From a bacterium (GTDB taxonomy: Bacteria > CLD3 > SB21), in the NCBI GenBank assembly GCA_013360215.1, contig JABWCP010000001.1:62001-126000 (forward strand): a DNA stretch of 64,000 bases. Reading direction: 5' to 3'. This document shows positions 1 to 64,000 of the stretch, one piece after another (position 1 is the first letter of the stretch; every line of letters begins with the position of its first letter). A program made the position numbers and the translations under genes. The notes below the pieces were generated by a model. The model saw only the letters and a list, made by a program, of their open reading frames with translations. It had not been told where the DNA came from and did no database searches.

Positions 1-747
1 CGTGATCAGACCGCCATGCGCTTTCATATCATCGGCTATTTGTGTGGCGATTTTACCCCGGTAAAAAACATCCGCACCTTCATCGGCTATAGCACGCAAA
101 GTCGCTGCTAGTTCTTTTTGAATCCACCGTTCGCCCTCGGCATAAGGTGATCCGTCGGCTTTAAAAAACATGCGCGCCGTTTCATCAAACCGTTTGAGTG
201 CCGGCGCAAATTCACTTAGTCGCCGTGCTTCTGCCGCCTCGAGAATAAACCCTTCTTCCGCGAGACGTATCGCGGGGTTTATCAGTTCCGACCAGGGCAG
301 CTTACCGTACAATTTCCATGCTTTTTCAAGCCCGCGAACTGTTCCCGGCACACCGGCAACTTTGTATCCATAATTACTGGCGATCGTATCCTCGCTGCCA
401 TCCGCATTCAAAAACATGCGTGCATGCGCTTGATGCGGCGCTTTTTCACGATAGTCTATGGCTTTCACATTTCCGTCGGATGTTCGCACCATCATAAATC
501 CGCCACCGCCGATATTGCCGGCTTGCGGATACGTCACGGCCAAAGCAAAAGCCGTAGCAATAGCCGCGTCCACGGCATGGCCGCCTTTTTGTAAAATTTC
601 CAACCCGACACGCGCCGCATTCTGATCAACACAGACCACGACACCGTTTTGTGCGGTTACGGAAGATGATATACGCGATGTTTGGTGCGAATTCTGACAG
701 GAGGGAAAAATTATCAGTGCGGTAAGAAAAAAAATCCGAAGAAGCAT
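1..747 (-). CDS. ggt: gamma-glutamyltransferase, N-terminal part (runs off the window)
   Basis: The reading frame opens at an ATG at 747 and stays open to base 1, giving about 249 residues. The N-terminus is hydrophobic and ends in a lipobox-like FPSC, so a lipoprotein exported to the periplasm is likely. Next come the marks of the Ntn-hydrolase gamma-glutamyltranspeptidase family: NAARVGLEILQKGGHAVDAA, then a GNIGGGGFM segment, a REKAP segment and AGVPGTVRGL. The family cleaves gamma-glutamyl bonds of glutathione and transfers the glutamyl group. The autocatalytic Thr and the small subunit lie beyond the window edge, so activity cannot be judged. The upstream gap holds a palindrome close to the start codon. 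Confidence 0.85.
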   Translation of the reverse strand, partial: MLLRIFFLTALIIFPSCQNSHQTSRISSSVTAQNGVVVCVDQNAARVGLEILQKGGHAVDAAIATAFALAVTYPQAGNIGGGGFMMVRTSDGNVKAIDYREKAPHQAHARMFLNADGSEDTIASNYGYKVAGVPGTVRGLEKAWKLYGKLPWSELINPAIRLAEEGFILEAAEARRLSEFAPALKRFDETARMFFKADGSPYAEGERWIQKELAATLRAIADEGADVFYRGKIATQIADDMKAHGGLIT

Positions 748-762
748 AATCCCAATCTCAAA

Positions 763-784
763 CTAAATTGCTGAAGCAATTTAG
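763..784. promoter_or_regulatory. 10-bp perfect palindrome upstream of ggt
   Basis: CTAAATTGCT and AGCAATTTAG are perfect inverted arms separated by two bases, about 16 bp before the ggt start on the minus strand. A site here could be an operator or a hairpin in the 5' leader. No regulator is identified. The assignment is inference from position and symmetry only. Confidence 0.4.
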
Positions 785-824
785 CGAATATGATAAAAAA
801 CCACAAGCAACGATTGTATAACGT

Positions 825-867
825 GTAAGCTTCGTTTCGCGATTTTTATAGTTAAAACGAAGCTTAC
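825..867. terminator. 13-bp perfect inverted repeat downstream of the TlpA-like gene
   Basis: GTAAGCTTCGTTT at 825-837 pairs perfectly with AAACGAAGCTTAC at 855-867 across a 17-base loop. It lies just past the stop of the thioredoxin lipoprotein gene (minus strand) and before ggt. No T-run follows on the minus strand, so it may end transcription inefficiently, protect the 3' end, or be a different kind of element. Confidence 0.4.
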
Positions 868-883
868 GCAAGGTTCAAAAAAA

Positions 884-1360
884 TCACATCAAGGCTTCAC
901 GCACCGCGGCTTCAAATTTGGCCTTGGATTGCAAACCGATCATGGTTTTTACGGATTTACCGTTTTTATCAATGATCACCGTCGTGGGAAATGCCTGCAC
1001 TTGAAACTGTTGGGCGAACGCATCGTCACCATACCATACCGGATAATTGATATTAAATTCTTTCACCGTCGGCTTCGAAGCTTCGGCGGATTCGGACTCG
1101 AGAAGAACACCGAGCACAACTACATCTTTGTCCTTCATTTCGTTATGCAAAGCGATGAGATCCGGAATTTCTTTTTTACATGGTCCGCACCACGTCGCCC
1201 AAATATTTAATAAAACCGTTTTGCCGCGGTATTGTGAAAGCGAAACGGTATTCCCGTCGAGATCTTTGATCGTAAAATCCACAGCGCCACCCGATCCGGG
1301 TTTATTGCAACCCGATAACATGAGTCCTGACAAAACAAATATCGCGAGAGACCAACGCAT
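884..1360 (-). CDS. TlpA-family thioredoxin-like lipoprotein
   Basis: 158 residues. A short hydrophobic leader ends in the lipobox LSGC with Cys18 as the lipidated residue. A Redoxin/AhpC-TSA-type fold follows with the active-site motif WCGPC (Cys58, Cys61), the usual TlpA context NIWATWCGPCKKEIP, and the cis-Pro FPTT near residue 125. Family members reduce periplasmic disulfides, for example in cytochrome c maturation. The dsbD-like gene lies 17 bp upstream on the same strand, which fits electrons passing from DsbD to this lipoprotein. A clear AAGGAG site lies 6 bases before the ATG. Substrate unknown. Confidence 0.9.
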   Translation of the reverse strand: MRWSLAIFVLSGLMLSGCNKPGSGGAVDFTIKDLDGNTVSLSQYRGKTVLLNIWATWCGPCKKEIPDLIALHNEMKDKDVVVLGVLLESESAEASKPTVKEFNINYPVWYGDDAFAQQFQVQAFPTTVIIDKNGKSVKTMIGLQSKAKFEAAVREALM

Positions 1361-1377
1361 AAAAACTCCTTATGAAG

Positions 1378-3369
1378 TTATTTTTGACTTTTTTGTAATC
1401 CGTCAGCTAAAAATGATTTAAAAATTTCGGGGTCGCGTTCAAGCCCGCCGAAACGAGCCAATACTTTTTCATCGGGCGTGATGATAACGTAAAACGGCAA
1501 AGCTACACTGCCGACCAAACGCTGCTGCAATTCCTGATAACGTTCCATGTCTTCTCCAAAATCAGTCCACAGCCGCGTCAACACCATACGATCAAAGTAG
1601 GATTGAACGTCAGCGCGCGTAAACATGGTTTTTTCCATGAGGCGACAATTGGTGCAGGTTTTGCCGGTAAAATCAATAAACAACGGTTTGCCGGAAGTAC
1701 GGGCTTCACGAAGCGCGGCCTCGTAATTTTCGATCCATGTGCCGTGTGACTCTGTACTCTTGGCATTTCCGGCCGTACGCACTACGCCATAATCCGACGG
1801 TGGCAAATACGCATCCATATCAGCTTGTAACGGATTTCCGAAAAGCCCGCTGAGCAAATAGACCGTAAACGAAATAAATAAAAGTCCGGTCATCGTACGG
1901 CCAAAACCTATTTCTTCGACTTCATCTTCGACAGACCAGCGAATTTTCCCCAACAGATAAATACCGCTGACGCCAAACAATGTGATCCATATCGAAAGCA
2001 TGGCCGGGCGTGTGAGCCACTGCAGATCCCAGACTAAGTCAACATTACTAAAAAATTTGAACGCCGCGGCTATTTCGACCAATCCCATGACAATTTTTGT
2101 CGCATGAAGCCATCCGCCGCTTTTAGGTAGATTAGCGAGGTATTGCGGAAATAAAGAAAGAAAGAAAAATGGTGTAGAAAATGCCGTCGCAAAACACAAC
2201 ATCCCAATCACCGGCAGAAACCACTCTCCGTCGGCTGCCGCCACCATCAAAAGCCCGAGAAATTGCACGGTACAGGTAAATGAAACCAAAGTAAATGTAA
2301 CACCGGCCATCAGCGTACCGATCGTTTGTCCGGTATGGGCTTGCTGTTGCGAAAAATTGACAATAAACGACGGTAGCCGAATTTCAAAAACCCCAAATAA
2401 ACTCATTGCAAAAACGATGAATAAAATTCCGATCGCGAGATTCACCCAGGCGTTGGCAGCAAAATTTTGTGCTCCGGTAGCGCCGACGACAAGCGACATA
2501 AGCCATCCGAATAACGTAAACGACGCGATAATTCCGACGACATAGATCACCGACTGACGCACCGCCCCCGCCCGGCTTGATGCCGAATGTTTGGTAAAAT
2601 ATGAAACCGTAATCGGAATCATCGGAAAGACGCAGGGAGTGAGTAGCGCCAAGAGCCCTGTAAGAAATGCTAATCCGATGAATGAGGCCAATGATTCTTG
2701 ACGCAAACTTTCGTACGAAGCCGTGCGCTCCTGTATCGTCGAAACTTTATCCGACGCTGTTTGAGCGACGCTATCATGGGACGCAGAGCTTTTGTTTTCG
2801 GGATCAGCGACCGAATGGTTCTGCGGGCTGATGGTTTCAACGGCTTGGTTAGGATTTATTTTTTTTAAGGGTTTTATCGTCCCCGCGGATAATCCGATCC
2901 ATTGTTGCGAAATGGTATGCGTAGTCCGTATTGTTTTAGGAGGAAGGCAATAAGATTCGGTACACGCCTGATACGTCATCGCGACGGTTATTATGTCGCT
3001 CGTTTTTGCCGTTGCGTTAAGCTTGAGCTTCTGTTTAAATACAGCTTTACCGGAGTGCCACGTCACGTCAATGCCAAATCCCTCATCATGATGACGTTTC
3101 CCCTCCGGGCTCATCACTTCTCCGACGAGCTCTATACCTTCCGGCAACGTAAATTTAAATTCCGTTGCGATGGGACCGTCGAGTTTTTCCATTCCGTAAA
3201 CGTGGTATTTCGAATCAATATCAGCTACGATTTCCAAAACCGGTTGGCCGTTTTCGATCGCCTCACGGGTTGAAAGTTTAACTACGTTGGTTTGCGCACG
3301 TGCCGGTATGCCGGAGAAAATTAAGAATGTAAGAATAACGACAATCGTTCGCTTTGTTTTATACATCAT
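1378..3369 (-). CDS. dsbD: thiol:disulfide interchange protein DsbD
   Basis: About 663 residues from the ATG at 3369; a second ATG at 3366 is equally possible. AAGGA precedes the pair and the start overlaps the rlmN stop by a few bases. Order: signal peptide, periplasmic alpha domain with the Cys pair in YQACTESYC (near residues 136 and 141), a low-complexity linker, an eight-helix membrane core with TPCVFPMIP and FTCTVQFLG carrying the two membrane cysteines, then a C-terminal thioredoxin domain with CTNC. This full three-domain set carries electrons from cytoplasmic thioredoxin to periplasmic partners; the adjacent TlpA-like lipoprotein is the likely acceptor. Confidence 0.93.
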   Translation of the reverse strand: MMYKTKRTIVVILTFLIFSGIPARAQTNVVKLSTREAIENGQPVLEIVADIDSKYHVYGMEKLDGPIATEFKFTLPEGIELVGEVMSPEGKRHHDEGFGIDVTWHSGKAVFKQKLKLNATAKTSDIITVAMTYQACTESYCLPPKTIRTTHTISQQWIGLSAGTIKPLKKINPNQAVETISPQNHSVADPENKSSASHDSVAQTASDKVSTIQERTASYESLRQESLASFIGLAFLTGLLALLTPCVFPMIPITVSYFTKHSASSRAGAVRQSVIYVVGIIASFTLFGWLMSLVVGATGAQNFAANAWVNLAIGILFIVFAMSLFGVFEIRLPSFIVNFSQQQAHTGQTIGTLMAGVTFTLVSFTCTVQFLGLLMVAAADGEWFLPVIGMLCFATAFSTPFFFLSLFPQYLANLPKSGGWLHATKIVMGLVEIAAAFKFFSNVDLVWDLQWLTRPAMLSIWITLFGVSGIYLLGKIRWSVEDEVEEIGFGRTMTGLLFISFTVYLLSGLFGNPLQADMDAYLPPSDYGVVRTAGNAKSTESHGTWIENYEAALREARTSGKPLFIDFTGKTCTNCRLMEKTMFTRADVQSYFDRMVLTRLWTDFGEDMERYQELQQRLVGSVALPFYVIITPDEKVLARFGGLERDPEIFKSFLADGLQKSQK

Positions 3370-4441
3370 GTTTTTCCTTAATTGCAAGTTGCCCGCAAGC
3401 CGCCGCAATATCCCTGCCCCGGGAGCGACGTAATGTTAAAGGCGATGAAATACCTGAAACTAATTTCATAAATCGCGCGATATGCTCCGGCGAAGGGCGT
3501 TTCAGATCGGGGCCTTCGATGGGATTGTACGGTATAACATTCACTTTACATTTTCCTAATTGTTTAGCCATCGTACGTAAGCGTTTGGCATCGTCATCCG
3601 AATCATTAACGCCCGCAAGTAAAACATATTCCAGCGTCGCCGGGTTTTTTCGCCGGGCATTGAGATATTGGATAGATTCCAGCAAATCCTTAAGCGGATA
3701 TTTTTTGGTAATGGGCATCACTTTTTGCCGCACCTCATCCGTCGTGGCATTGACACTGATCGCGAGATTGTAAGGCAAATCGGCGGCGGCAAACTCATAA
3801 ATTTTGGGGATAATACCTGAGGTGGATATGGTGATTCGTTTAGGCGCCAAACCGGGACCATGTTCCGATATTATAATGCCCGCCGCATTCATGACATTTT
3901 CATAATTAAGAAACGGTTCGCCCATGCCCATAAAAACAATATTGGATATCTCAGGATCGATTTCACGACGGATATACATAAGCTGCCCGATGATCTCGCC
4001 GACACTAAGGTTGCGACGAAACCCCATCCAGCCTGTGGCGCAAAATTGGCATGCTACCGCACAGCCGACCTGGGAGGAAATACAAACCGTTTTACGCCCC
4101 TCATCGGGTATATACACGGCCTCAACTTTTTCACCGTCCGCAAGCTGAAATAAAATTTTTCGCGTTACGTCGTTCTCTTTTTCGCCGGAAGTTTGGATTT
4201 TGATCACGGTATCGGTTATGATAACGGCGGATGCATGCAGCTTATCCCGTAAGGATTTGGACAAATCCGACATATCATCAAAATTTGTGACACCGCGTTT
4301 ATACATCCATTGAAAAACCTGTACGGCACGGAATTTTTTTTCACCCAACGCTTCAAAAAACGATTCCAGTTCGGGCAATGTCTTGCCGAAAATATTGATC
4401 GTCTCGGGCTTTAAATTTTGATTTTTTGCAATGCTTTTCAT
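3359..4441 (-). CDS. rlmN: 23S rRNA (adenine2503-C2)/tRNA (adenine37-C2) methyltransferase RlmN
   Basis: 360 residues from the ATG at 4441. A longer frame reaching 4531 would overlap the divergent lipoprotein start and adds no recognisable sequence. RlmN is a radical SAM enzyme that methylates C2 of A2503 in 23S rRNA and A37 of some tRNAs. The cluster Cys motif is CAVACQFC. GMGEPFLNYENV is the typical glycine-rich SAM-binding stretch, and the resolving C-terminal cysteine is present in IAAACGQL. The first residues (FGKTLPELESFF) match the family N-terminal accessory domain. The ribosome binding site is weak. Confidence 0.95.
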   Translation of the reverse strand: MKSIAKNQNLKPETINIFGKTLPELESFFEALGEKKFRAVQVFQWMYKRGVTNFDDMSDLSKSLRDKLHASAVIITDTVIKIQTSGEKENDVTRKILFQLADGEKVEAVYIPDEGRKTVCISSQVGCAVACQFCATGWMGFRRNLSVGEIIGQLMYIRREIDPEISNIVFMGMGEPFLNYENVMNAAGIIISEHGPGLAPKRITISTSGIIPKIYEFAAADLPYNLAISVNATTDEVRQKVMPITKKYPLKDLLESIQYLNARRKNPATLEYVLLAGVNDSDDDAKRLRTMAKQLGKCKVNVIPYNPIEGPDLKRPSPEHIARFMKLVSGISSPLTLRRSRGRDIAAACGQLAIKEKHDV

Positions 4442-4529
4442 TGGTTTGCAACATATTAACTCCGGTGAAGATAAACAAGATTTTTTAGCCGCCCCTTGCA
4501 CGTCACGGCAAATCATTGTATCATGCGCC

Positions 4530-5165
4530 ATGAATTTTTATGCACGTGTAACCGTATTTCTTTTATCCTTGGTCTCCATTTTATTAACGGCATGTTCCGG
4601 AAAATCGTATTCAACCGATACCCCGGAAAACTGCCATAATGCCGTGGTGACTGCGATCCGTACGCAGGATTTTGGCGCCTTATATACTCTGATAGACACC
4701 GCCATTCGTTCCGATGTACGTACATACTTTCACAATACACGCTCTGTATTATCCATGATCGATTTGTCCTATCCTCCCAGCCAGCATATCGCGGCACGCG
4801 GTGATCTGACGTTACGATTCAACAATGACTCTCTGACGATGGCGTATTTTGAAAAAATCAGTACCGACACGGTTTTGTTTTCCGATGTTTCATCGCGCAG
4901 CATCGGTAATGTTTCGTGGTGGGAAAACATTATCCAGGCCTATCGTGCACACGCTGAAAAAATTATCGAGGAAGATGGTTTTGCTTCTGTCATCACGTCT
5001 GCCGGTGATACGGTGCTCTATCAACGTTATAACGACGGTAAATGGTACTGCCTATTGCCGGTTCATACGTTTTGGAAAACTCTCGCCACGGTCAGTCGGC
5101 AAAACTTAGAAGTAACCCGTCGCAATAGTATCGTTTTTTCATCCGCATTACAGGATACGCTATGA
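4530..5165 (+). CDS. uncharacterised lipoprotein
   Basis: 211 residues. The ATG at 4530 gives a clean lipoprotein signal: a basic start, a hydrophobic core, and lipobox LTAC. The mature part has Asp/Thr-rich segments and alternating hydrophobic residues, with the pattern TAIRTQDFGALYTLID near the start, reminiscent of small alpha+beta NTF2-like secreted domains. I do not recognise a family. The stop overlaps the next ATG (ATGA), so the two are translationally coupled and may act together. It is transcribed divergently from rlmN across a gap of about 90 bp. Confidence 0.7.
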   Translation: MNFYARVTVFLLSLVSILLTACSGKSYSTDTPENCHNAVVTAIRTQDFGALYTLIDTAIRSDVRTYFHNTRSVLSMIDLSYPPSQHIAARGDLTLRFNNDSLTMAYFEKISTDTVLFSDVSSRSIGNVSWWENIIQAYRAHAEKIIEEDGFASVITSAGDTVLYQRYNDGKWYCLLPVHTFWKTLATVSRQNLEVTRRNSIVFSSALQDTL

Positions 5166-5803
5166 GTCTAAAGTTACCTTGGGATATCGAATCGCTGCAT
5201 CTGATTTGCGAACGTGACGAAGAATCTTGGCTTCACGGTGGCACGCATTATTTCCATGACAATAATTCTTCGATCCTCGCCGTAGCCCATCTGGATTGTG
5301 TTCAGGCATATGCGGGATTTGACTTTGAAGAAACCGACGGGCATTCGACGGTGCATTGCACTACATTGGACGATCGCCTTGGGGTATATATCATTACGGA
5401 ATTACTTCCCACCATAGGAGTGACTACGGATATACTCTTAAGTACCGATGCACGGCATGGTGAAAGTACGGCACAAATGTTTATACCGGAAAAAAGATAC
5501 CATTGGATCTTTTCGTTTGATCGAAAAGGGTCGGGTGTTGTTTTATACCAATACGGCGATGCGGAAACCATACAGCGAATGCAAAAATACGGATTTGATG
5601 TGCATGAAGGCTACCGCTCGGACATTGTTTTGATGGATCACTTGGAGTGCAAAGCATTTAATTTTGGCTGTGGATATCATGAACCTTTGACAGACAAATC
5701 CTTTGCGGTATTGGACGAATCGGAGGCAAATATTCTCCGATTTCAACAATTTTACAACGATCATAAAAACACGCTGATGCCGCATGTGCCGTCGTATTTA
5801 TAA
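5162..5803 (+). CDS. small M28/M42/M20-type zinc exopeptidase-like protein
   Basis: 213 residues, coupled by ATGA to the preceding lipoprotein gene. The order of possible metal ligands follows the M28/M42 peptidase core: AHLD (His43, Asp45), TTLDDRLG (Asp70, Asp71), RHGES (Glu101), SFDRKGSG (Asp120) and CGYHEP (His173). LDDRLG and the SFDRKGSG segment are the most family-like pieces. At this length it would hold only the catalytic core and lack the dimerisation or PDZ-like insert of typical M42 enzymes. No signal peptide is seen, so it is probably cytoplasmic while its partner is a lipoprotein. Substrate unknown; it could also be a non-catalytic relative. Confidence 0.6.
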   Translation: MSLKLPWDIESLHLICERDEESWLHGGTHYFHDNNSSILAVAHLDCVQAYAGFDFEETDGHSTVHCTTLDDRLGVYIITELLPTIGVTTDILLSTDARHGESTAQMFIPEKRYHWIFSFDRKGSGVVLYQYGDAETIQRMQKYGFDVHEGYRSDIVLMDHLECKAFNFGCGYHEPLTDKSFAVLDESEANILRFQQFYNDHKNTLMPHVPSYL

Positions 5804-5842
5804 CATTATGCAACTTTAATTTATCAACCAATCATACTTTTT

Positions 5843-8569
5843 ATGTCCGAACGTTTATTCTTATTAGATGGTATGGCCTTAGCTTATCGCGCATATTTTG
5901 CATTTATTCATAATCCTTTGAAAAATGCTAAAGGTGAAAATACCAGCGCGGTATTCGGTTTTATTAATGCCTTGATCAAAATCCGTGATGAAGAAAAACC
6001 GGATTACATCGCCGTTGCGTTTGATCTCGCTGAACCTACGTTTCGACACAAGCAATATAGCGAATACAAAGCAACGCGTGAAAAAATGCCGGAAGACATG
6101 GTGCCGCAACTTCATTATCTCAAAGAACTGACTGAAGCCATGGGCGTACCTATTCTCGAGTACCCGGGCTATGAAGCAGATGATGTGATCGGTACATTAT
6201 CCGTACGCGCCGCACAGCAAGGTGTCGTGGCACACATGGTGACGGGTGATAAAGATTTCATGCAGCTGATCGGCCCCAATATCGTAATGTATAATCCCTT
6301 AAAAAAAGGCGGCGAAAAAGAAATCATCGGACGCGAAGGTGTTCTTGAAAAATTTGGCGTCGAGCCTTCGCAAGTCACCGATATACTGGGCCTCATGGGC
6401 GATGCCGCTGATAATATACCCGGCGTAAAAGGTATCGGAGAAAAAACTGCGGCCAAATTGATCAATCAATACGGCTCCATCGAAAAAATATACGAACAAA
6501 TTGATAGCATCAAAGGAAAGCTGCGCGAAAACCTGGAACAACATAAAGAGGATGCTTTCCTTTCCAAGTCGCTCGCAACGATTGCACTGGATGTGCCGCT
6601 TCGCGAAGATATCCATGATCTGCGTGGCCGGACGCCGGATCATCAAAAAGTCACTCGCCTTCTTACCGAACTCGAATTCAAGTCTTTGATTAAAAAAATT
6701 TTAAAAAACGAATCCGATTTATTCGTCGATGATACACCGCCTCAGCGTGAACGTGCGCCGGAAGCCGCTCGTAATTATCATACACTCCAAACCGAAGTGG
6801 CTATTCAAGAACTTGTCACCAAGTTAACGAACTCAGGCGGCTTCGCGTGGGACACAGAAACGACCGATGCCGATCCGATGCGTGCTGAGTTAGTGGGCTT
6901 TTCATTCAGTTGGACCGAAGGCGAAGCCTTTTACATTCCTTGCAATGGAAACGTCCCTGTCGAAACAATTTGCACTTTATTGAAACCCGTATTGGAAGAC
7001 TCGTCCATTCCCAAGTGGGGACAAAATACCAAATACGATATCATCGTCGTATCACACTATGGTATCGAAGTACAAGGAACTGCTTTTGACACTATGATAG
7101 CGGGGCATCTGTTGCACTCCGACAAAGAGGTCAACATTGACGCTCTAGCCGCGTCCTATCTTGGGATTGAAAAAATTCCCACAACGGATCTGATCGGCAC
7201 CGGAAAAAATCAGATTACGATGCGGGATGTCCCCATCGAAAAAGTCAGCGTTTATGCCAGTGAAGACGCGGACTGCGTCGTACGTTTAAAAAATGTCATG
7301 TCCCCTTTGCTCAAAGAAACGCATAGTGCAAAAATTTTTAATACGATTGAAATGCCGCTTATTCCGGTGCTTCAACTAATGGAACGCCACGGCGTATGGC
7401 TTGATTTGGAAATTTTAAGTACGATGTCCAAAGATTTTGCCGTACAAATCACTCAGGAAGAACAACGCATTTTCAAAGAAGCCGGAACTGACTTCAATAT
7501 GAATTCGCCTCAACAGCTTGGTGAAATACTTTTTGAAAAACTGCAAATTCATAAATTGGCCGGTATCGAAAAACCGAAACTAACGGGTAAGACCAAACAA
7601 TACGCCACGGATGTAAAAATATTAGAACAATATCGTACGCTACCGATCGTTGAGGCTATACTCAATTACCGCCAGCTGACCAAACTTAAGTCAACTTATA
7701 TTGACGGCCTTCCCCCGCTTCGTAATCCTCGAACCGGGCGTATTCACACGACATTCAATCAAACGATCGCCGCTACTGGACGTTTATCATCGACTAATCC
7801 CAATTTTCAAAATATCCCTATACGTACCGACATGGGCCGTGAAATTCGTCGCGCATTTACAGCACAGGAAAAAGGTTGGGTTTTGTTATCAGCCGATTAT
7901 TCGCAGATCGAACTTCGTGTTATGGCGCACATGTCCGGAGATGAAAATTTAATAGCGGCGTTTTCTGAGGATGCTGATATTCACACAAGTACAGCCGCAA
8001 GGGTGTTCGGCGTCCCGGCCAATGAAGTGACAAAGGACTTGCGCCGAAAGGCTAAAGACATTAATTTCGGCGTCATTTACGGTATTTCACCGTTTGGCTT
8101 GGCACAACGAATCGGCATGAGCCAAGCCGAAGCACGCGACTTTATTCATAGTTACTTTGCTACATATCCTAAAGTAAAGTCGTATATCGAATCGGTTATT
8201 GCCAAGGGAAAAGAAGACGCCTTTGTAACAACTCTCTTTGGTCGCCGACGGTATTTACCGGACTTACAAAGTAAAAACTTTACAGTACGCCAGTTTGCAG
8301 AGCGCGCAGCGACTAATACGCCGATACAAGGAACGGCCGCTGAGATTATAAAAATGGCTATGCTCAAAACACATGCGGCGCTTGAGAAAAGTTCACTTTC
8401 GGCAAAAATGATTTTACAGGTTCATGATGAATTGGTATTTGAAACACCACAGACCGAATTACAGCAACTTGAAGCGTTAGTTCGTTCGTCCATGGAGTCT
8501 GCTGTTCAGATGAAAGTTGCACTTAAGGTGGATATGGGCAGCGGTGACAATTGGTTAGAAACAAAATAA
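5843..8569 (+). CDS. polA: DNA polymerase I
   Basis: 908 residues, full length for the family. The 5' nuclease domain covers roughly residues 1-290 (LLDGMALAYRAYFAF, DNIPGVKGIGEKTA). The 3'-5' proofreading domain is intact, with WDTETTDADP supplying the DxE pair, NTKYD, and YASEDADCV for the last acidic position. The polymerase domain has SADYSQIELRVMAHMSGD (motif A), RRKAKDINFGVIYGIS (motif B) and QVHDELVFE (motif C). The enzyme fills gaps in repair and removes Okazaki primers. The start has no strong Shine-Dalgarno site; the TPR gene follows after 24 bp. Confidence 0.97.
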   Translation: MSERLFLLDGMALAYRAYFAFIHNPLKNAKGENTSAVFGFINALIKIRDEEKPDYIAVAFDLAEPTFRHKQYSEYKATREKMPEDMVPQLHYLKELTEAMGVPILEYPGYEADDVIGTLSVRAAQQGVVAHMVTGDKDFMQLIGPNIVMYNPLKKGGEKEIIGREGVLEKFGVEPSQVTDILGLMGDAADNIPGVKGIGEKTAAKLINQYGSIEKIYEQIDSIKGKLRENLEQHKEDAFLSKSLATIALDVPLREDIHDLRGRTPDHQKVTRLLTELEFKSLIKKILKNESDLFVDDTPPQRERAPEAARNYHTLQTEVAIQELVTKLTNSGGFAWDTETTDADPMRAELVGFSFSWTEGEAFYIPCNGNVPVETICTLLKPVLEDSSIPKWGQNTKYDIIVVSHYGIEVQGTAFDTMIAGHLLHSDKEVNIDALAASYLGIEKIPTTDLIGTGKNQITMRDVPIEKVSVYASEDADCVVRLKNVMSPLLKETHSAKIFNTIEMPLIPVLQLMERHGVWLDLEILSTMSKDFAVQITQEEQRIFKEAGTDFNMNSPQQLGEILFEKLQIHKLAGIEKPKLTGKTKQYATDVKILEQYRTLPIVEAILNYRQLTKLKSTYIDGLPPLRNPRTGRIHTTFNQTIAATGRLSSTNPNFQNIPIRTDMGREIRRAFTAQEKGWVLLSADYSQIELRVMAHMSGDENLIAAFSEDADIHTSTAARVFGVPANEVTKDLRRKAKDINFGVIYGISPFGLAQRIGMSQAEARDFIHSYFATYPKVKSYIESVIAKGKEDAFVTTLFGRRRYLPDLQSKNFTVRQFAERAATNTPIQGTAAEIIKMAMLKTHAALEKSSLSAKMILQVHDELVFETPQTELQQLEALVRSSMESAVQMKVALKVDMGSGDNWLETK

Positions 8570-8593
8570 AAATTGATATAACAAGGAGACAGT

Positions 8594-9646
8594 ATGGCTT
8601 CCGTGAAAGCAAGTAAGATCAATTACAAAACAATAGTCATAGCGGTATGCGGGTTAATACTCGTGGGATTGGCAATTTGGTACTTCTTTTTACGTTCTAA
8701 AGAATATCCGGGCGTACCCCGTACGGCCGTAAAGTATTATAAAGAAGGTTTGGATTCGTTAGATGCCGGACGTATCGAAGCCGCCGCAAATCTCTTCACT
8801 AAGGCCGTGGATCTGGATCATACCTTTGCGGATGCATGTGCCAAGTTGGCAGAAACTTATTATCAGGCTGGCGCTGTTCATAAACGAAATAAAGATATTA
8901 AAATGCAAAACGCGATGTTTGATCAATCCAAGAGGTTCATGAATATGGCCTTTGATGCAAACCCACTAAATGGAAATGCGTATTTTGTTCGCGGTTTATT
9001 GCATTACGAAAATGAAGAATGGTCAGATGCTACGCGTGATTTAGAATTAGCCATTATTTATGGAGTTAGTAATTTCAACGTGCACTCGACACTGGCTTAT
9101 TTATATAATCAAAGTGAGCTCACGGCAAAATGTGTCGAACAGTATCAAAAAGCGTTGAACTACAAGAAAAATGATGTGCGGACATTAACCAATTTGGGCG
9201 ATATATATTTTCAGTTGGAAAATTATACAGTAGCAACCGATTATTACTCAAGTGTTCTTAAAGAAAACGAGAGTAATATTAAAATTAAAACTCGCTATGC
9301 GGTTGCTCTTTGGAAATCCGGGCAACAAGAAACGGCTAAAAATATTTTGAATCAAATTTTATCAGATGATGCCGGTAAAAAAGTTCAAAACTATAACGCT
9401 ATCGCATGGGCGTTAGTAGATAACGATGTTGACTATGAATGGGGACTCAAGCTTGCTCAAGCTGCCGATGAAATGAAACCCAACAATATTGAATCTTTAA
9501 ATATCTTAGGTTGGGCTTATTTTAAGTTAAAAGATTATGATAAAGCCATCCAACATTTGAGCAAGTCATACAAACAAACCAAATCAGATGATGTAAAAGA
9601 AAGAATTCGCCTCATCAAAGAGCAACAAGAAAAATCGAGTAAATAA
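8594..9646 (+). CDS. membrane-anchored TPR protein
   Basis: 350 residues with AAGGAGA just upstream of the start. A single hydrophobic segment near residues 13-30 anchors the protein; the rest is a tetratricopeptide solenoid. Recognisable repeats include GLDSLDAGRIEAAANLFTKA, TLTNLGDIYFQLENYTVATD and NILGWAYFKLKDYDKAIQHL. TPR proteins scaffold protein assemblies and no specific partner can be named. It lies 24 bp behind polA. Transcription is probably stopped by a hairpin located inside the end of the convergent gene (9679-9709). Confidence 0.85.
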   Translation: MASVKASKINYKTIVIAVCGLILVGLAIWYFFLRSKEYPGVPRTAVKYYKEGLDSLDAGRIEAAANLFTKAVDLDHTFADACAKLAETYYQAGAVHKRNKDIKMQNAMFDQSKRFMNMAFDANPLNGNAYFVRGLLHYENEEWSDATRDLELAIIYGVSNFNVHSTLAYLYNQSELTAKCVEQYQKALNYKKNDVRTLTNLGDIYFQLENYTVATDYYSSVLKENESNIKIKTRYAVALWKSGQQETAKNILNQILSDDAGKKVQNYNAIAWALVDNDVDYEWGLKLAQAADEMKPNNIESLNILGWAYFKLKDYDKAIQHLSKSYKQTKSDDVKERIRLIKEQQEKSSK

Positions 9647-9662
9647 TAAATCCAAATAAATT

Positions 9663-11519
9663 CTACGATTGACCGCCTAACGCCTGCTCTACCAACCGCA
9701 GGCGTTTTCTTATTTCATTTTGATATATGGATTTTGGAAATTTTACTAACAATTGCCGATAGAGCTGAATCGCTCTATCAGGTCGATTTAATTTATAATC
9801 GTAAATTTCGGCCGCTTTTTTTAAAGCCAAATCAGCCTGAATGCCTTGGGGTTCAGCTGTCAAAACTTGATAAAACGTACTCACGGCTTCATTGTACTGA
9901 CCGAGCCGCTCGTGGGTTATTCCGATCCGCATCAAAATCCATTCTTTTAGACGACTCTCCCCCAGCGTTTCGCTGATATGGTTGAGCTCACGCAAAGCTT
10001 CTGTATACTTTCGTTGCTCTGCCAGCAAATCGGATTTTGCGATAGCCTTCTGAAACGATAAATTCTTCTTACTCTCCTGCAAAAGTAAAATGAAAGAAAG
10101 CGCATCGTTGACATATAAACCGTTAGGTACTTTAGCCAAAGACTGCATACGTTTATAGCACGTATCTATGTGACCGTTATAAAAATCAATTTTAGCTAAG
10201 GCAAATTCAGCGCGCTCCAAGTAAATTGGAGTACGGTTGATCCGCATGGCTTCTTTATAACGCTGAGCACTGTTATCTATTTCGCCGCGAATCAAATGAC
10301 ATTCGCCCAAGCGAAACAACGATTCGATGGCGAAATTATTTTTAGCAAAATTTCGGTACACCGCTTCATAGTGACGAATAGCTTCATCAACGTCAAACAT
10401 TCGGTTTAAATAAATTTCTCCAAGTCGAAAATGCGCTTCGGCCGCCCACTCTAAATTTTTATATTTTTCAGCAATGTTTTTGTAAACTTCGATGGCTTGA
10501 TTAGTATAGCGCAATTCGGCTACCATAGCTTGGCCAAGCGATGTATCCTGAAAAGCTTTTACTTCCGATGTGCGTACATCTTGATTTTCCCAACATCGCG
10601 CTAAACCCATTTCAGCTTGCGGCGCATTAGGGTACTGATTAAGAAATGATTTGTAGGCTTTCTCAGCTATCGTATATCGTTGTGCGCCAAATGCCATATC
10701 CGCAAATGCGAGGAACTCCGTCCCCTGTTTTTGAAACTGTTCATCTAATTGAATTGTGGTAGCAAACGCCGCATCCATGCGTCCGGTTTTAAATTGAAGT
10801 TCTCCAATGAGCTTGAGCAGTTTAGGTTCTTTGGGTAATTGCTGAATATAGATTTTTACAGCGTTTACGATAGTATCCAAATCTGCGGATACATCGCCGA
10901 ATTGTAATATTTGCTGACGCACGTAATCAAATGTCCCCATGCCGTAAGACCAAAACGAGAGAAATTCAAGCGTAGCCGCATGATAGTCGCCGCGATATTG
11001 CTGCAAGTTGGCCATTTCAGCAATAAACAGTTTTTCGTTACGCAATGTTTTACGCGCCGATTTATACAATCGTTCCAATTCATCCCATCGACGGTTTTCC
11101 ATTAAAATCGAAGCAAATACGCGGTAATTCCCGATTGGGTTTTGTCCGGTAGAAATATACTTTTGTATTATGGTAGCAGCTAGCTCCGGGCGTTTAAGTT
11201 TATAATAATTATCAGTTAATTCTGCCCAAAATGTAATTTGGGACGAATCACTTTGAATCTGCGCCAAAAGTACGCGCTCTCTCAATTCATATTTTCCTAA
11301 AGTTTTATACGCGCGTTTCAGGCGATCTGCTATAACGATATTTGAGGGGTCTTTTTGATATAATTTTTCATAAATGGTCACTGCTTTTTCAAATTGACCA
11401 TCCGCTTCCAGACTTTGTGCGAGGCTCATCGGATCACCGCTTTGCGCGCTGATTGGAACTATCTTAAAAAGAAAAACAGCAACGTAAAAAGTTGCTGTTA
11501 TTAAAATACGACTGAACAT
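9663..11519 (-). CDS. secreted TPR-repeat protein
   Basis: 618 residues with an N-terminal signal peptide ending near AQS. Most of the chain is tetratricopeptide repeats (for example MSLAQSLEADGQFEKAVTIY, AAEAHFRLGEIYLNRMFDVD, LKKAAEIYDYKLNRPDRAIQ). The arrangement resembles periplasmic or outer-membrane TPR proteins such as BamD/YbgF-type scaffolds, but the protein is longer and no exact family is claimed. It is the last gene of the long minus-strand run, 11 bp after the toast-rack gene. A role in the envelope, with the ECF sigma factor two genes upstream, is inference. Confidence 0.82.
   Translation of the reverse strand: MFSRILITATFYVAVFLFKIVPISAQSGDPMSLAQSLEADGQFEKAVTIYEKLYQKDPSNIVIADRLKRAYKTLGKYELRERVLLAQIQSDSSQITFWAELTDNYYKLKRPELAATIIQKYISTGQNPIGNYRVFASILMENRRWDELERLYKSARKTLRNEKLFIAEMANLQQYRGDYHAATLEFLSFWSYGMGTFDYVRQQILQFGDVSADLDTIVNAVKIYIQQLPKEPKLLKLIGELQFKTGRMDAAFATTIQLDEQFQKQGTEFLAFADMAFGAQRYTIAEKAYKSFLNQYPNAPQAEMGLARCWENQDVRTSEVKAFQDTSLGQAMVAELRYTNQAIEVYKNIAEKYKNLEWAAEAHFRLGEIYLNRMFDVDEAIRHYEAVYRNFAKNNFAIESLFRLGECHLIRGEIDNSAQRYKEAMRINRTPIYLERAEFALAKIDFYNGHIDTCYKRMQSLAKVPNGLYVNDALSFILLLQESKKNLSFQKAIAKSDLLAEQRKYTEALRELNHISETLGESRLKEWILMRIGITHERLGQYNEAVSTFYQVLTAEPQGIQADLALKKAAEIYDYKLNRPDRAIQLYRQLLVKFPKSIYQNEIRKRLRLVEQALGGQS
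9679..9709 (+). terminator. intrinsic terminator for the plus strand, inside the convergent gene
   Basis: AACGCCTGC (9679-9687) pairs perfectly with GCAGGCGTT (9698-9706) and is followed by TTTTCTTATTT on the plus strand. It ends the polA/TPR transcript yet lies within the last codons of the minus-strand TPR gene, so the same bases also encode protein. Confidence 0.8.
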
Positions 11520-11530
11520 ATTATCCCTGA

Positions 11531-12388
11531 TTATTTGATGGATTCCACGCGAAGTTTTCCTAGCCCGGTTTCCAAGTGTAATTCCAAAACAGCATCCGAA
11601 GCGTCAAATCCTTTGGAAATATATAACCCGTCACGCTTCTTCACAAAATCATTATGATCAATTCGAATTGATGATAAATACGATTCGTCCGTATGTATTT
11701 TTACGGCAAGGTTCTGAGGCAATCGTATAATAAGACTACCGATGCCTACTGTAATATGCGCCGACGCACTTTGTGTCATCGTTCCCGAAAAATCCAACAT
11801 ATAATTTCCTACACCGCCTTCAAACTCTAGTTTTTCGAAGTTGGCATTGCCTAAGCCGTACATATTAAGCTTAGAAATACCGGCTTCGATTCTAAATTTA
11901 TTGATGCGATCACGATTGAGTGTCGAGAAGCGTATATTGGACGAACTGGCACCCATATTGAGCGTAAGATCGCGAACGCGTAACTGAGTAAAATCCATCT
12001 CACTCTCACAGGCACCCAAATCAATTTTAAACGATACTGGTATCTTGTCCGTCAGATACATCTGTATATCTTGATTGCCCACATCGAAGAAGCCCACATT
12101 GTTTTCTTCGTCCATACGCATGGAAATCATACCGGTGGTACCGTTTTTTTCATAGTCCACGGTCGGTTTGACTTCACGATCTTCTGATTGTATCGTTATT
12201 CGAGCAAGCTTGTCCGTTGAAATCCTTTTTAGCGATAACTTGCCGGCGGCATACTCAAGACGAACTTTTAATTCCTTTTCATCCGTACGTTCGATCTCCT
12301 GCACATCATATTGCCCAACTGCAGGCAATACCTGTAAAATAAACAGCCATAAAAAGTAGAAGATCTTATTTGCTGGATTGAACGTCAT
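11531..12388 (-). CDS. secreted toast-rack/LiaF-like adhesin-fold protein
   Basis: 285 residues with a signal peptide ending near AVGQ. The body is a repetitive beta structure: LEYAAGKLSLKRIS, LNMGASSSNIRFSTL, IEAGISKLNMYGLGNANFEK and LETGLGKLRVESIK. Repeated turns of the form G-hydrophobic-G-x-hydrophobic are typical of the toast-rack/DUF2154/DUF4097 domain of LiaF- and LiaG-type envelope-stress proteins. The LiaF transmembrane part is absent; a secreted soluble form is implied. Its start shares a base with the stop of the ECF sigma gene (TAATG), so coupled expression is likely. It may sense or be controlled by that sigma factor. Confidence 0.7.
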   Translation of the reverse strand: MTFNPANKIFYFLWLFILQVLPAVGQYDVQEIERTDEKELKVRLEYAAGKLSLKRISTDKLARITIQSEDREVKPTVDYEKNGTTGMISMRMDEENNVGFFDVGNQDIQMYLTDKIPVSFKIDLGACESEMDFTQLRVRDLTLNMGASSSNIRFSTLNRDRINKFRIEAGISKLNMYGLGNANFEKLEFEGGVGNYMLDFSGTMTQSASAHITVGIGSLIIRLPQNLAVKIHTDESYLSSIRIDHNDFVKKRDGLYISKGFDASDAVLELHLETGLGKLRVESIK

Positions 12389-13167
12389 TACAGTACCTTA
12401 TCTATTTTTCCTTTTAGGAATTTATTCAACATTTCACGCGCTCGAAAAATCCGCGCTTTTACTGTCCCGATCGGTATGTTGAGCATTTCAGAAATTTCTT
12501 CATACGATAATTCTTCCGAATGCCTTAAAAATATAACCCGTTTGTATTTTTCCGGTAATTCGTCGATCGCACCCTTGATCATTTGCGTTCTCTCGTTACG
12601 CATCATTTCTTTTTCGGGGTGATACGTAAGATCGGGTATCTCAATCTGATACTCAGAATCCTTATATTGTACCGGTGCATCAATCGAATACGTCTGCAAC
12701 TTTTTCTTGCGAAGGTGGTCTATACAGTTATTGGTTGCAATTTTGTATAACCATGTGCTGAATGCATATTCGTAATTAAAATTACTTAATGAGGTAAAAG
12801 CCTTCATAAATGCTTCCTGCACCAAGTCCTCGGCTTCCTCGGATTTATGTACCATACGATACATCAAACCGAATATCTGAGGACGATACCTATTCATCAG
12901 CAGTTCGAATGCTTTTTGATCGCCACCGACGGCCCGAGCTATGAACTCAAAATCTTCTTTTTTCTGCTTTTCACGCTTTTCCAAAAGAAGCCGATTGGGA
13001 TCCTCCGGCGTTAACGGCACATCAAGATCCAAATCATCGTCAAGTTTTGGCTTGGACGGTGGTTGCTCAGAAACCACTGATTGTAGCGGGGTTTTCAAAG
13101 AGCGTTGAACCGGCTTACGCTTGGCTTTCGCAGTCGGTTTATTTTTCTTTATTGCGCGCTTGGCCAT
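12388..13167 (-). CDS. ECF-type RNA polymerase sigma factor with a lysine-rich N-terminal tail
   Basis: 259 residues from the ATG at 13167; a TTG at 13173 is also in frame. Residues 1-28 carry eleven Lys/Arg with Ala and Pro, like histone H1 tails; an acidic stretch (LDDDLDLDVP) follows. Sigma region 2 runs from about residue 85 (RPQIFGLMYRMV, EEAEDLVQEAFMKAF, FSTWLYKIATNNCIDHLR). Region 4 is ELPEKYKRVIFLRH ... YEEISEMLNIPIGTVKARI. It recruits RNA polymerase to alternative promoters. No anti-sigma gene adjoins it; the coupled toast-rack gene is the nearest envelope partner. The long tail is unusual for an ECF factor. Confidence 0.9.
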   Translation of the reverse strand: MAKRAIKKNKPTAKAKRKPVQRSLKTPLQSVVSEQPPSKPKLDDDLDLDVPLTPEDPNRLLLEKREKQKKEDFEFIARAVGGDQKAFELLMNRYRPQIFGLMYRMVHKSEEAEDLVQEAFMKAFTSLSNFNYEYAFSTWLYKIATNNCIDHLRKKKLQTYSIDAPVQYKDSEYQIEIPDLTYHPEKEMMRNERTQMIKGAIDELPEKYKRVIFLRHSEELSYEEISEMLNIPIGTVKARIFRAREMLNKFLKGKIDKVL

Positions 13168-13196
13168 TTCCAAACCAATAGTGATACGTTAAATGT

Positions 13197-14543
13197 TTAT
13201 TCTAAGTTTCGATTATTTTCGATTTCTTTTAAACCGTGTTTATCCAGAACGCCGTAAATTAAGGGTTTTTTATCCGGTGCATTATACTCTATTTTATAAG
13301 CACTCTGTATTCGATGCGCGACCGTTTTTCCATCCACGCGGGGTGAATGATAAATTTCGGCAATGAGGTCATTGGCTTTGACGGCATCACCCACTTTTTT
13401 CTTTATAACTATACCGGCTGTCGGGTCAATCGTATCTTCTTTTTTACTGCGACCGGCACCGATCGCAACCGACGCTAAACCGATCTGCAATGTATCCGTC
13501 GCCGTGACAAATCCGTCCGTTTGAGCATACACCGGAGTTTTGCATTCGGCTTCAGGATACGTTTCAGGCCGGTCAATATAGGATAAATTACCGCCATGTA
13601 CACGCACGATTTCACGAAATTTATCAAATGCTTTGCCGTTATTCAAATTATCTTTACACCGCGCATAGGCTTCGTCATACGTCATACCGGGATTAGCAAA
13701 CATGAGCATATACGCCGTTTGCGCTAATGTCAGTTGAATAATATCCTGCGGGCCGCCGCCGCGTAAAACATCCAGCGATTCACGCACTTCCAGCCAATTG
13801 CCAATTCCCTCGCCGAGTGGTTCATCCATATTGGTAAGTAACGCCACAACCGATTTGCCGGCCGATTCACCGATAGATACCAAGTGTTGTGCCAGATTGA
13901 CGGCGTCATCAAAGTGCCGCATAAAAGCGCCATTGCCCACTTTGACATCCAGTACAAGTGCGTCTATGCCTTCTGCTAGTTTCTTGCTCATAATACTTGC
14001 CGAAATCAGCGGTATAGATTCTACGGTCGCTGTCACGTCACGCAGCGCGTATAGTTTTTTATCGGCTGGAGCAATTTCCGCCGTTTGACCGATCATGCAA
14101 ACTCCGATGGATCGCAGTACGTTTATGAATTTTTCCATCGAAAAAAAAATATCGAATCCGGTTATGGATTCAAGTTTATCCAATGTACCCCCCGTATGAC
14201 CAAGACCGCGACCACTGATCATCGGCACGACAACGCCCAGCGAAGCTGCCAGTGGAGCAAGTATCAAAGAAATTTTATCGCCGACGCCGCCGGTACTGTG
14301 TTTGTCTACTTTGATACCCGGTATGGACGATAAATCAACAACCACTCCGGAATCCCGCATTGCCAAAGTCAGGTCCGTCGTTTCACGGAATGTCATTCCG
14401 TTAAAAAAAACGCTCATCAGCCATGCGGACATCTGATAATCGGGAATTTCGCCGTCGGTATACGACCGTATAAGCCACCGAATTTCATCGCCGGACAACT
14501 CCTGGCGATTTCTTTTTTTCATTATGATTTCATATGGCGACAT
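13197..14543 (-). CDS. pdp: pyrimidine-nucleoside (thymidine) phosphorylase
   Basis: 448 residues, normal for the family. It begins with the characteristic YEIIMKKRNRQELSGDEIRW helix domain. The phosphate-binding motif KHSTGGVGDK and GRGLGHTGGTLDKLES are intact, and the alpha/beta domain (ALVLDVKVGNGAFM) and a C-terminal barrel-sandwich hybrid domain follow. The enzyme reversibly cleaves pyrimidine nucleosides with phosphate for salvage. Members acting on thymidine alone (deoA) and on all pyrimidine nucleosides (pdp) cannot be told apart here. It overlaps the methyltransferase gene by 14 bases in the minus-strand operon. Confidence 0.92.
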   Translation of the reverse strand: MSPYEIIMKKRNRQELSGDEIRWLIRSYTDGEIPDYQMSAWLMSVFFNGMTFRETTDLTLAMRDSGVVVDLSSIPGIKVDKHSTGGVGDKISLILAPLAASLGVVVPMISGRGLGHTGGTLDKLESITGFDIFFSMEKFINVLRSIGVCMIGQTAEIAPADKKLYALRDVTATVESIPLISASIMSKKLAEGIDALVLDVKVGNGAFMRHFDDAVNLAQHLVSIGESAGKSVVALLTNMDEPLGEGIGNWLEVRESLDVLRGGGPQDIIQLTLAQTAYMLMFANPGMTYDEAYARCKDNLNNGKAFDKFREIVRVHGGNLSYIDRPETYPEAECKTPVYAQTDGFVTATDTLQIGLASVAIGAGRSKKEDTIDPTAGIVIKKKVGDAVKANDLIAEIYHSPRVDGKTVAHRIQSAYKIEYNAPDKKPLIYGVLDKHGLKEIENNRNLE

Positions 14544-15297
14544 AGTTTTTCTTTCTTAAAACAAAATGAACGCGCTCCGATGCCTCACTTCCGTCCGTAA
14601 AACCAAGATTGGCTAATTGCGCAACGCAGGTAAATGGTGATGCACGGATTATCGCATGGATTTCATCCAAAGAATAAATTCGTTGTTGATGGGTTTCATG
14701 AAACAAGGTTCCGTTTATTTCTGCTTCGATTTCGTTAAATTGTGTTCGGGAAACGCGATCATAGTAACTGCGGCGTTTGTAATGATGCGTTCGATCCAGT
14801 TCATACCTCTGATCGAAGTGATCAAGTGAGTTTTTTTCAGTACAGACATCAAAAATAAAAACACCACGGTCCGTGATACACTCAGAAACATGATTAAAGA
14901 AATTCAGGATATCTTCAGCTTTCATCAGATAATTAACACTGTCATATAGGCAAAGCGCGGCATCGCATTCGACAGTAGGCTTGAAAGAAAGCATATCGCC
15001 AGTAAAAAATTGCATCTTATCCGATTGAGCAACGGGTTTTTTACGTGCGGTCATGATCATGGTTTCAGACCGATCGCTGCATATCATCGTATAAGGAAAC
15101 GCGGCCATCGCTGCGGCAAAATTACCGGTTCCGCAGGCAAATTCACAGACGGTTGATATACCAGACCCGTAACGCTCGAATATTTGATGAATAAATGACG
15201 ACCATGTCCGGTAATCCACATGCTCCATCATGCCGTCATAAAAATCTGCAAGCATAGAATACGGAGGTACATTCTTTTTTTCAAGAAAAGGCTGCAT
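14530..15297 (-). CDS. class I SAM-dependent methyltransferase
   Basis: 255 residues. The Rossmann-fold SAM motif I is VCEFACGTGNFAAAM near residues 50-64. ALCLYDSVNYLM is the post-III type segment, preceded by the acidic ICSDRSETM strand end. The opening YSMLADFYDGMMEHVDYRTW is typical of small-molecule or protein methyltransferases in this broad family. The substrate is unknown. It overlaps both neighbours (HAD gene and pdp), so it is co-translated in the operon. Confidence 0.85.
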   Translation of the reverse strand: MQPFLEKKNVPPYSMLADFYDGMMEHVDYRTWSSFIHQIFERYGSGISTVCEFACGTGNFAAAMAAFPYTMICSDRSETMIMTARKKPVAQSDKMQFFTGDMLSFKPTVECDAALCLYDSVNYLMKAEDILNFFNHVSECITDRGVFIFDVCTEKNSLDHFDQRYELDRTHHYKRRSYYDRVSRTQFNEIEAEINGTLFHETHQQRIYSLDEIHAIIRASPFTCVAQLANLGFTDGSEASERVHFVLRKKNYVAI

Positions 15298-15943
15298 GCG
15301 CCATCACTTTCAGTGAAAATAAGTCCGGAATTACAACATCCGCTTCATTCAAATATTTTTGATCTAGGGTCGTCGTCAGTGCGATACACGCCATCTTCGC
15401 TTTTTTGGCTGCAGTTACTCCCAAAGGTGCGTTTTCTATCACAATGCACCGTTCGGGTGATACGGAAAGCCTCGTCGCCGCTGTCGTGTAGGGCTCCGGA
15501 TCAGGTTTGGTTTTCATAACGTCATCAGCCGTTATGATGACTTCAAATCGTTTTGTAAAATCCGGCCCCACTGTTTTATAAAAACGGTCCCGATGCGCTC
15601 CGGTAACCAATCCGGTTTTCAGACCTTGTTTGCGAAACCATTCGATCAAGTCCTCAGCCCCATCGTAAAGCTTAGGTTTTGCCGTATTCAGGTATAAATT
15701 ATTCTTCTTCTTTCCAATCTCCTGACCATATTTAATATCCACGCCGTGGTTCATACATAATTGTTCGGCTATTACAAAAAGGCTTTGGCCTTCGAGTAAA
15801 CAAAATTCGTCCCAGTTTATGGAAACGCCGTATTCAGAAAAAACACTATTCCAAGAGCGATGGTGATCGCCAATACTATCCATGAGTACGCCGTCAAAAT
15901 CAAAGAGTACGGCTGAAAATTCCTGTAAACGTAAGTTTGACAT
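15281..15943 (-). CDS. HAD-superfamily hydrolase, beta-phosphoglucomutase-like
   Basis: 220 residues. Motif I is LFDFDGVLMDS with the nucleophile Asp and general acid Asp. Motif II is LVTGAH, motif III the KTKPDPEPY lysine, and motif IV is VIENAPLGVTAAKKA, all in order with a helical cap between motif I and II. This architecture covers beta-phosphoglucomutases and many sugar-phosphate phosphatases, and the ligand cannot be predicted. It abuts the glycosyltransferase gene with no gap, so a shared sugar-related task is possible. Confidence 0.85.
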   Translation of the reverse strand: MSNLRLQEFSAVLFDFDGVLMDSIGDHHRSWNSVFSEYGVSINWDEFCLLEGQSLFVIAEQLCMNHGVDIKYGQEIGKKKNNLYLNTAKPKLYDGAEDLIEWFRKQGLKTGLVTGAHRDRFYKTVGPDFTKRFEVIITADDVMKTKPDPEPYTTAATRLSVSPERCIVIENAPLGVTAAKKAKMACIALTTTLDQKYLNEADVVIPDLFSLKVMAHAAFS

Positions 15944-16651
15944 CTATCGTTTTTTCATTCTGCGATGATATCGCATTTCTAATTCTTCCGGTGAAGCACC
16001 CAGCAAACGAAAACGAATAATCACTTCCGCCGCGATACATATGCGCTTGACGATACCGGAAGAAAAATATCGGCGCGACGAAACGATAACCGGATCTTTT
16101 ATGATAATCATTCGCCCTGCCTTTTTCATTGCATCACAAAATATCACATCTTCCAACAAAGACACTTGTTTAAATCCGCCAAGCTGATGAAATACGCTTG
16201 ATCGGACAAAGATCGCATTGGTACCAACGAGATTACGCAACCAAAGTGTGCGGATCGTATTGATGAGGATACGGTACAATCGCATGAGCATATTTTCGGG
16301 ATTATATTTTTTTTGAAATCCGCCGCCGATGCATTGGGGATCGCTCAGAAATTGTTCGACGGATTTAAACGCATCCGGAGGAAGTTGGCAATCTACATGC
16401 AAAAAGAGCAGTACCTCACCTTTAGCGGCTTGGGCTCCCCGATTAAGTTGGTTCGCTCGCCCTTTATCACCCGATACGACGGTGCACGGAAAAGATAAAT
16501 TTTTCAAATCACTTACACGTTCGAGCGTTCCATCTGTACTGCCACCGTCGGAAACGATAACTTCGAATACGCCGGTCTGATGTTTCAGTTGTTCAATACA
16601 ATGGGTTATCCACTGGCCTTCATTGAGGACAGGTATGATGACAGAGATCAT
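15944..16651 (-). CDS. family 2 glycosyltransferase (TIGR04283-type)
   Basis: 235 residues. GT-A fold: ISVIIPVLNEGQWI at the N-terminus, VSDGGSTDGT for nucleotide binding, and FLHVDCQLPPDA as the metal-binding DxD-like site. GGGFQKK and LLEDVIFCDAMKKAGR match the subgroup I know as rSAM/selenodomain-associated transferase 2 (TIGR04283). The donor and acceptor are unknown. Its ATG overlaps the stop of the RelA/SpoT-like gene (ATGA). Confidence 0.85.
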   Translation of the reverse strand: MISVIIPVLNEGQWITHCIEQLKHQTGVFEVIVSDGGSTDGTLERVSDLKNLSFPCTVVSGDKGRANQLNRGAQAAKGEVLLFLHVDCQLPPDAFKSVEQFLSDPQCIGGGFQKKYNPENMLMRLYRILINTIRTLWLRNLVGTNAIFVRSSVFHQLGGFKQVSLLEDVIFCDAMKKAGRMIIIKDPVIVSSRRYFSSGIVKRICIAAEVIIRFRLLGASPEELEMRYHRRMKKR

Positions 16652-17772
16652 CCCGGAGAATTTCCGTTTTGTTGGAGACCAAGACGTTGATTGACAGCAT
16701 CCATTTGTCGCTGTTTGTATTTACTATGGCTGCCCTCGCCGATCTCATTATTCTGGTACGTCATCTGGTCCATGATCTGTATTTCGACCGGCACAAAAAT
16801 AATACGGCCAAATTCGGAAAAATCCGGTGTGTATAAAAAATCATCCACCCGTATCGGTATATCCATAACGATATTGATGGAACGATAGCTTGTGCTTGAA
16901 AATTTATTTTCTTTGGATACTTCATCCGGATCAAAACCGTGCGTATCTTTTCGTCTGAGAAATTTTGCGTACGATCTCAGATTGGGAAACATCTCAACGA
17001 GCTCTGCAAAGGCAATCAGATTATTATGCGAACTCCCCGGAATAACATAATTAAACGGACAAATCGTGCGGCCTAAAAAATACAATACCGGCAGTATGTC
17101 TTCGAGCGTCTGAGTAATGATACGAAAGCGGATACGGTCATAGATAGCCGCCGCATGATTTTCTTTCTTGGCCATCAGTTTGGTAACCATGCTCATCTTG
17201 TCTTTATGGCTTCCGTAAAAATCAACGATATGAAATTCGTTATTTTTCATCGTCGTAACGGCATGTTCCACTTTCCGTTCGACGGCAAAATAAAGATCCG
17301 AAGCCCGCATCTGGCACCGGTGGAAAAGTTCGCGCGCATCCAGGTGGTTGATCGTATGCATGATCTTGAGGACCATACACGCATAAAATTGATGTTTATT
17401 TTTTCGTGCGGACTGTGAAGCGAGATACAGAAGTTGTTCGATGGTGGCCGATTCCGGTCGGATTTCTTTGGGTATACGATGCGGGTATTTACTGTCGAGA
17501 TATTCGACCGCTTCGCGATGAATTTTTTCAATACGTTTGTGGTCCTGCACATTGGTAAGATCGTAGCCGTTGACTTGTAAAAAAAGCTGAACCTGATCCG
17601 GTGTATGAAAATCTAGACGGAACCAATCAATCACCGAATCTCCGTTGAGTACCAGCCGAATGGCTTCGAGATCACTCAAACGCATATCGCTGAGATAGAG
17701 TATCTCCTGCGGAGAAAAAATATTTTTCACCGGCGGAACATACAACGGCGCTTTTTTCTTGGGATCAATCAT
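16648..17772 (-). CDS. divergent RelA/SpoT-fold nucleotidyltransferase-like protein
   Basis: 374 residues. I place the start at the ATG at 17772, which overlaps the PHP gene stop as ATGA; a longer frame to 17967 would run through that gene. Residues 187-353 follow the (p)ppGpp synthetase domain in order. GSHKDKMSMVTKLM (K190, S194, K198) sits where Rel proteins have GRPKxxxSIxxKM. IYDRIRFRII supplies the catalytic Asp (D212). SYRSIN (Y296) is at the YQS(L/I)H G-loop, and VEIQI supplies the catalytic Glu (E330). SHSKYK sits at AAHWxYK. About 45 extra residues lie before the G-loop, and the N-terminal 150 residues are unrecognised. I infer a nucleotide-binding, possibly alarmone or pyrophosphate-transferring, enzyme; activity is unproven. 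Confidence 0.7.
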   Translation of the reverse strand: MIDPKKKAPLYVPPVKNIFSPQEILYLSDMRLSDLEAIRLVLNGDSVIDWFRLDFHTPDQVQLFLQVNGYDLTNVQDHKRIEKIHREAVEYLDSKYPHRIPKEIRPESATIEQLLYLASQSARKNKHQFYACMVLKIMHTINHLDARELFHRCQMRASDLYFAVERKVEHAVTTMKNNEFHIVDFYGSHKDKMSMVTKLMAKKENHAAAIYDRIRFRIITQTLEDILPVLYFLGRTICPFNYVIPGSSHNNLIAFAELVEMFPNLRSYAKFLRRKDTHGFDPDEVSKENKFSSTSYRSINIVMDIPIRVDDFLYTPDFSEFGRIIFVPVEIQIMDQMTYQNNEIGEGSHSKYKQRQMDAVNQRLGLQQNGNSPG

Positions 17773-18620
17773 GCGTTTACTTTGCGCAAAGCTTGTGCGC
17801 GATCCTTGAGTCGCTGGACGACGGAATACGGGACACGGTACTGACCTATGAGCGGCACTTGCCCTCGCCCGTGGCAATCGGAACCGCCGCTTTCTTCGAG
17901 TCCGTATTGTACAGTAAGGCGTCGGTAATATGCGGTCGAATCGGCCGTATGTTTGGGATGAATGCACTCGATTCCGTGGATACCGGCTTTGATCATATCA
18001 TAGACATGCGTTTCTTTCATATTAAGCGTAGGATGCGCCAAAACGGCTACACCCCCGGCCTTTTCGATGAGCTCGACGGCAAAACGCGGTGAAATTTTAT
18101 ATTTATCCTCATAGGCTGTACCGTCAGGGCCGAGAAACCGCGCAAAAACATCGTTGATATTGTACGCCAATTTTTTGGATAACATCACATCGGCAATGTG
18201 CGGTCTGCCGATCACACCGCGACCGGCTTTCATTTCGACTTCTTCGATCGTAATCTCCATGCCTTGTTTTTGAAGACGGTCAATAATACGTATGGCCCGG
18301 TGGCGCCGCTCATCTCGGTAAAGCTGCAGTTGCGCATCCAATGCCGCATCGGTGTGATCAAAACAATATCCCAAAACGTGAATATCGCGTCCATCCCAAG
18401 TCGTGCTGAGTTCTATGCCGGTCAGGACTTCCACATTATGTTTATTCCCCGCTTCTGTGGCTTCATCCACGGCCTTCACCGTGTCATGATCGGTGATCGC
18501 TATACAGTTCAGGCCGATTTTGGCGGCGTACTTTACAATGGCTTCCGGCGATAATATGCCATCCGAATAATAGGAATGCATATGCAGATCGGCCCAAAGT
18601 TCGGACGTTTTTTCGATCAT
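17769..18620 (-). CDS. PHP-domain phosphoesterase (RNase AM/TrpH-like)
   Basis: 283 residues. The PHP metal motifs appear in order: DLHMHSYYSDG, AITDHDT, the glutamate in GIELSTTWDGRDIHVLGY, and the late His motifs AHPTL and GSDCHG. The nearest characterised relatives (E. coli YciV/RNase AM, TrpH) are 5'-3' exoribonucleases that also release phosphate from 3',5'-bisphosphonucleotides. Its stop overlaps the start of the RelA/SpoT-like gene, so the two are translated together. A make-and-break pair acting on 3'-phosphorylated nucleotides is a tempting inference. Confidence 0.88.
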   Translation of the reverse strand: MIEKTSELWADLHMHSYYSDGILSPEAIVKYAAKIGLNCIAITDHDTVKAVDEATEAGNKHNVEVLTGIELSTTWDGRDIHVLGYCFDHTDAALDAQLQLYRDERRHRAIRIIDRLQKQGMEITIEEVEMKAGRGVIGRPHIADVMLSKKLAYNINDVFARFLGPDGTAYEDKYKISPRFAVELIEKAGGVAVLAHPTLNMKETHVYDMIKAGIHGIECIHPKHTADSTAYYRRLTVQYGLEESGGSDCHGRGQVPLIGQYRVPYSVVQRLKDRAQALRKVNA

Positions 18621-18626
18621 AAATCC

Positions 18627-19718
18627 TTAGAGTAATTCCGATAATAGCGGCGCTTGTTTTTTAAAAGCCATCCGAAGTCCGCCGAGATTGACTTCCGGTT
18701 CGCATAAGACAAATAACCATTCTTTGCGACCGGGCACTGGCGCCATGAAAATGGTTTTCTTATTGAAATCAAGAGTGATAAAACGAAGCCCTTCGCCTTT
18801 CAGTTCCGTATCCACTTTCAGCAGATATTCCAAGCCTGGTGGAATGATCGTACTCAGAAGCGTGATATCCATACGCTCTTCTTTTTTTTCATTAAAAAGC
18901 GACGCTCTCGAAAACCCGGCATCATCGATCACAGCTACCAGATCCACACCTTTGATTTTGATAAACTCCGCTATAGATGACTTTATTTTTTCGAGCATCT
19001 CCTGACGCGATTCTTCTTTGATCTGCGTTTTCGTCTCGGGCGAATATTCATCTTTGCGGCGCATTCCTTCCAATAAAAGACTTTGCCACCCTTTATCTAT
19101 AGTCTCTTTTTCGGGATCTTCACCTTTACGAAATTCAAAACGTCCGTTTTCCCATGCCAATATTTTATAAAACGCTTCTTCGCCGATCAGCGTACCGCAT
19201 TCGGCATGAACAATATTACCATCACTAAAGTATAATGTTCCCTTCTCTTCATCTTTGTTTACCACCAAGGCGGCTTTCATACGCCCGAGTATATTCATTT
19301 GGATAAGATCGGACAACTGAAAGTCGGAAACTTTACCGTCAAATCCTTTTTTCTCCGTCAGTGCACGGTGTATCAGCGTACGCAGCTCTTCGATTTCAAA
19401 CGGTTTTTCGATGTAGTACAACGAACCGCGATCCGTAGCTTCACGTTGAACTTCGGCGGAACCAAAGGCTGTCATAATGATAACCTTGGTTGTCGAATAC
19501 GTTTCTTTGATTTTTACAAGCAGTTCCAACCCGGACATACCCGGCATTTTGATGTCGCTTACTACCAGATCCACAGGTAATTGGGAAAGAACATTAAGCG
19601 CCTCTTGAGCGTTATTGACACAGATCAGGTCAAAACTATCCTTGTCTTTAGATAAATTTTTGGAAATGCTCCACGTAAGGTCTTCTTCGTCGTCAACTAT
19701 GAGTACTTTTTTTTGCAT
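18627..19718 (-). CDS. response regulator with REC, PATAN (DUF4388) and C-terminal roadblock-like domains
   Basis: 363 residues. The receiver domain is intact: VDDEEDL acidic pocket, phospho-acceptor Asp55 in VVSDIKMPGMSG, TAFGSA and the EKPF lysine. A PATAN-type domain follows (FQLSDLIQMNILGRMKAALV, GTLYFSDGNIVHAECG, EEAFYKILAWENGRFEF). The final part (VDLVAVIDDAGFSRASLF) resembles roadblock/LC7 proteins that control small GTPases in gliding or polarity systems. There is no DNA-binding domain, so output is likely through protein contacts. It lies 13 bp behind the histidine kinase gene and 6 bp before the PHP gene. Confidence 0.87.
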   Translation of the reverse strand: MQKKVLIVDDEEDLTWSISKNLSKDKDSFDLICVNNAQEALNVLSQLPVDLVVSDIKMPGMSGLELLVKIKETYSTTKVIIMTAFGSAEVQREATDRGSLYYIEKPFEIEELRTLIHRALTEKKGFDGKVSDFQLSDLIQMNILGRMKAALVVNKDEEKGTLYFSDGNIVHAECGTLIGEEAFYKILAWENGRFEFRKGEDPEKETIDKGWQSLLLEGMRRKDEYSPETKTQIKEESRQEMLEKIKSSIAEFIKIKGVDLVAVIDDAGFSRASLFNEKKEERMDITLLSTIIPPGLEYLLKVDTELKGEGLRFITLDFNKKTIFMAPVPGRKEWLFVLCEPEVNLGGLRMAFKKQAPLLSELL

Positions 19719-19731
19719 ATGGATTTAACGG

Positions 19732-21846
19732 TTAGATGGTTGTTGTCAATGTATGCCGGTTTTCCAATATAGATTTTGATTTTTCTGCACAAGGTATGTG
19801 CATGATGAATGTTGTACCTTTACCCGGTACACTTTCCACTTTGATTTCACCTCCGTGCTCCTGCACGATACGATACACGATCGAAAGACCTAACCCGATA
19901 CCACCGGGTTTAGTCGTAAAAAAAGGATCAAAAATGGAACGAACTTGCTCTTGAGGAATACCTTTCCCCGTATCGCTGACGCGTATTTCCGCCATAGTTA
20001 CCGGTAAATCATAGTTATTCAGCGGTGTACGCTGAACGGATTGAGCAAGGATCGCGATGCGCCCTCCTTGACCGATCGCATCCATAGCGTTCATCATAAG
20101 ATTAAGCATGACTTGCGAAAATTGATTTTCATCCACCTCGATGGGCACAAGTTTTTCGTCATACGCTTCGTGTATTTCGATGTGATCCGTCTCGGCACGC
20201 GCTTTCAAAAGAGCCTTGATTTCTTGTATCAGTTCCGGCAGTGCACAGGCTTTTTTCTCCGGGCGCACGGGTTTGGCATAGGTGAAAAAAGCTTTAAGCA
20301 AATCGTTGAGCCGGTTAATCTGTTTGATAATGCGATAAACATACTCATGGCGCGGGTCATCGGGCGGCAGTTCCTTTTGAAGGGCCTGTGCGATGGTTTT
20401 AATGCCCGCCAAAGGGTTGCGAATTTCATGCGCAATGGCACTGGTCAATGCGCCCGATGCGGCGAGACGATCCATTCGCATGATCGTCTCATGCATGGAT
20501 TTGACCAGGGAAATATCTTTGAAACTGATAATATACCCTACCATGTTGTGGTCGACGTCGTAACGCATAGTGGTCGTAAAACCTAGAAAAAGGCGTGTAC
20601 CGTCTTTTTGTCGAACCTGCACCTCCGCATTGCCCGGGGCGGATTCATTTTCTACCGTCGGATGAAGCATGCGTGAGGCCTCTTCGCGACCAAAAATTGT
20701 TTCCATTTTGTGATCGAGCAATTCGTTATCGGAATATCCTAAAATGGATTTGGCGGCACGATTGACAAATAAAATGCGCCCGGAAAAATCAGCCGTGATG
20801 ATACCGGCGCTGACATTGTGCAAAATACTCTCATTAAAATTTTTCAAATCCACCAATGCATGCGTCGCCTGCCGAATTTGATCCTGCAAGTTACGATTGA
20901 AATCCGACAACTTATTAAAAAGCTGCATATTCTCCATCGCTAAGGCGATTTGACCGGACACCGTCATGAGTAATGAAAGGTCGCCGTGTTCGAAACCCAT
21001 CTGTGTTTTTTTATTGATGATCATCATCACCCCCATGAGCTGACCGCGTATGTATATGGGTGTACATATCGCTGCACGCAACGGATTGGGCGTCAGTGCA
21101 TAAATCGCCGCGGGTATCCTTTCATCGCGAACGGCATCATTGACGATCATCGGCTTTTCATAACGCTCGATATATTCAAAAATCGAACCGCCATGCGGTA
21201 ATAACGTCCCGATGTGTTTTTCGGAAATATGAGATGACAATGTATGAATCGCCCAGTCCGATCCTTCCCGCGTTATGAGCAGAGCAACTTCGACGCCAAA
21301 CGCGGCCGTTATTTTATCAATAATTTCCGCTAATACGATTTTCTGTTCTTTGAGCGAAATAACAATCCGCGCTATGTCCGATAGAAGTTGCAGTTCGCGG
21401 GTACGTTCTTCTAATTTACGTTTTTCGGTTTCTTTTTCAGATATCAAATTTTCCAAACGATCGTGCAGATGCTTGATGCGCAAGAGGTTGACGACACGCG
21501 ACAACAGTTCGACACGATTGTACGGTTTCGTGATAAATTCGTCCGCACCCGCCTGTATCGCGCGATTGCGCGTTACTTTATCGGACATACCGGAAGCCAG
21601 CATCACCGGAATATGCCGCGTTCGTTCGCTCTCTTTAAGCAAACGGCACACCTGAAAGCCGTCCATCGCATACGTATCGGTAGCAATCAGCGCCAAATCA
21701 TAATCGAGGCTTTTTACCTTATCGAGCACATCGTGGCCGTCATGTGCATGAACCAATGCATAATCGTTGGAGACGAGAATTTCCGTCAATGCGGACGCGG
21801 AGTCCGGATGCGGGTCACAAATTACGATAGTGGCTTTTTTCTTCAT
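19732..21846 (-). CDS. hybrid sensor histidine kinase with N-terminal pseudo-receiver, GAF and PAS domains
   Basis: 704 residues. Order: receiver-like domain (1-125), coiled coil, GAF domain (about 165-310), coiled coil, PAS domain (VSAGIITADFSGRILFVNRA, 340-450), HisKA with SAIAHEIRNPLAG, then HATPase with the N box LMMNAMDAI, G1 VSDTGKGIP and G2 GIGLGLSIVYRIV. In the receiver the usual phospho-acceptor position is alanine (A55 in ALIATDTYAMDG; D57 lies two residues on), so that domain is probably not phosphorylated normally. No membrane segment is present, so it senses a cytoplasmic cue. The likely target is the regulator encoded next. Confidence 0.9.
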   Translation of the reverse strand: MKKKATIVICDPHPDSASALTEILVSNDYALVHAHDGHDVLDKVKSLDYDLALIATDTYAMDGFQVCRLLKESERTRHIPVMLASGMSDKVTRNRAIQAGADEFITKPYNRVELLSRVVNLLRIKHLHDRLENLISEKETEKRKLEERTRELQLLSDIARIVISLKEQKIVLAEIIDKITAAFGVEVALLITREGSDWAIHTLSSHISEKHIGTLLPHGGSIFEYIERYEKPMIVNDAVRDERIPAAIYALTPNPLRAAICTPIYIRGQLMGVMMIINKKTQMGFEHGDLSLLMTVSGQIALAMENMQLFNKLSDFNRNLQDQIRQATHALVDLKNFNESILHNVSAGIITADFSGRILFVNRAAKSILGYSDNELLDHKMETIFGREEASRMLHPTVENESAPGNAEVQVRQKDGTRLFLGFTTTMRYDVDHNMVGYIISFKDISLVKSMHETIMRMDRLAASGALTSAIAHEIRNPLAGIKTIAQALQKELPPDDPRHEYVYRIIKQINRLNDLLKAFFTYAKPVRPEKKACALPELIQEIKALLKARAETDHIEIHEAYDEKLVPIEVDENQFSQVMLNLMMNAMDAIGQGGRIAILAQSVQRTPLNNYDLPVTMAEIRVSDTGKGIPQEQVRSIFDPFFTTKPGGIGLGLSIVYRIVQEHGGEIKVESVPGKGTTFIMHIPCAEKSKSILENRHTLTTTI

Positions 21847-21884
21847 ATGATTTATGCGCGGGCAATATACGGAAGCACCTTTTC

Positions 21885-21925
21885 AAAAGCCAAAAAAACA
21901 AAAGCCAACCGTAGGGCTGGCTTTG
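21885..21925 (-). terminator. intrinsic terminator after the Crp-type gene
   Basis: Read on the minus strand, AAAGCCAGCCC and GGTTGGCTTT form a hairpin with one mismatch, followed by TTTTGTTTTTTT. It lies 22 bases past the Crp-type stop and separates that gene from the histidine kinase operon. Confidence 0.85.
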
Positions 21926-21946
21926 GGCTGCATTCCATATTTATTC

Positions 21947-22651
21947 TTAAACCAAATCTTTTTTAAATTTTTCAAAATCTCTGATCACAAGTTTATTACC
22001 ATCTTTAGATACATAACCATCATTGATAAAACGCTGTAGCACCCGGGAGATCGTCTCGCGACTTGTTCCTGACATATTGGCCAAGTCCTGTTGCGTCGGT
22101 AAATTGGGAATTTCGATGGTACTGCCGTTATTGGGAATACCAATATCTTCGGCTAAGCGTGCGATCGTACCGGCTACTTTGCCGGTCGAATTTTTCAGCG
22201 ATAGATTTTTAATCTGAGAATCGGATTTTCGCATACGACTTGCCAATTCACGCAGAAGTTGGATAGCGATTTGCGGAAATTCACTAAGTAAGTTGAGAAA
22301 ATCATCCCGGTTAATAAGAAGCATCTCTGCATCTTTTGTACAAACCACATTAGCCGAACGCGACTGGCCATCTAGCAACGACAATTCGCCAAAAAAATCT
22401 CCCTCCGCCATAACAGCCAATATTACTTCACGGCCATCTTCACTGATGCGTGAAATTTTGACTTGCCCGGTCATCACAATAAAGAGCGTTTGGCCGCCTT
22501 CATCCTCGAAAAGCACAACCTGCTCTTTTGTGTAACTGCGTTGAAAGGCTACGTTCGCTATTTTCTCCAGGTCTTTAATACCAAGGCCGGAAAAAATAGG
22601 TACTATTTTTAGCGTCTCAAGTTTCCGCGTTACGGATTTGTTATCGTTCAT
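21947..22651 (-). CDS. Crp/Fnr-family transcriptional regulator
   Basis: 234 residues from the ATG at 22651. A TTG 57 bases upstream is in frame but adds no family sequence. The cyclic-nucleotide-binding fold is clear (VPIFSGLGIKDLEKIANVAF, GDFFGELSLLDGQSRSANV), and a helix-turn-helix follows (TQQDLANMSGTSRETISRVLQ). The N-terminal iron-sulfur cysteines of FNR are absent, so a Crp-like effector such as a cyclic nucleotide is more likely, though not shown. It lies directly after the lipid kinase gene on the same strand. Confidence 0.9.
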   Translation of the reverse strand: MNDNKSVTRKLETLKIVPIFSGLGIKDLEKIANVAFQRSYTKEQVVLFEDEGGQTLFIVMTGQVKISRISEDGREVILAVMAEGDFFGELSLLDGQSRSANVVCTKDAEMLLINRDDFLNLLSEFPQIAIQLLRELASRMRKSDSQIKNLSLKNSTGKVAGTIARLAEDIGIPNNGSTIEIPNLPTQQDLANMSGTSRETISRVLQRFINDGYVSKDGNKLVIRDFEKFKKDLV

Positions 22652-22715
22652 AGATATTGTTTGAAGGGATTTTGGAACGGCACAAAGTACAATATTCGCA
22701 TCCTGCAATCAAGAA

Positions 22716-23606
22716 CTAATTAGGTACAAGCACTTTGAGGCGCCCCGGCAGAATTTTAAAATGTAAGGTGTTATTTGTTTCGCGCGCTTCGCCGTCCATG
22801 TGATAATATATTTTACCGGACGGTATCACCTCGGCTTCCTGCACACGCAAGCTGACCACATCTTTGACTTTATCAATCGTACCGTTAAATAAACGCCATC
22901 CGTTTAAAAGACCTTTAACAAAAGACATGGACTGTATCATGGAAATATCAAAGGCACCGTCATCCGGTAAGGCATTAGGGGCGATACGCGCACCATTACC
23001 GTATTCATCCGTATTAGCTATCGCTAAGATAAAGGGTTTGCCGGAGTACAACACATCATCGGCTTTCAAAGTAAGCGCCACCGGCGCATAACCATTGTAC
23101 GCCGTGAGCGATAAATATACATACGGCAGAAGCCCGCGGCGCCCTTTGCGTTGATTAAAAAGCCGCCCGATGTAAGCATCGTAACCGATACCGGCAAATC
23201 CGAAAAATAACCGCTCCTGTGGGCCATCAGTGAGTTGCCCGACATCAATGCGGCGAACTTTTCCGTTTGGAATACCTTGTACTGCCGTGGATGGCTTAAG
23301 TGGTATCGCCAAACCGCGTGCCAAACCATTGCCTGAACCGTAAGGGATAATCGTAAAAGCCGAATCAGAATCCATAACGCCCTGTGCCGTTTCATTGGCC
23401 GTGCCGTCTCCGCCTGCCGATGCGATAACATCATATCCTTGTTGCACTAAATTTCGCGCCATTACCGTCGCATCGCCCGGGCCTTGGGTTTTGTGTAATG
23501 TTATCGTATGACCCTGAGCAACCAATTTGCCGGCCAAAGCGCTAACCTCTTCGTATGCATTATGATGCGTTCCCGCACGCGGGTTGACGATAAAACCTAT
23601 TTTCAT
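22716..23606 (-). CDS. diacylglycerol/lipid kinase (DagK/YegS type)
   Basis: 296 residues. The ATP-binding motif ASAGGDGTANETAQG lies near residue 60 and VNPRAGTHHN opens the chain. The PYGSGNGLARGL segment matches the family catalytic region. YegS/DagK proteins phosphorylate diacylglycerol or related lipids at the inner face of the cytoplasmic membrane, feeding phospholipid recycling. It lies 11 bp after the HtrA gene; its own ribosome binding site is weak. Confidence 0.88.
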   Translation of the reverse strand: MKIGFIVNPRAGTHHNAYEEVSALAGKLVAQGHTITLHKTQGPGDATVMARNLVQQGYDVIASAGGDGTANETAQGVMDSDSAFTIIPYGSGNGLARGLAIPLKPSTAVQGIPNGKVRRIDVGQLTDGPQERLFFGFAGIGYDAYIGRLFNQRKGRRGLLPYVYLSLTAYNGYAPVALTLKADDVLYSGKPFILAIANTDEYGNGARIAPNALPDDGAFDISMIQSMSFVKGLLNGWRLFNGTIDKVKDVVSLRVQEAEVIPSGKIYYHMDGEARETNNTLHFKILPGRLKVLVPN

Positions 23607-23617
23607 CTATTGTTCGA

Positions 23618-24706
23618 CTACACCTTTCCCAATTTTAACTGCAACGTAAGACGCTTCTTTTCGCGTAATACCTCGACATCTACGACATCGCCGGCACGCA
23701 AGTCGTCGCCTAACGTGATTTTTCGAAAATCGTATTCTGAATTGATCGGTTTATCATTGATTTTTACGATAAGATCGCCGACCAGCAATCCGGCATTTTC
23801 AGCCGGGCCGTTTTTGATAATTTCGGAAACGACGATACCTCGTAATTCTTTTAGACCAAGGTATTTGGCGATCATTTGATCCACCTGCTGATAGCGAAAA
23901 CCCATCGTAAAATAACGATCCACCTTACCGTTGGATTTTAGTTCGGATATAATTTTATCTATGCGATGAATCGGTATTGCAAACCCGATACCGATACTCG
24001 TTTTTGAAGTGTTACTTCCGCTGTAAATGAAAGTATTCATCCCTATCACTTCGCCATTACTGTTCAGTAAAGGCCCCCCGCTATTTCCACCGTTAATCGC
24101 AGCGTCGGTTTGTATCATGTTTTGGTAGACGTGATCGTTATCTACGAGCCCGAAATCACGATTGGTCGCACTGATCACACCGACCGTTACCGTAGGTTGG
24201 CTATTGATGTCAAACAAACCGAACGGATTGCCCATGGCAATAACCCATTCGCCGATAAGCAGTTTTTCCGAATCGCCAAATTCGAGATATTTGAGTTTGC
24301 GCTCCGGTTCGATCTTGAGTAACGCGATGTCCGTAGTTTTATCGCCGCCGACTATTTTAGCGGGATATTTTGTACCGTCGGTCAATGTAACAACGATCTC
24401 TACGGCACCATTGATCACATGGTGATTGGTGACAATATACCCATCCGATGAGATGATGAAGCCCGACCCAAGGCCTTTGACTTTATCGTAATATTTTTGC
24501 TTCGGAAAAAATTGGCTGAAAAAATCGTCATTAAAAAAAGGATTCCCGTAGGTAAATTCTTGAATCTGTACGACGTTGATACCGACGACGGCAGGTAACG
24601 CCTTTTTGACGGAACGGGTAATCGCATTTTGACGCGACGACGTAATGTCATCTTGCGCAACAAGAGAGAAACATACGAAGAAAAATATTAAACCCCAGCG
24701 CTTCAT
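23618..24706 (-). CDS. DegP/HtrA-family serine protease with one PDZ domain
   Basis: 362 residues from the ATG at 24706, which has AGGAGG 6 bases upstream; the longer frame is unlikely. A signal peptide precedes the trypsin-like domain. The triad is complete: His96 in TNHHVI, Asp126 in TTDIALL and Ser209 in GGNSGGPL. Insertion FTYGNPFFNDDFF matches the LA loop of DegP relatives. A single PDZ domain follows (RGIVVSEIIKNGPAENAGLL). Such proteases degrade or refold misfolded periplasmic proteins. With one PDZ domain it is closer to DegS in layout but lacks a membrane anchor. Confidence 0.92.
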   Translation of the reverse strand: MKRWGLIFFFVCFSLVAQDDITSSRQNAITRSVKKALPAVVGINVVQIQEFTYGNPFFNDDFFSQFFPKQKYYDKVKGLGSGFIISSDGYIVTNHHVINGAVEIVVTLTDGTKYPAKIVGGDKTTDIALLKIEPERKLKYLEFGDSEKLLIGEWVIAMGNPFGLFDINSQPTVTVGVISATNRDFGLVDNDHVYQNMIQTDAAINGGNSGGPLLNSNGEVIGMNTFIYSGSNTSKTSIGIGFAIPIHRIDKIISELKSNGKVDRYFTMGFRYQQVDQMIAKYLGLKELRGIVVSEIIKNGPAENAGLLVGDLIVKINDKPINSEYDFRKITLGDDLRAGDVVDVEVLREKKRLTLQLKLGKV

Positions 24707-24797
24707 CCGGAACCTCCTGAAATGTTGTACTTCATTATATGCAACCTTGCTTACGTAGGGTAAATCCAAAAGGTTCCGGCGCGTACTGATTCATTCA

Positions 24798-25451
24798 TTA
24801 TTTTCCGGCTTTTACTTTGGCCCAATCTTCAAGAAACTTTTTCAAACCGAGGTCGGTCAACGGATGCGCGATCAGCTGATCAATCACTTTATAAGGCATC
24901 GTACAAACATGCGCACCGATCTGAGCGGCTTCGACCACATGCATCGGATGACGTACGCTGGCCACGAGAACCTGCGTCTCATACCCATAATTGATATACA
25001 TATTCACGATTTCTTCGATAAGTTGCATACCGTTGGTGCTGATATCGTCAAGACGACCCACAAAAGGACTGATAAATGTGGCACCTGCTTTCGCAGCCAT
25101 CAAAGCCTGATTGGGCGAAAAGCATAGCGTCACATTCGTCTTTATACCGTCCGACGTAAAACGTTTGCAAGCCTGTAAGCCGGATTTGATCAATGGTAAT
25201 TTGACCGTGATGTTGGAGTGAATTTTGGCTAATTCGTAACCTTCTTTGAGCATGCCGTCCAGATCGGTACTGACCACTTCCGCCGATATAGGTCCGTCAA
25301 CGACTTTACAAATCTCTTTCAGCAAATCATGAAAATTGACATTTTTTTCGCGCGCTACCAGAGATGGGTTGGTTGTCACACCATCCAAAATGCCCAACGA
25401 TGCGGCTTCGCGAATTTCATCTAAATTGGCGGTATCAATAAAAAACTTCAT
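24798..25451 (-). CDS. transaldolase/fructose-6-phosphate aldolase family (TalC type)
   Basis: 217 residues, the short single-domain form. It opens with [20 protein letters not shown], characteristic of this family; [10 protein letters not shown] and the catalytic lysine in the NITVKLPL strand follow. Further family segments are [19 protein letters not shown] and [10 protein letters not shown]. These proteins are class I aldolases that either interconvert pentose-phosphate sugars or cleave fructose-6-phosphate; the sequence alone does not choose between them. AGGAGG lies 8 bases before the ATG. Confidence 0.92.
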
Positions 25452-25666
25452 ACGACGACCTCCTGCGGTTAATAAACGGCCTCAACTCTTCGATTAATTT
25501 TAGCAGAACGGTCTCAAAATAGCCCTTTGATTTTATCCAATCAAGGCTATTTCTGCATATGAAATTTATGCAAAGCACAAGCACATTATTGATACATTTG
25601 TTTTTTCATTGTTATTTTTTTATATACTGACATAAGGTTGTCACTACGATCGTGTATATTTGATGT

Positions 25667-27673
25667 ATGGAATTTAAACTCAAATCCGATTATGCCCTAC
25701 AAGGCGATCAAAAAGAAGCCGTAGCCCATCTTGTGCGGGGCATCCGAGACGGACAGCAACACCAAACTCTATTGGGCGTTACCGGTTCAGGTAAAACATT
25801 TACCATGGCTAATGTCATAGCTCAGATCGGCAAACCTACCCTCGTACTCTCTCATAATAAGACTCTGGCGGCGCAGCTTTACGGTGAACTCAAACAATTT
25901 TTTCCGGACAATGCCGTCGAATATTTTATCAGTTATTACGATTATTACCAACCTGAAGCCTACGTCGCGTCAACGGACACCTACATCGCTAAAGATATGT
26001 CCATCAATGACGAAATCGAAAAATTACGTCTTCGCGCTACCAGTTCGTTATTGGAACGTCAGGATGTCATAATTGTCGCATCAGTAAGTTGTATTTACGG
26101 CATCGGGTCACCGCAAGATTACAAAGATATGTTTGTTTTTGCAGAAAAAGGGCAAACCGTTGATCGTAATAAAATGCTCGCCCGTTTGGTAGATATGCAA
26201 TATAACCGCAATGATATTGCTTTTGAACGCGGCACATTTCGTGTGCGCGGTGATGTGATTGATATCTATCCGGCTTACGAAGATCACTATGTCCGTATCG
26301 AATTATTCGGCGATGAGATCGAACAGATCGCTTATCTTGATCCGGTAACACATAAAACTATCACAAAACCGGCAACGGCGATTATTTTTCCGGCGACACA
26401 CTTTGTCACATCAGAAAGCAAATTGCATCAAGCCATACTGCGTATACAAAAAGAACTCGAAGAGCGTTTGACTTTTTTTCGGAGTCAAAATCGCCTGGTC
26501 GAAGCACAACGGCTGGAGCAACGCACCAAATACGATATCGAGATGATGCTGGAGTTAGGCTATTGCTCGGGCATCGAAAACTACTCACGCCACATTGACG
26601 GCCGCGATGAAGGTGACAGACCGGCCTGTTTGCTGGACTACTTCCCCAAAGATTTTCTGATGTTCATAGACGAATCCCACGTAACGATATCGCAGGTGCG
26701 CGCTATGTATAACGGCGATCGCGCACGAAAAACGAATCTGGTCGAATATGGATTTCGTTTGCCTTCCGCTTTGGATAATCGCCCGCTCAAATTTGAAGAA
26801 TTTGAAAAAATGCTGAGTCAGGTCGTGTATGTCAGCGCCACGCCCGCCGACTATGAATTGCAAAAATCCGGCGGAGAAATCGTTGAACAAATTATACGCC
26901 CGACCGGTTTGCTTGATCCTATGATCGAAGTGCGTCCCGTAAAAAATCAGATTGATGATCTGATCCACGAAATCCGCAAACGAACGCAGGCCGGTGAACG
27001 CGTGTTGGTCACCACCTTGACGAAACGTATGGCCGAAGACCTCACGGAATATTTAGCCAACCTCAAAATACGGGTTCGCTATATGCACTCCGAAATTGAT
27101 TCTTTGGAAAGAGTGGATATCCTGCGCGATTTGCGGTTGGCGGGTTTTGACGTATTGGTAGGTATCAATCTTCTACGGGAAGGCTTGGATCTTCCGGAAG
27201 TTTCCCTGGTTGCCGTACTTGATGCCGACAAGGAAGGTTTTTTGAGAAGTGAACGCTCGCTGATGCAAACAGCCGGACGTGCTGCGCGCAATGCCAACGG
27301 AACCGTGATTTTTTATGCCGATAAAATGACCGACTCAATGAAATTAGTCATTGATGAAACCGGTCGTCGCCGTGCCATGCAAATGGCGCATAACGAAAAA
27401 CACGGTATAACGCCGACCACGGTTTTCAAATCAAAGGAACAAATTATCCGATCCACATCGGTTGCCGATTATTTTACGTACAAAGAAGGCCAGGAGGAAG
27501 CTCAAGCTTTAGCGGCAGCCGAAGCGACGATAGACTATCAGACCATGTTGAGCGCCGATGACCGCAAAGCCATGATAAGCAAACTCAAAACGGAAATGCA
27601 AGAAGCCGTAAAAAAATTGGAATTTGAACGTGCCGCCAGCCTCCGGGACCAAATCATTCGCCTCGAAAAATAA
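25667..27673 (+). CDS. uvrB: UvrABC system protein B
   Basis: 668 residues, full length. Walker A is GVTGSGKTF, the damage-probing beta-hairpin is [18 protein letters not shown], and the DEAD-box-type motif II is FIDESHVT. Helicase motifs V-VI include [20 protein letters not shown] and QTAGRAARN. The C-terminal UVR domain ([20 protein letters not shown]) binds UvrC. UvrB verifies lesions in nucleotide excision repair. The 215-bp gap upstream is AT-rich; a TATACT at 25623 could be a -10 box but I see no well-spaced -35. There is no clear Shine-Dalgarno site. Confidence 0.97.
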
Positions 27674-27763
27674 AACCAACACATCCGTATATCATAAATC
27701 CTCGCATAATTGTTTTTACTGTTTCTCGTTGGCATTTTAGCCGCGTTCAATTATATTGCCACC

Positions 27764-28567
27764 ATGAAAAAATTGACCTCATGGTTTGCAATACTTTTGA
27801 TTGCGACCGTTATCAAGTCCTGCGGCGGTTGTAATGAGCGACAGCTTCTAGAAAAAGCAAAACCTTATTATGAAAAAGCCGTAGAACTTGAGCAAAACGG
27901 ACAGTTTTCGTCAGCCGTGGCCTTTTACGATACGGCGATTCAGATTTTTCCGGATTACCGCGATGCTTATTTTCAAATGGGCACAGTTTATGAACGCCTC
28001 GTATTGCCGGAAAAGGCCGCCGCATCATACCGCACCGCAATCCGCATTGACGCGGACTTTGCAGCCGCACATAACAACCTCGGCAATTGCTACGGAAAGC
28101 TCAACAAATTGGACAGCGCTTTGCTGCACTTGAAAAAAGCTATCCAGTTGGATACTCAATCCCCTTCGGCTCATTACAATTTAGGTCACGCCGCATTGCT
28201 CAAAGGTGATTTCTTCGGGGCAGAAACAGCTTTTACTACAGCCTTAGCATTACGCCCGTCCGACCCTGATTATTTGCAGGCATTAGCAATGCTGTATGTT
28301 ACACAAAACAAATTGGCCGAAGCACTGCCTCTTTATGAGCGCGCTGCCTTGCAACGTCCGGCGCAACCGGAATTGAGATACCGTATGGCGTTGGTATATC
28401 GCGATCAGAAAATGTACCCTTCGGCATTAACCGAACTTGAAGCCTACCTGAAAACGCGAACCGACCCCCAGGAACAAACGATGATAAGACGCCTGATCGG
28501 CGAAATAAAAGTCGAACAAAGTCGCGAAAAACTGGCTCAGGCAAGAAAAGTGTACCAAAAACCATAA
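27764..28567 (+). CDS. TPR-repeat lipoprotein
   Basis: 267 residues from the ATG at 27764; the frame can be extended upstream from a TTG but that adds no signal. A hydrophobic leader ends in IKSC, an irregular lipobox, then GGC. Six or more tetratricopeptide repeats follow, for example EQNGQFSSAVAFYDTA, AYFQMGTVYERLVLPEKAA, AHNNLGNCYGKLNKLDSALL and ALAMLYVTQNKLAEALPLYE. It is probably an outer- or inner-membrane-anchored scaffold; no partner is identified. It precedes an ECF sigma factor gene on the same strand. Confidence 0.82.
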   Translation: MKKLTSWFAILLIATVIKSCGGCNERQLLEKAKPYYEKAVELEQNGQFSSAVAFYDTAIQIFPDYRDAYFQMGTVYERLVLPEKAAASYRTAIRIDADFAAAHNNLGNCYGKLNKLDSALLHLKKAIQLDTQSPSAHYNLGHAALLKGDFFGAETAFTTALALRPSDPDYLQALAMLYVTQNKLAEALPLYERAALQRPAQPELRYRMALVYRDQKMYPSALTELEAYLKTRTDPQEQTMIRRLIGEIKVEQSREKLAQARKVYQKP

Positions 28568-28632
28568 AAATTTCATTATTTTCCGTTTACCTTCTTTACC
28601 AAATTGTATTTATAACATAAGAAAAACGGCCC

Positions 28633-29217
28633 ATGAATTCTGGTTCTCCGGTTTACGAAAACGCTACGATAGAAACGGATCAGATACTGATCGAACGTAT
28701 TCGCCGTGGTGATGAAAAAGCGCTCGTCACGATCTATCATAATAATATCATGATGGTTCGCAAATATGTGATGGATAACAGCGGCCATGAAGACGACGCG
28801 CAGGATATGCTGCAGGATGCCATCGTTGTTCTTTGGGAAAATGTAACAAAAGGCCAGTTCGACTTGACTTCCAAGATCAGCACGTACCTTTATTCTGTGG
28901 TACGAAATAAATGGCTGCGGGAAATCAATAAACGCAAAATCGGCAAAACGAGCGATATTGCCGATTACGAAATGGCGGAAGAACAGATCGATGCCCTGCG
29001 CAGTGTGGTCCAAAAGGAAGAATTTAAGACTATTCTGCGTTGTATCGAAAATATGGGCGCTACGTGCCGTAAACTGTTGATGATGTTTTATCTAGAAGAA
29101 AAAGGCATGGAAGAAATAGCTCATGAGTTAAAATTCAGCAATACAGATGTCGCCAAGGCCAAAAAATGGCAATGCAAAAAAGAACTCGAAAAAATGGTCG
29201 AAAAAGCATTTCAATAA
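28633..29217 (+). CDS. ECF-type RNA polymerase sigma factor
   Basis: 194 residues. Sigma region 2 is represented by LIERIRRGDEKALVTIYHNN, DAQDMLQDAIVVLWEN and KISTYLYSVVRNKWLRE. The region 4 segment (CRKLLMMFYLEEKGMEEIAHELKF ... AKAKKWQCKKELEKM) resembles the Bacteroidota-type group with a divergent helix-turn-helix. The putative membrane anti-sigma partner is encoded 53 bp downstream. Together they probably form a cell-envelope stress switch. The promoter targets are unknown; two ECF-like promoter repeats lie about 1.6 kb downstream at 30810. Confidence 0.88.
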   Translation: MNSGSPVYENATIETDQILIERIRRGDEKALVTIYHNNIMMVRKYVMDNSGHEDDAQDMLQDAIVVLWENVTKGQFDLTSKISTYLYSVVRNKWLREINKRKIGKTSDIADYEMAEEQIDALRSVVQKEEFKTILRCIENMGATCRKLLMMFYLEEKGMEEIAHELKFSNTDVAKAKKWQCKKELEKMVEKAFQ

Positions 29218-29270
29218 AACAGAAACTAAGCACAAGTAAAAACAAATAACACGAAATGATGCGATAGAAT

Positions 29271-30176
29271 ATGGTAAATCCGATCGACCGCCAATGGCTT
29301 GATGAAAATGAGATTATAGATAAGTTTGTCTTCGGCAGACTGACGGATAACGAATCTATCCGTCTGAGTGAATTACGTAAAAACGAAGATTTTAACGTGA
29401 TGTTTGATCGCGAATTAATGACCATAGCCGCTTTGCGTGCACATGGCCGCATGGCCATGAAACAACGCATTAGAGAATTGCTCCATACATCTTCTCCGCT
29501 ACATTTATCGCACACCGCAAATCCGGCATCCGGAAAAGTAATGACCATGCGTTTTGTGTGGCGTGCCGCAGCGGCCGTAGCTGTGATCGCCGGAGGACTC
29601 TGGATTTATAAGATGAATCTTCAACCGGCACCGGAAGTTGCTAAAAAACAAAATATTCAAAACGAGCAAGCACCGATTGTAAACACGGACAAACAGGCTC
29701 CTGCTCAAACGTCTACCGAGCCGGGTACTCCATCCAATGATGTAGCCGCAAAACGTACCAATAAACCCAACGAACGCAAGAGTATGATCGCCGGTCAGTT
29801 ACCTCCGAGTAAAACTGATCGTACACGTCCGGCCGCTCTGGCTGCTGTTCCGCATGAAGTGTACGTGCCGATTTCAGTTTTGAATGCGACGGAATCCATA
29901 GAAACCCGTATTTTATTTAAAAATCCGTTCGACCTGGTTGCGGCGGATATACGCGAAACGCAGGATGAAAAGGACGGGCAGCTCAATTGGTTTTATGTGT
30001 ACTACGAAAATCGTATCGTTAGCGCATATTTGGACAATTCTAAATATGTAGCAAGATTTATCGGGACCCATCTGAAGGAAGAACCCGGGGTCTTGATAAT
30101 AAATACGCCTCAATCCAAATATCGCGTTGATCTTACGACTAAAGAAAAATTCAAAAAAGCCGTACGCATTCCTTAA
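29271..30176 (+). CDS. putative anti-sigma factor, single-pass membrane protein
   Basis: 301 residues. The soluble N-terminal part (DENEIIDKFVFGRLTDNESI) has the short helical look of anti-sigma domains but no His-Cys-Cys zinc motif. One membrane helix spans about residues 96-114. A Pro/Ala/Lys-rich linker follows, then an external domain rich in Arg and Tyr (LNWFYVYYENRIVSAYLDN). The topology places the N-terminus in the cytoplasm with the sigma factor and the C-terminus in the periplasm. Identification rests on topology and on the adjacent sigma gene rather than on a named family. Confidence 0.6.
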   Translation: MVNPIDRQWLDENEIIDKFVFGRLTDNESIRLSELRKNEDFNVMFDRELMTIAALRAHGRMAMKQRIRELLHTSSPLHLSHTANPASGKVMTMRFVWRAAAAVAVIAGGLWIYKMNLQPAPEVAKKQNIQNEQAPIVNTDKQAPAQTSTEPGTPSNDVAAKRTNKPNERKSMIAGQLPPSKTDRTRPAALAAVPHEVYVPISVLNATESIETRILFKNPFDLVAADIRETQDEKDGQLNWFYVYYENRIVSAYLDNSKYVARFIGTHLKEEPGVLIINTPQSKYRVDLTTKEKFKKAVRIP

Positions 30177-30178
30177 CC

Positions 30179-30784
30179 ATGTGTGATTTTACGGGCATTA
30201 TTCTGGCCGGCGGTCTATCCCAACGTATGGGTCAGGATAAATTTAGTCTCTATTTCTACGGAGTCCCACTTCTTAAGAATTTAGCTGATGAATTGGCTAA
30301 AACCGCACGCGAAATCCATATCGTAACTAAATCCCCTGACTCCTTAGCAGCGCTTAATATACATCACTCGATCATCACGGATGTGCATCCGTCGCGATCA
30401 GCGATGGCAGGAATCTATACCGGACTTCAATCCGCATTATATGACCACGTATTTGTTTTAGCTTGTGATTTACCCCTTTTTGATCATCGCGTAACCACTC
30501 TGATGCAATCCAGATTGCTTCAGTTTGATACGATCGTCCCCCAAACACCCGGCGGCCTTGAAACGCTATGTGCATTTTACCACAAAAAACACCTTCCTAT
30601 AATTGATTCGATGATCCGAGGCGAAAATTACCGCTTAACGGATTTCCTGAATCAAACCAAAAATCTCGTTCTGCCTGCCTCACATTTTGAATCTGCAATT
30701 TACCCTGACGTTTTTTTTAACATGAATAGTCCTGAAGATTATTCGACAGCGTTAAAACTATTTAAAGATCGAAAAAACATCTAA
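30179..30784 (+). CDS. mobA: molybdenum cofactor guanylyltransferase MobA-like
   Basis: 201 residues. The nucleotide-binding start GIILAGGLSQRMGQDK is the signature of the MobA/NTP-transferase family (GGxSxRMGxDK). The metal-binding VLACDLPLFD carries the later Asp motif. MobA attaches GMP to molybdopterin to make the guanine dinucleotide cofactor. No other molybdenum genes are in the window, so MobA rather than another NTP transferase is an inference from the strong signature. It follows the anti-sigma gene by 2 bp, suggesting co-transcription. Confidence 0.82.
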   Translation: MCDFTGIILAGGLSQRMGQDKFSLYFYGVPLLKNLADELAKTAREIHIVTKSPDSLAALNIHHSIITDVHPSRSAMAGIYTGLQSALYDHVFVLACDLPLFDHRVTTLMQSRLLQFDTIVPQTPGGLETLCAFYHKKHLPIIDSMIRGENYRLTDFLNQTKNLVLPASHFESAIYPDVFFNMNSPEDYSTALKLFKDRKNI

Positions 30785-30809
30785 AAAGGGAATATAAAGG
30801 ATATATAAT

Positions 30810-30882
30810 TGCAACTTTTTTGGTGTTAAACGGTCTTTTTAAGAAAATATAAAAATCCTGCAACTTTTTGGGATTAAGCATC
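30810..30882 (+). promoter_or_regulatory. two direct repeats resembling ECF-sigma promoters
   Basis: TGCAACTTTTTTGGTGTTAA (30810-30829) and TGCAACTTTTTGGGATTAA (30859-30877) recur 49 bases apart in an AT-rich leader upstream of the bactofilin/Omp85 gene. GCAACTTT resembles an ECF -35 element (AAC core). Some 15-17 bases on lie CGGTCT and TCGTAAA, compatible with ECF -10 elements. The two ECF sigma genes in this window make recognition by one of them plausible, but this is inference. Confidence 0.45.
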
Positions 30883-30923
30883 GTAAAAAACAAAGCTAAC
30901 CATATAAGAGATAAGGGGCGACC

Positions 30924-32990
30924 ATGAAACTTTTCACGAAAACTTTAACAGCAGTTTGTTTATTGATGCTTAGCTGGACATTTCCAGGTATGGCACAAAA
31001 TGAAATGATTGACGAAGACGGTGTTGTTGCAGATGTGCGTGAGAAATATTTGGCCGATTCCAAATCGGTCCTTATATACAACGGTAATCGTGAAATTCCC
31101 GAAGGACGCACGATCAAAAGCGACATTTTACTGCTCAACGGCGACCTTATTATTGCCGGTACTGTGGAAGGTAAAATTGTCGTTTCCAATGGAAATATCA
31201 TCATGCGCGAAACCGGTTCGGTCACTCGTGATGCTGTCAGTATCAACGGCCGCGTCGAAACGGTTAATTCCGATCAGATTGCAGGCAACATTCTGCAGGT
31301 AAAGTCCTCTCAGCGCTCAACGAATAAACAAGATATCGCCGCAAAGCAAGAATCTAATTTTTCAGCCGATGAATTTACAGCAGATGAAACATCAAGCGAA
31401 GCAACAGCTTACACTCCATCCGTCAAGTCGAATAGTTATCAAGAAAATGATCCCGAGGAATTAAACGATGATGAAACCTCCGTAACACCACCTACTGTCC
31501 AGCGTAAGGACGGTGCGCGGGTATATGACTATAAAAACAAACGTAAGAATAAAAGTATTACCCCGTATGTCGAAGTGCCACCTGTGGTAGAAGCTCCTAA
31601 CGCGGACAACATGACCGAAGCGGATTGGAAGCGGTTCAATCGCGAGATGGAAAAGTTTAATCGTAAAATGGAAAAATTTAACCGCAAAATGGCACGGATG
31701 AATGAAACCGTCGAAAAAGATCTGCCGGAATACGAATATAACTATACTCCCCAGACGGATGAAGACGACAATGAAGACGAAGATCGTTCGCACAGCGCTT
31801 CGTTTGTACGGGTGGATAATGTGCCTCGCCGTAATGAAGATCGTACAAGTCCGCGCTATTATTCACGCAATAATTATTGGGACAATCATCAGGAAAAACT
31901 TCGTAATACATCCTTCGTTCTTTTTGACTACAATCGTGTAGACGGTCTTTATATCGGCGGCAAAATAGATCGTGACCATCAGATATATGATAACAAACCG
32001 TTTCAAATATATGGTGAAGCCGGTTATGCTTTCGGACCTAAAGATTTCCATTACCGCCTTGGCCTGGATAAAATCTGGGGTGCGGAATACCGATTTACTT
32101 TAGGCGGCGAAGTACACGATCTTACGACGACAAATGATAATTGGATCGTCGGTCAGATGGAAAACGCCATGAATTCCATGCTGCTAAAAATAGACAATCG
32201 AGATTATTTTCGTACACGCGGTTTTAGTTTCCAAGCTCAGCAAAATCTGAACAGTCAATTCAAAATAAGCGTTGCATACAAAGTTGATGACTACTCGTCC
32301 GCATCCAATAATGTTAATTGGGCGCTTTTTCGGAGTAAAAAAATTGACTTCCGAACAAACCCTATGATTGATGAAGGTCGCATGAACAGCGTTGTTGTAC
32401 GTGCTGAACTCAATACGCGCGGATGGGTCTATAATAATCGCAAGTACAGCAAACGTGTAGGATGGGATATTTACGGCGAAGCCGAGCGTAGCCGCGATGA
32501 GTGGAATTCCAATTTTGATTTTTCTCGCTACGTTCTGAGCATCGCACGCTACCAACCGCTGAGCCGTTACGAAAATCTGGATATGCGCCTGATGTTGGGA
32601 TCGGTGACCGGCACTGTCCCCGCTCAGAAAATGTTTCACCTCGGCGGCATCTCCACCTTACGCGGTCATGATTATAAAGCGATGTCGGGAAATCAAATGG
32701 CATTGGCTAATGTCGAATACCGCATCAGTTCCGGTGCTCTGAAAAATGATCGCATTTTCCCCATTCACCCGTTTAGTGCCATTTTATTTGCCGACGCCGG
32801 TTATGCATGGAATAATACGATTTATTCCATTCGCGAATTGGCTCGCGGAACCAATCTGCGCGATATACAAACCGACCTCGGCGTAGGTATTGGCGATGAA
32901 AATGACCTGTTCCGATTTGATATTGCCAAATCAGTAAGCGAAAAAGGCAGTCCTTACAAATTTGCATTCCGCGTGAATTACATTTTCTGA
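30924..32990 (+). CDS. bactofilin-like domain fused to an Omp85-type outer-membrane beta-barrel
   Basis: 688 residues with a signal peptide ending near GMAQ. Residues about 45-130 form a polymer-forming (bactofilin-like) solenoid, a run of short beta repeats: DILLLNGDLIIAGTVEGKI, VVSNGNIIMRETGSVTRDAV, SINGRVE. Next is an acidic linker, then EMEKFNRKMEKFNRKM heptads predicted to be coiled coil. The C-terminal half is a beta-barrel ending MFHLGGISTLRGHDYKAM, with the LRG motif of the Omp85/BamA L6 loop, and NYIF at the terminus. No POTRA domains are seen. A secreted bactofilin-like domain attached to such a barrel is unusual. Role unknown; envelope assembly or anchoring is possible. Confidence 0.75.
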   Translation: MKLFTKTLTAVCLLMLSWTFPGMAQNEMIDEDGVVADVREKYLADSKSVLIYNGNREIPEGRTIKSDILLLNGDLIIAGTVEGKIVVSNGNIIMRETGSVTRDAVSINGRVETVNSDQIAGNILQVKSSQRSTNKQDIAAKQESNFSADEFTADETSSEATAYTPSVKSNSYQENDPEELNDDETSVTPPTVQRKDGARVYDYKNKRKNKSITPYVEVPPVVEAPNADNMTEADWKRFNREMEKFNRKMEKFNRKMARMNETVEKDLPEYEYNYTPQTDEDDNEDEDRSHSASFVRVDNVPRRNEDRTSPRYYSRNNYWDNHQEKLRNTSFVLFDYNRVDGLYIGGKIDRDHQIYDNKPFQIYGEAGYAFGPKDFHYRLGLDKIWGAEYRFTLGGEVHDLTTTNDNWIVGQMENAMNSMLLKIDNRDYFRTRGFSFQAQQNLNSQFKISVAYKVDDYSSASNNVNWALFRSKKIDFRTNPMIDEGRMNSVVVRAELNTRGWVYNNRKYSKRVGWDIYGEAERSRDEWNSNFDFSRYVLSIARYQPLSRYENLDMRLMLGSVTGTVPAQKMFHLGGISTLRGHDYKAMSGNQMALANVEYRISSGALKNDRIFPIHPFSAILFADAGYAWNNTIYSIRELARGTNLRDIQTDLGVGIGDENDLFRFDIAKSVSEKGSPYKFAFRVNYIF

Positions 32991-33011
32991 TTTGATACAA
33001 ACTTATCGTAC

Positions 33012-33046
33012 AACCCCGCTTCGTCATCCGATGCGGGGTTTTTATT
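33012..33046 (+). terminator. intrinsic terminator after the bactofilin/Omp85 gene
   Basis: AACCCCGC (33012-33019) pairs with GCGGGGTT (33033-33040), followed by TTTTTATTTT. It lies 22 bases past the stop codon. Confidence 0.9.
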
Positions 33047-33125
33047 TTACATGCATTATCAGGCTTGAATGAAAATATCCTTTAAGGTATATTGTTCAGA
33101 TTTTTATGAACTTACTATTATTTTT

Positions 33126-34292
33126 ATGGCATTTCGTTTAGCTAATCGTTTTGAAGAATTGCCCGTACATGCTTTTGCCGAGGTGGATCGCCTCAAACGC
33201 GAAGCCATTGCCCAAGGAAAAGACGTTATAGATTTGGGTGTAGGTGACCCCGATGTTCCCACCCCACAACCTATCATAGATGCTTGCACCAAGGCGCTAC
33301 AAAAACCGGCCAACCACCGATACCCCTACCAAGCCGGTTCAATGCGTTTTAGGGAAAGTGTTTCGGCTTTTATGAAAAGACGATACGATGTAACGGTAGA
33401 TCCTCAACGCAATATCGTTCCTTTGATCGGTTCCAAAGAAGGTATAGCCCATTTTCCGATCGCTTTTGTAAATCCGGGTGAAACCGTCATTGCACCGGAT
33501 CCTGGTTATCCGGCCTATGTGACGGGAACTAAATTAGCCGGCGGCGTGCTCCATTCGATACCGTTATTAGCAAAAAATCGTTTTCTGATGCCGCTCAATG
33601 AAATCCCTGCCGATGTCGTAAAACGTGCACGATTGATGTTTTTCAATTATCCCAACAACCCGACTACCGGTTGGGCGGATCGAAGTGATTTCGAATCCAT
33701 CGCTCAGTTCTGTAAAACTAACGACATTATTGCTGCTCATGACGCGGCATATCAGGAACTTTTCTTCGAAGAAGCACCACCCAGTCTGATGCAAACAACA
33801 TGCGGTCTTGACGGCGGCATCGAATTCCATTCGCTGTCTAAAACTTTTAACATGACCGGATGGCGCGTCGGATTTGCCGTTGGCGAACCTTCCTTGATCG
33901 CCGGACTGTCCAGACTCAAAGCCAACATAGATACCGGTTTATTCTTAGCGTTACAAGAGGCGGCCGCGTTTGCATTGGATCATTGCGAAGAATTTACGAA
34001 ACCTATGATCGAATTATATAGACGCCGTAAAGATACGGTAGTGCAAGGGCTCAATGCGGCCGGATTCAAAAGTCATCATGGCAAAGCAACCATTTACGTA
34101 TGGACAGAAGTGCCCGGCGGTTCAGATTCAATGACCTTTACTAAACAATTATTGGATAAAACAGGAGTCGTTGTAACACCCGGTTCGGCGCTCGGTCAGT
34201 CCAGCGGATCGTACTTTCGCATTGCGCTGACACAGTCCGAAGAACGTCTCTCGGAAGCCGTGCGGCGTATGGCGGCTTTTGCTAAAGCGTAA
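33126..34292 (+). CDS. dapL: LL-diaminopimelate aminotransferase-like PLP enzyme
   Basis: 388 residues from the ATG at 33126; the frame extends upstream but without family sequence. The class I/II aminotransferase fold is clear: DLGVGDPDVPTPQPIIDA, PGYPAYVTGTKLAGG, NYPNNPTTGW, and the PLP lysine in HSLSKTFNMTGWRVGFAVG. The N-terminal FRLANRFEELPVHAFAEVDR is typical of the DapL2-type enzymes that convert tetrahydrodipicolinate directly to LL-diaminopimelate for lysine and peptidoglycan. Other aminotransferases of this class cannot be fully excluded. The start lacks an obvious Shine-Dalgarno site. Confidence 0.82.
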   Translation: MAFRLANRFEELPVHAFAEVDRLKREAIAQGKDVIDLGVGDPDVPTPQPIIDACTKALQKPANHRYPYQAGSMRFRESVSAFMKRRYDVTVDPQRNIVPLIGSKEGIAHFPIAFVNPGETVIAPDPGYPAYVTGTKLAGGVLHSIPLLAKNRFLMPLNEIPADVVKRARLMFFNYPNNPTTGWADRSDFESIAQFCKTNDIIAAHDAAYQELFFEEAPPSLMQTTCGLDGGIEFHSLSKTFNMTGWRVGFAVGEPSLIAGLSRLKANIDTGLFLALQEAAAFALDHCEEFTKPMIELYRRRKDTVVQGLNAAGFKSHHGKATIYVWTEVPGGSDSMTFTKQLLDKTGVVVTPGSALGQSSGSYFRIALTQSEERLSEAVRRMAAFAKA

Positions 34293-34293
34293 C

Positions 34294-34668
34294 ATGAAAA
34301 ATAACGATAAAATCCGACTCGTCAATCTGATCATTTATGCTCATCATGGTGCACATGAAGAGGAGCGGCGCTTAGGTCAGCGCTTTGAAATCGATGTTGA
34401 ACTTGGACTTGATTTCCAACCGGCGGCGCTCGCCGATGATTTGCATCTGAGCGTGGACTACGGCACCGTGTATCAGCGCATTCACACTGTCGTCACGGAA
34501 AAGAAATATTACCTGATTGAGGCGGTCGCTGAAAATATCGCGCAGCGACTACTTAATGATTTCCCGATACAGGTCGTCACAGTCTGTGTCCGTAAACCGA
34601 GTGTTCCCATTCACGGTTCCTTGGATCATGTGGAAGTTGAAATCACCCGTGAAAGAAAAACCACATGA
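34294..34668 (+). CDS. folB: dihydroneopterin aldolase
   Basis: 124 residues from the ATG at 34294, one base after the dapL stop. The tunnelling-fold core is typical: IRLVNLIIYAHHGAHEEERRLGQRFEID, the catalytic glutamate in YYLIEAVAENIA, and VRKPSVPIHG near the C-terminus. The enzyme splits dihydroneopterin to 6-hydroxymethyl-dihydropterin in folate synthesis. Its stop overlaps the folK start as ATGA, so the two successive folate steps are coupled. Confidence 0.93.
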   Translation: MKNNDKIRLVNLIIYAHHGAHEEERRLGQRFEIDVELGLDFQPAALADDLHLSVDYGTVYQRIHTVVTEKKYYLIEAVAENIAQRLLNDFPIQVVTVCVRKPSVPIHGSLDHVEVEITRERKTT

Positions 34669-35207
34669 AAAGTAAAGTACTGCTCAGCTTAGGCTCCAAC
34701 ATAGGTGATCGGATGCAGCATCTTCGCGAAGCTGTTGATCTAATGAGCCGATTTGCCGGCATTACACAGATCGCATCCATTTATGAAACCGAGCCGGTTA
34801 GCCCGATCATGCAGGATAATTATTACAATACGGCTATGATCATTGATACGGACTTAGATGCTCAGAGCCTCATGAAAAAACTATTAGACGTAGAAAAATC
34901 ATTAGGTCGTGAAAGAACGATTCCCGGGAACGCACGCACGATTGATTTGGATATTATATTGTTTGGTGATCTCATTATGAATACGTCGGATACGGTCATC
35001 CCCCATCCGCGTTTTGCAGAGCGAAATTTTGTTCTCGTACCGTCGGCCGAAATTGCCGGGAATTGGCTTTGCCCGGTTCGGCACCTCACGATACAGGAAA
35101 TTCTAAATCTATCCCGTGATACGCATCACGTACAATGCGCCGTTTCGCGGGACAATCCCGACGCCATCTTTCACTTATTACCGATGGGAGACGCGATTGG
35201 CCACTGA
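34665..35207 (+). CDS. folK: 2-amino-4-hydroxy-6-hydroxymethyldihydropteridine pyrophosphokinase
   Basis: 180 residues. The HPPK signatures are intact: LSLGSNIGDRMQHLREAV at the N-terminus, SIYETEPV, and ARTIDLDIILFGD near residue 95, which carries the metal-binding Asp pair. The HPHPRFAERNFVLVPSAEI-type region closes the fold. It transfers pyrophosphate from ATP to hydroxymethyl-dihydropterin, directly after FolB. The end overlaps the TTG start of the kinase-like gene. Confidence 0.95.
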   Translation: MKSKVLLSLGSNIGDRMQHLREAVDLMSRFAGITQIASIYETEPVSPIMQDNYYNTAMIIDTDLDAQSLMKKLLDVEKSLGRERTIPGNARTIDLDIILFGDLIMNTSDTVIPHPRFAERNFVLVPSAEIAGNWLCPVRHLTIQEILNLSRDTHHVQCAVSRDNPDAIFHLLPMGDAIGH

Positions 35208-35853
35208 CGAAAAAATACGATTTATCGCCATAGAAGGCGTCCTTAAGCCGGAAAACACCGCGCTCGCACGCAATCTTTCCCAGATGGCCAATGCCCGACC
35301 CATTTTGGAAGCCGAATTTCTTTCTCCATTGGTTAACATTCACAGCACCGATCCCAAAGATATGGCCTTCAAAAAGCATATGCTGCACCTTATGGATCGG
35401 TATAAAATGCTCAAACAGATTCATCAGACTGAGATTTTTTTTGAACAGGTCATTTGCGATTATCTTTTTTATGCCGATCGCGTATATGCGAACCTGAAAC
35501 TTGATAACGAAGATATGCATCTGTACGATACGATGATGAATGTGATGGAACGCGAATTACCCATACCGGATCTGGTCATCTATCTTCAGAGTAATATTGA
35601 CACCGTGATGGAAAAAATTCACACCCGGCATGCACTCGGTAATGCAAGCAAAGAACGGCAACGCATGGACGAAGCCTACATCGCAGCGCTCAACGAAGAG
35701 TTCAATCAATTTTTTCTTTATTACCGTTGGTCACCGGTGCTTATTGTTAACGCCAATCAATTAGACCCGGAAAATACCCATCACCTCGAAGATCTTTACC
35801 AACGTTTAGATACGCGCTTATCCGGCGTAGTTTACTATAATCCGCCGGCCTGA
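35197..35853 (+). CDS. degenerate deoxynucleoside kinase-like protein, probable pseudokinase
   Basis: 218 residues from the TTG at 35197, preceded by GGGAG; a GTG at 35116 would lie deep in folK. The fold is that of the dCK/dGK deoxynucleoside kinases: FIAIEGV, LMDRYKMLKQIHQ, FFEQVICDYLFYADRVYANL, IYLQSNIDTVMEKI and NEEFNQFFLYYRWSPVLIVNANQLD. The Walker A loop, normally GxxGxGK(S/T), reads EGVLKPENTALA, so the glycines and the lysine are gone. The substrate-site ExF..NPF segment and the following Gln are also altered. Loss of kinase activity is likely. Such genes often sit beside folK in FCB bacteria; here the copy looks non-catalytic or locally frame-damaged. Confidence 0.72.
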   Translation: MATDEKIRFIAIEGVLKPENTALARNLSQMANARPILEAEFLSPLVNIHSTDPKDMAFKKHMLHLMDRYKMLKQIHQTEIFFEQVICDYLFYADRVYANLKLDNEDMHLYDTMMNVMERELPIPDLVIYLQSNIDTVMEKIHTRHALGNASKERQRMDEAYIAALNEEFNQFFLYYRWSPVLIVNANQLDPENTHHLEDLYQRLDTRLSGVVYYNPPA

Positions 35854-35872
35854 ATCCCCGAAAGGACGGATC

Positions 35873-36928
35873 ATGCGTGCCCCATCATCATTGCGCGATA
35901 ACCTCCGATCACTTGTCCAAGAAGGAACACTGTATAAACAAACCGACGACGGTCGTGTGCAATGTTACGCGTGCGGTCATCGCTGCATCATCGGCGAAGG
36001 GCGCGATGGTATTTGCAAAGTTCGCTTCAACCGCAATAATAAATTATGGGTTCCCCACGGATATACGGCCGGCATACAACTTGATCCCGTCGAAAAAAAA
36101 CCATTCTTTCACGTGTTTCCCGGCAGCACAGCGATGAGTTTTGGAATGTTAGGATGCGATCTGCACTGCGCGTATTGCCAAAACTGGATCACATCCCAAG
36201 CCTTGCAAGACCCATACGCCGGCGTACCGCCCCGTCTTATCACCGCCGCCGAATTGGCCCAACATGCATCGGATCATGGCGCGCGCCTTCTCACAAGTAC
36301 CTATAATGAACCGCTCATCACCGCCGAATGGGCGGTGCGCGTCTTTGAAGAAGGACAACGCCTAGGTTTATACGGTGCCTTTGTATCCAATGGCAATGCA
36401 ACACCGGAAGTTTTAACTTTTCTGCGTCCGTATGTTTCTATGTACAAAGTAGATCTCAAAAGTTTTAACGACAAAAATTATCGGAAGCTCGGTACCACGT
36501 TAAAAAATGTAACCGACAGCATAGAAAAAATTCATGCCATGGGTTTTTGGTTGGAAATCGTAACCCTGATCGTTCCGGGCTTTAATGATTCGGATGCCGA
36601 ACTGCAGGGCATGGCATCATTTATAAAAAAAATTTCATCCGATATACCCTGGCATGTCACGGCGTTTCATCCTGACTACAAGATGACCGATCCGGATGAA
36701 ACCGATGCCGATACATTAGCACGCGCAGCACATATCGGTAAAAACGAAGGCCTGCATTTTGTATATACCGGAAATCGCCCGGGTGAACTGCGTGATATGG
36801 AAAACACGTACTGCCCGGGATGCAAAGCATTGTTAGTAAAACGCCACGGTTATCGCATTCAGCAAAATAGGATTATCCACGGAAAATGCCCGAATTGCGA
36901 TCGGAAAATTCCCGGCTATTGGTCCTAA
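35873..36928 (+). CDS. amrS: AmmeMemoRadiSam-type radical SAM enzyme
   Basis: 351 residues with AAAGGA upstream of the ATG. The cluster motif is CDLHCAYC near residue 100, and PFFHVFPGSTAMSFGMLG precedes it in the way typical of the AmrS/PflA-like family. An N-terminal Cys set (CYACGHRCIIGEGRDGIC) and a C-terminal set (CPGCKALL ... CPNCDRK) look like extra metal sites, as in the AmmeMemoRadiSam subgroup. The expected AMMECR1 and Memo partners are not in this window. The reaction of the family is still debated. Confidence 0.85.
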   Translation: MRAPSSLRDNLRSLVQEGTLYKQTDDGRVQCYACGHRCIIGEGRDGICKVRFNRNNKLWVPHGYTAGIQLDPVEKKPFFHVFPGSTAMSFGMLGCDLHCAYCQNWITSQALQDPYAGVPPRLITAAELAQHASDHGARLLTSTYNEPLITAEWAVRVFEEGQRLGLYGAFVSNGNATPEVLTFLRPYVSMYKVDLKSFNDKNYRKLGTTLKNVTDSIEKIHAMGFWLEIVTLIVPGFNDSDAELQGMASFIKKISSDIPWHVTAFHPDYKMTDPDETDADTLARAAHIGKNEGLHFVYTGNRPGELRDMENTYCPGCKALLVKRHGYRIQQNRIIHGKCPNCDRKIPGYWS

Positions 36929-37136
36929 ATTTACCCCTTATCGTAATCATTAGTTTTAAATTGAAATAAATAGCACTGGTATAAGTGTGCACGCATTTAA
37001 TCTTCGATTGATTATTTTCTAACATCTTATTCTTAATAACGTAATTGCTAAAATAGCGTAATGACTAATACTTCTTATTCAACACACTGATTCAATCTCC
37101 TACAGAAATTTAGTTTAATCCAAAATATTTGATTCC

Positions 37137-38273
37137 ATGCTTTCTTTTTTATATACTTCGCGCGGTTTCGGTTTCACTAAGAAGGAAAATTCATTGGTTA
37201 TTGAAGATCCGCGCTCAGAAGCACGTAAGCGCTTATTGCAATACATTTTTATCGGCATCAGTATTCTCGTCGTTGCTACATTGCTTGTCGTTGTTAGTTT
37301 TTACAAACTTGTTTTGTATAACGCGCCTTCGATCAATGTCGAACAATTACCGTTAGATAAAAAGTTACTCATTACTATTCCCAAAGGCGCATCGTTGAAT
37401 GGCATTTCGAACGTCTTACAGGAAAGCGGTGTTATAGAAAACGCTACTCTCTTTCGTTTGGCCGCTCGCTATCTCGGCGCAGAACGAAGTCTGAAAGCAG
37501 GGCAATATCTTTTGCCGGCACACGGTTCCAATCATCAGATCATCCGCATATTACAAAATGCCGTACCCCAGAGTGTTCGTGTGACGATTCCGGAAGGCCG
37601 CGGCTTACGCTCCATCATACAGCTTTTATCGGCCAAACTTCCGCTGGACTCTGCTAAATTTGTCAATGCCGTCAATGACTCTTTACTCTGTCGTGAATTA
37701 GGATTCCCGGATAAATCGCTCTTTGGTTATCTGATGCCCAACACTTATTTCATTGATCCCGGAACCAGCGAAAGTGACATCGTTCGCTTGATGATCGCGG
37801 AGTATACTAATTTTTTTGGCGATGACTTAAAAAAGCGAGCTGCAGAATTGCAATTGACACCGCGTCAGATCATGACCATTGCCTCCATCATCGAGGGCGA
37901 AACTGCGGACGATGACGAGCGATATTTAGTTTCATCCGTTTATCATAATCGTGTACGCCGCGGAATGATGCTGCAAGCGGATCCGACCATACAGTTCATC
38001 ATCAAGGATGGTCCGCGTCGCCTATACAACAAAGATCTGGAAATAGACAGCCCTTACAACACATATAAATATGCAGGTCTGCCTCCGGGCCCGGTCAACA
38101 ATCCAGGCAAAGCATCCATTCTTGCCGCGCTGTATCCGGCCAATTCGGAATATCTTTATATGGTGGCGGACGGAAAAGGAAAACACATTTTTTCTAAAAC
38201 AATGGAAGAACACTTGCGTGCGCGCAAACAATTGGATGCGATACGTAAACAATTAGAAAAAAAGAAAAAATAG
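37137..38273 (+). CDS. mltG: endolytic murein transglycosylase MltG-like
   Basis: 378 residues. A short cytoplasmic tail of about 35 residues and one membrane helix near 36-58 precede a periplasmic LysM-like region. The YceG/MltG catalytic domain follows with MTIASIIEGETADDDERYLVSSVYHNRV, the first Glu being the expected catalytic residue. GMMLQADPTIQFI and SPYNTYKYAGLPPGPVNNPG are further family signatures. MltG cleaves nascent glycan strands and so sets their length during wall growth. The gap before it (36929-37136) is AT-rich with only weak promoter-like matches. Confidence 0.92.
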   Translation: MLSFLYTSRGFGFTKKENSLVIEDPRSEARKRLLQYIFIGISILVVATLLVVVSFYKLVLYNAPSINVEQLPLDKKLLITIPKGASLNGISNVLQESGVIENATLFRLAARYLGAERSLKAGQYLLPAHGSNHQIIRILQNAVPQSVRVTIPEGRGLRSIIQLLSAKLPLDSAKFVNAVNDSLLCRELGFPDKSLFGYLMPNTYFIDPGTSESDIVRLMIAEYTNFFGDDLKKRAAELQLTPRQIMTIASIIEGETADDDERYLVSSVYHNRVRRGMMLQADPTIQFIIKDGPRRLYNKDLEIDSPYNTYKYAGLPPGPVNNPGKASILAALYPANSEYLYMVADGKGKHIFSKTMEEHLRARKQLDAIRKQLEKKKK

Positions 38274-38427
38274 CGTCATTCTCCATCACGTTACCACAAA
38301 ATCTCACATAACCCGCAGAACCGCAACCTACAATGTTTTACAGCCAATCGCATAAAAAAATACACCAAACGGTAAAAAAAAACACAAAATCAAAAACCAT
38401 TTTTATTCTCCGAAGTATAAAATTTTA

Positions 38428-38456
38428 TTGACTTTATTTTCAAAATAGGTTAAAAT
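38428..38456 (+). promoter_or_regulatory. sigma-70-type promoter of the H1-like gene
   Basis: TTGACT (38428-38433) and TAAAAT (38451-38456) are separated by exactly 17 bases. Transcription would begin near 38463. The resulting leader contains a 6-bp hairpin (TGAGAG/CTCTCA, 38463-38484) and AAAGGAG, giving a strong expression signal. Confidence 0.75.
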
Positions 38457-38527
38457 AATTTTGTGAGAGTTTGAAGGAGCTCTCATTTAATTAACAGAAG
38501 TACTAACAGGTGAAAGGAGTTCAAACC

Positions 38528-38626
38528 ATGCCTACTAAAAAAGCTGGTGCGAAGAAACCCGCTGCTAAAAAAGCCGCGAAGAAGACCGCTAAGAAAACGA
38601 CCAAAAAAGCTGCTAAGAAGAAGTAA
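38528..38626 (+). CDS. histone H1-like lysine/alanine-rich DNA-binding peptide
   Basis: 32 residues with AAAGGAG eight bases before the ATG. The composition is 15 Lys, 9 Ala, 4 Thr, 2 Pro and one each of Gly and Met, built of KKAA- and KKT-type repeats like the C-terminal tail of eukaryotic H1 and bacterial HctB/AlgP-type proteins. It carries no folded domain and should bind DNA or RNA electrostatically. The gene stands alone, with its own promoter and terminator, between mltG and the LysM transglycosylase gene. A nucleoid-packing role is inferred from composition only; a ribosomal or RNA-binding role is possible. Confidence 0.8.
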   Translation: MPTKKAGAKKPAAKKAAKKTAKKTTKKAAKKK

Positions 38627-38716
38627 TCTCTTCTAATCGCTTACTTACCGGGTTCCGACTGGATTACACCCCGTAAGTTGTCGTTTGCGGAGGGTTACAC
38701 GACCTCCACAGTCTTT

Positions 38717-38750
38717 GAAAAAGCAGGTATCCTTGATGCCTGCTTTTTTC
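38717..38750 (+). terminator. intrinsic terminator after the H1-like gene
   Basis: AAAAAGCAGG pairs with CCTGCTTTTT across an 11-base loop, followed by TTTTTTCTTTTC. The 90 bases between the stop codon and this hairpin also hold two alternative short hairpins (GTCGT/ACGAC at 38680-38703 and GGAGG/CCTCC at 38689-38707) that cannot form together, giving a structured 3' region. Confidence 0.85.
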
Positions 38751-38777
38751 TTTTCTTTTTTTTAATTATGATTTGCT

Positions 38778-40058
38778 ATGAAAAATATTTTAATACCTAC
38801 CACTATCATAACTACAATCCTATTCCTGTTAAGCAACTCATCACTGCAAGGTCAAACCGCGAACTCCGAGGCGATGAGTAAGAAACATGTTTTGGGCAAA
38901 TGGGTACAACTTCCCGATACGCTGACTTTTTGCGGAGAGGTCATCCCTCTCAATGATCCCGAAGTACGCGAACGTGCAGAAGATATTTTTTATACACGGC
39001 TGGGCGACGATGATCGCTTCTATCTTTTATTACGACGCACCTCCCGTTATTTCCCGTTTTATGAAAAAGTTTTTCGTGAAATGGAATTACCATCCGACCT
39101 TAAATACTTATCTGTCGCCGAAAGCTCGTTGCGTATTGATGCATACTCTTCAGCCGATGCCACAGGTTTATGGCAATTTATTGCAGGAACGGCCAAAATT
39201 TGGGGATTGCGCGTAGATAAATATGCCGACGAACGATTTCATGTCGAAAAATCAACCCGCGCTGCCTGCACTCTTTTAAAGAATCTGCGCATGGCTTTCG
39301 GCAGTTGGAGTTTGGCCGCAGCAGCGTACAATACAGGTGAAGCAAATATCGAAAAAGCCGTTGACGGCCAGCATGATGATAACTATTACAATCTTTTTTT
39401 AAACAAGGAAACACGGCAGTACGTGATTCACATCGCCGTACTTAAGGAAATTTTAGAACATCCCGAAAAATATGGTTACGCCATTCCGGATTCCTCCTAC
39501 TTCAAACCATTCGATGACCGTACAGAAACAATAGCACTAAAAGGTCCGGTCAAAGATTTGGGATTGTGGGCAAAATCAATCGGTACCAATTACAAAACGA
39601 TCAAAATGCTTAACTTCTGGATTATGCGCTATGATTTGCCCGAAGGTATTTGGGAGCTACGCGTTCCTGAAGGTCTCTCAAGTGATTCTTCGCTCATGCA
39701 GTTTTGGCAATCAAAAAATGATTCGATCATTTACGGCGAAAACAATCGGGTGACGATTTTTCACACAGTTCAACCGGGTGAATCGCAGATACGTATTGCC
39801 GCCATGTACAGCATAAGTATTCAGGAACTGAAAGATTGGAACGGGCTTAAGAATGATGCTGTTGTGGTAAATCAAAAATTGAAATTGAAAATCCCTGCTC
39901 ACACTAAGATACAATATCCGGTTCGCAGTGGTGATAATCTTTTGAAAATAGCCGAACAATTTAAAGTCACAGCAGCACGTATCAAAGAATGGAATAAACG
40001 AGAGTTGAATGGTTTGCAGGCAGGTGAAGTACTTACGATCTATATCGGAAGGAATTAA
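38778..40058 (+). CDS. lytic murein transglycosylase with LysM domains (MltD-like)
   Basis: 426 residues with a signal peptide. The SLT domain has SVAESSLRIDAYSSADATGLWQF, with the catalytic Glu in AESS, and later YNTGEANIEKA. Two C-terminal LysM modules (FHTVQPGESQIRIAAMYSI and YPVRSGDNLLKIAEQFKV) bind peptidoglycan. This is the MltD layout. It cleaves glycan strands with formation of anhydromuramic ends. Its TAA directly abuts the stop of the convergent M23 gene, so no separate terminator space is present. Confidence 0.92.
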   Translation: MKNILIPTTIITTILFLLSNSSLQGQTANSEAMSKKHVLGKWVQLPDTLTFCGEVIPLNDPEVRERAEDIFYTRLGDDDRFYLLLRRTSRYFPFYEKVFREMELPSDLKYLSVAESSLRIDAYSSADATGLWQFIAGTAKIWGLRVDKYADERFHVEKSTRAACTLLKNLRMAFGSWSLAAAAYNTGEANIEKAVDGQHDDNYYNLFLNKETRQYVIHIAVLKEILEHPEKYGYAIPDSSYFKPFDDRTETIALKGPVKDLGLWAKSIGTNYKTIKMLNFWIMRYDLPEGIWELRVPEGLSSDSSLMQFWQSKNDSIIYGENNRVTIFHTVQPGESQIRIAAMYSISIQELKDWNGLKNDAVVVNQKLKLKIPAHTKIQYPVRSGDNLLKIAEQFKVTAARIKEWNKRELNGLQAGEVLTIYIGRN

Positions 40059-41009
40059 TTACCATTCCATTTCCAAATAATCCACCATATCGAAGAAAAT
40101 AAAAAGCTCAGGGTTTTGAGGTACATTATTGATACGCACTTCGTAGTGCAAATGCGGTCCGGTAGATAAACCGGTGCTCCCCACCTCAGCAATTTTTTGA
40201 TTACGCTTTACCCGTTCCCCGTTTTTTACTTTATACGATGACAAATGGCCGTATAGTGTCTTTATTCCGTTACCGTGATCTACGATGATAGATTTACCGT
40301 AACCACCGCGCCAAGTCACCCCTTCGACAACGCCATCGGCCGTAACATAAACCGGCGTTCCCCAACGCGCGGCAATATCCAAACCGGTGTGCGGTATAAA
40401 CGAACGAAATGATTTACGAACGCCGAAACGATCTGTGATGCGCCCGCGTTTGATCGGATTGATTGACGGAAGATAAACCAACTTCGCTGCATTGGCACTG
40501 ATGTTTTCATGCAGTTCCGCATAACTCTGCAATTCGAGTTTAATATTACTTTCCAGCTTCTCTAAGTTCTCAAGATTTTTACGCACCAGCCCATCCGCAT
40601 CGTCCGATAACAAATCCGGGTTGTAATCAATTTCCAAATCACTGCCACCGATACCGGCATCTTTAAGCAGCATATTGATATCCGGCAGATCGGCGATGAC
40701 ACGCAGTTCACTATCCTTAGTACGAATTAGCTTAAGCTGTTCGTCAATCACTTTCATACGGCCGCCGATATCGGAAAGTTGATCTTTGAGAATTCGATTT
40801 TCCGCGTTGAGTTCGGCCAGGCGTTCATCACCGGAATATTTGGAAAACAAAAAACCGAGAATACTCATTGAAATAAATAAAAAACTAACCAAAGCCGCCA
40901 AAAACAAAGTAAGGCGATTCCGGGAAACCATAAGTTCACGCATGCCCGATTGATTCTCGGGAACGTATAACAGGCGGAACCGTTTGTCAGTAAACCATTT
41001 CATGGGCAT
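40059..41009 (-). CDS. M23-family peptidoglycan endopeptidase, membrane-anchored
   Basis: About 316 residues from the ATG at 41009; an ATG at 41003 is equally plausible. One membrane helix (LFLAALVSFLFISMSILGF) is followed by a coiled coil (about residues 75-150) and the LytM domain. The zinc and catalytic residues are present: HTGLDIAARWGTP (His and Asp), and the late VGSTGLSTGPHLHYEV (HxH). Such proteins cleave cross-bridges or, as in EnvC-like forms, activate amidases; the intact metal site suggests catalysis. The neighbouring transglycosylase fits a wall-turnover setting. Confidence 0.9.
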   Translation of the reverse strand: MPMKWFTDKRFRLLYVPENQSGMRELMVSRNRLTLFLAALVSFLFISMSILGFLFSKYSGDERLAELNAENRILKDQLSDIGGRMKVIDEQLKLIRTKDSELRVIADLPDINMLLKDAGIGGSDLEIDYNPDLLSDDADGLVRKNLENLEKLESNIKLELQSYAELHENISANAAKLVYLPSINPIKRGRITDRFGVRKSFRSFIPHTGLDIAARWGTPVYVTADGVVEGVTWRGGYGKSIIVDHGNGIKTLYGHLSSYKVKNGERVKRNQKIAEVGSTGLSTGPHLHYEVRINNVPQNPELFIFFDMVDYLEMEW

Positions 41010-41197
41010 AAAAGTACATAAGCATGCCCTTAAAGGCAAGATGTTTTGAGGATACCGCCTGCACTTTTTCCAAAAAAAGCTGCTATGCAAAGACATTTAC
41101 TATTGCATATCTATGCGGTTCGGTATAATATTGCGCACCATTAATTTTAACTTTACAACGCAGACTGAAATACCTGCATTTTGAGGAGACGCCGAAG

Positions 41198-43117
41198 TTG
41201 ACCTGGACAACCGATGATGCCAATAAAATCTACAATGTCGAAGAATGGGGTGCGGGTTATTTTCACATCAACACCAAAGGCCATATTAGCGTAACGCCCA
41301 CCGGCGACCTTGGCAAATCCATTGACCTTAAAACGGTTGTAGACGATATCAAAGCACGCGGCATAGCCCTGCCCGTTCTTGTTCGGTTTCAGGATATTCT
41401 TCGAAGCCGCGTTCGGGAGCTCAATGAACATTTTCGCCGTGCGATCAGTGAATACAATTATCAAGGCAAATACCACGGCGTTTTCCCGATCAAAGTCAAT
41501 CAATTGCGTGAGGCCGTCGAAGAAATACTGGATGCCGGTATTCCCTACGGTTACGGGATTGAGTGTGGCAGCAAACCGGAACTGTATGTCGCGCTAGCTC
41601 TTGTCGAAGATAAAGAAACGCTCATCATAGCCAACGGCTATAAAGATGCGCAATTCATTCGTATGGCGCTCCTGGGTAAACAACTCCGAAAGAACGTTAT
41701 CATCGTTGTCGAAAAGTTATCCGAGCTGCGGCAGATTTTGCAGATATCCAAAGAAATCGGTGTCGAGCCGGCAATCGGTATTCGCGCTAAACTCAGTACC
41801 AAAGGCACCGGCAAATGGGAAGCTTCCAGCGGTGATCAGTCCAAGTTTGGCCTCTCTATGCCAGAGATCGTCGAAGCCATCGAAATGCTCAAAGAAAATA
41901 ACCTGACGAGCGCTTTTAAGTTACTGCACTTTCACATGGGCTCCCAAATACCCGATATCCGTACGATCAAAGCGGCCGCTAAGGAAGCTTCGCGTATCTA
42001 TGCGAGCGCCTATAAAATGGGTATGCCTATTCAGTTTATTGATGTCGGTGGCGGTTTGGGCGTTGACTATGACGGATCTCGGACAACATTTCGCAGCAGT
42101 ATGAATTATAGTTTGCAGGAATATGCCAACGATATCGTTTATACTATTTTGGAAGTATGTAATTCGGAAGAAATTCCCCATCCCAATATTGTCAGCGAAA
42201 GCGGACGTGCCATCGTAGCCCATCATTCCGTTTTGGTTTTGGAAATTTTTGGTAACATTGAGAAAAAACCGTCCGCATTTAAAATGGATTTTTCTCCCGA
42301 AGATCCGGACATTATACAAGAAATGCTGGATCTGCGTCATCAATTGCACAAAAAAAACACCAACTACCTCGAAGTCTATCACGACGCCGCACAACGCCGC
42401 GAAGAAGCGCACTCGCTATTCTCACTCGGTTATCTGACGCTCATCGAAAAAGCTAAAATTGAGAACCTGTATTGGGAAATCATCAATATCATCCGTGAAT
42501 ATTCCCGCAGTCTGGAAGTGATACCCGAAGAATTAGCCGAGCTTGAGCCCAAATTAGCTGATCAGTATCTCTGCAATTTTTCGATTTTCCAATCGTTGCT
42601 GGACCATTGGGCGATCGACCATTTATTCCCCATTGTACCGATACACCGACTCAACGAAGAGCCGACCAAACGCGCTATTCTGGTGGACATCACCTGCGAC
42701 TCCGACGGAAAAATCTGTAAATTCATTGACATGAAAGATGTCAAAGATAAGCTGGAACTTCACCCCCTGAATGATGATCCCTATTATATCGGTATTTTCT
42801 TATTGGGCGCTTATCAGGATATCATGGGTGATATGCATAATCTTTTCGGTCGCGTCAATGAAGTACACGTTTTTATGGATGACGAAGAACCGGATAACTA
42901 CTACGTCGAAGAAATCATTCCCGGTTCCAATGTTGGGCAAGTATTATCGCTGGTACAGTACAATGAAAATGAGATCATCAAGCTCATCAAAAAAACCGTG
43001 GATCAGCGCATCAAAGAAGGGCAACTCAAACCCAGCGAAGGTGTTAAATTATTAGACACCTACGAAGCCGGACTTAAAGATTATACCTATCTTCAGCTCA
43101 ACGGCCGTTCACGTTAG
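41198..43117 (+). CDS. speA: biosynthetic arginine decarboxylase
   Basis: 639 residues. The start is TTG at 41198 with GAGGAG nine bases upstream; no ATG lies near. The N-terminus (VEEWGAGYFHINTKGHISVTP) is characteristic of SpeA. The PLP lysine sits in GVFPIKVNQL, and LLHFHMGSQI and FIDVGGGLGVDYDG are fold-III decarboxylase motifs. The Cys motif ITCDSDGKI is near the C-terminus. It makes agmatine from arginine, the first step to putrescine. No agmatinase gene adjoins it. Confidence 0.96.
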   Translation: MTWTTDDANKIYNVEEWGAGYFHINTKGHISVTPTGDLGKSIDLKTVVDDIKARGIALPVLVRFQDILRSRVRELNEHFRRAISEYNYQGKYHGVFPIKVNQLREAVEEILDAGIPYGYGIECGSKPELYVALALVEDKETLIIANGYKDAQFIRMALLGKQLRKNVIIVVEKLSELRQILQISKEIGVEPAIGIRAKLSTKGTGKWEASSGDQSKFGLSMPEIVEAIEMLKENNLTSAFKLLHFHMGSQIPDIRTIKAAAKEASRIYASAYKMGMPIQFIDVGGGLGVDYDGSRTTFRSSMNYSLQEYANDIVYTILEVCNSEEIPHPNIVSESGRAIVAHHSVLVLEIFGNIEKKPSAFKMDFSPEDPDIIQEMLDLRHQLHKKNTNYLEVYHDAAQRREEAHSLFSLGYLTLIEKAKIENLYWEIINIIREYSRSLEVIPEELAELEPKLADQYLCNFSIFQSLLDHWAIDHLFPIVPIHRLNEEPTKRAILVDITCDSDGKICKFIDMKDVKDKLELHPLNDDPYYIGIFLLGAYQDIMGDMHNLFGRVNEVHVFMDDEEPDNYYVEEIIPGSNVGQVLSLVQYNENEIIKLIKKTVDQRIKEGQLKPSEGVKLLDTYEAGLKDYTYLQLNGRSR

Positions 43118-43137
43118 ACTGTGGCGGATATAGGACT

Positions 43138-44685
43138 ATGATCACACGCACCCGCATTTTGTATCTTACGGGGCCGTTGCTTTTTTTATTAAGCTTTCCC
43201 CCGCTTCCTACCGGATTTTTAGCCTATATCGCTCTCCTTCCTTTTTTTGAATTGCTGCGTCAAAATCAATATCGGTTCGGTTTTAGAACCGGTTACGGCT
43301 TGGGTTTGCTTACCATGGGTATTTTTATTCATTGGCTCAATGCCAATACCGGAGCAACACTACCGCAGGCCACCGGCATGTATCTCGGGACGATCATGTA
43401 TCTGGCTTTGTATTGGGGATGTTTCGGCGCCATACAAGGTTTTATCCAACGCAAACTTGGTGAACGTGGTTTATGGTTAGCTCCCTTTTTGTGGGCATCG
43501 CTGGACTACGTCCAGTCGCTCGGCGAACTTGGTTTTACTTGGCATAATCTGGCGACAACCCAGTCTTATTATCTTCCTTTGATTCAGTTTATAGATATTA
43601 CCGGCATTTACGGGCTTTCGTTTTGGATCGCTTTGGTTAATGTTATCATTTTCAAATTAATCAATGCCTATCGTGAACAGCAAAAAAATCAAGTGGTGTC
43701 CTATGCCGTGGGTTTGGGAATGATTTTTCTTTTGCCGCTAGTCTATGGCTTTTTGTCGTCGTGGCGGGAAACTTCGGAAAAAAAGTTGCGTGTAGCGATC
43801 ATACAGCCCAATATTGAACCGAACCGCAAATGGCTTGAGCATGATTTTGCATACGAAGAATTGTTGCGCTTAACGCAATCCATCCCTGAAGGTAAAACCG
43901 ATCTGATCATTTGGCCGGAAACGGCCATTCCAGTTCGATTGAGACAAGATCGAACTAAACTCGCAGCGATACGTGAAATCTTAAAAGAAAAAAAAGCCTC
44001 TCTGCTCACCGGAATACCCGATCGGAAAACGACAGAAACCGAAGACGGACGACGGACGGCTGAATATTATAACGCCGCGCTCGTTATTCGCCCGGATAAT
44101 ACGCAGCTTGGAAATTATGAAAAAGTTCATCTTGTTCCTTTTGGCGAATTCGTTCCGAGTTTTTTGAAGTTTTTGGACGCCATCGCCATGGAAGTCGGTG
44201 CCTCTAACTATACGCCCGGCGATTCAGTTCATGCTTTTACCATTCCTCTCTATTCCGATAGCATCCCGGCCGACTCAGCGTGTATTACTGCTGTCATTTG
44301 CCTTGAGTCCATATTCCCCTATCTAGTTCGGGAAGGTTTGGAGCGGGATGCGCAAGCTTTGGTCATTGTAACCAATGATTCATGGTATGATGGTACGATG
44401 GCGCCTGAACAACACGCACGCATCGCCGTTCTGAGAGCGATTGAGTTTCGCACTTCGGTAGCCCGGTGCGCCAACTCCGGCGTCTCCAACGCCATTGATC
44501 CCTACGGGCGCATTACGGCCAAGTTGGATAATGGCTTGCAGGGAGTGCTGTATGCGACGATACCGTTGCAAACCAGTACCAGCATTTATATGCGATGGGG
44601 CGATTGGTTCGCTCACAGTCTTTGGGTGATCACCACTTTATCGCTGTGCTTTTTGTTTTTTTATAAACCGTCGAAGCTCGATTGA
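43138..44685 (+). CDS. lnt: apolipoprotein N-acyltransferase
   Basis: 515 residues. Seven or so membrane helices form the N-terminal half; the C-terminal half is a carbon-nitrogen hydrolase domain facing the periplasm. The triad is complete: Glu in LIIWPETAIP, Lys in NYEKVHLVPFGEFVP, and Cys in AVICLESIFPYL. It adds the third acyl chain to lipoproteins. Together with the many lipoprotein genes here it confirms a diderm. The next gene, an LpxH-like phosphoesterase, begins directly after the stop. Confidence 0.95.
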   Translation: MITRTRILYLTGPLLFLLSFPPLPTGFLAYIALLPFFELLRQNQYRFGFRTGYGLGLLTMGIFIHWLNANTGATLPQATGMYLGTIMYLALYWGCFGAIQGFIQRKLGERGLWLAPFLWASLDYVQSLGELGFTWHNLATTQSYYLPLIQFIDITGIYGLSFWIALVNVIIFKLINAYREQQKNQVVSYAVGLGMIFLLPLVYGFLSSWRETSEKKLRVAIIQPNIEPNRKWLEHDFAYEELLRLTQSIPEGKTDLIIWPETAIPVRLRQDRTKLAAIREILKEKKASLLTGIPDRKTTETEDGRRTAEYYNAALVIRPDNTQLGNYEKVHLVPFGEFVPSFLKFLDAIAMEVGASNYTPGDSVHAFTIPLYSDSIPADSACITAVICLESIFPYLVREGLERDAQALVIVTNDSWYDGTMAPEQHARIAVLRAIEFRTSVARCANSGVSNAIDPYGRITAKLDNGLQGVLYATIPLQTSTSIYMRWGDWFAHSLWVITTLSLCFLFFYKPSKLD

Positions 44686-44687
44686 CC

Positions 44688-45425
44688 ATGATTCAAAAGC
44701 CTTCATTTTTCATATCTGACATTCATTTTATGGGCGGGCGCTCAGCGGCGGAGTTTCATAAATACAGAATGGTCAAATCTTTTTTTGAGCACGTCGCTGA
44801 ACATGGACAAGAGCTTTTTATACTCGGGGATTATTTTGATTTCGGCATTGATTATCGTCACAGCCTTCCCTCGCAAAACGTACGCGGCCTTGCGTTGTTG
44901 GTATTATTGGCAGACGCAGGAGTACAAATTCATTACCTTGTCGGCAATCATGATTTTTGGCTCGGTGATTTTTTACAAAAGGAGTTGGATATTAAACTTT
45001 ATTATGAGCCATTTTCGATTTCACGCAACGGGAAAAATATTTATCTTATACACGGCGACGGATTATCCGATCTTGATAAATCCTATCGCACGATGCGCCG
45101 CATTTTGCGCGCTCGTTTCAATCAGTTTTTATTTCGATGGTTACATCCCGATCTCGGTATCGCCTTAGCCAATCGTATGTCGCACGCGAGCAAAAATCAG
45201 GATGTTTTATATACCAAATACAATCAGGATGAAAGCTATTTTAAGTCGCTGAATACCATTTTTGATCAGGGCTATGATATGATATTGATGGGACATCATC
45301 ATCAGCCTATGATGCGTGTTTTCAATAATAAAATATATTATAATCTGGGAGACTGGATTCAGCACGGCAGTTACCTTGAATCCGACGCGCAGGGGTTTTC
45401 GCAAAAAACTTGGAAACTTACATGA
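44688..45425 (+). CDS. lpxH: UDP-2,3-diacylglucosamine hydrolase-like phosphoesterase
   Basis: 245 residues from the ATG at 44688; TTG at 44682 is in frame but overlaps lnt. The calcineurin-like metal motifs are in order: FISDIHFMGG, ILGDYFDFG, LVGNHDFWLG, IHGDGL and MGHHHQP. This length and the N-terminal SDIHF are typical of LpxH/YbbF in the lipid A pathway. Some Bacteroidota paralogues act on other UDP-sugars, so the symbol is likely but not certain. It is coupled to the DUF3047 gene by ATGA. Confidence 0.82.
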   Translation: MIQKPSFFISDIHFMGGRSAAEFHKYRMVKSFFEHVAEHGQELFILGDYFDFGIDYRHSLPSQNVRGLALLVLLADAGVQIHYLVGNHDFWLGDFLQKELDIKLYYEPFSISRNGKNIYLIHGDGLSDLDKSYRTMRRILRARFNQFLFRWLHPDLGIALANRMSHASKNQDVLYTKYNQDESYFKSLNTIFDQGYDMILMGHHHQPMMRVFNNKIYYNLGDWIQHGSYLESDAQGFSQKTWKLT

Positions 45426-46624
45426 GTTATATTCGACGAGTATTGTTTATCCTGTTATGCTTTCAAGCGTCGCTCTTTGCACAAGCACAGGTTTCAACGG
45501 ACGCATTGAAGTCGCAGTTAACTTCCCTACGCGAGCTATTAAGAGATACGGCGCGCTTCCGTTCGACGCACGCTCCGGTTTTGATGGACCAGCTGATGGA
45601 TTGGAATGAAATTACACGTCGAAAATTTGAAGCCAATTGGGTGAACCTTACCAAAAGCTGGCAGTTACGTTTCGAAAGAGCGATACGACAACGCCTCAGC
45701 GAGGTTTTTACACAATACCTGATACACAATGCGGCAACATTACGCCGTGCCGAGTCCCGTTGGTTTGACGAAGAGATCGGTATAACACGCGCCAAAGCGT
45801 CTCTGGAAATCGTACAAAATCAAGAAATCGTGCGCATCGCGTTGCGGCTTTCCTTTTCCGAGAACCGATGGCGAATATACGATATACGTACGCCCGAATT
45901 TCGTTTGCTGCGTGACCTTTTACCGGATTGCGATGAAAAGATCAGTGACGGATATAGCAATGAATACGTAGAAGCGCTGATCACCAACGCCGAACATTTT
46001 GTCATTGACGATTTTAATGCCGTTGAGTCAGGTGTTTTTCCGCGCAATTGGGGTTGGCGCAAGCGGGATGATGATCTGATGCGTTCTTCACAGCGCGTCT
46101 ATAGTGTCGTCAAAGACAGTCAGGACAGCTATTTATCCGCCATAGCCCGCGGCACATCCGTTGCGCTAGTTCGGCCTTACAGTTATGATCTCCGTGAATA
46201 TCCGGTACTCAAATGGAAATGGCGCGTCAATACCATGCCTCCGGCTTCATCCCAAAACGATGCGATCGAAAACGCCGCCTCGGTAACCGTCATTTTTTAT
46301 CAAAATTGGCTCGGTGTGCCGATCACCATAACCTATGCCTGGGCCTATGAAGGCGGCACTTGTACGACGGTCAAAACTTCGGGTTGGTTATACGATAACT
46401 TTTCGATCGTTTTACGCAATGCCCAATCACCGCACGGTCAATGGATCGAAGAGACCATAAATCTTAGGGAAGATTATAAACGTATTTTCGGCGAATACCC
46501 ACCGGATCAAATCGCCGGGTTATACATTATCACGGACAGCCCCAATTTTCAGTTTCCAACAACCGCCGATTACGATCATATCCGGGCTCAAAAAAGCACC
46601 ACTACATATTCGTGCCGAAATTGA
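45422..46624 (+). CDS. DUF3047 protein with an extra N-terminal region
   Basis: 400 residues with a signal peptide ending at SLFAQAQ. The C-terminal 210 residues (from VIDDFNAVESGVFPRNWGWR) match DUF3047: DSYLSAIARGTS, YPVLKWKWRVNTMP, ASVTVIFYQN, SGWLYDNFSIVLRNA and AGLYIITDSP. The first 185 residues are helical and Arg-rich and unlike any family I know. The protein is exported. The lnt-lpxH-DUF3047 order suggests an envelope role. The family has no established function. Confidence 0.78.
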   Translation: MSYIRRVLFILLCFQASLFAQAQVSTDALKSQLTSLRELLRDTARFRSTHAPVLMDQLMDWNEITRRKFEANWVNLTKSWQLRFERAIRQRLSEVFTQYLIHNAATLRRAESRWFDEEIGITRAKASLEIVQNQEIVRIALRLSFSENRWRIYDIRTPEFRLLRDLLPDCDEKISDGYSNEYVEALITNAEHFVIDDFNAVESGVFPRNWGWRKRDDDLMRSSQRVYSVVKDSQDSYLSAIARGTSVALVRPYSYDLREYPVLKWKWRVNTMPPASSQNDAIENAASVTVIFYQNWLGVPITITYAWAYEGGTCTTVKTSGWLYDNFSIVLRNAQSPHGQWIEETINLREDYKRIFGEYPPDQIAGLYIITDSPNFQFPTTADYDHIRAQKSTTTYSCRN

Positions 46625-46679
46625 AAATTTACCTCAGTAACCCGGCTTCCAAGCCTTTGATTTTAGATACAAATTTTCC

Positions 46680-46708
46680 TTGCTTGCATAACTCTGATTT
46701 TCTATCTT
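46680..46708 (+). promoter_or_regulatory. candidate sigma-70-type promoter of rpsA
   Basis: TTGCTT (46680-46685) and TATCTT (46703-46708) are separated by 17 bases in the intergenic region before rpsA. The -10 element is weak. Position and spacing support it; alternatives within the gap exist. Confidence 0.5.
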
Positions 46709-46734
46709 CCTGCCCCTAAAACGGGATCTAAAAA

Positions 46735-46850
46735 CAACAGCGTACACAAGGACGCCTAACCAAACCTCCGTTTACGCGGAGCCAGTAAAAGGAAATTTTG
46801 CGGATGCACCCTGTGGTCTGCCCATCCGGCGGATAAACATCAGCAAATAA
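46735..46850 (+). promoter_or_regulatory. structured 5' leader of rpsA
   Basis: Between the putative promoter and the ATG lie at least two hairpins: CTCCG/CGGAG with a six-base loop (46766-46781) and CGGATG/CATCCG (46801-46828) with inner CC/GG pairing. A leader of about 150 bases with ordered hairpins suggests S1 autoregulation or another mRNA switch. I recognise no known riboswitch. No direct experimental analogue is claimed. Confidence 0.5.
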
Positions 46851-46858
46851 AAGTTATC

Positions 46859-48574
46859 ATGTCACAAACCACAAACCAAGCCCGTGACAAATTTCACGGC
46901 AAAGCCCCGCTCCCTTTCGTCAAAGTCAATGAAGCCATCGGTGATTATTCCGAATCGGAATTTCTTGATCTCAAGACCATGTATGATCGCACACTGAGTG
47001 AAATTTCACAAAGCACGATCGTCAAAGGTAAAATCCGTGCCATCAATGAAAAAGAAGTCAAAGTGGACATCGGATTCAAAAGCGAAGGCATTATTGCAAC
47101 AACCGAATTTGGTTCCAACCTCGACAAATACAAAGTCGGCGATGAGATCGAAGTTTATCTTGACAATATGGAAGATAAAGAAGGCAATGTGATCCTTTCA
47201 CACAAAAAAGCCGACTTTATGCGTTCCTGGGAAAAAATCAACCGCTTGCATGACAGCGGTGAAACCGTCAGCGGTACAATCGCCAAACGTATCAAGGGCG
47301 GTATGGTTGTCAGCGTGATGGGTATTGACTGCTTCCTCCCCGGATCGCAAATCGATGTTAAGCCGATCCGCGATTTTGATGCGTATGTAGGCCGCGAAAT
47401 GAATTTCAAAGTCGTTAAGATCAACAACCTGCGCAAAAATGTGGTTGTCAGTAGCCGCGTTCTCATCGAAGAATCCACCAAAGGCCAGCGTGAACGCATC
47501 CTTACGGATTTACAAAAAGGTCAGATTCTTGAAGGAACGGTCAAAAACATTACCGATTTCGGTGCGTTTATTGATCTTGGCGGAGTGGACGGACTATTGC
47601 ACATTACCGATATGTCTTGGGGTCGTGTCAAACATCCTTCGGAAATCGTCAAACTTGATGAAAAAATCAAAGTTATGGTCATTGATTTCAACGAGCACAA
47701 AGACCGCATTTCCCTCGGCCTCAAACAAATGCAGCCGGAACCGTGGCTCGAAGCCGCTAAAAAATATTCCATCGGTTCGATGGTCAAAGGTAAAATTGTT
47801 TCGATCACCGACTACGGCGCCTTCATCGAAATCGAAAAAGGTATCGAAGGTCTCATTCACATTTCTGAAATGTCATGGAATCAAACGATCAAACATCCTT
47901 CGCAGATGTTCAATCTCGGCGATGAAGTGGAAGCCGAAGTCGTTAATATCCAGGCGGATCAACGCAAAATATCCCTCTCGATCAAAAAACTGCAAAATGA
48001 TCCTTGGGAACATGTGGATGACCGTTATCCCCTCGGCAGCAAACACGCCGGTACAGTACGTAATCTTACCAACTTCGGCGTTTTCGTGGAACTCGAACCC
48101 GGTATTGACGGTTTAGTTCACATTTCCGATTTATCATGGACTCGTAAGATCCGCAATCCTAATGAAATGGTCAAAAAAGGCGATCACTTGGATGTTGTCA
48201 TCATGGGTATTGATAAAGATAATCGCCGTATCTCCATGAGCCACAAGCATGTCACGGAAAATCCGTGGGATGGCTTTATCCAGGCTTATGCCGCCAGTAC
48301 GGAAACAACCGGCAAAATCATGCGTCATATCGAAAAGGGTGTGATCGTCGAATTGCCGCTCGGCGTCGAAGGTTTTGTACCGACGTCGCACTTGCCGAAA
48401 TCCGATAAAAAAGACGCTTACGGCGAAGGCGTAGAACTCAACTTAGTCGTGATCGAATTTGATAAGGACAACAAAAAAATCGTCCTGTCCGCGACAGAGC
48501 TTGAAAAACAAAAAGAAGCTAAAATGGTCGAAGAATATAACGCCAGCCAAAAAGGCGGCGAAGCGCAAGCTTAA
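46859..48574 (+). CDS. rpsA: 30S ribosomal protein S1
   Basis: 571 residues with six S1/OB domains in tandem, the usual number in proteobacterial-type S1. Typical repeats are GTVKNITDFGAFIDLGGVDG, GKIVSITDYGAFIEIEKGIE and GTVRNLTNFGVFVELEPGID, each ending in a WTRK/WNQT-type segment. The first domain carries NEKEVKVDIGFKSEGII, the ribosome-binding type. S1 brings mRNAs to the 30S subunit. The structured leader is described separately, and a strong terminator follows. Confidence 0.95.
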   Translation: MSQTTNQARDKFHGKAPLPFVKVNEAIGDYSESEFLDLKTMYDRTLSEISQSTIVKGKIRAINEKEVKVDIGFKSEGIIATTEFGSNLDKYKVGDEIEVYLDNMEDKEGNVILSHKKADFMRSWEKINRLHDSGETVSGTIAKRIKGGMVVSVMGIDCFLPGSQIDVKPIRDFDAYVGREMNFKVVKINNLRKNVVVSSRVLIEESTKGQRERILTDLQKGQILEGTVKNITDFGAFIDLGGVDGLLHITDMSWGRVKHPSEIVKLDEKIKVMVIDFNEHKDRISLGLKQMQPEPWLEAAKKYSIGSMVKGKIVSITDYGAFIEIEKGIEGLIHISEMSWNQTIKHPSQMFNLGDEVEAEVVNIQADQRKISLSIKKLQNDPWEHVDDRYPLGSKHAGTVRNLTNFGVFVELEPGIDGLVHISDLSWTRKIRNPNEMVKKGDHLDVVIMGIDKDNRRISMSHKHVTENPWDGFIQAYAASTETTGKIMRHIEKGVIVELPLGVEGFVPTSHLPKSDKKDAYGEGVELNLVVIEFDKDNKKIVLSATELEKQKEAKMVEEYNASQKGGEAQA

Positions 48575-48597
48575 TCTTCAGCCGTAATGAATCTGTT

Positions 48598-48635
48598 AAG
48601 GGTTGAATAGCGTAAGCCGTTCAACCCTTTTCTTT
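48598..48635 (+). terminator. intrinsic terminator after rpsA
   Basis: AAGGGTTGAA (48598-48607) pairs perfectly with TTCAACCCTT (48620-48629), followed by TTTTCTTTT. It separates rpsA from rnhB. Confidence 0.9.
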
Positions 48636-48649
48636 TAACCGTTTGAACT

Positions 48650-49294
48650 ATGAGCAGTCATCCGCTATTAAAATACGAAACTGAGTGTTGGGAACACGGT
48701 CATCCCCACGTTGCCGGCGTGGATGAAGCCGGACGCGGTCCTCTGGCCGGGCCGGTCGTCGTGGCCGGTGCGATTTTTGAACGCGATTTTGTGATCGAAG
48801 GCGTTACCGACAGTAAACAGCTCACGGAAGAACGACGGGAGTTTTTTTTTAACACCATTCAAAGTAGTGCCTTAGCATTTCACATCGAAATCATCGATCA
48901 TGAAAAAATAGATAAAATCAATATTCTGCAAGCTTCGCTATTAGGAATGCGGATGTGCGTCGAAAAGATGCGTATACCCGCTGATTTTGTTTTGATTGAC
49001 GGCAACTCCGAAGCGTTTCCTAAAAACAACACCTATTATACCCGTCAGCGCCCTATCGTCAAAGGTGATGCCAAAAGTTTTACGATCGCGGCCGCTTCCA
49101 TACTTGCCAAAGTAACACGGGATCGTTTGATGGTCGAATACGATAAAATTTTTCCACAATACGGATTTGCCAAACACAAAGGTTATCCGACCGCCGACCA
49201 TATCCAAGCCCTCAAAACGCACGGACTTTGTATGATCCATCGCAAAACCTTTTGCGCTGGAATTATGAATGAGCAGATGGGATTAGAATTTTAG
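48650..49294 (+). CDS. rnhB: ribonuclease HII
   Basis: 214 residues. The catalytic start VAGVDEAGRGPLAGPVV carries the first Asp-Glu pair, and VTDSKQLTEERRE and DFVLIDGNSE carry the next acidic residue. AKSFTIAAASILAKVTRDRLM and GYPTADHIQALKTHG are standard. It cleaves RNA in RNA-DNA hybrids and at single ribonucleotides. The stop codon overlaps the convergent hydrolase gene by 4 bases. Confidence 0.95.
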   Translation: MSSHPLLKYETECWEHGHPHVAGVDEAGRGPLAGPVVVAGAIFERDFVIEGVTDSKQLTEERREFFFNTIQSSALAFHIEIIDHEKIDKINILQASLLGMRMCVEKMRIPADFVLIDGNSEAFPKNNTYYTRQRPIVKGDAKSFTIAAASILAKVTRDRLMVEYDKIFPQYGFAKHKGYPTADHIQALKTHGLCMIHRKTFCAGIMNEQMGLEF

Positions 49295-50067
49295 CGGATA
49301 GATAACTGTCGACGAAGAAAATTGCGAAGTATGCGATTAACTTCTTCCGGTTTTTCCATCATGCTGAGATGCCCGGATGCTTGTAGCATGTGAAACTCTA
49401 TGTTTTGATCCAGCTCCCCCATTTTTTTTCGCCGTTCCTCAGAAACCAGTACATCATCGGTGCCGGTGATGATTAATTTCGACACGCGGCTTTGGATCAA
49501 CATATCGGTATTATCTTCGCGTCGGGCCATCGCACGCTGCCCTTGCACCATGCCTTTAATATCCGCCTGTGTCATGATCGGAGCAATCGCTCCCGACAAA
49601 TGCGACTGGTTGGCGGAGAGCATTTTGATTTTCATCATGTCTACGACAAACGCGCCGCCTTCCCTTTCTATGCGTTCTGCCATAGCATAACGATTTTGTA
49701 TGCCTTCTTGTGTATCGGCAAAGGGTTGCGAATTCACCAACGTAAAAGAGAGAATATCGGCTGTGCCATCCTGACGCAACATCTCCAAAGCGATATATCC
49801 GCCCATAGAGTGCCCGAGAAGATGATAGCGGGCAATGTTTTTTTGTCGTAAACATAGCGTTACCCATCGTGCATAATCAGCTATGGTTTCCAATTCATAA
49901 AACGGAGTCTTACCCATACCCGGAAGGTCCAAAGCAAAAAACCGATATGTATCCGACAGTTCAAACTGATTTTGCCAAATCGAATGATCAAGCGGGTAGC
50001 CGTGTATAAATACAACGGGTACACCGCTACCTTGATCCTTACAATGAAATTTAATTTCACTATTCAT
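49291..50067 (-). CDS. alpha/beta hydrolase
   Basis: 258 residues. The oxyanion HGYPLDHSIW, the nucleophile elbow LLGHSMGGYIAL (Ser near residue 98), the acid in VSKLIITGTDDVLV, and the His in QASGHLSMMEKPE give a complete triad of the carboxylesterase/peroxidase-like superfamily. The substrate cannot be told from sequence. No signal peptide is present. It lies downstream of proS on the same strand, 26 bp apart; co-transcription is possible but not functionally suggestive. Confidence 0.85.
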   Translation of the reverse strand: MNSEIKFHCKDQGSGVPVVFIHGYPLDHSIWQNQFELSDTYRFFALDLPGMGKTPFYELETIADYARWVTLCLRQKNIARYHLLGHSMGGYIALEMLRQDGTADILSFTLVNSQPFADTQEGIQNRYAMAERIEREGGAFVVDMMKIKMLSANQSHLSGAIAPIMTQADIKGMVQGQRAMARREDNTDMLIQSRVSKLIITGTDDVLVSEERRKKMGELDQNIEFHMLQASGHLSMMEKPEEVNRILRNFLRRQLSIR

Positions 50068-50093
50068 AGCGATGCCCTCTGTTTAAGCAGTCA

Positions 50094-51536
50094 TTAATAC
50101 GCTTTAGCGAAAATTACCTGCACATCCGTTTCTTGGCCTGTCAACACACAGCGACCTTTTTCTCCGGACTGCTCCATCGGTATGCATCGGATCGTGGCCT
50201 TGGTTTCTTCTTTGATCTTGGCTTCATCTTCGCGCGAACCCGCCCAAAAGCAACGTGCAAAACCTTCTTCGTTTTCTACGATCTTTTTTAATCCGGCATA
50301 ATCGCTGACGAAAATTGTATTTTTATCGCGAAATTCTTTTGCCCGATCAAATAGATTTTTTTGAATCTCTTCCAATAACGCTGGAATACGTGACGAAGCT
50401 TCATTGACCTTCATAGTGATTTTATCCGTTTTGGCCGTTTTATCACGACGTGCGCATACGATCTGGCCGGCGGCTAAATCTTTCGGGCCCAGTTCGACGC
50501 GGATCGGCACGCCTTTGACTTCCCATTCGTTAAATTTGAAACCCGGGCGATACTGATCACGGTCATCCACATGCGTGCGAATGCCTTTGGATTGCAAGTC
50601 GGTTTTCAACTTTTGCGCGGCTTCCACCGTCGCAGTACGTTCATTATCTTCTTTATATATCGGAACTATCACCACCTGCATCGGTGCCAATTTAGGCGGT
50701 AAAACCAATCCGTTATCATCGCTGTGTGCCATAATGAGTGCACCGATCAGACGAGTGCTTACCCCCCAACTGGTTGCCCATACATGCTGGAGCTGAGCAT
50801 TCTCATCCTGAAACTTCACGTCGAACGCTTTGGCAAAATTTTGCCCGAGATTATGCGACGTACCGGCTTGAAGCGCCTTTTTGTCTTGCATCATCGCTTC
50901 GATACAGTAGGTGTGCAGTGCGCCGGCAAATTTTTCAGAATCGGTTTTTTTTCCGTGGTAAACCGGCAATGCCATATACTCTTCAGCGAACGTTTTATAA
51001 ACATGCAGCATCTGCATAGCTTCTTTTTCCGCGTCATCATACGTCGCATGCGCGGTATGCCCCTCCTGCCATAGAAATTCCGTCGTCCGTAAAAACAATC
51101 GAGTACGCATCTCCCATCGCACGACGTTCGCCCATTGATTGATCAAAATCGGCAAATCGCGATAGGAATGAATCCAGTTTTTGTACATACTCCAAATGAT
51201 TGTTTCCGACGTCGGTCGTACGTATAAACTTTCTTCCAGTTTTTTTCCACCGCCATGCGTGACCACCGCACACTCCGGCGAAAAGCCTTCAACGTGCTCT
51301 TTTTCTTTAGTCATGAAACTTTCCGGTATGAATAGCGGAAAGTAGGCATTGACATGGCCGGTATCTTTAAACATTTTATCTAAAGATTGTTGAACCAACT
51401 CCCATATCGCATAACCATTTGGACGAATTACCATACAACCTTTGACCGGCGCATAATCGGCCAGTTGAGCCTGCGCAATGACATCCAGATACCATTGTGA
51501 ATAATCTTGTTCGCGTTTAGTAATTCGTTCAGCCAT
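50094..51536 (-). CDS. proS: prolyl-tRNA synthetase, short (archaeal/eukaryote-like) type
   Basis: 480 residues, the length of the form without the editing insertion. Class II motifs are clear: [43 protein letters not shown] (motif 2 region), [20 protein letters not shown], and [20 protein letters not shown] (motif 3). The anticodon-binding domain and the C-terminal domain ending in FAKAY follow. This type is found in several FCB lineages, Deinococcus and mycoplasmas. tRNA-Arg lies upstream on the same strand. Confidence 0.95.
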
Positions 51537-51724
51537 GGGTCGATTCCTTCGATAAAATAAAAAAACTGTTTCGGGTTATCGGGGACACCGGAAACAGCTT
51601 TTGTAAATTAATACGTTTTCGTAATACGTTTAAAAGTGTTTCCTATCTCAAGTTGTACTAGGTCGATTATTTAAAAAAGTAAAAATCATAGTCTGTATCT
51701 ATCATACATTATGTAATAAAGATG

Positions 51725-51798
51725 TGCGCCCGGCGGGAATCGAACCCACAACCTTTGGCTCCGGAGGCCAACACTCTATCCAATTGAGCTACGGGCGC
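51725..51798 (-). tRNA. tRNA-Arg (anticodon CCG)
   Basis: Read on the minus strand the cloverleaf is complete. The acceptor stem is GCGCCCG with CGGGCGC and the D arm is GCTC...GAGT with one G-U pair. The anticodon stem is TTGGC/GCCAA with loop CTCCGGA, so the anticodon is CCG. The T arm is GTGGG-TTCGAAT-CCCGC. The discriminator is A and CCA is not encoded. It reads CGG codons. Confidence 0.95.
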
Positions 51799-51890
51799 AA
51801 ACAAAAACAGCGCGTGCATAGTACAAAACGAGGTTTACAAATTCAAGGTGAATTATGAATAAAAACAATAAATTCTCCTCAAAAAAATTC

Positions 51891-51919
51891 TTGCAGAAGT
51901 AATAACAAATACCTAATAT
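51891..51919 (+). promoter_or_regulatory. sigma-70-type promoter of the Oar-like receptor gene
   Basis: TTGCAG (51891-51896) and TAATAT (51914-51919) lie 17 bases apart upstream of the TonB receptor gene, giving a leader of about 110 bases with AAGGAG near the start. The rest of the gap back to the tRNA is AT-rich without other clear signals. Confidence 0.6.
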
Positions 51920-52037
51920 TTCCGCAACAAATCAGTCCCATATTACCTCGTTTAGTTCATTTCTTTTAAGTATTTGTTTTTAAATGTTAATCAATTCTTC
52001 ACGATGTCCCAATCTCAACTAATAAGGAGAAGTCAGG

Positions 52038-55000
52038 ATGAGAGGTAGTTTTTACTCTCGTAATTGGCGTGGCGCTTTTGTGTATATGGCAATGTTCTTA
52101 TTTGCCCTTACACTTAACCTCCGCGCTCAGGTGACCACATCTGCCATAAGCGGTATGGTCAAAGATAATAACGGCACACCGCTTCCGGGCGTCAACATAG
52201 TCGCCGTACACGAGCCATCAGGAACAAAATCAGGAACCTATAGTCGTTCCGACGGTCGCTTTAATATTCCCGGTATGCGTGTTGGTGGTCCTTATACGAT
52301 TACCGCCTCAATGATCGGATACAAAGAGCACAAAATTGAAAATATCAACCTTGCTCTCGGCGAAGACAAAAATCTTTCATTTGTATTGGTTGAAGAAGCG
52401 GTAGAAATGGAAGGTTCCGAAATTGTTGCTGAGCGTAATCCGATCATCAGCGATACGCGAACAGGGGTAGCCCAGTCAGTTTCAACAAAAGAAATTGAAA
52501 ACCTCCCTACTATTTCTCGTAGTTTTGACGATTTCACGCGCCTTACCCCTCAATTTTCCGGTAATAGCGCAGCTGGCCGCAATAATCGTTATAACTCAAT
52601 TCTCATTGACGGCGCCGTAAACAACGATTTGTTTGGGTTAGCCGCAAGCGGTACACCCGGCGGCCAGGCTGGTACCCAACCTATCAGTTTGGATGCCATT
52701 CAGGAGTTTCAGGTAGAAATTGCACCGTATGATGTTCGTAAAGGAGGGTTTACGGGCGGTGGAATTAACGCAGTAACGCGCTCTGGAACAAATAAGTATG
52801 AAGGCTCAGGCTACTACTATTTTCGAAATGAAAGCTTTGTCGGCAAGTACGAAAACGCAACATCTTATGCAAATTTAGACGAAAAAGTCGCCGGTTTCCG
52901 TATTGGCGGCCCCATAATTAAAGATCAATTATTTTTCTTCGTAAATGGCGAGTATTCTACCCGCACAACCCCTACACCGCTTGGTATACTTGGTAACGGA
53001 AAAAGCAACGATTTCACCGGTATATCATCATCCGATGCGCAACGCGCGATACGGATATTGGATTCGGTCTATAACTACAAAGCCGGCGGTTATGGTATCC
53101 AAGATTTGAAACGCCCCAATACCAAATTTTTTGCTCGTCTTGACTACAATTTAAACAACCAACATCGTCTTACCTTACGTCATAACTTCGTCGACGCAAG
53201 CGATGACAATCTGTCCCAGTCATTAAGTTCGACCTCTGCGAACTCAGGTTTTCGTTTGAGTGATGCAGGTTATGAATTCTTGAGCACTACGAACTCAACC
53301 GTGTTCCAGGTAAATAGCGTCATCACAAACGAATTGCACAACGAAGCAATTATCGGTTACTCCACAGTTAGAGATCGTCGAAAAATCAACGGATCGCCTT
53401 TTCCGGCTATTAACGTTCGCATTGGGAGTAATACTCTGATTGCGGGTAGTGAAAATTTTTCACAAGCAAACAGTTTGGATCAGGATATTCTTGAAATCAC
53501 AAATAATTTGACGTACTACATGGGTGACCATACAATTATGGCCGGCACTCATAATGAGTTTTTCTCTTTCAAGAACGTTTTCATTCGTGATTTTTACGGC
53601 AATTATACTTTTAGCAATCTTGACTCATTAGCCGTAGGATCTCCCAGTTCTTATGGTTTGAGCTATTCTTTGGATACCAATAATTTAAAACCCAGCGCCA
53701 AATTTGATGTCCAACAATATGGATTTTACGTTCAAGATATGTGGCGAGTTACTCCTACAATGAATGTGACATTGGGTCTTCGTTTTGACTTACCGGTATT
53801 GCCGACCAATCCGACCAATAACCCCACCGTTGATACAACCGTATTTGCGGGCGGTTTGAAGCTAAAAACTTCCGAGGTCCCGAGCGGAAATTTGCTCTTT
53901 TCACCTCGACTTGGATTTAACTGGGATGTGAAGGGTAACAATACTACCCAGGTTCGTGGTGGCATCGGTATTTTCTCCGGACGTACTCCCTATGTATGGA
54001 TTTCTAACCAGTATGGAAATACGGGTATTGAAATTGGCCGCACAACAACCAATCCTGGGCCGCGAAGCTTCAGAACAGATGTCAACAACCAACCCGGGAA
54101 AGTATATACTGCCCCACCCAGCGAAATTGATTTGACCGATCCAGATTTTAAATTACCCCAAGTTTATCGATTAAATCTGGGCGTTGATCACGAGCTGCCG
54201 ATGGGCATTACCGGCACAGTTGATTTTCTGTTGTCAAAAAATAAAAATGATATCCTCTATCAGGATATTAATCTTGTTGGCTCTTCAGGTACTTTGCAAC
54301 TCAGCAATAGCGGTGACGAGGACGGAAATCGTGTCCGTTACACAACTACGCCGACGAGCACCACGGTAAACAAAATTCGCAGCCAGTACTCCAACGTTAT
54401 TTATTTAACAAACGCGGATTACGGATACGAATATAGTTTTACAACTCAACTGAGAAAATCTTTTTCAGCTGGATTATTTGGTAGCTTTGACAAAGGATTT
54501 TTTGCAAGCATCGCATACACGTATGGACGTGCATTTGACAATAACAGCGGTACCTCCAGCCAAGCGTTTTCAAACTGGCGGTTTAATCCAGTCAAACAAG
54601 ATCCAAATAACGCACCATCCGCTACGTCAAACTATGAGACACGTCATCGGATTATCAGCTCCGTGGTTTATGATTTTGAATTCATACCTAAATACACGAC
54701 AACTGTCTCTTTGTTTTACAACGGATTCTCAGGTAGGCCTTATTCCACAACGTATGACGGTGATGTCAACGGCGACGGCCAGACGTCCAATGATTTGATT
54801 TATGTTCCCAAGGATCGTAACGATATTAATATCGTTCCTGCTACAGCCAGTGGTGGTGCGCCAGCCGATACGCGTACCGCGGATCAGATTTGGGTTGCAC
54901 TCGACGAGTATATCTCCGGCGATCCTGTTTTACGTAAATCAAGAGGTAAAATTATTAGCCGAAATGCAAGCCGTGAACCATGGACTAACCGACTTGATTT

Positions 55001-55289
55001 CCGCCTTGCGCAAGAAATACCTGTCGCCGAACAATGGGGCAAGTTCGAATTGACTGCGGACATTCTCAATTTGCTCAATTTTCTTAATGAATCTTGGGGA
55101 TTGTCGGAATTTGTTAACAATCAAAACAACAGCGCTATTGTTTACCGCGGTATCATCAGTGGCAAACCTGCATTTACATTCGGAAAGTATAATTTCCTCA
55201 CAAAAGAATACGAAAACCCAAAACGCACCCAAGTCAGTGATTTGGCATCACGTTGGCAGTTGCAGCTCGGCGTTCGCTATACTTTCTAA
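52038..55289 (+). CDS. Oar-like TonB-dependent outer-membrane receptor
   Basis: 1083 residues with AAGGAGA before the ATG. A signal peptide is followed by a carboxypeptidase regulatory-like domain (ISGMVKDNNGTPLPGVNIVA, GRFNIPGMRVGGPYTITASM), a plug domain (SRSFDDFTRLTPQFSGNS, ISLDAIQEFQVEIAPYDVRK) and a long beta-barrel ending QLQLGVRYTF. YDVRKGGFTGGGINAVTRSGTN is typical of Oar and OmpA-related receptors of Myxococcota and FCB bacteria. The ligand is unknown; protein or peptide export/uptake is suggested for Oar. No plug-gating partner is adjacent. Confidence 0.9.
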   Translation: MRGSFYSRNWRGAFVYMAMFLFALTLNLRAQVTTSAISGMVKDNNGTPLPGVNIVAVHEPSGTKSGTYSRSDGRFNIPGMRVGGPYTITASMIGYKEHKIENINLALGEDKNLSFVLVEEAVEMEGSEIVAERNPIISDTRTGVAQSVSTKEIENLPTISRSFDDFTRLTPQFSGNSAAGRNNRYNSILIDGAVNNDLFGLAASGTPGGQAGTQPISLDAIQEFQVEIAPYDVRKGGFTGGGINAVTRSGTNKYEGSGYYYFRNESFVGKYENATSYANLDEKVAGFRIGGPIIKDQLFFFVNGEYSTRTTPTPLGILGNGKSNDFTGISSSDAQRAIRILDSVYNYKAGGYGIQDLKRPNTKFFARLDYNLNNQHRLTLRHNFVDASDDNLSQSLSSTSANSGFRLSDAGYEFLSTTNSTVFQVNSVITNELHNEAIIGYSTVRDRRKINGSPFPAINVRIGSNTLIAGSENFSQANSLDQDILEITNNLTYYMGDHTIMAGTHNEFFSFKNVFIRDFYGNYTFSNLDSLAVGSPSSYGLSYSLDTNNLKPSAKFDVQQYGFYVQDMWRVTPTMNVTLGLRFDLPVLPTNPTNNPTVDTTVFAGGLKLKTSEVPSGNLLFSPRLGFNWDVKGNNTTQVRGGIGIFSGRTPYVWISNQYGNTGIEIGRTTTNPGPRSFRTDVNNQPGKVYTAPPSEIDLTDPDFKLPQVYRLNLGVDHELPMGITGTVDFLLSKNKNDILYQDINLVGSSGTLQLSNSGDEDGNRVRYTTTPTSTTVNKIRSQYSNVIYLTNADYGYEYSFTTQLRKSFSAGLFGSFDKGFFASIAYTYGRAFDNNSGTSSQAFSNWRFNPVKQDPNNAPSATSNYETRHRIISSVVYDFEFIPKYTTTVSLFYNGFSGRPYSTTYDGDVNGDGQTSNDLIYVPKDRNDINIVPATASGGAPADTRTADQIWVALDEYISGDPVLRKSRGKIISRNASREPWTNRLDFRLAQEIPVAEQWGKFELTADILNLLNFLNESWGLSEFVNNQNNSAIVYRGIISGKPAFTFGKYNFLTKEYENPKRTQVSDLASRWQLQLGVRYTF

Positions 55290-55309
55290 GGCAAGCTTTT
55301 CCTGAGTAT

Positions 55310-55346
55310 AAAAAGCCCTGATGCCTTCGCATCAGGGCTTTTTATT
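55310..55346 (+). terminator. intrinsic terminator after the Oar-like receptor
   Basis: AAAAAGCCCTGATGC (55310-55324) pairs perfectly with GCATCAGGGCTTTTT (55329-55343) across a CTTC tetraloop, with a further T-rich tail. One of the strongest hairpins in the window. Confidence 0.95.
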
Positions 55347-55596
55347 TATAATATCTGTCCCGGTCTGGATTTCCTAAATAAACACACAAAGCGTGACACA
55401 ATGCAAGAAGCGGCAAGAATTATCGAGTCGATAATTCTGAACGATAGATTCATGTGTTCTGGATTGCGTTGTTATACAGAGAGGCGTAAGTAAACGTACG
55501 CCGACTTACTGAAAAGATCAGTATAAACTTGTAGTATCTTTTTCTAGTTAACGATTTAGTCACCATCGTACAAAAACAATGGAAAAACCTGCTAAT
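55347..55596. other. 250-bp gene-free stretch with inverted repeats
   Basis: No credible coding frame. It holds a perfect 10-bp palindrome (AGAATTATCG / CGATAATTCT, 55414-55436, three-base centre). Two overlapping hairpins cannot both form: GGCGTA/TACGCC (55481-55500) and GTAAGT/ACTTAC (55484-55508). It lies downstream of both flanking genes, so it is not a promoter region for them. A small RNA or remnant element is possible. Confidence 0.45.
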
Positions 55597-57195
55597 TTAC
55601 TCCTTCTCTATCGCACGCTTAGGCAAAACTTCATCAGACATAGCACTCATATAAACGAAGTAAGCGACAATAGCCGCATTGCGTTTCAAATCTAAAGGCT
55701 GGATATGATCATACATATCCATGTTGGTATGCCAAGTGATATTACCATAATCCATGGGATCTTGAATGAACTGAAATCCGTTTAATCCGGCACTGATAAA
55801 AGACATGTGGTCCGTACTACCGGTACCTTTAAGTGAAATGGTTGATGCGCCCCAGGAGCGGAAAGGTTCCATCCATTGTCTAAAATAAGACTGCACATCT
55901 TCATGCCCTTGCAAATAAATGCCGCGGATTTGACCGCCGCCATTGTCCATGTTAAAATAGACATTGAATTTTTCATACCCCGGTTTAGCGCCGGTCGAAT
56001 CATATAAATGTTTATTAACATAACCTGCCGAGCCGAGTAAACCTTGCTCTTCTGCTGACCAAAGGCCTATTTTGATGGTGCGACGGGGTTGAAAACCGAT
56101 AGCTTTGAGAATACGAATAGCCTCCATCATTACGGAAACGCCGGCGGCATTATCCGTCGCTCCGGTGCTGGAATGCCAAGAATCCAGGTGCGCCCCGATC
56201 ATCACAGTTTCATCTTTGCGATCACTTCCACTCCAAGTCCCTATCGTATTATACGCTTTCAAATCTTTATCACGCCACTCGACTTGGAGATCACATTCCA
56301 TGATCACTTCTTTACCGCTTTTGATCAATTCGATCAGCTGATTGTACTGCTCCGCAGAAATAGCAATCTGCGGTGCTACCGATGGCGGATTAGGATCCCA
56401 CGCTTTGGGATTCGTATTACTGAACGGATCGGATTCGTCCACAAGCGGCATGGATGCACCCATAACACGCACTATGCCCGAATGAGGTGTACCGCCGCGA
56501 AAACTAAACGATCCTCCGTCCACGATAAGCGCCGGTTGTTGATTATTAATCCATGTAAATATCCTCTGCCTTTCAATAAAAGCCGAGAATCGAGGCGACT
56601 TACGAAAACTCTGACGAAAAGATTCTGCTCGTCCTTCATTTTTACCGGCATTGGACATGGTTAATAATTCACTATCGCTCCAGCGTTTAGCATCCGCTTC
56701 AAAATCTTCTTCAATCTTTACCTTATCGCCTAAAAGAACAATGGCATTCTTGAGCTTGTTTGAATATTTCTTCTGAATGTCCTCGAGTTTAGTTTCGTTG
56801 ATATACAAGATTTTTGATCGTACCGTACCGCGCGTAGCGGGTGACCAAGCTTTGGGATAAGCGATGAGTGGTATCGCATACGGCGCTACAATGCCGGCAC
56901 GAAAACTTTTCATATCCCATCCGCGACCAAATTCTCCCCACGGCTCGACTTCCGCCGATAAACCCATTTTTTCAAGCGCCTCACGTGTCCAATCGTTAGC
57001 GGCCGCTAATCCTTTAGAATTAGTTAAACGTGCACCGATCACATTTGTAAGAACATTCAGAGTTTGCAGAGCTTGCGAGCGCTCTATCGCCTCGGTTTTT
57101 ATGGCTTCGGCGGCGGCCGAATCACCTTTTTCCGCTTGTGCAAACAGCGAAAGACTACAGCACAAGATTACAATCAACATACGATAAAAATGCAT
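55597..57195 (-). CDS. secreted M28-family metallopeptidase (carboxypeptidase Q-like)
   Basis: 532 residues with a signal peptide ending near LFAQA. The zinc-site residues are in order: GAHLDSWHSSTGATDNAAG (His, Asp), WSAEEQGLLGS (Glu), FNMDNGGGQ (Asp) and TGSTDHMSF (His). A PA-type insertion (VLLGDKVKIEEDFEADAKRW) lies before the catalytic part, as in PSMA/PGCP-type members. It probably trims peptides in the periplasm or outside the cell. The ankyrin lipoprotein gene lies 25 bp upstream on the same strand. Confidence 0.9.
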   Translation of the reverse strand: MHFYRMLIVILCCSLSLFAQAEKGDSAAAEAIKTEAIERSQALQTLNVLTNVIGARLTNSKGLAAANDWTREALEKMGLSAEVEPWGEFGRGWDMKSFRAGIVAPYAIPLIAYPKAWSPATRGTVRSKILYINETKLEDIQKKYSNKLKNAIVLLGDKVKIEEDFEADAKRWSDSELLTMSNAGKNEGRAESFRQSFRKSPRFSAFIERQRIFTWINNQQPALIVDGGSFSFRGGTPHSGIVRVMGASMPLVDESDPFSNTNPKAWDPNPPSVAPQIAISAEQYNQLIELIKSGKEVIMECDLQVEWRDKDLKAYNTIGTWSGSDRKDETVMIGAHLDSWHSSTGATDNAAGVSVMMEAIRILKAIGFQPRRTIKIGLWSAEEQGLLGSAGYVNKHLYDSTGAKPGYEKFNVYFNMDNGGGQIRGIYLQGHEDVQSYFRQWMEPFRSWGASTISLKGTGSTDHMSFISAGLNGFQFIQDPMDYGNITWHTNMDMYDHIQPLDLKRNAAIVAYFVYMSAMSDEVLPKRAIEKE

Positions 57196-57220
57196 GTTAC
57201 CTCACAGGATAGTTTTATGT

Positions 57221-58036
57221 TTATTGATTTTTGGATTCAGAAGTCGTCAGTATTTCGATAATCGTTTCATGTTTTTTAATACGCGCTATGGTAAGTGCCG
57301 TGCGCCCTTGCACATCTTTGGCTTTCAAATCAACGCCACGATTAACTAATAACCGAACAGCCTCCATTCGATTATAGTTAACCGCAAGCATCAATACGGT
57401 TTCTCCGTTGGGTGTTCTTGCTTCAAGATTAGCTCCTTTGTCCAGTAAAGCCTCAATGATCGGCGCTTTTCCTTTGATAGCGGCCTGCATCAGCGGTGTA
57501 AATGAGAACCGATCCATTGCATTAGGATCCGCTCCGCGATCTAGTAAAAGACGTACAACATCCAAACGATCCAGTAACACGGCAAAGGTAAGCGCGCTTT
57601 TACCGTCTTTGTCACGCCCATTTACATCGGCACCTGCGGCTATGAGATCGGACACAAGTTCAGCCGGTGCATAACGCACACCGTACATCAATGCTGTTTG
57701 CCCATTATTGGCAACGGCCGTCGGATCAGCGCCCTTGCGTAATAGTGAACGAACAATACCGATATGCCCTTCACGCGAAGCGATCATCAGCGGCGTAGGG
57801 TCATTGGACTCGCCTTGCGAAACCGAATCCTTATGATTGGTAAACCTCATGTTTGGATTCATCCCGGCCTGAAGAAACATATTGGTCAGAATAAGATCGC
57901 CTTTTCGAATTCGCGACAAAAATTCCTGATCGTTGTATGCAATTCCAAGGCGCATCAAATCGCGTTGGGCGCTGTCTTTTGGGTTTGAACAGGAAACGAT
58001 GACTAAACACATCGCAAGCATAACTATCGTACGCAT
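57221..58036 (-). CDS. ankyrin-repeat lipoprotein
   Basis: 271 residues from the ATG at 58036, with AAGGA upstream; the longer frame is not supported. The leader ends in lipobox IVSC. Six or seven ankyrin repeats follow, with units such as GNDPTPLMIASREGHIGIVR, NGQTALMYGVRYAPAELVSD, DGKSALTFAVLLDRLDVVRL and NGETVLMLAVNYNRMEAVRL. It is periplasmic-side and membrane-anchored, suited to protein binding. In other bacteria secreted ankyrin proteins guard against oxidative enzymes or bind partners; nothing specific is shown here. Confidence 0.85.
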   Translation of the reverse strand: MRTIVMLAMCLVIVSCSNPKDSAQRDLMRLGIAYNDQEFLSRIRKGDLILTNMFLQAGMNPNMRFTNHKDSVSQGESNDPTPLMIASREGHIGIVRSLLRKGADPTAVANNGQTALMYGVRYAPAELVSDLIAAGADVNGRDKDGKSALTFAVLLDRLDVVRLLLDRGADPNAMDRFSFTPLMQAAIKGKAPIIEALLDKGANLEARTPNGETVLMLAVNYNRMEAVRLLVNRGVDLKAKDVQGRTALTIARIKKHETIIEILTTSESKNQ

Positions 58037-58052
58037 AATAACTACATTCCTT

Positions 58053-58544
58053 TTAACCGCCATAATTCCAACCGGTGTCCCGTAATAAAATAGGTTTAAA
58101 ATCACGACGTACTTTAGCATTAATGATGGAGGCTACTATGATCGAATGATCACCCCGTTCGATACGATCGGTAACCGTACATTCGATATACGCGTACGCT
58201 TCATCCAATATCGGTGCGCCGCTTTGATCCGTATCAAACGAATATCCATTGATCATCTGGCCGTTTACTTCAATGTTTTTAAAAAATTTTCCGGCAATCG
58301 ATTTTTGATCTTCTGATAAAATATTCAGTGCAAATGAATCGGTTTGACGTATCGCCTCATTGGCCCAACTGTCTTTGCGCAATCCCAGCATGATCAGAGG
58401 CGGTTCAAAGGATGCCTGACTTACCCAAGTCACGGTTGAGGCGACATACGGGCTTCCTTGGAAATCATGCTGCGCTTTGGCCGTCAAAATGAACATACCG
58501 TATTGGAAAAAACGTAATGCTTTTTTTTTATCTTCGTTGGTCAT
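58053..58544 (-). CDS. flavin reductase-like FMN-binding protein
   Basis: 163 residues, the size of split-barrel flavin reductases. Typical segments are GMFILTAKAQ, TVTWVSQASFEPPLIMLGLRKDSWANEAIRQTDSF (flavin-binding), FALNILSEDQKSIAGKFF and IECTVTDRIERGDHSIIVASI. It likely binds FMN and uses NAD(P)H, or serves a monooxygenase. It ends beside the cysteine desulfurase gene (8-bp gap) on the same strand. Confidence 0.86.
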   Translation of the reverse strand: MTNEDKKKALRFFQYGMFILTAKAQHDFQGSPYVASTVTWVSQASFEPPLIMLGLRKDSWANEAIRQTDSFALNILSEDQKSIAGKFFKNIEVNGQMINGYSFDTDQSGAPILDEAYAYIECTVTDRIERGDHSIIVASIINAKVRRDFKPILLRDTGWNYGG

Positions 58545-58552
58545 ATTAATGT

Positions 58553-59728
58553 TTATATCGTTTTGGTTAATTTACCGACAGTTTCTGTTATGCGTTTGAT
58601 CGTATAGTCTATATGGTCCGGTGTGTTCCCGCGTCCAAGTCCAAATCGTAATGAGGCTTTCGCCAATTCTTTAGAAATGCCCATGCGCAGTAAAACATGC
58701 GAGGGTTCAGGGACGGCCGACGAACATGCCGATCCGGTGGACACAGCAATATCTTTGAGCGCCATGATAAGGCCTTCGCCATCAATGTCCGGAATGCTGA
58801 CATTGAGATTATTCGGAAGCCGACGGGAAAAATTGTCGTCTTTTTCAAAATCAGGACCATTTAACCGAATGCCTTTTATTGTTTGTTTTAAGCCACTCCA
58901 TAGGCGCTCTCTAAGTACGGTATAATGTTTTTGGTTTTGTTGTAATTCATCAACGGAAAGGCGCGCCGCTTCGCCCATGCCCACGATACCCGGCACATTA
59001 AGTGTGCCGGAACGTCGCCCGTTTTCATGACCCCCTCCGTGTAAAAGAGCCGTGAGCTGAATACGGGGATTACGTTTTCGAATATACAGTGCGCCAACGC
59101 CTTTGGGACCATAAAACTTGTGTGCTGAAAGGGATAATAAATCAGCATTAAGGTTTTCTACGTGCACCGGGATTTTGCCAAGAGCTTGTACCGCATCGGT
59201 ATGAAGAATAATACCTTTCTCACGTGTAATAGCGCCAATAGCTGCTATATCTTGAATCACGCCGGTTTCATTGTTGGCCAACATGACACTCACCAAAATC
59301 GTATCGCTTCGTATGGCGCTGACGATTTTTTGAGGATCCAATAAACCGTCTTGTGAAACCTCCAATACAGTGATTTCAAAACCGGCTTCTCGCAAATATT
59401 CACACGTATCCAATACACTGGCGTGTTCGGTCGAAACCGTGATGATATGGCGTCCCTTGTTTTGAAACGTTTCGGCTATACCTTTGATTGCAAGATTATT
59501 AGCTTCCGTCGCACCGCTTGTAAATACTATTTCATCCTTGCTTGCCCCGATAGCCGTAGCGATGCGGATCCGCGCTTGTTCTACGGCTTCTTCGGCGATC
59601 CAACCGTATTGATGCGTTCTACTGGCGGCATTACCGTAATGCTCAGTTAAATATGGCATCATTTTTTGCAAAACGCGCGGGTCGAGCGGCGTCGTCGCAT
59701 GGTGATCTAGATAGATCGGTTTTTTCAT
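58553..59728 (-). CDS. iscS: cysteine desulfurase (IscS/NifS family)
   Basis: 391 residues. The family start is PIYLDHHATTPLDPRVLQKM. FTSGATEANNLAIKG, the PLP lysine in LSAHKFYGPKGVGALYIRKR, and the active Cys in STGSACSSAVPEPSHVL are intact, in the group I arrangement. It releases sulfur from cysteine for Fe-S clusters and thiolated tRNA. There is no iscU or iscR beside it, so NifS-like or tRNA-thiolation (mnmA-linked) use is equally possible. The flavin reductase follows closely. Confidence 0.93.
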   Translation of the reverse strand: MKKPIYLDHHATTPLDPRVLQKMMPYLTEHYGNAASRTHQYGWIAEEAVEQARIRIATAIGASKDEIVFTSGATEANNLAIKGIAETFQNKGRHIITVSTEHASVLDTCEYLREAGFEITVLEVSQDGLLDPQKIVSAIRSDTILVSVMLANNETGVIQDIAAIGAITREKGIILHTDAVQALGKIPVHVENLNADLLSLSAHKFYGPKGVGALYIRKRNPRIQLTALLHGGGHENGRRSGTLNVPGIVGMGEAARLSVDELQQNQKHYTVLRERLWSGLKQTIKGIRLNGPDFEKDDNFSRRLPNNLNVSIPDIDGEGLIMALKDIAVSTGSACSSAVPEPSHVLLRMGISKELAKASLRFGLGRGNTPDHIDYTIKRITETVGKLTKTI

Positions 59729-59787
59729 GGCGACGCAAAGTAGATAATCACTATCATAAAATCAACCGACAGGCCGATGAAAAAAAC

Positions 59788-59816
59788 TTGTTAAAAAAAA
59801 ATAGCTTTCGTAAGAT
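59788..59816 (+). promoter_or_regulatory. sigma-70-type promoter of the small secreted protein gene
   Basis: TTGTTA (59788-59793) and TAAGAT (59811-59816) are separated by 17 bases, upstream of the 59841 start, with AAGGAAA as the ribosome site. Confidence 0.6.
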
Positions 59817-59840
59817 AGGCTAAACCAAAAGGAAATTATT

Positions 59841-60251
59841 ATGAAAAAAATTCTGACGTTTTTATTGTTCACGGGCGCAATTTCCGTTTACGCGCAGGAC
59901 GTTTCAAAGCAACTTGAGCGCCTAGATCCGGGTACGGCCACGGCCAATCTGGATAACTTCGGTAAAACTCACAGTGAACAAATCACGGCAGCGCACCAAG
60001 CTCGTCTGGGCGAACTCATCAAGGCCGGTACGATCATTATTCGCCAAGACACTATGATCACCGCGGATAAACCGGTTAAAATCGCATTTAACTGGCCTGT
60101 TGCAAGCGGTCAAAATCTCAAAGATAAATCCATGGTCAAACGCGACCCGCAGATAATGACACTCTATCCCGCTAAAGATCCGAGCAACAAAGATATTCCA
60201 CAGCGGTGGCAGGTCACTTACAAAGATGGCACAGTCAAAGCGATACAATAA
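59841..60251 (+). CDS. small secreted protein of unknown function
   Basis: 136 residues with a clear signal peptide cleaved near AISVYAQ. The mature part has QLERLDPGTATANLDNFGKT, then a helical segment and a stretch DTMITADKPVKIAFNWPV of alternating strands, ending YPAKDPSNKDIPQRWQVTYK. I do not recognise a family. It has its own promoter and terminator and lies between the cysteine desulfurase and the metal locus, so it may be independently controlled. Confidence 0.7.
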   Translation: MKKILTFLLFTGAISVYAQDVSKQLERLDPGTATANLDNFGKTHSEQITAAHQARLGELIKAGTIIIRQDTMITADKPVKIAFNWPVASGQNLKDKSMVKRDPQIMTLYPAKDPSNKDIPQRWQVTYKDGTVKAIQ

Positions 60252-60277
60252 ATTTTTTGTTTAGTTATCAAATAAGC

Positions 60278-60309
60278 ACCCCTTCATCAAAACGGATGAA
60301 GGGGTTTTT
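60278..60309 (+). terminator. intrinsic terminator after the small secreted protein
   Basis: ACCCCTTCATC (60278-60288) pairs with GATGAAGGGGT (60295-60305), followed by TTTT. It lies 27 bases past the stop. Confidence 0.9.
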
Positions 60310-60336
60310 AGTGGACCTAACTGAGGATATATCGTA

Positions 60337-60531
60337 TTAGAAATTTGTCTCAAGCCATTTTGCTGCAAAAGCGGCTTCATCCTCATGAGCGGGCATACGG
60401 ACAAACCGTTCGTTGAATTTCCATGCACCGGTTTTGGGCGAAATTGACGAATAAACAATCATAATCGTTTTCCAATTCGCATCGCGCTTTTGTTTATCCG
60501 TTTTTTCGCCAAACGTTTGTTTCTTGGCCAT
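60337..60531 (-). CDS. small basic protein of unknown function (64 aa)
   Basis: 64 residues with GGAG about 10 bases before the ATG. It begins MAKKQTFGEKTDKQKRD, a lysine-rich start, then IVYSSISPKTGAWKFNERFV and a helical end EDEAAFAAKWLETNF. SPKTGAW...F resembles the SPKTGAY core of DUF4295-type small Bacteroidota proteins, which are thought to be ribosome-associated; the resemblance is short. It lies 31 bp downstream of the COG0523 GTPase gene and probably shares its transcript. Confidence 0.65.
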   Translation of the reverse strand: MAKKQTFGEKTDKQKRDANWKTIMIVYSSISPKTGAWKFNERFVRMPAHEDEAAFAAKWLETNF

Positions 60532-60562
60532 ATTTTTATAACTCCATTTAAAAATTCATAGA

Positions 60563-61783
60563 TTAATTCACTGCGCTCTCTTCCGCGGATTGGATTATCC
60601 ACTCGGGAAACGGATCAACAAATCGCACCCAATCCGTATGATCGATTTTCATCTCTTCGTCCGTAAGCAAACACTTTTCAAATGCTTCGCTTAACGAGAC
60701 TTTATCCATGTCTTTACCTATGAGGACGATTTCCTGACGACGATCTCCGTATGGCGGGTGCATTTGTGCTTCGATATCTTGTATATACGCCGCATCGTCC
60801 GGCCATGAACGGCGATCTATCGCAGACCACCAAAAACCAGCCGGTTCATAGTTGCATGTACCGCCGGCTTGTTCCCAATGCCCCGCCCACTCCATGCGCG
60901 TCGCCAGCCAAAAATAACCCTTGGATCGAAGCACTCCGGGCCACTCTGTATGCACCCATACCCAAAATCGTTCGGGATGAAATGGTTTTCTTGCGCGAAA
61001 GACAAAACTGGAAATACCGTATTCTTCCGTCTCCGGCGTATGTTCACCGCGCAATTCCTTAAGCCAGCCGGGAGCCGACGAAGCTTTATCAAAATCAAAA
61101 AGTCCCGTATTCAATATCTGCGTCAATGGCACATCACCGTATTTAGAAAAAACAATCTGCGCGTCAGGATTCAATCTTTGGCATACGGAAAACAAAACTT
61201 TTCTGGCCTCTTCACCGATCAGGTCTGTTTTGTTTACGATTATGACATTGGCAAACTCAATTTGGTCTATCAACAAATCGGCGATCGAGCGCTCATCTTC
61301 CTCACCCAAAGCAATGTTTCGATCTATCAGTGAATCGCTGCCGCAATAGTCGTTAAAAAAATTATACCCGTCCACAACAGTAACCATCGTATCCAGTCTG
61401 GCGTAACGGGATAAACTTTCGCCCTGTTCATCTTCAAACGTAAATGTTTCGGCAACCGGCAACGGTTCGGATATTCCGGTTGATTCGATCAACAGATAGT
61501 CAAATCGCCCTTCTTTGGCCAGGCGCGCTACTTCGACAAGAAGGTCTTCGCGCAATGTACAACAAATGCATCCGTTGGTCATTTCGATCAATTTTTCTTC
61601 TTTGCGACTTAAGGCGGCCTCACCGTTTTTGACGAGCGATGCATCAATATTTACTTCGGACATATCATTGACGATTACCGCGACACGTTTACCTTCGCGG
61701 TTTTTCAAAATGTGATTGAGTAATGTCGTTTTTCCGGCGCCTAAAAATCCGGAAAGCACGGTGACTGGAAGTTTTTTAATCAT
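60563..61783 (-). CDS. CobW/COG0523-family GTP-binding metallochaperone
   Basis: 406 residues from the ATG at 61783; the longer frame adds a poor leader. Walker A is GFLGAGKTTLLNH and the G3E metal-binding motif is GCICCTLRED; ESTG and VNKTDLIG complete the GTPase domain. The C-terminal CobW domain (FVWVWVHTEWPG, RFVDPFPEWI) follows. The protein delivers metal, most likely zinc, to client enzymes. Linkage to a TonB receptor and a lipoprotein supports a metal-uptake locus. No Zur-like palindrome was seen upstream. Confidence 0.88.
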   Translation of the reverse strand: MIKKLPVTVLSGFLGAGKTTLLNHILKNREGKRVAVIVNDMSEVNIDASLVKNGEAALSRKEEKLIEMTNGCICCTLREDLLVEVARLAKEGRFDYLLIESTGISEPLPVAETFTFEDEQGESLSRYARLDTMVTVVDGYNFFNDYCGSDSLIDRNIALGEEDERSIADLLIDQIEFANVIIVNKTDLIGEEARKVLFSVCQRLNPDAQIVFSKYGDVPLTQILNTGLFDFDKASSAPGWLKELRGEHTPETEEYGISSFVFRARKPFHPERFWVWVHTEWPGVLRSKGYFWLATRMEWAGHWEQAGGTCNYEPAGFWWSAIDRRSWPDDAAYIQDIEAQMHPPYGDRRQEIVLIGKDMDKVSLSEAFEKCLLTDEEMKIDHTDWVRFVDPFPEWIIQSAEESAVN

Positions 61784-61943
61784 AAAAGCATCTCTAAAAT
61801 AAGTGTAAATGAAGAATAAATCATCACTGGCCGGGTCACGGCAATACATAACACCGATCTTTTGTGTAAGGCCAATGGAAAAGGAATAATGGAAAACCTC
61901 TGTTAGAAGTTTCCTCATTTAAGGAATAAATGTTAATGTGTAT

Positions 61944-62264
61944 TTAGACGAACAATGGCGGGGCTCGAGCGGAACGACGTGGTAAAATACTTTCAAGAAA
62001 CCAAACATGGCTGTGGCCTGTGTTCTCATTGATACTAGACACAATAACGAGTGACAACGAATCAACACGATCGTGCCCCAATGCAAATTGATGAGCCAAA
62101 CAATACGGATGTTGGGCGTCTTCCCCTGTAGAATAGCCGATATCGCTGCTGGCAATTTCAACCGTATGAACCGATATGCCGCACTGATCCGTATGCAGCA
62201 TCGGTAGCAGGCTACAAACGATCAGATAAAAAACAATGTATAAATATCGTAACAAAGAGTGCAC
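61944..62264 (-). CDS. small DUF2946-like membrane/secreted protein
   Basis: About 106 residues from the GTG at 62264, which has GGAAAG upstream; a GTG at 62300 lies inside the preceding terminator hairpin. It starts with a hydrophobic helix (YLYIVFYLIVCSLLPML) and has later His/Cys residues (HTDQC, HPYCLAHQFALGHD). This short leader plus scattered Cys/His is like DUF2946-type proteins found beside TonB receptors and metal genes. The reading frame is plausible but codon support is modest, so it could be non-coding. Confidence 0.5.
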   Translation of the reverse strand: MHSLLRYLYIVFYLIVCSLLPMLHTDQCGISVHTVEIASSDIGYSTGEDAQHPYCLAHQFALGHDRVDSLSLVIVSSINENTGHSHVWFLESILPRRSARAPPLFV

Positions 62265-62281
62265 GTTCCGCTTTCCGATTA

Positions 62282-62317
62282 GAACTAATAAAGGCGTCAC
62301 ATGATAAGTAACGCCTT
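62282..62317 (-). terminator. hairpin terminator of the metal-locus lipoprotein gene
   Basis: On the minus strand AAGGCGT and ACGCCTT enclose a 13-base loop (62291-62317), followed by TTATTAGTT. It lies 17 bases past the stop of the lipoprotein. A weaker stem than others here, so partial read-through into the small gene and the GTPase is likely. Confidence 0.6.
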
Positions 62318-62333
62318 GTATTTATGAGAAACC

Positions 62334-62888
62334 TTATTGAATCCGAATCGGAAACTCCACCTCAATATCCGTTTCGCCGGGTGTAGATGTACCGTTTTTG
62401 ACTCCGGGCTGGTGTTTAAGCGTCACATGCGCTTCGCCGCTTGAGGCCGCACCGGTAATCCAACGCGTCAGTAAACCGACGGGAATATTATTATCATCCA
62501 CATCGCGATAGTTTACGACAAGGTTAACATCGTGGCCATGAAAGAAAAACATATGATCATTACGTTCATCATACACTTCATTGGAAATCGTATCGGCGGG
62601 TTCTTCCGTTTCGTTTAATAAAACGATCGTAGCGTGATAGGTTTTGTTTGCGGCTAATTTAATTGTATCAAACTGTACCGGATCCGCGCCGCCTTCACCG
62701 TCCAAATCGCGAAACGAGGCCGTAACCGTATTCGCCGCATTCGAAGTATCTACAAACTTAATCACGACCGATGTGATGAGTTCTTCCGGATTGGTTTCCT
62801 TATCGTCTTTTTCGCATCCGCTGAATACAAATAATGACATCAGTATAGTTACAGTTAATAACGCTGTTTTTGAGAAAACACGTGTCAT
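62334..62888 (-). CDS. metal-locus lipoprotein, uncharacterised family
   Basis: 184 residues. The leader ends in lipobox FSGC (near residue 25). The mature part is beta-rich with Asp runs (KEDDKETNPEEL, RDLDGEGGADPV), a His cluster (MFFFHGHDVNL), and the C-terminal LKHQPGVKNGTSTPGETDIE segment that I have seen in lipoproteins next to TonB receptors in Bacteroidota. Two adjacent His residues beside Asp could bind metal. It lies between the receptor and the small gene. Function unproven. Confidence 0.72.
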   Translation of the reverse strand: MTRVFSKTALLTVTILMSLFVFSGCEKDDKETNPEELITSVVIKFVDTSNAANTVTASFRDLDGEGGADPVQFDTIKLAANKTYHATIVLLNETEEPADTISNEVYDERNDHMFFFHGHDVNLVVNYRDVDDNNIPVGLLTRWITGAASSGEAHVTLKHQPGVKNGTSTPGETDIEVEFPIRIQ

Positions 62889-62928
62889 ACAACACCCCTT
62901 AAGTTTTTCGATTAATGATTTATTTTAA

Positions 62929-64000
62929 CTAAAATTCTAGGTTACCAAACGGAATCTGAACACGCAGCACAATATTGCGACCGGGATCATCTATATAATA
63001 TCGAAACCGGCTCAGATAATTCGCGTACCGCGTATTGAATACATTATTGATGGCCAGACTGATCGTGATCGGCGACCAGGATGTATGCCATTCGCACCCA
63101 ACTTCAAAATCAACCGTCACATAGCCGGGTGGCGGAGTGACCGTAACCGAGTCGGCATCGTTTACAAACGTCTCGGCACCTTCAGGTACATGCGATTGAC
63201 GGCGATACCATGTTATCCCGATATCCACATACGGTTCATGGATCGTACCCGCATCTGAAAAATGCCAATGCATAAGTCCACTAAATCGGTCGGAAGGCAT
63301 ATAAATCAGGGGCTCATCTTTTTTCAAATCGCGACCGCGCACGATAGACCATCCGGCATCAAGACGCACAATGTCAAGGGCATGCCATTGGATCTGACCG
63401 TCAATACCGGTCAATTGAGCTTCGGTCTGCGCATAACGAAACGTCGGAAAAGCCCCCCTGATCGTGAGCGTAGGTTTACGCGATGGATACAAATGAATAT
63501 AGTTATCCATGCGGTTTACAAACACACTCACATCGCCGTTGATCTTTTCACTGTTATGATGCAAAGTGATATCCGTACTGTAGCTTTTTTCTACACCCAT
63601 CGCAGGATCGCCGATTTCGTATTGTGCCGTGCCATGGTGAACTCCGTTACTATATAACTCATTTACTCCCGGCGGTCGCCACGCCGTACCGGCATTGATC
63701 CCGATTGACCAATATTCCGCAAAACGCCGGTTCACACCGACGGCCGCCGAAGTACTGCGATAAACATGGTCTTCATTTTCATTTACACCCAACTTCAACT
63801 GTTGTTGTGCTGTAAAGGAAGCATCCAGCCATCGTTGGTCATAGCGTAACCCCGCCTCTGCTGACCAATCATCTTGCACCCATTTTTCGATCCAGTACAG
63901 ACCGGCATTATATGTACGGAAACTGGGAATCAGACGTATCGCTTGATTGACATTGCGCTGCCGCATGACATTGACGCCGATGGTTCCGGCAAAGTCCCCG
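62929..64000 (-). CDS. TonB-dependent receptor, C-terminal part (runs off the window)
   Basis: The frame is open to the window edge, giving at least 356 residues of a beta-barrel. GDFAGTIGVNVMRQRN, YWSIGINAGTAWRPPGVNELYSNGVHHGTAQYEIG, LIRLDAGWSIVRGRD and ENIVLRVQIPFGNLEF-type end strands are characteristic of the ZnuD/FepA-like TonB receptor barrel. The plug lies outside the window. With the lipoprotein and COG0523 GTPase downstream, zinc or another metal chelate is the likely ligand. The terminal residue is Phe, as expected for an outer-membrane protein. Confidence 0.85.
   Translation of the reverse strand, partial: GDFAGTIGVNVMRQRNVNQAIRLIPSFRTYNAGLYWIEKWVQDDWSAEAGLRYDQRWLDASFTAQQQLKLGVNENEDHVYRSTSAAVGVNRRFAEYWSIGINAGTAWRPPGVNELYSNGVHHGTAQYEIGDPAMGVEKSYSTDITLHHNSEKINGDVSVFVNRMDNYIHLYPSRKPTLTIRGAFPTFRYAQTEAQLTGIDGQIQWHALDIVRLDAGWSIVRGRDLKKDEPLIYMPSDRFSGLMHWHFSDAGTIHEPYVDIGITWYRRQSHVPEGAETFVNDADSVTVTPPPGYVTVDFEVGCEWHTSWSPITISLAINNVFNTRYANYLSRFRYYIDDPGRNIVLRVQIPFGNLEF

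Follow-up and report, generated by a model that had tools for sequence, protein, structure and literature searches.

In a stretch of 64,000 nucleotides of bacterial DNA (hereafter the window), one open reading frame had been described in an earlier note, made from the letters alone, as encoding a divergent RelA/SpoT-fold protein translationally coupled to a PHP phosphoesterase. We asked whether this resemblance is genuine and, in a genome that encodes a canonical Rel elsewhere, what reaction such a protein might carry out. Profile comparison, a predicted structure and residue conservation uphold the reading of a divergent RelA/SpoT fold: the protein belongs to a RelA/SpoT-type family, TIGR04552, whose catalytic core is intact and whose substrate site is altered. 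The features of the locus are listed in Table 1.

Table 1. Coordinates in the window of the TIGR04552 gene, the two domains of its product and the adjoining genes
Feature	Position	Strand	Basis
TIGR04552/TIGR04562 member, 374 aa, divergent RelA/SpoT-fold putative (pyro)phosphotransferase (ATG at 17772, end at 16648)	16648..17772	-	NCBIfam, Pfam, predicted structure and fold search
RelA/SpoT-type synthetase domain, residues 154-362	16687..17313	-	VIA-align to RelQ 5ded_E; conservation
All-helical N-terminal domain, residues 1-153	17314..17772	-	Model predicted alone, pLDDT 81.2
PHP-domain phosphoesterase, 283 aa	17769..18620	-	Pfam PHP E 4.2e-13; 4-nt overlap with TIGR04552 start
TIGR04283-family glycosyltransferase, 4-nt overlap with TIGR04552 stop	15944..16651	-	NCBIfam 200.2 bits (cut-off 182); synteny

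Family assignment and predicted fold

The earlier note had guessed that relatives might be catalogued under TIGR04552 or TIGR04562, and this guess was correct. Over its full length the window protein scored 316.6 bits against TIGR04552 (cut-off 125; E 2.4e-94) and 308.2 bits against TIGR04562 (cut-off 140; E 7.7e-92) in NCBIfam, where both entries are named by number only, without a function. In the literature we found TIGR04552 in one paper, as a row in a table, and TIGR04562 in none, and libraries of defence-system and phage families gave no match for the window protein.

In Pfam the window protein matched RelA_SpoT at 25.4 bits (E 1.8e-5), short of the gathering score of 27, so that annotation at the Pfam cut-off would miss it. 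The same model matched 52 of 60 relatives at an E-value of 0.1 or better (alignment A2, whose members are mostly less than 41% identical to the window protein), and in a deep-branching member the match ran over profile positions 3-111. Profile-profile alignment (hhalign) of the family with the canonical Rel and SAS sets from these genomes yielded E-values of 2.3e-6 and 2.4e-7, with the motifs in register. Reciprocally, the genome's own Rel matched TIGR04562 (E 4.8e-4), and the family profiles weakly recovered frames that are long Rels in four of the six unrelated genomes that we read. Direct sequence comparison with the PDB returned no RSH enzyme among its matches, and the best PDB match of the family profile, YwaC, reached an E-value of only 0.024.

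An AlphaFold2 model built from the 60-member alignment (mean pLDDT 86.8, pTM 0.87) placed the protein on the synthetase fold of the RelA/SpoT superfamily, as judged by both Foldseek and VIA-align. Every Foldseek match to an E-value of 0.001 was a small alarmone synthetase, a Rel or a RelA-type protein, the best being RelP (E 6.6e-6). VIA-align matched the model to RelQ (5ded_E) with Z 11.3 over 145 residues at 3.0 A and to Rel with Z 10.9, and lower to CapRel (Z 6.5) and Tas1 (Z 6.1), the structural match being carried by residues 154-362. The low TM-scores that Foldseek gave (at most 0.3 over the query) are to be expected, given the insertions and the additional domain. It is clear from Pfam, the relatives, the profile-profile alignments and the structure that the resemblance exceeds chance, and none of the outcomes that the earlier note had named as counting against it (no profile match, a fold lacking the NTase sheet, D212 and E330 unconserved) occurred.

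Catalytic core and substrate site

The synthetase motifs lie where they had been placed, with the same residue numbering: GSHKDKMSMVTKLM holds K190, S194 and K198, and is followed by IYDRIRFRII (D212), SYRSIN (Y296), VEIQI (E330) and SHSKYK (H349, Y352 and K353). Their order and the closing H-x-x-Y-K motif are shared with the long Rel, RelA and SpoT proteins (PF04607), and the distance from the Glu to the lysine of the YK motif is 23 residues in the window protein and long Rel alike. The claimed insertion ahead of the G-loop is present, but at about 40 residues rather than 45 as counted against long Rel, because the spacing from D212 to the G-loop Tyr is 84 residues in the window protein and 44 in long Rel. 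A second insertion of about 18 residues lies between the G-loop Tyr and the Glu (spacing 34, versus 16 in long Rel). In contrast to the long enzymes, and as the earlier note had stated, the window protein has no HD hydrolase, TGS or ACT domain that a Pfam scan could find.

Across the 60 members, K190, S194, K198 and E330 are present in every sequence, D212 and R217 in 59, and H349, Y352 and K353 do not vary. With RelP and RelQ the family thus shares the synthetase fold (Z 10-11), the catalytic Asp and Glu, the K...S...K phosphate loop and the aromatic residue of the G-loop, which at position 296 is Tyr in 47 members and Phe in 13; a Tyr-to-Phe change in the G-loop has been used to impair toxSAS enzymes (PMC11782079). 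Residues that contact the substrates have changed, however. The Arg two positions before K190 is replaced (position 188; Ser in 54 of 60, Gly in five), which breaks the ATP-site pattern R-x-K-x-x-x-S-x-x-x-K at its Arg. In the YxSxH motif the Ser is mostly Val and the His (H142) has become N300 in 55 members, three retaining His, and the Arg of E-x-Q-I-R (R158) gives way to a variable residue followed by an invariant D335. In the Rel and SAS set used for comparison (A4), none of these four replaced residues varies. The loss of both Arg residues and the Asn in place of His also separate the family from RelP and RelQ, to which it adds an N-terminal helical domain of 150 residues and the G-loop insertions of about 40 and 18 residues (counted against long Rel). 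D335, R355 and Q356 are invariant and specific to the family, and R215, three residues past the catalytic Asp, is found in 59 of 60 members, whereas long Rels have Ala there.

The change at position 300 is gradual, because some members retain His (YRSLH, YKALH), and since the substitution is not absolute, an ordinary purine nucleotide may still fit the acceptor site. The G-loop YKALH, together with a shorter variable loop, occurs in L140 (G144), from one Myxococcota genus. In another Myxococcota member (L066:5875-7020), Pro replaces the catalytic D212, and this copy is possibly degenerate.

The toxSAS enzymes offer a further comparison. In FaRel2, R64 and R95 clamp the adenine of ATP, while K66, S70 and K74 bind its phosphates (PMC11782079); the equivalents in the window protein are S188 and R217, and K190, S194 and K198, respectively. 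FaRel2 keeps the R64 clamp that TIGR04552 has lost, and it is plausible, judging from strand position, that the clamp Arg has shifted from the first strand to R215 on the second. The family resembles FaRel2 and CapRel in its synthetase fold (CapRel Z 6.5), its helical N-terminal extension and its changed acceptor site. Residues 1-153 form a helical domain, one long helix of which carries the invariant C132, L135, K136, M138, H139 and H143; modelled alone, this domain had no significant match in the PDB (best Foldseek E 0.71, best VIA Z 3.8). The N-terminal helical extension of FaRel2 helps to place tRNA (PMC11782079), and by analogy we take those helices as a lead for the role of the domain.

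Distribution and the PHP neighbour

The family was present in 155 of the 193 Myxococcota genomes sampled (a set in which G036 was counted by its identity with Citreicoccus), usually in a single copy, and Bdellovibrionota also hold members. In the small phylum of the source genome, seven of nine genomes were positive, all within that genome's own taxonomic family, and 17 of a wide sample of 290 genomes passed the cut-off. A canonical long Rel is encoded as a separate gene in the source genome and in all nine other genomes checked for RelA_SpoT. In two genomes of one Myxococcota genus (G180 and G233) TIGR04552 was matched three and four times, which points to paralogues. The match in L140 came in two pieces and was considered as a split gene, which we rejected, as the gene is intact; matches in L141-L143, from the same genus, are likewise in two pieces. 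In evolved populations of Bdellovibrio sp. NC01, a one-base deletion in the TIGR04552 gene DOE51_RS08710 reached high frequency (PMC9888234).

A search of plasmids yielded no TIGR04552 match, a search of phages no genuine one, and a scan of viral contigs no relative. The sole phage record matched, MW495066 (L124, L139), was rejected as a phage-borne copy, being a bacterial chromosome contig. Deposited as Microcystis phage MaAM05 (273,876 bp), it encodes ribosomal proteins, tRNA ligases and sec genes, and it carries a deep-branching TIGR04552 gene. Unlike toxSAS genes, then, TIGR04552 is chromosomal and usually single-copy, and we found neither a conserved adjacent or fused antitoxin nor a mobile context.

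The window lineage differs from other TIGR04552/TIGR04562 members in its adjoining PHP gene, whose stop overlaps the TIGR04552 start by four nucleotides (ATGA), as had been noticed; an overlap of the same length joins the TIGR04552 stop to the downstream glycosyltransferase gene (16648-16651). The earlier note had related the PHP protein to RNase AM/YciV, which removes phosphate from 3',5'-bisphosphonucleotides. The PHP domain itself is present, but scores of 179.4 bits (NF041577, cut-off 400) and 173.6 bits (cut-off 375) leave the protein well below the curated cut-offs for 3',5'-nucleoside bisphosphate phosphatase and for RNase Rnm (RNase AM), and outside both equivalogs; its best NCBIfam match spans residues 10-254.

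The PHP gene lies directly upstream of TIGR04552 in all seven genomes of the source family that carry the latter. Two genomes of a sister family have no TIGR04552 and no clear PHP orthologue, a co-absence that amounts to one phylogenetic contrast. Both genes belong to a conserved co-directional run of 11 genes, encoding a lipid kinase, a Crp-type regulator, a histidine kinase, a response regulator, the PHP protein and TIGR04552, followed by the glycosyltransferase, a HAD protein, a methyltransferase-like protein, a pyrimidine-nucleoside phosphorylase and a sigma factor. The HAD protein (15281-15943, minus strand) comes closest to a model for BT2121-type inorganic diphosphatase, at 141 bits (cut-off 245). 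The four-nucleotide overlap of PHP and TIGR04552 is found in the window, L006 and L010 and is missing in L002, L004 and L007. Nearly all the loci examined in Myxococcota and Bdellovibrionota lack the pairing, and among loci outside the source family only L016 has a nearby short PHP-like match. No neighbour of TIGR04552 is conserved across phyla, those encoding Ffh and protein kinases being lineage-specific. A joined frame of 673 residues in one genome (L003/L012) was considered as a PHP-TIGR04552 fusion and rejected, because the two frames are joined across a stretch of N that fills a scaffold gap.

The proposal of a synthetase/phosphatase pair is thus weakly supported: it has the seven-of-seven pairing and the co-absence in the sister family in its favour, and the 11-gene run, the variable overlap, the unpaired loci of other phyla and the low equivalog scores of the PHP protein against it. 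Because the two genes are one pair in a long run, their overlap varies and other loci are unpaired, we regard the PHP partner as a lineage-specific association, which is compatible with a functional pair but insufficient to argue for one.

The proposed reaction and its alternatives

The core catalytic residues have been kept while the substrate-binding residues have changed, and therefore the product is probably other than (p)ppGpp. Moreover, because the window protein scores below the Pfam cut-off and departs from R-x-K and YxSxH, TIGR04552 should not be filed as a (p)ppGpp synthetase. We infer that it is most likely active and transfers pyrophosphate from ATP to a non-standard acceptor. The explanation in full, that of a catalytically competent offshoot of the RSH synthetases that moves pyrophosphate from ATP to a 3' hydroxyl other than that of GDP or GTP, is advanced tentatively, at a confidence somewhat short of even. 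The loop of K190, S194 and K198 would bind ATP-Mg2+, R217, probably helped by R215, would contact the adenine, and D212 and E330 would hold the metal. The beta-gamma pyrophosphate would then pass to the 3' hydroxyl of an acceptor that the rebuilt G-loop (N289, F291-S292, Y296 and N300) and the P245-N250 segment keep in place, with the helical N-terminal domain probably covering or selecting that acceptor. GDP and GTP, which the separate Rel uses, are unlikely to fill this role; we favour an RNA 3' end or some other nucleotide.

Alternatively, the family may be a divergent small alarmone synthetase, regulated apart from Rel, which would use free purine nucleotides to give the cell a second source of (p)ppGpp or (p)ppApp. 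Its fold and catalytic pair are those of RelP and RelQ, the G-loop Tyr persists in 47 of 60 members with YxxLH retained in some, and many bacteria pair a Rel with a small synthetase (PMC3153485). However, the Arg of R-x-K, the Ser and His of YxSxH and the Arg of QIRT, invariant in the compared Rel and SAS enzymes, have been lost, and large insertions surround the G-loop, so that we consider this reading somewhat unlikely. A different transfer on the same fold, such as that of a nucleotide or a single phosphate onto RNA or a small molecule, would suit the family-specific invariant residues D335, R355 and Q356 and the appearance of the wider nucleotidyltransferase fold, including DNA polymerase lambda, lower in the structural list (Z about 6); yet the closest structural and sequence matches are all pyrophosphokinases and the RSH K-S-K loop is invariant, which makes it improbable. 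Least probable is that the family acts as a non-catalytic sensor, to which a nucleotide, for instance (p)ppGpp or ATP, would bind without being turned over, for although substrate-binding residues have changed, D212 is lost in L066 and the deletion in evolved NC01 indicates that the gene can be dispensable (PMC9888234), the Asp, the Glu and the three phosphate-loop residues are kept in 59 to 60 of 60 sequences that are mostly less than 41% identical to the window protein.

The pyrophosphotransferase reading can be extended to a housekeeping enzyme acting on a non-guanosine acceptor (for example an RNA 3' end or a nucleotide so far unrecognised), whose product would be a second 3'-pyrophosphate signal, with the PHP protein as its eraser in the window lineage; we think this extended form unlikely. 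If it is true, Myxococcota and Bdellovibrionota hold such a signal beside (p)ppGpp. A family without an assigned function, kept by about four-fifths of the sampled Myxococcota genomes, is now placed on the RelA/SpoT fold, and its intact catalytic core and changed substrate site make it a putative enzyme that can be tested directly. These results suggest that alarmone-type chemistry in these bacteria has been incompletely counted.
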